DNA from: Glaciecola sp.
GTDB lineage: Bacteria; Pseudomonadota; Gammaproteobacteria; Enterobacterales; Alteromonadaceae
NCBI GenBank assembly: GCA_029251505.1
Contig: JAQXDG010000014.1
Span: 1 to 34,430 of the forward strand
Direction of reading: 5' to 3'
Length of the DNA stretch: 34,430 nt
The notes beneath the pieces were generated by a model. It saw only the letters and a program-made list of their open reading frames with translations. It ran no database searches and was not told where the DNA came from. How positions within the stretch are numbered: the first letter of the stretch is position 1; each line of letters opens with the position of its first letter. A program made the translations under genes and the position numbers. Shown piece by piece: positions 1 to 34,430 of this stretch.

Positions 1-1
1 G

Positions 2-1297
2 TTAGCTAACTCGACGTTGCTGGTATTGCAGCATGCCATAACTCGTCATCACCGCATAGCCAATGATTAAAGTAAGATAACTGCTTTGATAACCTATTTG
101 CGCGACTACCTGACCAAACAACGGTGGCAAAATTGCACCACCGGCGATTGCCATGATCAGCCAAGCTGAACCACGTGCGGTGTAATCTCCTAAATCAGCT
201 ATCGCTAGCGGCCAAATAGTCGGCCACACCATCGCGTTAGCCAAGCCTAATAACGCAATCAGTACCAAAGGATTGGGTAATAATGGGATCCCACTCCAGC
301 CCCATAGGACGTCAGCCATAGCAGTGCTTTGTGCATCTACCACGCTAATCATAATACACAAAACGATACCAATAATACCACTGATACCCAGAACGACAGA
401 CTGCGATGCAAGACGCGGTATGCACAGTAAGCCAAGAACATAACCCAGCACCATAAATGCCATAGTATAAGCAGTTAAGGCGGTCACATTTGGCAAACCT
501 AACGATGAGCCATACAAACCAATTGTATCTGCAGCGATCACCTCTACACCAACATAGAAAAACAAGGCGATGACGCCAAATACCAGATGTGGAAAATCGA
601 ATAAAGATCGAGATGATTGCGCATTTTTGGGTATCGCTAACGCGGATAGTGGCGATTTTGCCATTGCAAATGCCAGTACCATTACGATGCTTGCTAGGCC
701 TAAATATGGGATAACCATTTGCTCAGCTAATTGACCAATTTGTAATTGTCGCTCAGTATCGGAAAGTAAGGACAGACTAGCTTGGTTTACATCATTAAAG
801 CCGGACAAAACTAATGCCGTAAATAACAACGGCGCCAACACCCCTGCCGCTTTGTTTAAAATCCCCATTACCGCTATACGTGCTGCTGCACTTTCATTAG
901 GCCCGGAAATCACTAAATACGGATTTGAAGCCGTTTGTAAAATGGTGAGACCACTTCCCAAAACAAACTGCGCCAATAAAAATAGAGCAAATGTTTGCCC
1001 GAATGCCGCAGGAATAAATAATAATAAGCCGACACTCATTAACGCTAAGCCAAGCACCATCCCTTGTTTTAAGCCAACCTTATCTAAGACAAAGGACATG
1101 GGTAATGCCATCACTACATAAGCAATGTAAAAACTCGATGCCACTAATAACGCCTGTGTTTCAGTTAAGTCACAAATGAGCTGTAAATATGGCACTAATG
1201 CACCATTGAGCCATGTCACAAAGCCGAAGAGAAAAAATAATCCGCCCAAGATACTGACGGTAACCGCGGTGGAAGGCGATGAGGTATTAGTTGACAT
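2..1297 (-). CDS. nagP: N-acetylglucosamine-type sugar MFS transporter (FHS/FucP-like, NagP)
   Basis: Predicted inner-membrane symporter that would bring N-acetylglucosamine into the cell. The 431-residue protein is almost entirely hydrophobic, with about 12 predicted membrane segments. It has the fucose-galactose-hexose transporter pattern: FGFVTWLNGALVPYLQ in the first helix region, the cytoplasmic LDKVGLKQGM loop near residue 71-80, and QTASNPYLVISGP around residue 121-133, which parallels the ETAANPF segment of FucP. It is the last visible gene of a minus-strand operon, and its start overlaps the end of nagA by 11 bases. The stop codon lies at bases 2-4, so the gene is complete but ends at the window edge. 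FHS family membership is clear; the GlcNAc substrate is inferred from the nagK-nagA context, as with NagP of Shewanella. Confidence 0.88.
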   Translation of the reverse strand: MSTNTSSPSTAVTVSILGGLFFLFGFVTWLNGALVPYLQLICDLTETQALLVASSFYIAYVVMALPMSFVLDKVGLKQGMVLGLALMSVGLLLFIPAAFGQTFALFLLAQFVLGSGLTILQTASNPYLVISGPNESAAARIAVMGILNKAAGVLAPLLFTALVLSGFNDVNQASLSLLSDTERQLQIGQLAEQMVIPYLGLASIVMVLAFAMAKSPLSALAIPKNAQSSRSLFDFPHLVFGVIALFFYVGVEVIAADTIGLYGSSLGLPNVTALTAYTMAFMVLGYVLGLLCIPRLASQSVVLGISGIIGIVLCIMISVVDAQSTAMADVLWGWSGIPLLPNPLVLIALLGLANAMVWPTIWPLAIADLGDYTARGSAWLIMAIAGGAILPPLFGQVVAQIGYQSSYLTLIIGYAVMTSYGMLQYQQRRVS

Positions 1298-2507
1298 ATT
1301 GACCCTTTACCCAGTGATGGGTGATGATTGGCTGCAGATTCTTTGAAGTTATGTTCGGTAAATCTATCTCAACTGGTGGCAAGGATGAACCTAATAGATT
1401 CGCAATATAGCCTACGCGGATCGCGCCTATATCATCTAATCCAAGCCAATTAGATGGGTGTATACTTGCCATCGCAATCGCTTGCTCCCATGTAACATCA
1501 CAATGACTCAACGTATTACAAACCGCTTGATGCATGGTTAAACATGAGCCAGCAAGACTACCATCCGGCGTGGTAAGCTTACCTCCGGTACGAGTTATCG
1601 ATAAATCGAAATAGGGTAAGCTATCAACATCTGCGCCAACATGCCCCATTGCATCAGTCACCAGCACACTATATGCAAGACCTTTTGCATGAATTGCCGC
1701 TTGAATTGAGGCTGGGTGCACATGATGTAGATCCATAATCATCCCAGCATAAGTGTGTTGATTGCTTAATGCAGCACCAAGTACACCCGGTGCTCGTCCA
1801 GTAAAACCTGACATTGCGTTAAATAGATGCGTAAAACCAGAGGCCCCAGCAGCAATTGCCGCTAGAGTGGTATCAATATCAGCATTCGTATGCCCAAGGC
1901 TGACGATGACACCTTGTGCAACAAGATCTTGGATCACATCTACCGATACGCTTTCTGGTGCCAAGGTCACTTTTACTTTACCTATATCGGAACGAGTAAC
2001 GCACTGTAATTCGCGATCAGTGGGTGGACGAATATGCTCAGCTAAATGAATGCCTTTTTTGGCATTAGCCAACCAAGGCCCTTCAAAATGTACGCCTAAA
2101 ATATGTGTGTTAGCCGCACCATATATTTGTGTTTGCTGTGAAATCACCGCAGCAGTACTATCAGCCATTCTCTCCATCGCATCACTGTGATTAGTGATTA
2201 AAGTCGGCAGTAACGCTCCAGTACCATAAGTTTGATGAACCTTTGCAACCGTGAGCAAATCATCTGGAGTAACCTGCTCTCCTAATAAAATCCCACCGCC
2301 GCCGTTCACTTGCACATCAATATAACTAGGCGTTAAATATTCAACTTGCCAAGCACTTTGATTTGCCAGTGTGGATGACACATCACACATAATCGACGCA
2401 ATTTTCGAATGCGTGATAGTCACAATAGTATTTTTGCGCCACTGACCGTCAATCAAGGCATACTCAGCGAATATCGTCGTATCGCTTGCTGTAGCAAATG
2501 AGTTCAT
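1287..2507 (-). CDS. nagA: N-acetylglucosamine-6-phosphate deacetylase NagA
   Basis: Cytoplasmic amidohydrolase that removes acetate from GlcNAc-6-phosphate to give glucosamine-6-phosphate. The 406-residue length is normal. Visible family motifs are YIDVQVNGGGG near residues 62-72 (the QxN form found in E. coli NagA), HFEGPWL with metal-binding Glu142, SLGHTNAD with His206, THLFNAM with His227, and VTDAMGHVG with catalytic Asp285. The start overlaps the stop of nagK by 4 bases (ATGA-type coupling), and its end overlaps the nagP start, so the three genes are very likely one transcript. Glucosamine-6-phosphate deaminase (nagB) is not in the window and could lie beyond the left edge. Confidence 0.95.
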   Translation of the reverse strand: MNSFATASDTTIFAEYALIDGQWRKNTIVTITHSKIASIMCDVSSTLANQSAWQVEYLTPSYIDVQVNGGGGILLGEQVTPDDLLTVAKVHQTYGTGALLPTLITNHSDAMERMADSTAAVISQQTQIYGAANTHILGVHFEGPWLANAKKGIHLAEHIRPPTDRELQCVTRSDIGKVKVTLAPESVSVDVIQDLVAQGVIVSLGHTNADIDTTLAAIAAGASGFTHLFNAMSGFTGRAPGVLGAALSNQHTYAGMIMDLHHVHPASIQAAIHAKGLAYSVLVTDAMGHVGADVDSLPYFDLSITRTGGKLTTPDGSLAGSCLTMHQAVCNTLSHCDVTWEQAIAMASIHPSNWLGLDDIGAIRVGYIANLLGSSLPPVEIDLPNITSKNLQPIITHHWVKGQYVN

Positions 2508-3436
2508 ATCGTTCCTTTTATAAGCTGCCGATTATCGCTGACTTGGCGCGCAAAAAGCATAGCACCAAATTCAGGAGGATGGATACACGGCTTTAGATCG
2601 GTCTGTAACAGCGGATGCTGGGGAAAAGATGCTTGTGCAATCGATAAATATGGTTGCATCACGCCACCTAAGTAAAAGACAGGTAATGTGTGATCTTCGC
2701 TAACCTGATTAACCAATTCAGTAATATGCCCTAACCCAGATTCAATCATTTGCAATGCTTGAATATCGCCTTGCCGCGCAGCGTTAAATACATATGGAGC
2801 AAGTTGAGCAAATTCGTTTGAGTTATAACTAGAATAATATTGCACCGATGTCAAAGGTGCCTTACCGCCGTCCTTGTTTCGCTCCGCGCTAAATGTTTTC
2901 ACTGTGTGGCTTAATAAAGTAGGTACTGCACAGCCATCATTCACAGCGAGCACGTGCTTCACAGCTTGCACGCCTAGCCATGCTCCAGAGCCATGATCTC
3001 CGAGCAACAAGCCATGTCCCCCCACTTGAGTCAATTGCTCATGCTGATAAATCGCACCACATGTTCCTGTACCTGCTATCACAACACCACAAGCTGCGCC
3101 TGCATTCGCAGCAAGACTGGCAATGTGTATATCCGATGTAACATGGCAATTAGGATACGTTTGTGCCCAGTGCAATAATCGTTGACGGCCGACAAGATGA
3201 CTAAACCCAGCACAACCAATTCCGATTGAGACATGCGCTAAAGATCTATCAAGCGTTTGCGACAATTGAGCTAATACATCATCTAACGCGGCCAAGACCC
3301 GCTGCACACTCACCCCTAAATTCACCGAAGGCGCCTGTGCCTGTGCAATCAGACTAGTATCAGATGAATAGGCCGTCGCTGTACAACGAGTACCACCAAC
3401 ATCAATACCAATAAAAAGGGTGTCTTTTTGAGTCAC
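2504..3436 (-). CDS. nagK: GlcNAc kinase of the BadF/BadG/BcrA/BcrD ATPase family
   Basis: ASKHA-fold sugar kinase that probably phosphorylates imported GlcNAc at O6, supplying NagA. Visible signatures are the phosphate-1 loop GIDVGGTRCTA at the N-terminus, VIAGTGTCG in the middle, and LGDHGSGAWLG following it. I chose a GTG start at 3436 (310 residues), because GGATA lies at suitable spacing upstream and the family begins just before the DxGGT motif. A longer frame open to 3622 would add 62 unrelated residues and run over the divergent small gene. It is the first gene of nagK-nagA-nagP. Kinase family is sure; GlcNAc specificity is inferred from the operon. Confidence 0.9.
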   Translation of the reverse strand: MTQKDTLFIGIDVGGTRCTATAYSSDTSLIAQAQAPSVNLGVSVQRVLAALDDVLAQLSQTLDRSLAHVSIGIGCAGFSHLVGRQRLLHWAQTYPNCHVTSDIHIASLAANAGAACGVVIAGTGTCGAIYQHEQLTQVGGHGLLLGDHGSGAWLGVQAVKHVLAVNDGCAVPTLLSHTVKTFSAERNKDGGKAPLTSVQYYSSYNSNEFAQLAPYVFNAARQGDIQALQMIESGLGHITELVNQVSEDHTLPVFYLGGVMQPYLSIAQASFPQHPLLQTDLKPCIHPPEFGAMLFARQVSDNRQLIKGTI

Positions 3437-3452
3437 AAATTTGTATCCTGAG

Positions 3453-3480
3453 TTTATACTTATTTTATTCGCAGGTTGAA
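3453..3480 (-). promoter_or_regulatory. Candidate nag operon promoter
   Basis: On the minus strand TATAAA (3453-3458) lies 16 bases downstream of TTCAAC (3475-3480), just upstream of the nagK GTG start. The -10 match is good and the -35 match poor. The resulting leader would be only about ten bases, so this is a tentative call. No clear NagR operator was recognised. Confidence 0.22.
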
Positions 3481-3527
3481 CCGTGCACGTGAATCCACAC
3501 ATAGCGAAACCAATAACCTTATATTCA

Positions 3528-3809
3528 ATGGGTTGGCGTATAATTGCAAGCGTGTTTATATTGAGCTTGGCCGCTACCGCTCCTTTGAGTGCGCAAATCA
3601 TCATTGATGATGAAGCACTCAAGCAAGCACAAGCTGCTGAAGGACTCGGTATTTCTAATAGTGAATTAGGTCAAGTTACTCAATTATTACAATTGGCCAA
3701 CGGCGATTTGGCTGATTTAGAAGGGCTTTTGAGTGGTGAATTAGGCGGTTCTAAACAAATTAAAGATAAGCTTTTAGACAAACTTAAAGGCAAGCTCTTC
3801 TCAGACTAG
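3528..3809 (+). CDS. Small secreted protein, unknown function
   Basis: A 93-residue protein with a classical Sec signal peptide: MGWR, a hydrophobic stretch, then APLSA before Gln, giving a mature protein of about 70 residues. The mature part is short, helical and Leu/Gln-rich, and its C-terminus is lysine-rich ([13 protein letters not shown]). I do not recognise the family. The frame is also open from GTG codons at 3483 and 3489, the first with a weak AGG upstream. ATG 3528 is preferred because it gives a normal short n-region, although it has no clear ribosome site. It is divergent from nagK and 52 bases ahead of ftsB. Confidence 0.6.
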
Positions 3810-3861
3810 GCAAAGGTCGTTAAACCCTTTACAATACCTTAAATTAATAAGGGGGTTTGTT

Positions 3862-4152
3862 GTGTGGCAAAATAAAATCATTTTAGTGATATTAGTAGCA
3901 TTGCTCTTTGCATTGCAATATCGCTTATGGTTTGGCAAACGCAGTATTCCTGATTACTTAGCATTACAACAGGAAGTTGAACAGCGACAAAAACAAAACG
4001 CCAATTTGTTACAACGAAATAAGCTCCTCGCGGCAGACATTAATGATCTCAAAATTGGCTTAGACGCGATAGAAGAACGTGCGCGTAATGAGCTAGGGTT
4101 AATTAAAGAAGGCGAAACGTTTTACCGGATTATCCCCAAGAGTACTAATTAA
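3862..4152 (+). CDS. ftsB: Cell division protein FtsB
   Basis: Divisome protein that forms a complex with FtsL and FtsQ at the septum. It has 96 residues, with a short cytoplasmic end, one membrane helix (about residues 5-22), a periplasmic coiled coil around residues 35-70 rich in Gln, Leu and Asn, then the family ending [18 protein letters not shown]. The start is GTG at 3862, with a GGGGG ribosome site about 7 bases upstream; no better start exists. It opens the ispD-ispF-truD run, the usual gammaproteobacterial position for ftsB. Confidence 0.94.
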
Positions 4153-4171
4153 TATTAACCATGCTAAAACT

Positions 4172-4882
4172 ATGCTAACTACCAACGTATCTCCTATTAC
4201 CGTTATCGTGCCAGCAGCAGGCATTGGCTCTCGTATGGCCGCAGCTACCGCCAAGCAATATTTAACGCTTGGTAGTCAAACAGTAATAGCGTATACCTTA
4301 GAACTGTTAGTGAGCCACCCTCGTATCAAATCCGTTATCGTTGCGTTACACCCCCAAGACCTGCAGTTTAGCCAACTCTCCATTGCTAATCATCCCAAAA
4401 TAACGTGTGTAGTTGGTGGTGACGAACGTGTTGATTCAGTCTTAAATGGGTTAGCCACATTGACCGATGATCAATGGGTGATGGTGCATGATGCCGCCAG
4501 ACCTTGTTTAACGCACACTGATATTGATAAGCTCTTAACCACTATTGATGAACCATCAGCACATGGCGCCATTTTAGCCAAACCGGCTATTGATACGATG
4601 AAACAAATACAACGAGGCTCACGGTCTATCGACACCACAATAGATCGTGAGACCTTATGGCACGCTCTCACACCACAGTTATTTAGCGCACATGCACTGC
4701 ACAATGCTATCGAACAAGCCCAGCAACAAAATCTGACGATTACAGATGAAGCGTCAGCCATGGAACAGGCGGGTTACCGTGTCCAACTCATACCAGGGCA
4801 GGCAAGTAACATCAAGATAACGCTGCCAGAAGATCTAGCTTTGGCTGAATTTTATTTAACCCAACAAGGTCGATTGTCATGA
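4172..4882 (+). CDS. ispD: 2-C-methyl-D-erythritol 4-phosphate cytidylyltransferase IspD
   Basis: Third step of the MEP isoprenoid pathway: joins MEP and CTP to give CDP-methylerythritol. The protein has 236 residues, the usual size. The nucleotide-binding loop [10 protein letters not shown] with Arg21, followed by KQYL with Lys28, is intact, as is HDAARPC further on. The stop overlaps the ispF start by 4 bases (ATGA), indicating translational coupling. The ribosome site before ATG 4172 is weak. Confidence 0.96.
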
Positions 4883-5373
4883 ATATCCGTATTGGACATG
4901 GATTTGATGTCCATAAATTTGGTGGTACTGACCCCCTTATTTTAGCTGGGCAAACTATCTCATATGAAACCGGACTGATTGCTCATTCTGATGGGGATGT
5001 AGTATTACATGCTTTATGTGATGCTTTGTTAGGCGCGGTTGCATTGGGTGATATCGGTAAACACTTTCCAGATACCGATGTGGCGTTCAAAGGAGCCGAT
5101 AGCTCTGTATTATTGCGACATGTGTACACGTTAGTGCAGGAAAAAGGTTATAGCATTGGCAATGCCGATATAACGATTGTGGCCCAAGCCCCAAAAATGG
5201 CACCGCACATTGATAGTATGCGGTTACATATTGCGAATGTGCTTACCACCAGCATTAACAATATTAATGTCAAAGCTACCACTACAGAACGTCTAGGATA
5301 CACCGGACGTAAAGAAGGCATAGCGACACATGCAGTCGTGATAGTGCAAAAAACAATGGATCTTTCCTTATAA
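4879..5373 (+). CDS. ispF: 2-C-methyl-D-erythritol 2,4-cyclodiphosphate synthase IspF
   Basis: Fifth step of the MEP pathway: cyclises CDP-ME-2-phosphate with release of CMP. At 164 residues it is close to the normal length of about 160. The metal ligands Asp10 and His12 are in IGHGFDVH, and His44 follows in [18 protein letters not shown]. The C-terminal [16 protein letters not shown] matches the CMP-binding end of the family. It overlaps ispD by 4 bases and shares one base with truD. Confidence 0.97.
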
Positions 5374-6470
5374 TGAGTCTTCAGACCGATAGTCTTACTT
5401 TTCCACAGTACCCTGATTTAAATTTTGCTTATCAGCATACAGTCCCAACAGCGACAGCCGCATTTAAACGTGAATTAAGCGACTTTAAAGTCAATGAAGT
5501 TCTAGGGTTTATGCCCACGGGTATAGGAGAGCATATTTTTGTTCAAGTGGAGAAAACTGGATTAAACACCGCGTATGTTGCAGAGCAATTTGCCAGTTTC
5601 ACGCAGCTGCCCCTCAGAAATGTGACGTATGCAGGACGTAAAGATAAATTCTCAACATCCACACAATGGTTTGGCATTCATTGCCCTGGGAAAAAAACTT
5701 TCGATTGGGATGCGTTTACGCTAGATGGCATTAAGATCTTGCACGTCACTCGCCACGATAAAAAACTACGTACAGGCGTACTCAAACACAATCAATTTAT
5801 CATCACGCTTCGAGAAGTCAGTGATGTGCCCGCGATTATTAACAAATTAGCTGCCATTAAAGAAACAGGTGTCCCTAATTATTATGGGCAGCAGCGCTTT
5901 GGTGAAGTTCGCTTTTTAGATGAACAGCAACAGCAACAAACTAAGGTCGGTGGCAACTTAATCTTAGCCGAGCAGCTGTTTACTGGTGGAAAAATCAAAA
6001 ACCGTAATAAGCGCTCGGTGGCAATCTCGGCCTTACGTAGTTGGTTATTTAATGTTTGTGTGTCACAACGTATTCAAGCAGGTCTTGATCACACGATTTT
6101 AGCCGGTGATGTCGTTATGCTCACTGGTAGCAATAGTTACTTTATCGCCCAAGATAATGAATTAGTCCAATTACAGCAACGCTTGAACGAACATGATATC
6201 GACTTATCTGCGCCGTTATGGGGACAAGGTTCAGTAGCAGCTCAACATGTCGCATTGGCATTAGAATCACAATTAGCGACGTCATACCCACAGATATGTG
6301 AATCATTAGCACTGCTAGGTCTTAAACAAGAACGTCGAGCTGTGCATTTGTTACCCAAAGATATCACAACACAAATCATCGATGATGCAACATTAACAAT
6401 CTGTTTTACATTACCCGTTGGGTGTTTTGCTACATCTGTATTGCGAGAGTGTTGCGTGACGCACACCTAA
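5373..6470 (+). CDS. truD: tRNA pseudouridine(13) synthase TruD
   Basis: Converts U13 of tRNA(Glu) to pseudouridine. The protein is 365 residues. The catalytic aspartate is Asp91 in the family signature AGRKDKFS, and the second signature NYYGQQRFG lies near residues 169-177, before the TruD-specific insertion. The gene begins on the last base of ispF (TAATG-type junction). The position between ispF and surE is standard in gammaproteobacteria. Confidence 0.95.
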   Translation: MSLQTDSLTFPQYPDLNFAYQHTVPTATAAFKRELSDFKVNEVLGFMPTGIGEHIFVQVEKTGLNTAYVAEQFASFTQLPLRNVTYAGRKDKFSTSTQWFGIHCPGKKTFDWDAFTLDGIKILHVTRHDKKLRTGVLKHNQFIITLREVSDVPAIINKLAAIKETGVPNYYGQQRFGEVRFLDEQQQQQTKVGGNLILAEQLFTGGKIKNRNKRSVAISALRSWLFNVCVSQRIQAGLDHTILAGDVVMLTGSNSYFIAQDNELVQLQQRLNEHDIDLSAPLWGQGSVAAQHVALALESQLATSYPQICESLALLGLKQERRAVHLLPKDITTQIIDDATLTICFTLPVGCFATSVLRECCVTHT

Positions 6471-6526
6471 CATAGCTCATTTAATAGCGAGCCAGTTCGA
6501 GCCGTAAAATCGACATAAGGAACATT

Positions 6527-7285
6527 GTGAATATATTACTCAGTAACGACGACAGTGCATTTGCCGAAGGCATTCAGGTCTTATACCAAGCTCTGTCAAC
6601 ACAACATAATGTCACCGTTATTGCACCAGACAGAAATTGTTCAGGAGCCAGTAACGCCTTATCTTTGCATCAACCATTACGCTTAACGCAGCTCGAAAAT
6701 GGTTTTTATTCCGTCAACGGCACCCCCTCTGATTGTGTGCAATTAGGGGTGAATACGCATCAATTTGCCCAGCCTGATATTGTTATTTCAGGGATCAATC
6801 ACGGCCCGAACCTTGGTGATGATGTTATCTATTCAGGCACCGTTGCCGCAGCAACTGAAGGTCGACATTTAGGCTTCCCAGCCCTTGCAGTCTCAATGGA
6901 TGGCCATAAAAATTGGCAATTTGAAACGGCTGGCAAAGTACTATTAGCATTACTCGATAAATTATCGTCATTGCCTCTAAACGACCACCAAATTTTAAAT
7001 ATCAACATACCTAATGTCGCCTATGACGAGCTCAATGGTTGGGCGATTACTCGGTTAGGCTCACGGCATAAAGCAGAAAACATGGTCAAAACCCAAGATC
7101 CGTTTGGCCGTGATATTTTTTGGTATGGACGTTTAGGCCCAGAACAAGATGCCGGTGAAGGGACTGATTTTTATGCATTAAACCAACGCCAAGTGTCCAT
7201 TACGCCAATTAGTATTGATATGACCGATCATCAAGGCTTAAAGACATTAACCCAATGGCTAGATGCCACTCAGCCCACGACGTAA
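6527..7285 (+). CDS. surE: 5'/3'-nucleotidase SurE
   Basis: Metal-dependent phosphatase acting on nucleoside monophosphates, linked to stationary-phase survival. It has 252 residues. Metal ligands Asp8 and Asp9 are present in LLSNDD, followed by PDRNCSGASNAL and SGINHGPNLGDDVIYSGTVAAA. Odd point: the usual NDDG is NDDS, and the following AxGI position has Glu instead of Pro. The start is GTG 6527 with AAGGA six bases upstream. The 3' end runs about 17 bases short of the pcm ATG. Confidence 0.94.
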   Translation: MNILLSNDDSAFAEGIQVLYQALSTQHNVTVIAPDRNCSGASNALSLHQPLRLTQLENGFYSVNGTPSDCVQLGVNTHQFAQPDIVISGINHGPNLGDDVIYSGTVAAATEGRHLGFPALAVSMDGHKNWQFETAGKVLLALLDKLSSLPLNDHQILNINIPNVAYDELNGWAITRLGSRHKAENMVKTQDPFGRDIFWYGRLGPEQDAGEGTDFYALNQRQVSITPISIDMTDHQGLKTLTQWLDATQPTT

Positions 7286-7301
7286 TTTAGGTACCACACT
7301 C

Positions 7302-7943
7302 ATGTTAAGAAAAGCAGTACAACTCATCGATACTATTCGCGCGTTAGGGGTCGATGATGAGCAGGTATTAAATGTGATGGGCAATATTGATCGCACGTTG
7401 TTTTTACCGCCCACGTTGTCGCATAAAGCATTTGAAAACAATGCTTTACCCATTGGCCAAGGGCAAACGTTATCACAGCCTTATACCGTCGCTCGAATGA
7501 GCGCGATTTTGCGACAACACATGCTCAATCAAGCGATAGTAGAACCAAAGATCCTTGAAATTGGCACCGGATCTGGTTTTCAAACCGCGGTATTAACGCA
7601 ATTATTTACCCATGTATTTAGTATCGAGCGTATCAAAGCATTACAATTTCAGGCTAGACGACGCCTACAACACCTTGATTGCTATAACTTTTCATTAAAG
7701 CATGGCGATGGATGGCAAGGTTGGGCAGCCAAAGGTCCGTTTGATGGAATTATCGTGACCGCAGCCGCCGCCACACTCCCAGAAAAATTACTAACGCAAC
7801 TGTCTGAGCAGGGTTGTTTGCTGATCCCAGTCGGAGAAACCGAACAGCATCTATACCTATATCAACGTGACGGTGATACCTTTAGCCATCAAATTATTGA
7901 AGCAGTGAAATTTGTACCACTAGTTCCAGGAGATCTTCTGTGA
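7302..7943 (+). CDS. pcm: Protein-L-isoaspartate O-methyltransferase Pcm
   Basis: SAM-dependent repair enzyme for isoaspartyl residues in damaged proteins. I chose ATG 7302 (213 residues), because the sequence MLRKAVQLIDTIRALGV aligns with the usual N-terminus and AGG lies about 10 bases upstream. An ATG at 7263 would add 13 residues inside the surE tail. Visible motifs are LPIGQGQTLSQPYTVARM, the SAM loop ILEIGTGSGFQTAVL, and later DGIIVTAAA. The stop overlaps the start of the yqaA gene by 4 bases. The surE-pcm-nlpD-rpoS order is a known stationary-phase cluster. Confidence 0.93.
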   Translation: MLRKAVQLIDTIRALGVDDEQVLNVMGNIDRTLFLPPTLSHKAFENNALPIGQGQTLSQPYTVARMSAILRQHMLNQAIVEPKILEIGTGSGFQTAVLTQLFTHVFSIERIKALQFQARRRLQHLDCYNFSLKHGDGWQGWAAKGPFDGIIVTAAAATLPEKLLTQLSEQGCLLIPVGETEQHLYLYQRDGDTFSHQIIEAVKFVPLVPGDLL

Positions 7944-8518
7944 AGTTATTTACCCATTTATACGATGCTTGTTTGCGTTGGGCCAAGCATCCTCATGCAG
8001 AAAAATATTTAGCCGGTCTCAGTTTTTCTGAATCCGTTATTTTTCCAATTCCTCCAGACGTAATGTTGGCGCCCATGGCTTTGGCTAAACCAGAAAAAGC
8101 TTGGTGGTATGCATTTATTTGTACGCTCGCTTCTGTGCTTGGAGGAATGGCAGGTTATCTCTTAGGCTTCTTAGCATTTGATTCATTAATCGCTCCAGTT
8201 ATTACCAGCATGGGCTATGAAAATAAACTCGCTACAGCAACGACGTGGTTTGAAGCATACGGAGTTTGGGTGGTGTTTATCGCAGGATTTTCCCCGATTC
8301 CTTACAAAGTATTCACGATTAGTGCTGGTGTACTAGGCATGTTGTTTATCCCTTTTGTCATCGCATCATTTATTGGTCGTGGCTGTCGTTTTTTCTTAGT
8401 CGCTGCACTCATGTATTGGGGGGGTGCTCGAATGGAAGCGAAATTGCGTCAATATGTCGAATTCTTGGGCTGGACGGTCGTTATTCTTGCCGTTATCGCT
8501 TACTTACTTGTAAGATAA
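7940..8518 (+). CDS. yqaA: YqaA family inner-membrane protein (DedA/SNARE-associated-like)
   Basis: A 192-residue integral membrane protein with about four or five hydrophobic segments. It has the YqaA/DedA-type motifs FSESVIFPIPPDVMLAP near the N-terminus, GGMAGYLLG, and FSPIPYKVFTISAG, followed by a GRGCRFF basic segment. Relatives are proposed membrane transporters or lipid-handling proteins; the exact role is not established. The GTG start at 7940 has CAGGAG upstream and overlaps the pcm stop. Insertion of this gene between pcm and nlpD is common in marine gammaproteobacteria as far as I recall. Confidence 0.88.
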   Translation: MKLFTHLYDACLRWAKHPHAEKYLAGLSFSESVIFPIPPDVMLAPMALAKPEKAWWYAFICTLASVLGGMAGYLLGFLAFDSLIAPVITSMGYENKLATATTWFEAYGVWVVFIAGFSPIPYKVFTISAGVLGMLFIPFVIASFIGRGCRFFLVAALMYWGGARMEAKLRQYVEFLGWTVVILAVIAYLLVR

Positions 8519-8528
8519 AACCGATATT

Positions 8529-9353
8529 ATGTTGTTAATATCTCTCAAAATACATCAGCTTTCTCGTCTAGTGCTACTCAGCAGTCTGATTTTACTTACC
8601 GCCTGCGCCGGTAGAACTGCGCCTGCACCAGTTATAAAAATTAATACTCAAGTACAAGAAATCAGTCCTTGGGATAGTGCTGACACACACCAAGTTCAAG
8701 AAGGTGAAACCCTATATGGGATAGCGTGGCTCTACGGTCTAGATTATCAAATGCTCGCGCAAAACAACAACCTCCAAGAGCCCTTTGCCATAGGGGTAGG
8801 ACAGAAACTTAATTTAGTCAAGAAAACCATTAAACAAACATCACTTACTGCCGATACAAAAGAAGTCAATGTAAAGACTCCTAACAGAAAGACAGTTGCA
8901 CAGAATAATAAGTCGGTGTATCGTAATAAGCGTAAATCAGAAACTAAAAAGGTATCTGATTCTATACTACCTGAACGTGTTAAACGTTGGGTTTGGCCGA
9001 CAAAAGGAACGATTGTTGGTACGTTTTCAACCGCTGAAGCGGGTATTAAAGGCATCGAAATTGCGAACGCCATTGGTACACCGGTCGTCTCAGCAGCCGA
9101 GGGTAAAGTCGTTTATAGCGGTAACGCTCTTAGAGGTTATGGAAACCTGGTTATCATTAAGCATACGGACCATTTTTTAAGTGCGTATGCACATAATAAT
9201 AAAATATTAGTCCAAGAACGAGATATTGTCCAAGCTGGACAGCCAATTGCCGTAATGGGTGACTCGGGAACTAATAGTGCAAAACTCAGATTTGAGATCC
9301 GCTACAACGGGAAGTCTCTTGATCCACTGAAATATTTGCCCAAACAAAAATAA
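8529..9353 (+). CDS. nlpD: Murein hydrolase activator NlpD (LysM + degenerate M23 lipoprotein)
   Basis: Outer-membrane lipoprotein that activates the amidase AmiC during septum splitting. The signal peptide ends in lipobox LTAC (Cys26). A LysM peptidoglycan-binding domain follows at about residues 55-98 (VQEGETLYGIAWLYG to GVGQKLNLV), then a basic linker, and a C-terminal LytM/M23 domain from about residue 155. The M23 zinc ligands are absent (GIEIAN and KLRFE replace the HxxxD and HxH motifs), as is normal for the activator subgroup. In enterobacteria the main rpoS promoter lies inside nlpD; I could not place it here with confidence. Confidence 0.93.
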   Translation: MLLISLKIHQLSRLVLLSSLILLTACAGRTAPAPVIKINTQVQEISPWDSADTHQVQEGETLYGIAWLYGLDYQMLAQNNNLQEPFAIGVGQKLNLVKKTIKQTSLTADTKEVNVKTPNRKTVAQNNKSVYRNKRKSETKKVSDSILPERVKRWVWPTKGTIVGTFSTAEAGIKGIEIANAIGTPVVSAAEGKVVYSGNALRGYGNLVIIKHTDHFLSAYAHNNKILVQERDIVQAGQPIAVMGDSGTNSAKLRFEIRYNGKSLDPLKYLPKQK

Positions 9354-9371
9354 TAATAAAATATGTAAGTT

Positions 9372-9412
9372 AGGAGGAGAAGTATAACCATTCCGTTTTA
9401 GACAGGAGAAGT
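9372..9412 (+). promoter_or_regulatory. Duplicated Shine-Dalgarno block upstream of rpoS
   Basis: The 9-mer AGGAGAAGT occurs twice, at 9375-9383 and 9404-9412. The second copy supplies AGGAG at the right distance for ATG 9417. The first copy is preceded by AGG, giving a full AGGAGG at 9372-9377, but no ATG, GTG or TTG follows it at a usable distance. The first copy could be a standby or decoy ribosome site in the rpoS leader; that role is inference. Confidence 0.45.
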
Positions 9413-9416
9413 GCTA

Positions 9417-10532
9417 ATGGGTCAAAAAAAAGATGATATCGTAGCGTTAGACGCTGCTTCACATATAGCCAAACACGATGCAGCAGTGGATGCGCCATCG
9501 CGTCAAAATGTTATTAATACTCAAGGCTTGACGCAAAAGCGTCGTGCTAACAAAAATACTATTAGTGCAATTGATAGTAAATCCTCAAATGAATTGAACA
9601 ACAACGACTTGTATCCTGATGAGGAAGAAACGACGGCTGAAACCGACGTATTTGATGATTTTAATGTTTCTGAAGATGTCCAAAAAAACTTAGATGCCAC
9701 CCAATTATATCTAGGGGAAATCGGCTTCTCCCCCCTACTCAGTGCCGAAGAAGAAGTGCTGTATGCACGCAAAGCGTTAAAAGGTGATGAACGTGCCCGT
9801 GAACGCATGATCGTGAGTAATTTACGCTTAGTCGTCAAAATTGCACGTCGTTATAAAAACCGTGGTTTAGCATTACTCGATCTTATCGAAGAAGGGAACT
9901 TAGGCTTGATCCGTGCGGTTGAAAAATTTGACCCTGAACGCGGTTTTCGTTTTTCAACCTATGCAACATGGTGGATCCGTCAAACTATCGAGCGCGCAAT
10001 AATGAATCAAACGCGCACAATCCGATTACCAATCCATGTTGTCAAAGAGCTAAACGTATACTTGCGCACCGCACGTAAATTATCTCAAGAATTAGATCAT
10101 GAACCGACCGCGGAAGAAATTGCCGAGGCATTAGATATTCCAACCGAAGATGTCACCAAAATGCTTCGCCTAAATGAACGGATCACTTCGGTCGATACAT
10201 CTGCTGGACCTGATAGCGACGGCAAAGCGATGCTTGATGTGATTGCTGATGAAAACAGCTTTGGTCCAGAAGAAGAAGTGCAAGATAACGATATCAAGTC
10301 CAGTATTGTGCGCTGGCTGCAAGAGCTTAACCCTAAACAACGCCAAGTACTTGCGCGTCGTTTTGGACTCATGGGTTATGAACCCTCAACGCTCGAAGAT
10401 GTGGGTGCTGAAATAGGCTTAACCCGAGAGCGTGTTCGTCAAATCCAAGTGGAAGCCTTACGTCGACTCAAAGACATGCTAGGTCATCAAGGCCTCAGTC
10501 TTGAAGCTATTTTTACCCAAGTCGAAAACTAA
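9417..10532 (+). CDS. rpoS: RNA polymerase sigma factor RpoS (sigma-38)
   Basis: Master sigma factor of stationary phase and general stress. At 371 residues it is about 40 longer than E. coli RpoS; the extra length is a charged, Asn-rich N-terminal stretch before [12 protein letters not shown] at residue 92. Regions 1.2 to 4.2 are intact: [18 protein letters not shown] and [10 protein letters not shown] (region 2), [17 protein letters not shown], and the region 4 helix-turn-helix [18 protein letters not shown]. The KELNV residues that in E. coli bind the proteolysis adaptor RssB are conserved (Lys210, Glu211, Val214). ATG 9417 is preferred over GTG 9411 because AGGAG is 8 bases before the ATG but only 2 before the GTG. 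Confidence 0.97.
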
Positions 10533-10534
10533 CC

Positions 10535-10846
10535 TTACTTACCTGACCCGCCCATACAATTGGGTGAGGTCGGGATCACATCCACGTTTGCCCATTTTTC
10601 TGCAGTATAAGTATGAATGGCCAACGCATGAATATCATTTGCTAGTTCATCAGCCAAAACCTGATTAACCATGCGATGACATACTAGTAAGCGCTTACCT
10701 TCAAAATTATCACTAACAATCGTCACCTTAAAATGGCTTTCTGAACCAGGGGCTACATTGTGCATATGGCTTTCATTTTCAACAAACAACGCATGTGGGT
10801 TAAACGCTGAAGTGAGTTTATCAATCAGCTGTTGATGTATAGTCAT
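10535..10846 (-). CDS. bolA: BolA family protein
   Basis: A 103-residue BolA protein. These act with monothiol glutaredoxins in Fe-S trafficking, and in E. coli BolA is a stress-induced regulator of cell shape. Family signatures are [25 protein letters not shown] split across residues 24-48, the KRLLxCHR motif, and the ending [13 protein letters not shown]. It lies tail to tail with rpoS with only two bases between stop codons, and 26 bases downstream of the AlkB gene on the same strand, so the two minus-strand genes are probably cotranscribed. No terminator can fit between bolA and rpoS. Confidence 0.94.
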
Positions 10847-10872
10847 AATGGTCTTATCGCTCTAATGTAATG

Positions 10873-11469
10873 CTAGTTATTAAAAATATGTCGAAAAGTA
10901 AGGTTAATTCTATCATCAATTACCCGTTTTGTTTTATTGATCCCATGCTGCCAATATTGCTGTGTTGTTCCACGCATCACTAATAAGCTACCATGTGCTA
11001 AAGGGATTTCATGTTTGATGCCTAATTGTTTATGTTTAAAAATAAATTTTCTTGGTTCACCTAACGTGACGGAAGCAATCACAGGCTGAGCACCTAATTC
11101 AGGCTCATCATCACTATGCATCCCCATACTGTCCTGCCCATCTCGATACCAATTGGCTAACACCGAATTGAATGAATGCCCTGTCACTTGTTCGCAATAG
11201 TCTTTAATCTGTCTGACAGGTTCAGCCCATTCTACCGGCTGCATTTGTAACCCAGAATAAGTATAAGTTGCAGCAGGATCGCCCATCCAACATTGTAAAC
11301 GAGGGATTTTTACGTCACGGCCGTAAATTCTGATATAATCTTGAGACCAAGACAGCTTCTGTTTCAGTTGCGCAAAAAATGCATCCGCGTCACTGATACC
11401 AAGCCAGTTAGGATAATATTGTACATCAGCATCAACCATTGCGATTTGTGGTGTATCAAATAATTGCAT
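10873..11469 (-). CDS. AlkB-like 2-oxoglutarate/Fe(II)-dependent dioxygenase
   Basis: Predicted oxidative demethylase for alkylated DNA or RNA bases. The 198-residue length fits the ALKBH2/ALKBH3-like bacterial subgroup. The iron ligands are His118 and Asp120 in GMHSDDE and His175 in QYWQHGI. The 2-oxoglutarate-binding RxNxTFR motif is present as RINLTFR (Arg187 to Arg193), and the substrate-loop NWYRDGQDSMGMH precedes the iron site. ATG 11469 has AGG upstream and sits 27 bases from the rlmG start on the other strand. Substrate (1-methyladenine and 3-methylcytosine in relatives) is inferred. Confidence 0.92.
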   Translation of the reverse strand: MQLFDTPQIAMVDADVQYYPNWLGISDADAFFAQLKQKLSWSQDYIRIYGRDVKIPRLQCWMGDPAATYTYSGLQMQPVEWAEPVRQIKDYCEQVTGHSFNSVLANWYRDGQDSMGMHSDDEPELGAQPVIASVTLGEPRKFIFKHKQLGIKHEIPLAHGSLLVMRGTTQQYWQHGINKTKRVIDDRINLTFRHIFNN

Positions 11470-11496
11470 AACAACCTATTACGTATTGAGAAAATT

Positions 11497-12657
11497 TTGA
11501 ACATTGATTTTACCCATGCCCGAGGCGCACACCAACTGGTTCGCTATCCTGAAGAACACCAGCATAAATCGTTACAAGCATGGGATGCTGTTGATGAATA
11601 TATCATATCCTATGTACAAAATAATCATGCTCCGCTACTTGAGTCGATTACCCAAGCCCAACGCGTGGGAATCTTCAATGACGATTTTGGCGCGTTGACC
11701 TGTGCGTTTCATCAATTTAATCCTGTGCATATTAGTGATTCTCATGTTTCACAACTCGGTTGTCGTAATAACCTGTTTAAAAATGAACTCGATGTAGATA
11801 GTGTTGAGTTTGTTGCCAGCACAGATCAGTTACATTTTCAGTTTGATATTGTTCTCATGCAATTACCAAAAAATTTGGCCTTGTTGGAATATCAATTACA
11901 CCAACTACGCCAATGTGTGCATAGTGATACTATCATTATTGCAGGTGGAAAACTTCCCGCTGTGACTAAAAATGTGCAGCAGCTCTTCAACCAAATAGTC
12001 GGCCCATGCCATACCTCTTTAGCCGTAAAAAAAGCCCGCTTAGTTATCGGTTCTTATGATGCTGAGCTGACTCCCCCAGAGCATAATGAATGGAATTCAT
12101 GGGAAATTACCAAACCTGATTTAACCTTGAGTCATTTACCCAATGTATTTTCACGCTTGCATTTAGATATTGGCGCGCGCTTTTTAATGCAACATTTGCC
12201 TCCTGTTGGTGGTGAGCATGTTGTGGATCTAGGTTGTGGTAATGGCGTCATTGGCTGTAGCGTATTAGCAGAAGCACCCAATGCGCGAATTACGTTTGTT
12301 GATGAGTCTTACATGGCTGTAGCCAGTGCTAAACGCAATGTACAAGACAACTTCCCGGAACAGTTTTCCCAATGTGATTTCGTAGTCGCGAATGGTTTAA
12401 AAAATGTAGATGTTTCACATGTTGATCTTGTTTTGTGTAACCCACCATTTCATCAGCAACATGCTGTGACCGACCATATCGCGTGGCAAATGTTTAAAGA
12501 TGCCAAGTTTGTGCTGCGTCATGGTGGCGAACTTCGGATCATTGGCAATCGCCATTTACCTTACGGCAATATGCTACAAAAGCGCTTTGGCGGTTTTACC
12601 GTCATCGCAACGAATGCAAAGTTTAGTATTTTGTCGACGTATAAAAGCGCTAAATAA
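11497..12657 (+). CDS. rlmG: 23S rRNA (guanine(1835)-N2)-methyltransferase RlmG
   Basis: Methylates G1835 of 23S rRNA before subunit assembly. The N-terminal RsmC/RlmG-type domain has LQAWDAVDEY, NDDFGALTCAFHQF and KKARLVIGSYD. The catalytic domain has NVFSRLHLDIGARFLMQHLP, the SAM loop VVDLGCGNGVIG, and the NPPFHQQHAVTDHIAWQMF catalytic motif, all very close to E. coli RlmG. I prefer a TTG start at 11497 (386 residues) because GAG lies 6 bases upstream and the distance to LQAW then equals that in E. coli. A TTG at 11464 would overlap the first codons of the AlkB gene. No ATG is available near the start. Confidence 0.93.
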   Translation: MNIDFTHARGAHQLVRYPEEHQHKSLQAWDAVDEYIISYVQNNHAPLLESITQAQRVGIFNDDFGALTCAFHQFNPVHISDSHVSQLGCRNNLFKNELDVDSVEFVASTDQLHFQFDIVLMQLPKNLALLEYQLHQLRQCVHSDTIIIAGGKLPAVTKNVQQLFNQIVGPCHTSLAVKKARLVIGSYDAELTPPEHNEWNSWEITKPDLTLSHLPNVFSRLHLDIGARFLMQHLPPVGGEHVVDLGCGNGVIGCSVLAEAPNARITFVDESYMAVASAKRNVQDNFPEQFSQCDFVVANGLKNVDVSHVDLVLCNPPFHQQHAVTDHIAWQMFKDAKFVLRHGGELRIIGNRHLPYGNMLQKRFGGFTVIATNAKFSILSTYKSAK

Positions 12658-12699
12658 ACCCATAATATTACGCCGCTGACACTAACTATTGAGGACCGA

Positions 12700-13353
12700 A
12701 TGATGCATCAATCTTTTAAATCACTTATCACGACGATGTGGACGTTGTGTGCATGCGCCATGTTATTTACTGCTGGCAACGTTGATGCCGCTGCGAAAAC
12801 TCGCACGACTAAAGACGGCTCTCAGATCCAACCTGATAATTATTATCCTAAAGTTAAACTGGTTACGTCGATGGGAGCGTTTGTCGTTGAGCTTGATCGT
12901 CGTAAAGCGCCAATCACTGTAAATAATTTTTTAAAATATGTGGATCTGCGCAGTTATGAAGATACGATTTTTCATCGTGTGATCCCTGGATTTGTGGTGC
13001 AAGGTGGGGGTTATACTGCTGAGTTTGAACCTAAACCCTCGCTAGGTACTATTTTTAATGAATCGGGCAATGGTCTAAAAAACGAAACCTATACCATCGC
13101 CATGGCACGTCAAAATGATCCCCATTCAGCGACCCGTCAGTTTTATTTTAATATGCGAGATACCCCATCATTAGATCCAGGCCGAAATTGGGGCTATACG
13201 GTCTTTGGTTATGTCTCTGAAGGCAGTGACATCTTGGATGCGATTAGCGAAGTAGAGACACAATACAGCATGAATTTGCGGGCACCAGATGTGCCTATCG
13301 AACCGGTCCTGTTACTTAAAGCTGAAATATTACCTGAAGTCACGTTTAACTAG
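12700..13353 (+). CDS. Periplasmic cyclophilin-type peptidyl-prolyl cis-trans isomerase
   Basis: Catalyses proline isomerisation during folding, probably in the periplasm. The 217-residue protein starts with a Sec signal peptide (hydrophobic to about residue 27, cut near VDAAA). The cyclophilin core begins at VKLVTSMGAFVVELDRRKAP. The catalytic segment FHRVIPGFVVQGGG carries the key Arg, Phe and Gln. The RQFYFNM strand has Tyr where eukaryotic CypA has Phe, and YTVFGYV completes the site. GAGG is 5 bases before ATG 12700 and 8 before a second ATG at 12703; either could be used. The gene is convergent with epmA. Confidence 0.93.
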   Translation: MMHQSFKSLITTMWTLCACAMLFTAGNVDAAAKTRTTKDGSQIQPDNYYPKVKLVTSMGAFVVELDRRKAPITVNNFLKYVDLRSYEDTIFHRVIPGFVVQGGGYTAEFEPKPSLGTIFNESGNGLKNETYTIAMARQNDPHSATRQFYFNMRDTPSLDPGRNWGYTVFGYVSEGSDILDAISEVETQYSMNLRAPDVPIEPVLLLKAEILPEVTFN

Positions 13354-13377
13354 TCGGTTATTAGTAGAGAAGGACAA

Positions 13378-14364
13378 TTACGCTTTGGGCAATGGAAATG
13401 TCAGCGTATCTTCAATCGAATTCAAGTTTTGAGCCAGCATAAAGAGACGATCAACCCCAAGTGCCACACCCGCGCATTCTGGTAAACCATGCTCTAATGC
13501 CGCAATAAGGCGTGAATCAGGCACGACTTGCTCCACTCCCAACGCTTCACGTACGGCATTATCCGCAGCAAAACGCCGCGATTGCTCTACCGCGTCAGTT
13601 AATTCCCAATAGCCATTTGCAAGCTCTAAGCCTTTGAAATAGACCTCAAAGCGATGAGCATAGCGCGGATCAGCCGCTGTAATTTTAGCCAATGCCGCTT
13701 GTGATGCAGGAAAATCAAAGATAAAACACGGACGCTCTTGTCCTATTTTCGGCTCAATGTGAATGTTAAATAACAATTGCAACACATGGTCACGTGATAC
13801 TTGCTGGATATCATAATGAAAGTCCATCGCTAACGCAGCGATTAACTCGTCGTGAGTTGCCGTATTAATATCTAGTCCGATGTAGTACAAAAATGCCGCG
13901 TGATAACTCAGATACTCAGCACTTAAGACATCTAATACATCCATCAACAATGCATCAACTTCTTGCATCAACGCACGATCATCAAAGTCAATGCGATACC
14001 ACTCTAACATCGTAAATTCAGGATTATGCTGGCGCCCTGCATCCTCATGTCGAAACGCTTTACCCAAATAATAAATACAGCCTGAGCCGCTGGCTAACAT
14101 GCGTTTCATGGCGTACTCAGGAGAGGTTTGCAAATACAAAGATGTGGTGGATTGACCAAGTGTTAACTGAGTCACAAAATTATCAATATAAGGATCGGTG
14201 ACGCCTGCGTGACTGAGCACAGGCACATCAACTTCAGTAACATGTTTAGCGGAAAAAAAAGATCGGATACGGGCTAATAATTGCGCACGGAGGTGTAAAT
14301 TAGCCGGTGTGATTTGCATCTGCCAAGCAGGAAGATCTGCGGGGTGACACCGGCTATTTTTCAT
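13378..14364 (-). CDS. epmA: EF-P--(R)-beta-lysine ligase EpmA (PoxA/GenX)
   Basis: Class II lysyl-tRNA-synthetase paralogue that attaches (R)-beta-lysine to Lys34 of EF-P instead of to a tRNA. The 328-residue length matches the family: there is no anticodon-binding domain. Motif 2 is seen in KAFRHEDAGRQHNPEFTMLEWY, read here as KAFRHEDAG plus HNPEFTMLEW, and motif 3 in GVALGVDRLFML near the C-terminus. LQTSPEYAMKRMLASG is also typical. It lies 12 bases downstream of efp on the same strand, so it is probably cotranscribed with its substrate gene. Confidence 0.95.
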   Translation of the reverse strand: MKNSRCHPADLPAWQMQITPANLHLRAQLLARIRSFFSAKHVTEVDVPVLSHAGVTDPYIDNFVTQLTLGQSTTSLYLQTSPEYAMKRMLASGSGCIYYLGKAFRHEDAGRQHNPEFTMLEWYRIDFDDRALMQEVDALLMDVLDVLSAEYLSYHAAFLYYIGLDINTATHDELIAALAMDFHYDIQQVSRDHVLQLLFNIHIEPKIGQERPCFIFDFPASQAALAKITAADPRYAHRFEVYFKGLELANGYWELTDAVEQSRRFAADNAVREALGVEQVVPDSRLIAALEHGLPECAGVALGVDRLFMLAQNLNSIEDTLTFPLPKA

Positions 14365-14376
14365 ACTTAATTGCGC

Positions 14377-14946
14377 TTATTTGCTAGCGCGGGAAACATA
14401 CTCGCCACTACGCGTATCCACTTTAATCACTTCACCCGTTTGGATAAATAATGGAACACGTACCACAGCACCAGTTACCAATGTTGCAGGCTTGCCACCG
14501 GTACCGGCAGTATCGCCTTTTAGACCTGGATCTGTTTCGGTAATTTCTAGGTCAACGAAGTTTTGCGGCGTCACAACAATCGGTGTGCCATTCCACAATG
14601 TAATCGTAAATAAATCATTTTCAACTAACCATTTAACCGTGTCGCCGAGTGCTTTTTCATCAGCCGCAACCTGTTCAAATGTTTCATTGTTCATGAAATG
14701 CCAAAATTCACCATCGTTGTATAAGTACGATAATTCAGTATCCATTACATCAGCGCCTTCAACAGACTCACCTGAACGGAACGTTTTTTCTAGGACTTTA
14801 CCCGAAATCAATTTACGAATTTTAACGCGGTTGAAAGCTTGACCTTTACCTGGTTTAACATATTCGTTTTCTAAAATGTTACATGGTTCGCCATCAAGCA
14901 TAACTTTTAGTCCTGCTTTGAACTCATTGGTGCTAAAATTCGCCAT
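14377..14946 (-). CDS. efp: Translation elongation factor P
   Basis: Rescues ribosomes stalled at polyproline stretches. At 189 residues it has the standard length, and the sequence is close to E. coli EF-P throughout. The modified lysine is Lys34 in VKPGKGQAF, the EpmA/EpmB target. [19 protein letters not shown] and [18 protein letters not shown] are family hallmarks. AGAGGAATT precedes the ATG. It is divergent from epmB across only 20 bases. Confidence 0.98.
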
Positions 14947-14966
14947 AATTCCTCTAATATCACTTA

Positions 14967-16022
14967 ATGTTTGGTTTTACGGTGCACAATATACACAAAA
15001 ACATACACAAAAAACAGAACCCTGTAGACCCTAACTGGCAAAAAGAATTAGCTAATAGCTTTAATTCACCCGAAACCTTGCTAGCGTACCTAGGATTTGA
15101 TGCTAAAAAGCACACAAAAGACAATCAGGCTCGCAACCTGTTTGCAGTTCGAGTACCCCGTTTTTTCGCTGATCTCATGGCCAAAAACGACCTCAATGAC
15201 CCCTTACTTAAACAAGTCATGCCCGTTGCGGATGAGTTTGTCGTTGATCCTGATTTTTCAACAGATCCACTTGAAGAACAGCAAAGTTCTGAACAAGGTA
15301 TGTTGCACAAATATCATAACCGCGTGCTCCTGATGGTGCGTGGGGGCTGCGCGGTGAACTGCCGGTATTGCTTTCGTCGACATTTTCCCTATGCTGAGCA
15401 TCATAATAACAAAGCCGACTGGCTCGAAGTGTTTAAACAAATTGGATCTGACCCTAATATTGATGAAATTATTCTTTCGGGTGGAGATCCATTGATGGCT
15501 AATGATGATTATTTGCTATGGATGCTGCAACAAATAAACCTCATTCCTAGCATTAAACGAGTACGTATTCATTCGCGCCTACCTGTCGTGTTACCGTATC
15601 GGATCACTGAACAATTTTTGCACCTATGTCAGCAAGCTCAGCAGCAAATAATCATGGTATTGCATATTAATCATCCACAAGAAATATCCGCTGAGTTAGC
15701 AGACAAGGTCGCATTGTTGATTCAAGTCGGTGTGACAGTGTTAAATCAAGCTGTCATGTTACGGGGTATTAATGATTCGACTGACACCCAAATGGCGCTT
15801 AACGAAACATTATTTACACATCGGATCCAGCCATACTATTTACATTTATTTGATAAGGTACAAGGTGCAGCACACTTTGCCATCTCGGATGAACGTGCGG
15901 TCGCTATTATGCGCGATGTCATAACTAAACAATCAGGCTATATGGTACCTAAACTAGTGCGAGAGATTGGTGGGGAGGCAAGTAAAACACCGGTGGACTT
16001 AGGATTATATCGTGAAGCCTAA
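14967..16022 (+). CDS. epmB: EF-P beta-lysylation protein EpmB (lysine 2,3-aminomutase)
   Basis: Radical-SAM, PLP-dependent enzyme converting (S)-alpha-lysine to (R)-beta-lysine for EF-P modification. The 4Fe-4S cluster motif is [19 protein letters not shown] (CxxxCxxC), preceded by LLHKYHNR-like [34 protein letters not shown] and the PLP-lysine region [12 protein letters not shown] at the C-terminus all match. ATG 14967 lacks a clear ribosome site; a GTG at 14982 is an alternative, giving an N-terminus closer to that of E. coli. The promoter presumably lies within the efp 5' end. Confidence 0.95.
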
Positions 16023-16055
16023 GACACTAAACGTGAAACACTAAACCTATATGCA

Positions 16056-16259
16056 CTATACATATACATCAATATAATTACCGGATGAGGTAGCAAAATC
16101 AGGAATGACATTGGCGCTGCTTGCTGATTCTCCCGCACCTTGGATCAAGGTAATCGCTTGTTGGCCTTGTTGAGCGATCTGATTATTCGACATTTTCGCA
16201 GCCGTTACATCAAGCTGCGCTTGGATATTTGGAGATACTGCTTGAGAATCAATGTTCAT
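16056..16259 (-). CDS. Small YjfB-like putative motility protein
   Basis: A 67-residue protein without signal peptide or membrane segment. The N-terminal half is a Gln/Ala-rich helix (NIQAQLDVTAAKMSNNQIAQQG), written here as NIQAQLDVTAAKM plus NNQIAQQGQQ, and the C-terminus ends in GNYIDVYV. This layout (short helical segment, then a conserved G-x-x-ID-x-x end) resembles the YjfB family annotated as putative motility proteins. The match is from memory and the function of the family is unproven. No flagellar gene is nearby. Confidence 0.6.
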   Translation of the reverse strand: MNIDSQAVSPNIQAQLDVTAAKMSNNQIAQQGQQAITLIQGAGESASSANVIPDFATSSGNYIDVYV

Positions 16260-16358
16260 TTTTTATCCTATCAACGCTGTACACACAATCAGATATCATA
16301 TTAACGGCACTTTTGTGATAAACTTTAGACATATTTTCAGAAATTCACTCATTATTAT

Positions 16359-16679
16359 ATGCAAATTGTTCTCGACAAACTCAAAGATAACCTGCAAATC
16401 ATTTATCGTAAATCTATCGACGCTGATGCTGCATTAAATCAACTGCAGCAACAAGGCAAAGGTAAATTTGCAACTATTTTCGCAGACAATAGCCCGTTTA
16501 CAACACGTGCAAAACGTTTTGAACCCTATGTGCAAGAAGTCGCTGGGAATATGGATACGTTTTTAGCGCATGATTTTACTGCCGTGCCTATCAATGATCT
16601 ACAACCAGAGTTGGTCGTCATCGTGCAACAAATAGAAGCCTTGTTATCAACCTTAGCGCAATTTAAAGCGACGCTTTAA
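16359..16679 (+). CDS. Conserved-looking hypothetical protein, helical
   Basis: A 106-residue soluble protein, divergent from the YjfB-like gene. It appears mostly helical: QIVLDKLKDNLQIIYRKS at the start, a central FTTRAKRFEPYVQEVA segment, and a C-terminal helix VVIVQQIEALLSTLAQF. No signal peptide or cysteine pattern. I do not recognise the family with confidence. No clear ribosome site precedes ATG 16359. Reality as a gene is supported by its fill of the gap, its codon use like that of its neighbours, and lack of any competing frame. Confidence 0.65.
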   Translation: MQIVLDKLKDNLQIIYRKSIDADAALNQLQQQGKGKFATIFADNSPFTTRAKRFEPYVQEVAGNMDTFLAHDFTAVPINDLQPELVVIVQQIEALLSTLAQFKATL

Positions 16680-16705
16680 GTATTCGCGAAGTATTAGCCT
16701 CTACC

Positions 16706-18001
16706 CTAGGGTGAACGATACAGCGGCAAACCTGCTAATCGACGTTTGATTTCGGTAATCATCTGTTGGTACTCAGGTGAGTCTACCGTCTTGAAGGTCT
16801 GTTTAAACGCATCGGTTTTTAGGCCTTCTGGTAAATCCTTTATATCAGGAAAAAACAAATCTTCGTTAGTTGCAATCGACAAACGACTTTGTGCAGATTT
16901 TGCTGTACCCGGGTCAGTCAGATAATCAGCAAACTTGACGCCCGCCTTATCTGCAGCCAAATCAACAAAACTATAGCCACTGCCACTTACGACTCGGTCC
17001 ATTAATTCTTTGAACTCGCCAATTGCAACGGTCACACCTTGGTCTGAGAGCAACTTAATCGCTGCTGAAAAAATAAAGTGTTGAGATAAATCATTACGAT
17101 TAGCGAGCTTAGGCATAAAATCGCCATATAATACATCTCTAGCCAATGGTGGCGTCAGCCCTACAAAGTTGGCAAACCTAGAACTCCCAGCGTATATTGC
17201 TAATGCAAGAATTGCGGCTTCATTTTCTAAGTGTGCCGTGTCTGGTTGGCTTTGAATCTGTGCTTCAAGCATTAGCTCTCGGATATATGCCGACAAAGAC
17301 GTGTTATTGGTTTTAGGAATGCTTTGCACATTCATTAAAAAACCAAGGTAATAACTAATTCGGATCTCTTGGCTATTATCGCCACCAAAATCAATGCGCT
17401 CTCGGACTAATTTCAACTCAGTTAAAAAATCATGCATAGGCATGATACTTAACACCGCTTGACGTTGACTAAATTTCAGCGTGTCAATTTGAGCTTGGGC
17501 TTGTGTTGCAATTTGACTATCGGTATACATATTAACTAGCCAACTGATTGCAGCTAACAAGGTATTTCCTGGTAAATGCACTCGCCCTACAGACAAGTCT
17601 GTTATATCGATATCTTGACTACTTGCTAGCTGGATCGAGATATTGACATAACGGGGGGTAAACCACTTATTAAGTAATATACTCATGTGCATTTCACCAC
17701 CTTGTTGGGTGAAATCTATTGTGCCATTAAACCTGGGCATCGCGCGTTGCATAAAACCGAGTAAACTTTGCGCCTGAGCCTGAGTTACTGCAACATGATG
17801 TCCGACATGCCGTTCTTTAAATATTTTCGACAAGTCGTAAATAAGCTCATTGACGCTTTGCGCTTGATCAACTTGCTGCGCAGAAGACACAGACACTAGT
17901 GGCTGCTTTTGCAACAGTAAAAAATGCACACATAACAAAATAACCGCAATAAATGCGGCTATTTTTAATAAAAACGATATTAGGGTATTAATAAGGACCA
18001 T
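16706..18001 (-). CDS. Membrane-anchored envelope protein, unknown function
   Basis: A 431-residue protein with one N-terminal membrane helix (about residues 5-31) and a large, presumably periplasmic body. Residues 60-200 look like an alpha/beta domain containing LSVGRVHLPGNTLL, which loosely recalls DUF2140-type periplasmic proteins. Residues 305-365 hold a distinctive segment HFIFSAAIKLLSDQGV, then GEFKELMDRV, then GSGYSFVDLAADKAGVKFA, which looks like a conserved module. I do not recognise the family. Its start lies 14 bases inside the end of the upstream beta-propeller gene, so the two are almost certainly translationally coupled and probably work together. Confidence 0.8.
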   Translation of the reverse strand: MVLINTLISFLLKIAAFIAVILLCVHFLLLQKQPLVSVSSAQQVDQAQSVNELIYDLSKIFKERHVGHHVAVTQAQAQSLLGFMQRAMPRFNGTIDFTQQGGEMHMSILLNKWFTPRYVNISIQLASSQDIDITDLSVGRVHLPGNTLLAAISWLVNMYTDSQIATQAQAQIDTLKFSQRQAVLSIMPMHDFLTELKLVRERIDFGGDNSQEIRISYYLGFLMNVQSIPKTNNTSLSAYIRELMLEAQIQSQPDTAHLENEAAILALAIYAGSSRFANFVGLTPPLARDVLYGDFMPKLANRNDLSQHFIFSAAIKLLSDQGVTVAIGEFKELMDRVVSGSGYSFVDLAADKAGVKFADYLTDPGTAKSAQSRLSIATNEDLFFPDIKDLPEGLKTDAFKQTFKTVDSPEYQQMITEIKRRLAGLPLYRSP

Positions 18002-20087
18002 TCACTATAGCGGTATTACTAAGCGTAGTTTGCCATACTTGGCTTGCTTTGACATAATAAATTACATCTCCTATGACCACTGCTCGGTCTTCCCATGCGC
18101 CATAATACTGATTTTGTTTATTAGGCGTTGTCACACGTAAATCATTACTCATGCTAGCATTGCCAGTAAGATCAACTTGAAACAGTTCTAAGCGGTTATC
18201 TTCACCCCAAATATTATTCGTCATGGTCCAGCTTTGCATTGGCATAGCAAATAAGAACGCCGTATCCGATTGCGGCAAATATGTCAGTGCATGGTAATCA
18301 AATTCTGCCGGCGAGTAACCATTGGCAAAGATATATTCATCGACAATACGCGGCGAGCCAGAGACATCAAACAACGCAACTTTTGCACCCAATTCGTCTG
18401 CACCCGATAATGCAGGCGGTTGATCAAACCCACCGACTGGGACATTTTGACCAATCCCTAAAATGAAATTTTCGTTGATGGGATGCAGATATGATGAGTA
18501 TCCTGGCATTTCTAGTTCACCTGTCACCATCGGCATACTTGGATTAGACACATCAATCACATATAGCGGATCAATTTGCTCAAACGTAACCATGTAGGCG
18601 GTATCACCAAAATACCGTACGGCTCGAATATCTTCATTGGGCTTGCCTAGTTCAGCAGGCGCATTAGCATTTGGCAGTGAAGCCACTACATTGAGCTGAT
18701 TATTTTGCGCTGTTAGCGAGACGATATGTAATGCATGGTCAAAACGATCAGATGCATCATTACCCATAAACTCCGTAGTCACCGCTCGTAAATGGCTGTC
18801 AGTAGCACTTAAGCGCAAATTAGGTAAAGACCAGCCTAACGTGCCTGCCAACTCAACTGTACCATTATAAATAAACTGGTCAGTTGCCAAGGCAAAATGG
18901 TGCACTACGGTGTATTGATTAAGCATTTCACCAACATCAGTATATTGGGTTGTATTACCATGCACAAAAACTGCATCGGTGGTCACATATACGTCGTCAT
19001 ATTGTCCGTTGACACATTTTACTGAACGCTGGGTAGGATCATCTAAGTCGATCATCGTTAAGATAATCATCCCACGAGTACTATCAAGTGCTGTCGCATT
19101 TTCTGGAATATAACAATCTTGTGGTGCAAATAACGGTTGGCTCGCTGAGACTGATTCAGGATCTGTACTGACAGTCACCGAAGGGATCAGGTCATTGAAC
19201 GGCGTTTCTTGGATCGTGTTATAACCTGCAAGTCTTTGTGCGTCCGTATTACCCAAACCATTAAAAGTGGGAATGCTTGGCATGTATGAGCTTACCAATA
19301 ATAATTGGTTGTCGATGCGCTTAGAGCTCACCAAGTATCCATCGACCGTAATTTGATTGGTCAAGACTGGTTCTGCAGTGTTATTCATCGCAAATAACTC
19401 AATCATGAACTGACTCTGACCACCCCACCAAATACCATCATTAGCGGAATAATCATTGCTTTCATAACCTTCACCTACGACGACCAATTGATCGTCATGC
19501 AAGTACATCCCTCTTAAATACGTATAATTCATGGCGTCATTTTCTAACACAACGATAGTTGATTGCTCTTGTAAACTATCGTCCGGTTGCTTGGCTAATA
19601 CACGTATTTGTGTATTCAAATCTTGCACCTGCGGCATGGGCGACAATCCATTAATATCGGGTATCTTGGCATTCGTAATAGCCTGAATATTTCGCTCAAC
19701 CACATACAAATGCTGGCCATCAAATTTCATGATATCCATTTCGTCCACTCCGATTTCTTGAGTAATCGTTTGCGAAAAAGACTCACTAATAGGCGTCGCT
19801 AAACTATCGGATTGCGCAATCGAAGGTGAAGCAGGGGTGTTCACTCGAGTATTGTGATCATAATTGGCAAAAATGCCATTTTTTACTGATTGAGAAAATG
19901 ATTCACTATTTGCAGGCTTTAATTTAGCACCGGTAAGTTTTGGAGCAATGATTTGAGGAACACTGGGGTCAATGGTTTCATCTATCACTGGAGGCACAGG
20001 ATCAGCTTTGCTGCCACCACATCCATAAAGGATAAGCATACATACTGTTAGCGCTACGCATTGATATATTGTTTTATGATTGTTCAT
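17988..20087 (-). CDS. Beta-propeller-domain lipoprotein
   Basis: A 699-residue predicted outer-membrane lipoprotein: the signal peptide ends at lipobox LYGC (Cys23), followed by Gly-Gly, which does not carry an inner-membrane retention signal. After a linker to about residue 100, the segment GVDEMDIMKFDGQHLYVVE (residues 113-131) matches the entry blade of the secreted beta-propeller family (Pfam Beta_propel, PF09826). Repeated strands with D-G-x-x-Y/V-V patterns continue to the C-terminus. The hexamer SESFSQ occurs at residues 61-66 and 101-106. Function in the family is unknown; a scaffold or ligand-binding role is plausible. The gene is divergent from the GH13 lipoprotein gene and overlaps the next gene. 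Confidence 0.85.
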   Translation of the reverse strand: MNNHKTIYQCVALTVCMLILYGCGGSKADPVPPVIDETIDPSVPQIIAPKLTGAKLKPANSESFSQSVKNGIFANYDHNTRVNTPASPSIAQSDSLATPISESFSQTITQEIGVDEMDIMKFDGQHLYVVERNIQAITNAKIPDINGLSPMPQVQDLNTQIRVLAKQPDDSLQEQSTIVVLENDAMNYTYLRGMYLHDDQLVVVGEGYESNDYSANDGIWWGGQSQFMIELFAMNNTAEPVLTNQITVDGYLVSSKRIDNQLLLVSSYMPSIPTFNGLGNTDAQRLAGYNTIQETPFNDLIPSVTVSTDPESVSASQPLFAPQDCYIPENATALDSTRGMIILTMIDLDDPTQRSVKCVNGQYDDVYVTTDAVFVHGNTTQYTDVGEMLNQYTVVHHFALATDQFIYNGTVELAGTLGWSLPNLRLSATDSHLRAVTTEFMGNDASDRFDHALHIVSLTAQNNQLNVVASLPNANAPAELGKPNEDIRAVRYFGDTAYMVTFEQIDPLYVIDVSNPSMPMVTGELEMPGYSSYLHPINENFILGIGQNVPVGGFDQPPALSGADELGAKVALFDVSGSPRIVDEYIFANGYSPAEFDYHALTYLPQSDTAFLFAMPMQSWTMTNNIWGEDNRLELFQVDLTGNASMSNDLRVTTPNKQNQYYGAWEDRAVVIGDVIYYVKASQVWQTTLSNTAIVNGPY

Positions 20088-20305
20088 CTGTCGTTCCTTT
20101 TCTCAATTATCTTCCGCTTAATCTTATCTTAACTTCTTGGTTACTCATAAATAAATTTAAGACTATATTATGTTGTATTGGTCTACTTTTTGCCTTTTCA
20201 ACAGGATTCGCAACAGAACTAACGACTAAACTAACGACTGAACAGCCCCATCGACCAAACGAGTATGATCAGTACCATTCAAAAAGTGATGTTTGTTTTT
20301 ACTGA
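20069..20305 (+). CDS. Possible small secreted protein with uncertain start
   Basis: The frame encodes 78 residues from ATG 20069, which overlaps the first codons of the divergent beta-propeller gene by 19 bases. Residues 28-48 read as a strong signal peptide (NKFKTILCCIGLLFAFSTG, then FA before Thr). The mature part is about 30 residues and starts with two tandem ELTT/KLTT units encoded by a 12-base repeat. No ATG, GTG or TTG lies immediately before the signal peptide, so either the long N-terminus is used, an unusual start codon is used, or this is a decayed gene. Confidence 0.3.
   Translation: MFYDCSSVVPFLNYLPLNLILTSWLLINKFKTILCCIGLLFAFSTGFATELTTKLTTEQPHRPNEYDQYHSKSDVCFY
20216..20239 (+). 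repeat. Two-unit 12-base tandem repeat
   Basis: GAACTAACGACT (20216-20227) is followed directly by AAACTAACGACT (20228-20239), differing at one base. In the small frame it encodes ELTT then KLTT. It lies in the 259-base gap between the beta-propeller and GH13 genes. Confidence 0.75.
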
Positions 20306-20346
20306 ATAAGACATTACTATAGTTAAAAATAATTAGAAAATTTACT

Positions 20347-22716
20347 ATGCGTATATCTCAATTAGGTTGGTGTTCATTATTACTATTAGGGCTCATTGGC
20401 TGCGGCGGCGGTTCAGGAAGTACTAATACCCCCTCACAACCAAGTCAGCCGACTCAACCGGTCAATACCGCGCCAAATATCGACAGTTTAGCTGTACGTA
20501 GTATCAACACTAACGGCCAAGTGAGTGTGTCGTGGCGTGTAAGTGATAGCCAGCAAACTAACCTTAGTTGTAGCGTTGCGGTTACCGGTGCGATCACGAT
20601 TGAGCACGCGATAACTAACTGCGTAACAACCACTCAATATACGTTTACCGTTCCCGAAAACGGGACTTACCTAGCGGCACTGAGTGTGTCTGATGGAGAG
20701 CTCAGTAATACTGGTTCATTAAGCATCCCAGTGTCGAGTATCCCTGCCTCGACACCACCCGAAACCACTCCTCCTGTAACAACGCCTCCTGCTGCGCAAA
20801 CGATGATGAAAATTCATTTTTTGCATACATCAGAACAATATGCGGTTTGGGGTTTGCATTTATGGGGTAATGCGATTGCACCTCAAGACGTCACAACATG
20901 GCAAAATGCCCGACCATTAACGAGAGTTGAAGCCGACTACGCCATCTTTGAAGTGCCGATTGTTGATGGCAGTGAATATTTTAATTTTATTGTGCATTTT
21001 GGCGATATTAAAAGCCCTGCTTATGATTTACGCGTGATCCCGGATGATTTTGGGACTCAAGTATGGGTTGTCCAAGATACCGCCGTGAATATTACAGGGG
21101 CTAACGCCGAACCTTTTGCCGATGAAGCGAGTGCTCGAGCTGCGTTTAATGCCCTCGAAGCTTCAATTGGAAATGCATCCGACGCCATTGATTTGAGCCC
21201 TGTCAGTGTTGCAGTCCCTAACTCTACATTACCGGACAATTGGCAGAGCAATGCGAACTTTATGGAAATATATGTACGTGGATACAAAGACTCCGATGGT
21301 GATGGCATCGGTGATCTCAACGGCTTAACTGAACAACTCGATTATTTACAGGCCCTGGGTGTTACAGGTTTATGGTTAATGCCCATTATGGAAAGTTCAG
21401 ATAATGATCATGGTTACGAAACTCAAGATTACCGAGGAATTGAAACAGATTATGGCTCAATGGCGGATTTTGAACGTTTACTAGAACAAGCCCATCAACG
21501 CGGTATCGCTATCGTCATTGATTATTTGATTAACCATGCAAGTTATCTTAACCCTGTCTTTTTAGATTCTGCATCCAGTCCGAATCATGTAAAACGTGAT
21601 TGGTTTGTGTGGCGCGATGTCGCCCCTAATAATTGGTCGTTATGGGGTGGAAATCCATGGCGCACAGGAATAACAGGGAATTTCTATGGGGCATTTACCT
21701 CCCGCATGCCTGACTTTAATTTACTCAACCCTGAAGTCATTGCTTTTCATCAATCTAATCTCGCTTTTTGGCTCAATAAAGGTGTGGATGGATTTCGTTT
21801 TGATGCCGTCGGGGTATTAGTCGAAAATGGTCCCGGCGCATTAGAAAACCAATCACAAAATCACACCGTCATGCGCGCAATGCGTGACGTCATTACGCAA
21901 TACCCTCATGCATACATGGTCTGTGAATCACCCAGTAGCTATCAACAATTCGCTCAAGATAGCTCATGTGGCAAAGCGTTTCACTTTAGTGCGGGACACC
22001 GTATTTTAGAATCAGTTAAAGCCGGCCGCGTCGTGTCAGGGTTAATTCCTATCATAGAGGATGATAACTTAGCGAATATGCCATTGATTTTAGCTAATCA
22101 TGATTATTTTGCGGGTGATCGTATTGCCAACCAGTTGAATTATAACCTAACACAATATCGTCTGGCCGCAGCAACTTATATATTGTTATCAGCTAATCCG
22201 TTTACGTATTATGGCGAAGAAATTGGTATGGCAGCAGGATCTAATTTACAAGCCGATGCATCGTTGCGGACACCGATGAGCTGGACCAATGATTCGGTGA
22301 CCGCCGGTTTCACTTCTGGTAATGCACCATTTAGAAGATTATCCGCTAACTCAACCACGAATAATGTGGCTGCACAACTCAATGACAGTGATAGCTTATA
22401 TGCTTTTTACCAAAGACTGTATGCGCTGCGCCAGGCCTATCCTGAGATTGCAACAGGGACTAAAACCGCATTAAGTCAACCCAATGATGAAATACTTGTA
22501 TGGAAGACACAATCAGGGGACACAACCGTAGTCATCGCAATAAATTTACGAACTCAAACGGGAATAAACCACAATATTAATGTCGGGATGACCAATGTTA
22601 GTTTTAGTAATCTGTATGACTCAACAAACGTTAATACAAATACGCTGGTCAGTGATAGTAGCGGTCAACTATTACTAAGTTTAGCCGCACATGGTGTTCA
22701 AGTGTGGATTAATTAA
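20347..22716 (+). CDS. GH13 alpha-amylase-family lipoprotein with CBM41-like domain
   Basis: A 789-residue surface or periplasmic alpha-glucan hydrolase. Lipobox LIGC (Cys19) is followed by Gly-Gly-Gly, compatible with the outer membrane. After a Ser/Pro/Gln linker comes an Ig-like domain (about 40-133), a Pro/Thr linker, and at 153-250 a pullulanase-type starch-binding (CBM41/PUD) domain, KIHFLHTSEQYAVWGLHLW. The GH13 barrel starts near residue 303 (MEIYVRGY, then DSDGDGIGDLNGL). Catalytic residues are Asp486 in GFRFDA, Glu527 in VCESPS and Asp586 in ANHDYF. Region I reads DYLINHAS rather than the common DxVxNH form. Exact substrate is not deducible; no other maltose or glycogen genes are nearby. 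The ribosome site is weak. Confidence 0.92.
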   Translation: MRISQLGWCSLLLLGLIGCGGGSGSTNTPSQPSQPTQPVNTAPNIDSLAVRSINTNGQVSVSWRVSDSQQTNLSCSVAVTGAITIEHAITNCVTTTQYTFTVPENGTYLAALSVSDGELSNTGSLSIPVSSIPASTPPETTPPVTTPPAAQTMMKIHFLHTSEQYAVWGLHLWGNAIAPQDVTTWQNARPLTRVEADYAIFEVPIVDGSEYFNFIVHFGDIKSPAYDLRVIPDDFGTQVWVVQDTAVNITGANAEPFADEASARAAFNALEASIGNASDAIDLSPVSVAVPNSTLPDNWQSNANFMEIYVRGYKDSDGDGIGDLNGLTEQLDYLQALGVTGLWLMPIMESSDNDHGYETQDYRGIETDYGSMADFERLLEQAHQRGIAIVIDYLINHASYLNPVFLDSASSPNHVKRDWFVWRDVAPNNWSLWGGNPWRTGITGNFYGAFTSRMPDFNLLNPEVIAFHQSNLAFWLNKGVDGFRFDAVGVLVENGPGALENQSQNHTVMRAMRDVITQYPHAYMVCESPSSYQQFAQDSSCGKAFHFSAGHRILESVKAGRVVSGLIPIIEDDNLANMPLILANHDYFAGDRIANQLNYNLTQYRLAAATYILLSANPFTYYGEEIGMAAGSNLQADASLRTPMSWTNDSVTAGFTSGNAPFRRLSANSTTNNVAAQLNDSDSLYAFYQRLYALRQAYPEIATGTKTALSQPNDEILVWKTQSGDTTVVIAINLRTQTGINHNINVGMTNVSFSNLYDSTNVNTNTLVSDSSGQLLLSLAAHGVQVWIN

Positions 22717-22745
22717 CCGTAAAGTACGACACCCATAAACGGCAT

Positions 22746-23294
22746 CTATACAGATTGCAGCACAGTCCACTGTACTTCACATTGTGCATCAGGCATTGCC
22801 ACATAGATAGATTGTTCAGTGATCGTCAATGATAACGACATGGTCCGTTGCAGTGATTGACTAAGGGCTTGGATTTGCGCCCATTCAAACTGCCTGACAT
22901 TGATAGGTAAACGACTCAATTCAGCTTCGCTTTGTCGCCACCACACATCAGATTTAGAATTAAAACTATAAATGTAAGCTTGCTTTGCTAAACGACTCGC
23001 TTTTTTAGCTCGTTCGCCGCTAGGCTCGCCCATATCGATTGATAAATGCAATACATCATCCAAGTCACGCAGCCAAATATCAGGCTCATCTGGAGAGCTT
23101 AAGCCTTTGGTAAACACCATCAGATGTTCAGGATCATCAGCGCCATGCAAGCAAAACGCCATTAAACGCGCCATCATTCGCTCTGCGGTTTCTGACGGAT
23201 GCTGAGCGACAGTCAAATTTAACGTCTCATAATAATGCTGATTTAAATCAGAAATGGCGATCGAAAATTTATAAATAGTAGGCTTGAGTGCCAT
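22746..23294 (-). CDS. yaeQ: YaeQ family protein
   Basis: A 182-residue protein matching YaeQ nearly end to end: MALKPTIYKFSIAISDL at the start, HPSETAERMMARLMAFCL, and PDIWLRDLDD with GEPSGERAKKASRLA in the middle. The fold is related to PD-(D/E)XK nucleases, and the E/D residues of the core are present. The cellular role is unclear; E. coli YaeQ was reported as an RfaH suppressor. It follows parE on the same strand with a 104-base gap. Confidence 0.92.
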   Translation of the reverse strand: MALKPTIYKFSIAISDLNQHYYETLNLTVAQHPSETAERMMARLMAFCLHGADDPEHLMVFTKGLSSPDEPDIWLRDLDDVLHLSIDMGEPSGERAKKASRLAKQAYIYSFNSKSDVWWRQSEAELSRLPINVRQFEWAQIQALSQSLQRTMSLSLTITEQSIYVAMPDAQCEVQWTVLQSV

Positions 23295-23398
23295 GTGTGA
23301 TTCATCCTTTACAGATAGTAGTCATTGCTATTGCGGAGCGAAATAGAACTAAGCTTTGAGCGGTGGAGTGAGTTGTGCGGGATAAAAGCTGAGAAATG

Positions 23399-25346
<1,948 letters not shown>

Positions 25347-25380
25347 GAATTATTATCTCGCGATATTACCAAGTACGTTA

Positions 25381-26007
25381 CTATTGAGCAAACCTTTCAC
25401 ACGCTAAAAACTGACAAATCGCAGGTAATTCACGGCTAAAATCTTGATAGGCGTGGTCACCACCTGCACGAATGCGTAAATCACTTTCTTTGTACAAGGT
25501 CTCTGCAAGGCGATAATTGAGCACTTCATCACCGGTTTGCAACCATACTTGAAATTGTTTAGGAGCACTTAACTGAGTAATATTGCGTTGTTCAATTGCA
25601 TCAATATCAGCATGGGTTAACGTAAATTGTTCTTTGCTGTAAGGGTTAACATGCTCCCCCAAGTACTCAGGAAAAAGTCGATGAGGCGCGACCGCAGGAT
25701 TAATTAGTACCGCTTTGGCTGAATACTCAGATGAACTGACTTTTTCGACTAAATGCGTCGCTAAAAATCCCCCCATTGAACTGCCAACTACTCCTAATAA
25801 CTGCTCACCATAGGTATGTTGTAGAGCAGTAAATCGCGTTATCGTTTGTTCCACTGCCTTAGCCGGCACCCCAGACAACACCGGCATATGCAGTTGAATA
25901 TGCGGAAAATGCTGCGCAACGTAATGTCGCATATCTTGAGCTTTGGCAGACATCGGAGAGCTTAAAAAACCATGTAAATACAGAATGTGTGCTTGTGGAA
26001 AACTCAT
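25381..26007 (-). CDS. yqiA: YqiA-type alpha/beta-hydrolase esterase
   Basis: A 208-residue alpha/beta hydrolase of the YqiA family, with esterase activity in E. coli. Visible signatures are ILYLHGFLSSPMSAKA at the N-terminus (oxyanion loop HGF), the nucleophile elbow GSSMGGFLA, and the C-terminal GGDHAYQDF supplying the catalytic His. It overlaps the DUF1249 gene by 4 bases. In E. coli cpdA separates these two genes; here it does not. Confidence 0.92.
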   Translation of the reverse strand: MSFPQAHILYLHGFLSSPMSAKAQDMRHYVAQHFPHIQLHMPVLSGVPAKAVEQTITRFTALQHTYGEQLLGVVGSSMGGFLATHLVEKVSSSEYSAKAVLINPAVAPHRLFPEYLGEHVNPYSKEQFTLTHADIDAIEQRNITQLSAPKQFQVWLQTGDEVLNYRLAETLYKESDLRIRAGGDHAYQDFSRELPAICQFLACERFAQ

Positions 26008-26453
26008 TGTTTTTGCGCCGCTCGTTTATTGTGATACGCCACACAAAATTGCAGCCATTCGGATAAAAAAACATTAACCATGAACTTTTCATTTTTTTGA
26101 TGCATGTGCAAATTAGGATATTCGTAACTCGCCTTTAGATGTCCAATATGCTGACAACTAATGACCTCGGCAGATTTGGCATCGTGGTACAAACGTACTG
26201 TCATTGAAGGCTTCATAAAATTAGGTAGTTGTTCTGCGATTTGTTTGACTTCAACGGTCGTGGTGTACCGTGCACAATCGACAATCGTGATCGAATAACT
26301 CAATAACGCCTCAACACAAAAATCATAAGATAATGCTGCTGTATCACAATCCGGCAATAAGCGCATAAAGCGCGCATAATTGTGATCCCCAATCGCTAAC
26401 AGACTGGGTAAATGGGGGACGTACTTTTTTTTATACTGAATACTCACTGCCAA
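26004..26453 (-). CDS. yqiB: DUF1249 family protein YqiB
   Basis: A 149-residue protein of the DUF1249 family, function unknown. Hallmarks are YARFMRLLPDCD near the N-terminus, ARYTTTVEVKQ in the middle, VRLYHDAKSAEVISCQ, YPNLHMHQKNEKFMVN and the ending LSEWLQFC. Overlaps nudF by 10 bases upstream and yqiA by 4 bases downstream, so it sits within a tightly coupled operon. Confidence 0.93.
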   Translation of the reverse strand: MAVSIQYKKKYVPHLPSLLAIGDHNYARFMRLLPDCDTAALSYDFCVEALLSYSITIVDCARYTTTVEVKQIAEQLPNFMKPSMTVRLYHDAKSAEVISCQHIGHLKASYEYPNLHMHQKNEKFMVNVFLSEWLQFCVAYHNKRAAQKQ

Positions 26454-27061
26454 TCCGCTATGATTTTTTGTTTATTTAAAAAGAAATATTGTAGTGCAAT
26501 AATCGCCGCAGCGTTATCTATTCGACCAGATTCAAGCCATTGTTTTGCGGTTTGTTCTGGCACTCGATGGACTAAAATGTCTTCAGACTCGTGCTCAACG
26601 CCATGAATGCCATCCGCCTGAGTTGCGTCGGTTTTAGCCATAAAAATATGCAATCGCTCGGTAGTGCCTCCTGGGCTCGATAAGTAACTGCAGGCTTTAG
26701 TTAAATGGCTTAAATGAATACCCGCTTCTTCATGGGCTTCTTTATGACAGATATCTTCAGCGCTGTAGCCGTCATCAATCATGCCGGCAATGACTTCCAT
26801 TAACCACGGTGAATCAGATGTAGCCATCGCACCTAATCGAAACTGCTCTATTAATACAAATTCTTGTGTATTTGGATCATAAGGGAGTAATGCGACGGCA
26901 TGCCCACGTTCAAACATTTCTCGGGTCACAACATCAGACCAACCACCTGAAAATAACTTATGTTTGACTGTATACTGCACCATTTTAAAAAAACCGTCGT
27001 ATAATTTAGTTGTGGTTAATACTTTAACGTCTTGGTTGCTAAACTGAGGTCTAATTGACAT
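26444..27061 (-). CDS. nudF: ADP-ribose pyrophosphatase NudF with an altered Nudix box
   Basis: Nudix hydrolase that cleaves ADP-ribose to AMP and ribose-5-phosphate. The 205 residues match NudF: GHAVALLPYDP, LIEQFRLGA and the segment ahead of the Nudix box. The box reads GMIDDGY, SAEDICH, KEAHEEAGI: the Glu at position 7 is Tyr99, and the Arg of the REUxEE core is Lys107. The metal-binding Glu108, Glu111 and Glu112 are kept. The base sequence clearly gives TAC at residue 99. It is the first gene of the operon, divergent from tolC, the usual gammaproteobacterial arrangement. Confidence 0.93.
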   Translation of the reverse strand: MSIRPQFSNQDVKVLTTTKLYDGFFKMVQYTVKHKLFSGGWSDVVTREMFERGHAVALLPYDPNTQEFVLIEQFRLGAMATSDSPWLMEVIAGMIDDGYSAEDICHKEAHEEAGIHLSHLTKACSYLSSPGGTTERLHIFMAKTDATQADGIHGVEHESEDILVHRVPEQTAKQWLESGRIDNAAAIIALQYFFLNKQKIIADWQ

Positions 27062-27096
27062 AATTTCCCTAATTGATAAATATACGATTACATTCT

Positions 27097-27121
27097 GTTA
27101 CACATAACCCTATTTCGTAAC
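27097..27121. promoter_or_regulatory. GTTAC/GTAAC dyad between nudF and tolC
   Basis: GTTAC (27097-27101) and GTAAC (27117-27121) form an inverted repeat with a 15-base spacer, about 36 bases upstream of the nudF start on one side and about 106 from tolC on the other. It could be a regulator-binding site for the divergent promoters. The same pentamers occur in the parE leader. Role unproven. Confidence 0.2.
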
Positions 27122-27153
27122 GTGATAAGTATATATGTATCCGCTTGAATTTC

Positions 27154-27183
27154 TTACAATCACGGTATACAAATGCATATACT
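27154..27183 (+). promoter_or_regulatory. Candidate tolC promoter
   Basis: TTACAA (27154-27159) and TATACT (27178-27183) are separated by 18 bases, giving a start of transcription near 27190 and a leader of about 37 bases before tolC with AAGG at a normal distance from the ATG. Both hexamers are near consensus; the match was made by eye. Confidence 0.35.
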
Positions 27184-27226
27184 AGAAACAATAATTGTTT
27201 CATTTTAACTCTTTTAAGGCAGCAAT

Positions 27227-28519
27227 ATGAAAAAAACACTGTTAAGTGTCATCATAAGTATAGGATTTACTGGCTCACTACATGCCCAAGATTTATCGGC
27301 GATTTATCAACAAGCGTTAGATAAAGACCCTGTAGTTAACCGCGCAAAAGCATTGCGAGATGTATCACTTGAGGGTGTGACGTTAGCACGAGCTCCTTTA
27401 TTACCGCAAGTGTCAGGCTCAATTGGCTACACAATGTCTGACTCTGATAATGTCGATACCGACACATTAAACTATCGGGTCGGTTTATCCATGTCGTTGT
27501 ATGACCATGCACAATGGATTGGCATGGATCGCGCTGAAAAAGTTGCACTACAAGCCGAATCGTCTTATTCCGCCACTTTGCAAAACTTGATAGTGCGGGT
27601 CGTCGATGCGTATCTGAATATTTTACGCGCCAATGATAATGTTGAATTTGTGCAAGCAGAAAAGCGTGCCATAGAACGTCAACTAGAACAAACTAAGCAA
27701 CGATTTGAAGTGGGCTTAATCGCCATTACTGATGTGCATGAGGCACAAGCTAACTTCGATACCACAATAGCTCAAGAAATTGTTGCCCGCAATACCCTCG
27801 AACTACGCAAAGAACAGCTACGTGAAATTACTGGGTTGTATTATGACCAAGTTAACACGTTAAATACGACGACATTTGCTGCGCAAGCGCCTGCGCCTGA
27901 AACGGTCGAGGCATGGTTAGATTTGGCACAAATGAACAACTTGGATTTACAAGCACAGCGCTTTGCCGTTGATATCGCCAAAGCCGACATTGATAGTAAC
28001 AAGGCCGGACATCTACCAACACTGGGCTTATCTGGGTCATTGAGTCGTTCTGATTTTGACCGAGATGGTGTGGATGGTGATTCGGATACCAGCAGCTTAG
28101 GTATTACGTTAAGTGTGCCTATTTATAGTGGCGGCGCAACAACATCTCGTACTGCACAATCTCGCTCACGTTTTGTAGCGGAAAGTGAAACACTTGAACA
28201 AACCTATCGCGGTACGGTGCGTAATGTCCGTAATTCGTTTAATGACATTTCAGCTAACATGTCTACTATCAAAGCGTTTGAACAAGCGGTTATCTCAGCA
28301 GAGTCAGCCTTACGTGCGACTGAAGAAGGGTTTGATGTGGGGATCAGAACGATTGTTGATGTACTTAACTCAACACGTAATTTGTTTAACGCACGTAAAA
28401 ACTTAGCCAATGCTCGTTATGATTTTATCACTGCTGTGATTAGTCTGAAACGCGCTGCGGGTACGTTGACTGTTGCAGACATCGAAACCCTAAATAAAGG
28501 CCTTCAAGCGTCTAACTAG
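27227..28519 (+). CDS. tolC: Outer membrane channel protein TolC
   Basis: Trimeric outer-membrane duct for drug efflux pumps and type I secretion. The 430-residue protein has a signal peptide cut near LHAQD. The two tandem OEP repeats are visible: the first with QRFEVGLIAITDVHEAQANFD, seen as QRFEVGLI then DVHEAQANFD, and the second with EEGFDVGIRTIVDVLNSTR followed by NLFNARKNLANARYDF. The C-terminus ends shortly after LKRAAGTL, without the long tail of E. coli TolC. Divergent from nudF, as in most gammaproteobacteria. Confidence 0.95.
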   Translation: MKKTLLSVIISIGFTGSLHAQDLSAIYQQALDKDPVVNRAKALRDVSLEGVTLARAPLLPQVSGSIGYTMSDSDNVDTDTLNYRVGLSMSLYDHAQWIGMDRAEKVALQAESSYSATLQNLIVRVVDAYLNILRANDNVEFVQAEKRAIERQLEQTKQRFEVGLIAITDVHEAQANFDTTIAQEIVARNTLELRKEQLREITGLYYDQVNTLNTTTFAAQAPAPETVEAWLDLAQMNNLDLQAQRFAVDIAKADIDSNKAGHLPTLGLSGSLSRSDFDRDGVDGDSDTSSLGITLSVPIYSGGATTSRTAQSRSRFVAESETLEQTYRGTVRNVRNSFNDISANMSTIKAFEQAVISAESALRATEEGFDVGIRTIVDVLNSTRNLFNARKNLANARYDFITAVISLKRAAGTLTVADIETLNKGLQASN

Positions 28520-28540
28520 TCAACCTTTGATGCTCTTACT

Positions 28541-28568
28541 ATGGCGAGCGGTGTCTCTCACTCGCCAT
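28541..28568. terminator. Hairpin between convergent tolC and channel gene
   Basis: ATGGCGAG (28541-28548) and CTCGCCAT (28561-28568) form a perfect 8-bp GC-rich stem with a 12-base loop, 22 bases after the tolC stop and 7 bases past the end of the convergent channel gene. There is no strong T run on either side, so termination efficiency is uncertain, but the position suggests a bidirectional terminator. Confidence 0.5.
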
Positions 28569-28574
28569 GGTCGA

Positions 28575-29426
28575 TTATCTAGGTTGTGCTTGCTGAGCAA
28601 GTAACAATGCTTTGATTTCACCAATCTCACTTTGCAATTCACTGATTTGCGCATGTAGCTCTGCGTTGACTTCTTTATTACTAATATCTTGCAACTCAGG
28701 GTGGGTAGCAGCCTCTTCTTCGCGTATTTCTCGTTGCTCTTGCTCCATGACATTAATGACAATTCCGATCACCATATTCAAAAATGCAAACGCGGTTAAG
28801 AAAATAAACGTCATGTAATAAATCCATGAAAATCCGTAGACTTCTTGGGTTTCGTACATGATATCCGTCCAATCTTCAAACGTCATTACACGGAACAAAG
28901 TCAACATCGCGATGGCAATATTACCCCACAACACCTCGTTAATCGGGGCAAATAAGTAGCTACCCATGGCTGCGTATATATAAAAGATAATAAACATGAG
29001 CAACACGACATAGCCCATTTTTGGCATCGCTTTGAGCAGCGAGTTAATCAATAATCGTAACTCAGGAATGATTGAAATCATTCGTAAGACTCTAAATACT
29101 CGGATCAAACGCGCCAACAAGGCCATTTCAGACTCATTAACCGGGACTAAACTGATGACCACGACAAGAGTATCGAAAATATTCCAACCGGATTTTAAGA
29201 AATCTTTTTTCCTCGGCTCAGCAACAAAGCGGATGATAATTTCGCATAAGAAAAATATCGTAATCGCTCTGTCCATGATCTTGGTGATCAACAACGCGGT
29301 GTCAGATAGAGGAAAGGTTTTTGCGCCAATTTCTAAGGCGGAGATAATGATGACCGTGATCACCACCATCTCAAAAATGCGATTGTGACGTAACGCCGAC
29401 AACGCAGCAACGAGAGTTGTGTACAT
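28575..29426 (-). CDS. Single-domain voltage-gated cation channel (NaChBac-like) with acidic filter
   Basis: A 283-residue six-helix inner-membrane channel subunit that would form tetramers. S1-S3 span about residues 16-95. S4 carries four arginines at every third position (Arg106, 109, 112, 115). S5 is about 136-160, the pore loop 170-190 and S6 about 200-227. The selectivity filter is TFEDWTD (182-188), where the sodium channels NaChBac and NavAb have TLESW. The C-terminus has an acidic stretch, then a heptad-like coiled coil (ELHAQISELQSEIGEIKALL), as expected for tetramerisation. Family is clear; calcium permeability is inferred from the filter. Confidence 0.9.
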   Translation of the reverse strand: MYTTLVAALSALRHNRIFEMVVITVIIISALEIGAKTFPLSDTALLITKIMDRAITIFFLCEIIIRFVAEPRKKDFLKSGWNIFDTLVVVISLVPVNESEMALLARLIRVFRVLRMISIIPELRLLINSLLKAMPKMGYVVLLMFIIFYIYAAMGSYLFAPINEVLWGNIAIAMLTLFRVMTFEDWTDIMYETQEVYGFSWIYYMTFIFLTAFAFLNMVIGIVINVMEQEQREIREEEAATHPELQDISNKEVNAELHAQISELQSEIGEIKALLLAQQAQPR

Positions 29427-29451
29427 AATATTTATAAAATCGGTAAGTTAA

Positions 29452-29931
29452 TTAAAGCTTTTTTTGCCAAAATTCTGCAACACCTGCACCAGGAGACAGT
29501 TCATAAGGGACAAACCCCACATCCTGATACGCTTTGCGCGCTGGAGCGTTGTTTTGTAATACCTCTAGTGTTATTTTACATGCATTACGTGTTAGTGCAC
29601 GCTTTTCTACTTCCGCTAATAACGCTTTGCCAATACCTTGATAGCGATGTGATGCAACCACTACCAAGTCATGCACATTGACCAACTCTTTAGCTGCAAA
29701 GGTAGAAAATCCAACAAAACAATTCGCTAAGCCTATTGGTGTATCATCGGCATATGCAAGCACCGTGAATGCATCATCACGTGATGCTAAAATCGCCGGT
29801 AATTGCGCTAAAATAGTTGGCTCGATAGCGGCATTGCCACCCATCGGATCTTGCGCATACGCATCCATTAAAAAAATGAGTGCTTGTGCATGCTCAGGCT
29901 GAGTAAAATCTGCGGTAACAAAATTAATCAT
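29452..29931 (-). CDS. GNAT family N-acetyltransferase
   Basis: A 159-residue acetyl-CoA-dependent acyltransferase of the GNAT fold. Motif A is LVVVASHRYQGIGKALL near residues 84-100 (the Q-x-x-G-x-G acetyl-CoA loop), and motif B contains LEVLQNNAPARKAYQDVGF. Substrate unknown; relatives act on small amines, antibiotics or proteins. Its ATG follows the stop of the PrsT-like gene with no base between (TAA then ATG), so translation is probably coupled. Confidence 0.88.
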   Translation of the reverse strand: MINFVTADFTQPEHAQALIFLMDAYAQDPMGGNAAIEPTILAQLPAILASRDDAFTVLAYADDTPIGLANCFVGFSTFAAKELVNVHDLVVVASHRYQGIGKALLAEVEKRALTRNACKITLEVLQNNAPARKAYQDVGFVPYELSPGAGVAEFWQKKL

Positions 29932-32718
29932 TTAAATATTATACTTCGCTTTGATAACTGCAATCCGTTGTTGTGAATTTCGCTCTTGCCACTGCCTTGA
30001 CTCAAGCTTGCGTTTGGCTAACAAACGATTATCCGCCAAAATTAACGTTTCTATGTAATTTAAGAATATCACTTCGTTCGGCATTGTATCACTGACAACA
30101 CTATTGTATAACGTTAATGCTTCATCATACTGCTCTTGAGCATTATATACTTGCGCAAGCGTATCCACCACCGCTGCGTTATCTGGTTGAATCGCCATTG
30201 CCTGCTTTGCATACCCCTCAGCTTTAGCAAGCTCATCTTGTTCATATAGTAAATACGCTAAGTTGTTTAACGCTACAAAATTATTAGGCTGCTGCGCAAC
30301 TAGGCTCGTGTAAATCGTAATAGATTTTTGTGGTGTTGATTTCATCGAACGCTCAGCCAAAAGCAGGTTTGCCACCGTATCATTGGGGCTCGCCGCGACA
30401 TGTTTATTTAATAGCACTAACGCATCGGCAGGACGATTCGCCCCATCCAATGCTTTAATCAATGTCAGTAAATTACGACGATTGCCACGAGTGGCATACG
30501 CAATTTGCGCTGGCTTAACCGCCGCTTTAGGATTGTTTTCTTGAATCAATAACACTGCATTAATGGCTTCAACATCCGGTAAGGCTTTTACTTCATTACT
30601 CAACGTATTATATAAGTTGCGAGCCGTACGTGTGTCATTAGTTTGGGCTAAAAATTGTAACTCCATGATTTTAATCGGGAGCTGTTCACGTAACATAGGT
30701 TTAGATTTAATTAATGCCAATCCATCTGCAAATTCACTTTTTACAACGTGGACGACTAATCGTCCGATGACAGCATCATAACTGTTCGGAAACGCATCAA
30801 GCCATTGCGTGTAATGTTCTTGCGCAAGATTCACTTTATCACTCGCCACTAATGCTTGACCTTTAGTTTGCCAATAGCCGTTTGAATTCAAATCAATTGC
30901 ATTGGGCTGAGATAATACACTCAATGCTTGGTCGTAGTGGCCTTCAGAATTCAAAATTATGGCTTTCAGGATGTACATAGCCGGCGTTGGCTCTGCAGCA
31001 ATCGCTTTATCAAGATAGGTAACTATATCGCTTAGCCCTGTTTGTTCGGTGTCTATTTGATTGTGCAACACGTAATACATCATCAGCGCTGGTTCAAAAG
31101 CAGGTTTTAACTCTAACACTTTTTTCGTGCGAGCTATCGCTGCTGAGTAGTCTTTTTGACGAGCTAAAATACGCACCAATGACATATTGGGAATAGGATC
31201 ATCTGGCGCTAGTTGTAAGGCTTTTTCTAACGCCATTTGTGCACGCGCATAATCACTCGTGGCAACTGCTGCTTCAGCTTCCAACACATAAGCTTTCGGC
31301 TCATCTGGCATCATTTTTTGCCAGCTTTGTGATAACGTTAAGGCTTTATCATAATCACGATTAGCTAGATAAGCGGTTGCCAAAATAACTTGCGTGGGCA
31401 CATCATCAGGAGCCCCTTTTGCCGCTTTCTCAAGATCTAAAATACCCTCTAAATCATTAACCGATAATTTTAAAATGCCTATACGCGTTAGATCTTGATT
31501 GGTATTCGTCATATTTTGCGTTTTTGCAATTAACGCCTTGGCTTCCTCGATATAGCCATCTTGAATCAGTTCATAGCCTAATTTTGAATATAACTGGGGG
31601 TTATTTGATGAATCCTCGTCTACCCGAGATAAAACCTGACTAGCTTGCAATGATAAGCCAAGTTCAAGTTGACTTGCAGCGAGCATTTTCAAACCAGGGT
31701 GATCATCTGGTAAATTAGCTGCAATTAGCGATAAATGTTTATTTGCATTAATAAAATCATTAACTTTAAAAGCAGAATAACCTGCGATTAATCGAGCTAC
31801 AGGATTAGAATTACCTAAATTAATGGATTTTTCAGCAGCAACAAACGCACCTTGATGCTCATCCTGAGAAGCAAGAATCACAGCCTGCATTTGATTCAAT
31901 AATGGATTATTTGGTGAAATTTTAAGCAGTTTATCAGCATGTATTTGTGCTTCATCAGTTTGACCTACCTCAATCAATAAACCGGTATATATAAATAATT
32001 TTTCCAAATCATCAGGAGATTGTTTGATATATTCGCCTAAAACTTCAGCAGCTTCGATTCGTTTATTTTGCACTATATACAAGCGTGTCAGCATATCGAG
32101 TAAATCGCGATTCGTCGGCGCCTCTTTACGAATATTTTGTAGTTGTAACTCGGCACCAACCTCGTCATTATCTAAAATAGTCACATACACTAAAGCTAAA
32201 TCTTGATAAATTGAATCGGTATCTAGGGCTTTGATTTCATCAATGAGTTGGTAAGCTTCAGGCTTCTTTTCAAGCTCAACTAACGACTGTAATTTGTAAA
32301 AGCTAACTTGAGCTTTTGCGGTCGCATTATTTGATACTGCAGAGGTATCTAATGTGCTCAGACCAACAATAGTCTGATTCCGCTGGTACGCTTGTGAAAG
32401 CAAAGGGATCACTTCAGTTGCAGAATATCCTAAATCTCGCGCACGCGTTAACTCTTTTTCTGCTGACGCAAACTCGTTCGTTTGCATATAAATTTTACCT
32501 AATAAAAAACGTGCTTCCGCGTTTTTAGGATCCGATTGAATAGCGGATTTAAGATCTATAATTGCGGTATTATTATCCCCAGAGGACATATGTTGTTGGG
32601 CTTGAGCTATATGCTCTTCGACGGATTTCCCCCCACAAGCCATGAGCATAACACACGCTGTAGTAATGAATAAGGTGCGAATAGTACGTGATGAACGAGT
32701 ACCAAAATGCAGTAGCAT
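29932..32718 (-). CDS. prsT: PrsT-like TPR-repeat lipoprotein of PEP-CTERM systems
   Basis: A 928-residue lipoprotein: signal peptide with lipobox LMAC (Cys28), then tetratricopeptide repeats over nearly the whole length. Early repeats read DNNTAIIDLKSAIQSDPKNAE (residues 48-68), seen as NNTAIIDLKSAI plus DPKNAEARFLLGKIYM, and ASAEKELTRARDLGY. The N-terminal pattern and length match PrsT, the TPR protein found with exosortase/PEP-CTERM and exopolysaccharide genes. No exosortase, PEP-CTERM substrate or polysaccharide gene is in this window. A general TPR lipoprotein is the fallback call. Confidence 0.82.
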   Translation of the reverse strand: MLLHFGTRSSRTIRTLFITTACVMLMACGGKSVEEHIAQAQQHMSSGDNNTAIIDLKSAIQSDPKNAEARFLLGKIYMQTNEFASAEKELTRARDLGYSATEVIPLLSQAYQRNQTIVGLSTLDTSAVSNNATAKAQVSFYKLQSLVELEKKPEAYQLIDEIKALDTDSIYQDLALVYVTILDNDEVGAELQLQNIRKEAPTNRDLLDMLTRLYIVQNKRIEAAEVLGEYIKQSPDDLEKLFIYTGLLIEVGQTDEAQIHADKLLKISPNNPLLNQMQAVILASQDEHQGAFVAAEKSINLGNSNPVARLIAGYSAFKVNDFINANKHLSLIAANLPDDHPGLKMLAASQLELGLSLQASQVLSRVDEDSSNNPQLYSKLGYELIQDGYIEEAKALIAKTQNMTNTNQDLTRIGILKLSVNDLEGILDLEKAAKGAPDDVPTQVILATAYLANRDYDKALTLSQSWQKMMPDEPKAYVLEAEAAVATSDYARAQMALEKALQLAPDDPIPNMSLVRILARQKDYSAAIARTKKVLELKPAFEPALMMYYVLHNQIDTEQTGLSDIVTYLDKAIAAEPTPAMYILKAIILNSEGHYDQALSVLSQPNAIDLNSNGYWQTKGQALVASDKVNLAQEHYTQWLDAFPNSYDAVIGRLVVHVVKSEFADGLALIKSKPMLREQLPIKIMELQFLAQTNDTRTARNLYNTLSNEVKALPDVEAINAVLLIQENNPKAAVKPAQIAYATRGNRRNLLTLIKALDGANRPADALVLLNKHVAASPNDTVANLLLAERSMKSTPQKSITIYTSLVAQQPNNFVALNNLAYLLYEQDELAKAEGYAKQAMAIQPDNAAVVDTLAQVYNAQEQYDEALTLYNSVVSDTMPNEVIFLNYIETLILADNRLLAKRKLESRQWQERNSQQRIAVIKAKYNI

Positions 32719-32841
32719 GACAAAATCCTTTTGAGCAATGTGTAGATAATTTGAGGCACTTTTCTGACTAAGTTAAAACCATAAAGTCAACTTCAGCAAG
32801 AAATCTTGCAAACTTAAATGGTATATCGGCGGATTGTCGCT

Positions 32842-32847
32842 TATAAT
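32842..32847 (+). promoter_or_regulatory. Candidate -10 element for deaD
   Basis: A perfect TATAAT lies at 32842-32847 in the 207-base gap between the divergent PrsT-like and deaD genes. No good -35 hexamer is seen 16-18 bases upstream. An alternative is TTGTCG (32834-32839) with TAATAT (32858-32863), 18 bases apart. Either would give a leader of roughly 55-72 bases. The rest of the gap shows nothing clear. Confidence 0.28.
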
Positions 32848-32925
32848 TACGCCTGAATAATATCAATCATCACTTTATACGTTCATTTTGACTCAACCTA
32901 GTGATGATCTACATCAGGATCCTCC

Positions 32926-34430
32926 ATGACCGATACTGTCAATTTGACATTTAAAGACCTCAATCTACCCTCTGAAATTTTACAAGCACTAGAAAAAGTA
33001 GGTTACGAAACACCCTCTCCCATCCAAGCCGAGAGTATTCCATTGCTTTTAGACGGGCACGATTTATTAGGCCAAGCTCAAACCGGTACAGGAAAGACCG
33101 CAGCATTTGCATTGCCTATGTTAGCAAACATCGATGTGGAAGCTAATTACCCACAATTACTAGTGTTAGCACCGACTCGCGAATTAGCGATTCAGGTTGC
33201 TGAAGCGTTTCAAGTGTATGCTAGCTTCTCCAAAAAAATCCGCGTATTACCTATTTATGGTGGTCAATCATATGATAATCAAATTCGCCAACTAAAACGT
33301 GGCGTTCAAGTTATCGTTGGTACACCAGGTCGTGTCATCGATCACATCCAACGCAAAACATTAAAACTAGACCAACTTAAATTCTTGGTCCTTGATGAAG
33401 CCGACGAAATGTTGCGTATGGGCTTTATCGATGATGTTGAGCTAATTTTATCGCATGCGCCAAAAGAACGTCAGACAGCGTTATTCTCAGCAACCATGCC
33501 TGCTCAAATCAAAAAAATCTCACAGCGTTATTTGAATAATCCAAAACACGTTAAAATTGAGTCAAAAGTGTCGACTGCACCGTCTATTCGTCAACGTTAT
33601 TGTCAAGTTGCCGGTCATCACAAATTAGAAGCGTTAACACGCATTCTTGAAGTCGAAAAATTTGATGGCGTGATTGTGTTTGTTCGTACTAAAACGGCAA
33701 CACTTGAACTAGCCGACAAATTATCAGCACGTGGATATGATGTTGAAGCCCTTAACGGTGATATTCCACAAAAGTCTCGTGAACGCACAGTTGAGCGCTT
33801 GAAGTCGGGTAATATTGATATTTTGATTGCTACTGACGTCGTAGCTCGTGGCTTGGATGTTGAACGTGTTTCACACGTTATCAACTTTGACATTCCGTAT
33901 GACACAGAATCATATGTTCACCGTATCGGTCGTACCGGTCGTGCTGGACGTTCAGGTGATGCGATATTGTTTATCTCTCATCGTGAAAAGCGTTTATTGT
34001 TCCAAATCGAAAAAGCGACCAATCAAAAGATTGAGCAAATGACTATCCCTAGCATCTCGGATATCAATGAGTCTCGTTTAGGTCGATTTAAAACATCGGT
34101 AATTGAAGCGACTAAAGATGATTCAATTCAATCTTTAATCCCTATTATTGAAGCGATTAAAGCTGAGGCAGAAGTGGATGCTGAAGTATTAATGGCAGCC
34201 CTAGCTAAAATAGCTCAAGGTGATGAGCCGTTATTACTAAAAGAAGGTGATCGTCCAGACTTAAACGCAATGCCAGAGCGTCGTGAACGCAGTGACAGCT
34301 TCGGCGGTCGTGAGCGCGGTGGTCGTAATGGTGACCGTGGACGTGGTGGTGAGCGCGGCGACCGTGGTGGTCGTGGTGGTGAACGCGGCGAACGTCGTCC
34401 TCGTGAGCGTTCAAGTTCAGCTCCAGATGC
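32926..34430 (+). CDS. deaD: DEAD-box ATP-dependent RNA helicase DeaD (CsdA), 3' end cut
   Basis: RNA helicase active in ribosome assembly and mRNA remodelling at low temperature. 501 codons are present and the frame runs off the window, so the C-terminus is missing. Motifs in order: Q motif PSPIQAESIP, I AQTGTGKT, Ia PTRELA, Ib TPGR, II DEAD, III SAT, then IV-VI with RGLDV and HRIGRTGRAGR. After the helicase core comes the DeaD dimerisation and linker region, then an Arg/Gly-rich tail (GGRERGGRNGDRGRGG and more) from about residue 450. AGGA is 7 bases before ATG 32926. The RNA-binding domain usually ahead of the tail (DbpA-type) is not obvious here, so another RhlE/DeaD-group paralogue is possible. 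Confidence 0.9.
   Translation, partial: MTDTVNLTFKDLNLPSEILQALEKVGYETPSPIQAESIPLLLDGHDLLGQAQTGTGKTAAFALPMLANIDVEANYPQLLVLAPTRELAIQVAEAFQVYASFSKKIRVLPIYGGQSYDNQIRQLKRGVQVIVGTPGRVIDHIQRKTLKLDQLKFLVLDEADEMLRMGFIDDVELILSHAPKERQTALFSATMPAQIKKISQRYLNNPKHVKIESKVSTAPSIRQRYCQVAGHHKLEALTRILEVEKFDGVIVFVRTKTATLELADKLSARGYDVEALNGDIPQKSRERTVERLKSGNIDILIATDVVARGLDVERVSHVINFDIPYDTESYVHRIGRTGRAGRSGDAILFISHREKRLLFQIEKATNQKIEQMTIPSISDINESRLGRFKTSVIEATKDDSIQSLIPIIEAIKAEAEVDAEVLMAALAKIAQGDEPLLLKEGDRPDLNAMPERRERSDSFGGRERGGRNGDRGRGGERGDRGGRGGERGERRPRERSSSAPD
34300..34407 (+). repeat. Low-complexity RGG-encoding repeat
   Basis: Imperfect repeats of CGTGGTGGT / GAGCGCGGC / GACCGTGGT encode the Arg-Gly-Asp/Glu tail of the helicase. 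Such DNA is prone to length change by slippage; the antisense frame open here is a shadow of the repeat. Confidence 0.6.

Follow-up and report, generated by a model that had tools for sequence, protein, structure and literature searches.

The window analysed here, 34,430 nucleotides of contig JAQXDG010000014.1 from a Glaciecola sp. assembly, encodes a voltage-gated cation channel with the selectivity filter TFEDWTD. The protein adds one member to a kind of channel already known and is assigned by its sequence to the ancestor-like BacNavs, or AnclNavs, as defined in eLife 2020 (PMC7041947). The interpretation towards which the evidence leans is that of a homotetramer that would be voltage-gated, carry mainly Na+ and be partly blocked by Ca2+, as is NavPp, the AnclNav of Plesiocystis pacifica. 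The initial annotation had proposed a naturally calcium-permeable or mixed channel; some Ca2+ permeation is indeed likely, since NavPp passes some, whereas high natural Ca2+ selectivity is not favoured. Bacterial Na+ and Ca2+ channels may have diverged from each other within the AnclNavs, and in the literature covered currents are reported for NavPp and for CavMr only (PMC7041947, in the passages cited).

The channel gene and its predicted fold

The gene was placed at the correct coordinates by the initial annotation and lies on the minus strand (Table 1), where its reading frame is unbroken; frame 1 of the plus strand over the same interval contains many stops. The score of the protein against the Ion_trans profile (PF00520) lies above the cut-off of 25 and places it in that superfamily. 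A second Ion_trans match in the assembly is weak (26.4 bits), and a search of the assembly with the channel protein returned only the protein itself.

Table 1. Features of the window channel and positions of related channels on IMG/VR records
Feature	Position	Strand	Basis or record
Channel gene, 283 residues, six-helix voltage-gated cation channel	28575..29426	-	Ion_trans 152.9 bits; stop codon 28575-28577
Voltage-sensor domain, residues 16-119	29070..29381	-	AlphaFold2 helices; E62, R66, N82, D85 in 80/80 named relatives
S4 gating arginines R106, R109, R112, R115	29082..29111	-	Sequence; each Arg in 80/80 named relatives
P1 pore helix, residues 170-181	28884..28919	-	AlphaFold2
Selectivity filter TFEDWTD, residues 182-188	28863..28883	-	Sequence and conservation
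P2 helix, residues 186-196	28839..28871	-	AlphaFold2; start overlaps end of filter motif
S6 and cytoplasmic extension, residues 200-241, with Asn217	28704..28829	-	AlphaFold2; N217 in 80/80 named relatives
C-terminal heptad-repeat helix, residues 254-278	28593..28667	-	Heptad register; AlphaFold2 helix 243-280, confidence low in part
Channel on larger phage contig, TFEDWTD	L285:10001-10834		IMG/VR 3300003086_000114
Channel on smaller phage contig, TFDNWSE	L284:9553-10407		IMG/VR 3300028177_000028
Clade channel at contig end, after tail protein J (phrog_469)	L286:9959-10780		IMG/VR 2693429859_000001

The fold was predicted as an AlphaFold2 monomer (mean pLDDT 81.2, pTM 0.58), in which residues 182-185 form the loop between P1 and P2. 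As these two helices flank it, TFEDWTD is the selectivity filter and lies in the pore loop, which answers the question of whether the filter might lie elsewhere, and its acidic residues stand at positions 3, 4 and 7 as had been read. The S4 arginines are the four that had been claimed, and the proposed C-terminal coiled coil corresponds to a heptad-repeat helix, whose a/d positions are hydrophobic in six of eight cases in the best register and in five of eight in the second-best. The voltage-sensor residues are intact; the counts of named relatives in Table 1 refer to the best 80 of 538, in all of which S2 Glu62, S3 Asp85, S6 Asn217 and each S4 arginine are kept.

The gene is flanked by a tolC gene (27227-28519, plus strand, 508.6 bits) and by a gene for the XrtA/PEP-CTERM TPR protein PrsT (29932-32718, minus strand, 495.6 bits), both recognised with NCBIfam profiles. 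A comparison of 30 flanked loci (the window and 29 from the set of 80 named ones) revealed no common operon or partner; tolC-like and TPR neighbours recur in only 6/30 each, window included, and the gene therefore looks stand-alone outside its near relatives. Paired clade channels, adjacent and in opposite orientation, occur in genomes G738 (L254 and L255) and G796 (L256 and L257), all four with TFEDWTD.

Filter conservation and place among bacterial channels

Matches to the channel at E <= 0.001, which take in NavAb-type and more distant channels, are present in 48/60 related genomes, 91/274 of the class and 161/398 of the phylum, these genome samples overlapping. At E <= 1e-60, a threshold that retains nearly only the window channel's own clade, 87 of the 394 genomes of the order have a match. 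For the whole-genome filter survey 158 clade members were read, of which 156 are distinct; membership was taken as identity of at least 45%, with L060, L088 and L217 added on tree placement (L217 via NavRh) and five further matches of that range left out (G033, G015, G051, the second match of G270, and G793). The clade is large and has mostly one acidic filter, with 138 of its 156 distinct members carrying TFEDWTD, 10 TFESWTS and 4 TFESWATA, while TLEDWTD, TLEGWTD, TLSSWET and TFDNWAH occur once each. Such retention puts the motif beyond chance and meets the suggestion that orthologues be searched for it. Position 4 is Asp in 139/156. The best 80 of 538 named relatives gave 78 TFEDWTD, one TFEGWAD (Candidatus Marithrix, L193) and one TFESWTS (Vibrio, L200), a scan that is not independent for filter positions 1-3, as T[FL]E closed one of the two patterns used. 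Among the matches listed, the named protein closest to the window channel, at 86% identity, comes from Glaciecola sp. HTCC2999.

Counted between the filter Trp and the Asn of S6, the pore loop of the window channel is 32 residues long, as in 221/221 TFEDWTD and 19/19 TLEDWTD sequences, against 33 in 17/17 NavAb-type TLESWSMG sequences. NavRh has the same short loop, and four channels with TFESWATA (L212, L213, L214, L215) have the 33-residue loop of NavAb-type length though they lie inside the clade. This bears on the comparison with CavAb, the NavAb engineered with TLDDWSD, made in the initial annotation: counted from the Thr, the acids do stand at the same three positions (position 3 being Asp in CavAb and Glu in the window channel), but with a loop one residue short of that in NavAb-type relatives, position 7 need not correspond structurally to that of CavAb.

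In the main tree (51 rows, filter columns excluded; the Bacillus group, NavPp and CavMr absent, with TLEDWTD relatives standing in for NavPp) the ten NavAb-type rows split from the remainder at 100/99* and the window protein falls outside them, so that the description "NaChBac-like" is a loose one, as judged on a tree without the Bacillus group. On sequence, the protein is of AnclNav type, having a branch distinct from the NavAb-type channels (with the same reservation as to the Bacillus group) and a TLESW-like filter with additional acids. The canonical BacNav motif TLESWxxG is replaced by TFEDWTD, with the Trp-to-Asn count of 32 instead of 33, and position 4, Gly in the CavMr type, is Asp185. 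Its clade of 36 rows is recovered at 100/100* on a long stem (1.87 changes per column). Five rows of TLEDWTD type (L218, L072, L061, L080 and L223) fall apart from it, yet L059, also a TLEDWTD row, lies inside. L223 (G437) has the filter TFEDWTD and groups with TLEDWTD-type rows, so that position 2 probably acquired Phe on more than one occasion. NavPp and CavMr were also looked for by homology search of plasmid records and among the 60 PDB matches listed out of 115, and neither was seen.

NavRh, from Rickettsiales sp. HIMB114 (PDB 4dxw), scores best by sequence among the single-domain PDB chains (E 1.4e-62, 215 bits), with 45% identity over 222 ungapped residues as measured via its genome copy L217, which matches the crystal sequence at 99.6% identity. 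By sequence, NavRh appears to belong in or beside the window channel's clade: it and L088 form long branches within the 36 rows, although a position just outside is compatible with the data (p-AU 0.425 for NavRh and 0.157 for L088), and in a second tree, with its bootstrap unsettled, the position of NavRh within the clade is without firm support. Structure searches ranked NavAb chains first by Z (18.9), with NavRh outside the best 50 rows, whereas by E-value NavRh led, almost level with NavMs, the rows being too close to rank relatives; NavAb and CavAb chains are about 24-31% identical to the window channel in structure alignments. NavRh, a solved structure with the odd filter TLSSWET, which lacks the three acids, thus comes to stand within or next to a clade in which the prevailing filter is quite another. 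The T-type Ca2+ channels that head the PDB list by E-value do so through summed multi-domain scores, and a special tie to them was rejected, as their best single domain reaches 69-70 bits (from the three chains with domain scores given) against 215 for NavRh.

Natural variants of the filter within the clade include TFESWTS (L246), TFESWATA (L213), TFEGWAD (L193) and TLEGWTD (L088). On the second tree, with 59 clade rows among its 65, Asp changed nine times at position 4 and seven times at position 7. All clade rows read that are without Asp-7 are also without Asp-4, and both rows with Gly-4 retain Asp-7; outside the clade, L080 (TLEGWTQ) has Gly-4 without Asp-7. On well-supported branches four to five of five D4/D7 pairs agree in direction, with none opposed (sign test p 0.0625-0.125, bootstrap unsettled), so the coupling is a lead and suggestive only. 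The D4-to-Ser, D4-to-Gly and D4-to-Asn variants are a ready series for the determinants of Na+ versus Ca2+ selectivity that requires no engineering. L193 and L088, with Gly-4 as in CavMr, are candidates for further native bacterial Ca2+ channels.

Ion selectivity

No recording of a TFEDWTD channel was found, and the string FEDWTD is absent from the open-licence PMC literature. The measured filter nearest to it is TLEDWTD of NavPp, likewise a single-domain channel, which shares the acids at 3, 4 and 7, the Trp and the Thr and differs by a single residue, Leu for Phe at position 2, the comparison covering the filter. According to the passages cited from PMC7041947, an account repeated in the accompanying Insight (PMC7041941), NavPp prefers Na+ (PCa/PNa 0.308) also over K+ and Cs+, passes some Ca2+ and is blocked by external Ca2+. 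As to the Phe, which certain BacNavs and AnclNavs also have in second position, NavAb L176F was without Ca2+ block in the passage concerned (PMC10349818). Periplasmic Ca2+ is reported to block Na+ flux in NavRh (review PMC4444806), and its filter grafted into NaChBac is described as Na+-selective (PMC4225499, in the passage cited). As the closest studied relatives pass Na+ and are blocked by Ca2+, a calcium-sensitive Na+ channel is more likely here than a true Ca2+ channel, and the position outside the NavAb-type clade, with the short loop of the TLEDWTD group and NavRh, is consistent with this.

In such a channel depolarisation would shift the four-arginine S4 and open the pore, which would carry mainly Na+. 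The acidic ring of E184, D185 and D188, amounting to twelve carboxylates in the presumed tetramer, would bind Ca2+ at the pore mouth, and at millimolar external concentrations Ca2+ would permeate slightly and partly block the Na+ current, as in NavPp. The channel may thereby serve as a depolarisation-triggered path for Na+ entry. Several points count against this reading. The NavPp behaviour may not transfer, since the stem of the clade is long; the NavRh filter is very different from that of the window channel, and NavRh has a long branch and falls outside the best structure rows by Z.

The same acids have also given three outcomes in three kinds of backbone (NavAb/NaChBac, NavPp, and CavMr with the NavPp filter), as the passages cited from PMC7041947 recount. 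NavAb with TLEDWSD and NaChBac with TLEDWAD are Ca2+-selective (PMC7041947, as cited), and NaChBac with LEDWAS carries Ca2+ current (PMC7764494, in the passage cited), results that would suit a naturally Ca2+-selective window channel, in which the acids at 3, 4 and 7 make a high-affinity site as in CavAb and Na+ is excluded. The prevalence of Asp at position 4 in the clade points the same way, as does a 2023 "beacon" review (PMC10120453), one passage of which makes Asp at position 4 always Ca2+-selective; another passage allows either Ca2+ selectivity or a Na+ channel that Ca2+ blocks. However, in the NavPp backbone TLEDWTD, TLEDWSD and TLEDWAD are all Ca2+-blocked, T6S and T6A bringing no conversion to a Ca2+ channel (PMC7041947, as cited), and the window channel has a pore loop one residue short of the NavAb type. 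CavMr, the native Ca2+ channel of Meiothermus ruber and also an AnclNav, shares Glu at 3 and Asp at 7 with the window channel, but its filter TLEGWVD has Gly 4 and Val 6, both needed for its Ca2+ selectivity, in place of Asp and Thr, the Gly being named as the key residue for Ca2+ in AnclNavs (PMC7041947, same passages). This rule too depends on the backbone, since in a passage of a 2026 paper NavAb with Gly at position 4 gained Li+ but not Ca2+ selectivity (PMC12919392). Calcium selectivity in the window channel is accordingly possible but unlikely, and ranks second to the NavPp/NavRh-like reading. We judge similarly improbable a channel that tells Na+ from Ca2+, and perhaps from K+, only poorly, as does CavMr fitted with the NavPp filter (CavMr-Pp, TLEDWTD), for which PCa/PNa is 13.8 and Cs+ and K+ are less well discriminated from Na+ (PMC7041947, as cited). 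The Ca2+ that passes through NavPp would fit it; the preference of NavPp for Na+ over K+ and Cs+ does not, and the filter, strongly conserved at each of its seven positions, points to a definite selectivity.

A voltage-gated protein that acts as a sensor or is silent, conducting little or nothing under ordinary conditions, is very improbable, as filter, S4 charges and S6 Asn show the conservation that a working pore would lead one to expect. Halomonas elongata and Teredinibacter turnerae both belong to the Gammaproteobacteria. Their AnclNavs, with filters described as similar to that of NavPp, gave no detectable current (PMC7041947, in the passage cited), and NavRh is described as non-functional in mammalian and insect cells in PMC4225499, which also shows filters in Bacillus to be easily retuned; failed heterologous expression, however, is a weak negative. 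The preferred reading remains that of a NavPp-like channel, mainly Na+-conducting and Ca2+-sensitive.

Channel genes on phage contigs

Scans of viral contigs with clade queries gave three IMG/VR records. Two of these are related T4-like phage contigs of 97,072 and 26,986 bases, each with a full-length clade channel (Table 1); 21 of the 32 ORFs of at least 90 residues on the smaller match the 90 ORFs read on the larger (BLASTP, E <= 1e-5). The two channels match Ion_trans with 154.3 and 151.7 bits and are 65% identical to each other, that of the larger contig being 55% identical to the window protein, and a small-protein family common to both contigs lies 0.7 to 3 kb downstream of the channel. 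Both contigs encode a clamp loader of T4 type (phrog_168, E 1.8e-79 and 2.5e-82) and a protein resembling the tail-fibre connector of the baseplate wedge (phrog_677). The smaller also has a SegE GIY-YIG endonuclease and a GroEL (phrog_5725), the latter with an 82% identical partner on the larger. In the third record (L286) the channel may be prophage cargo or part of the host flank of a prophage.

Terminase_6N was not found in the three records; this profile was positive in 6/14 controls, and the records may be fragments with the gene lying elsewhere. Capsid protein Gp23 had no match in the three records and none in the controls, which makes it uninformative. The phage reading consequently rests on genes other than these two. 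When named phage records were searched with the channel of the smaller contig, a single weak match came up (26.8%, E 1e-6), and nothing relevant to phage-borne voltage-gated channels was found among the papers listed from the open-licence PMC literature.

Chances seem evenly balanced that the clade is common to marine bacteria and their phages, that the intact auxiliary Nav/Cav-type channel of a T4-like lineage alters host membrane voltage or the entry of Na+ or Ca2+ during infection, and that natural retuning of the filter has happened repeatedly within it, by joint loss of D4 and D7 towards a NavAb-like form or by D4 to Gly towards a CavMr-like, calcium-selective one. Should the phage copies prove functional, they would represent Nav/Cav-type voltage-gated channels serving infection.

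A further channel, found with TLEDWTD-type queries, lies on a contig classed as viral (L295:1601-2395, IMG/VR 3300032298_001148), a putative status. The 97-kb phage contig also encodes a TctA subunit of a tripartite tricarboxylate transporter (L289:8495-10087, PF01970, 297.7 bits).
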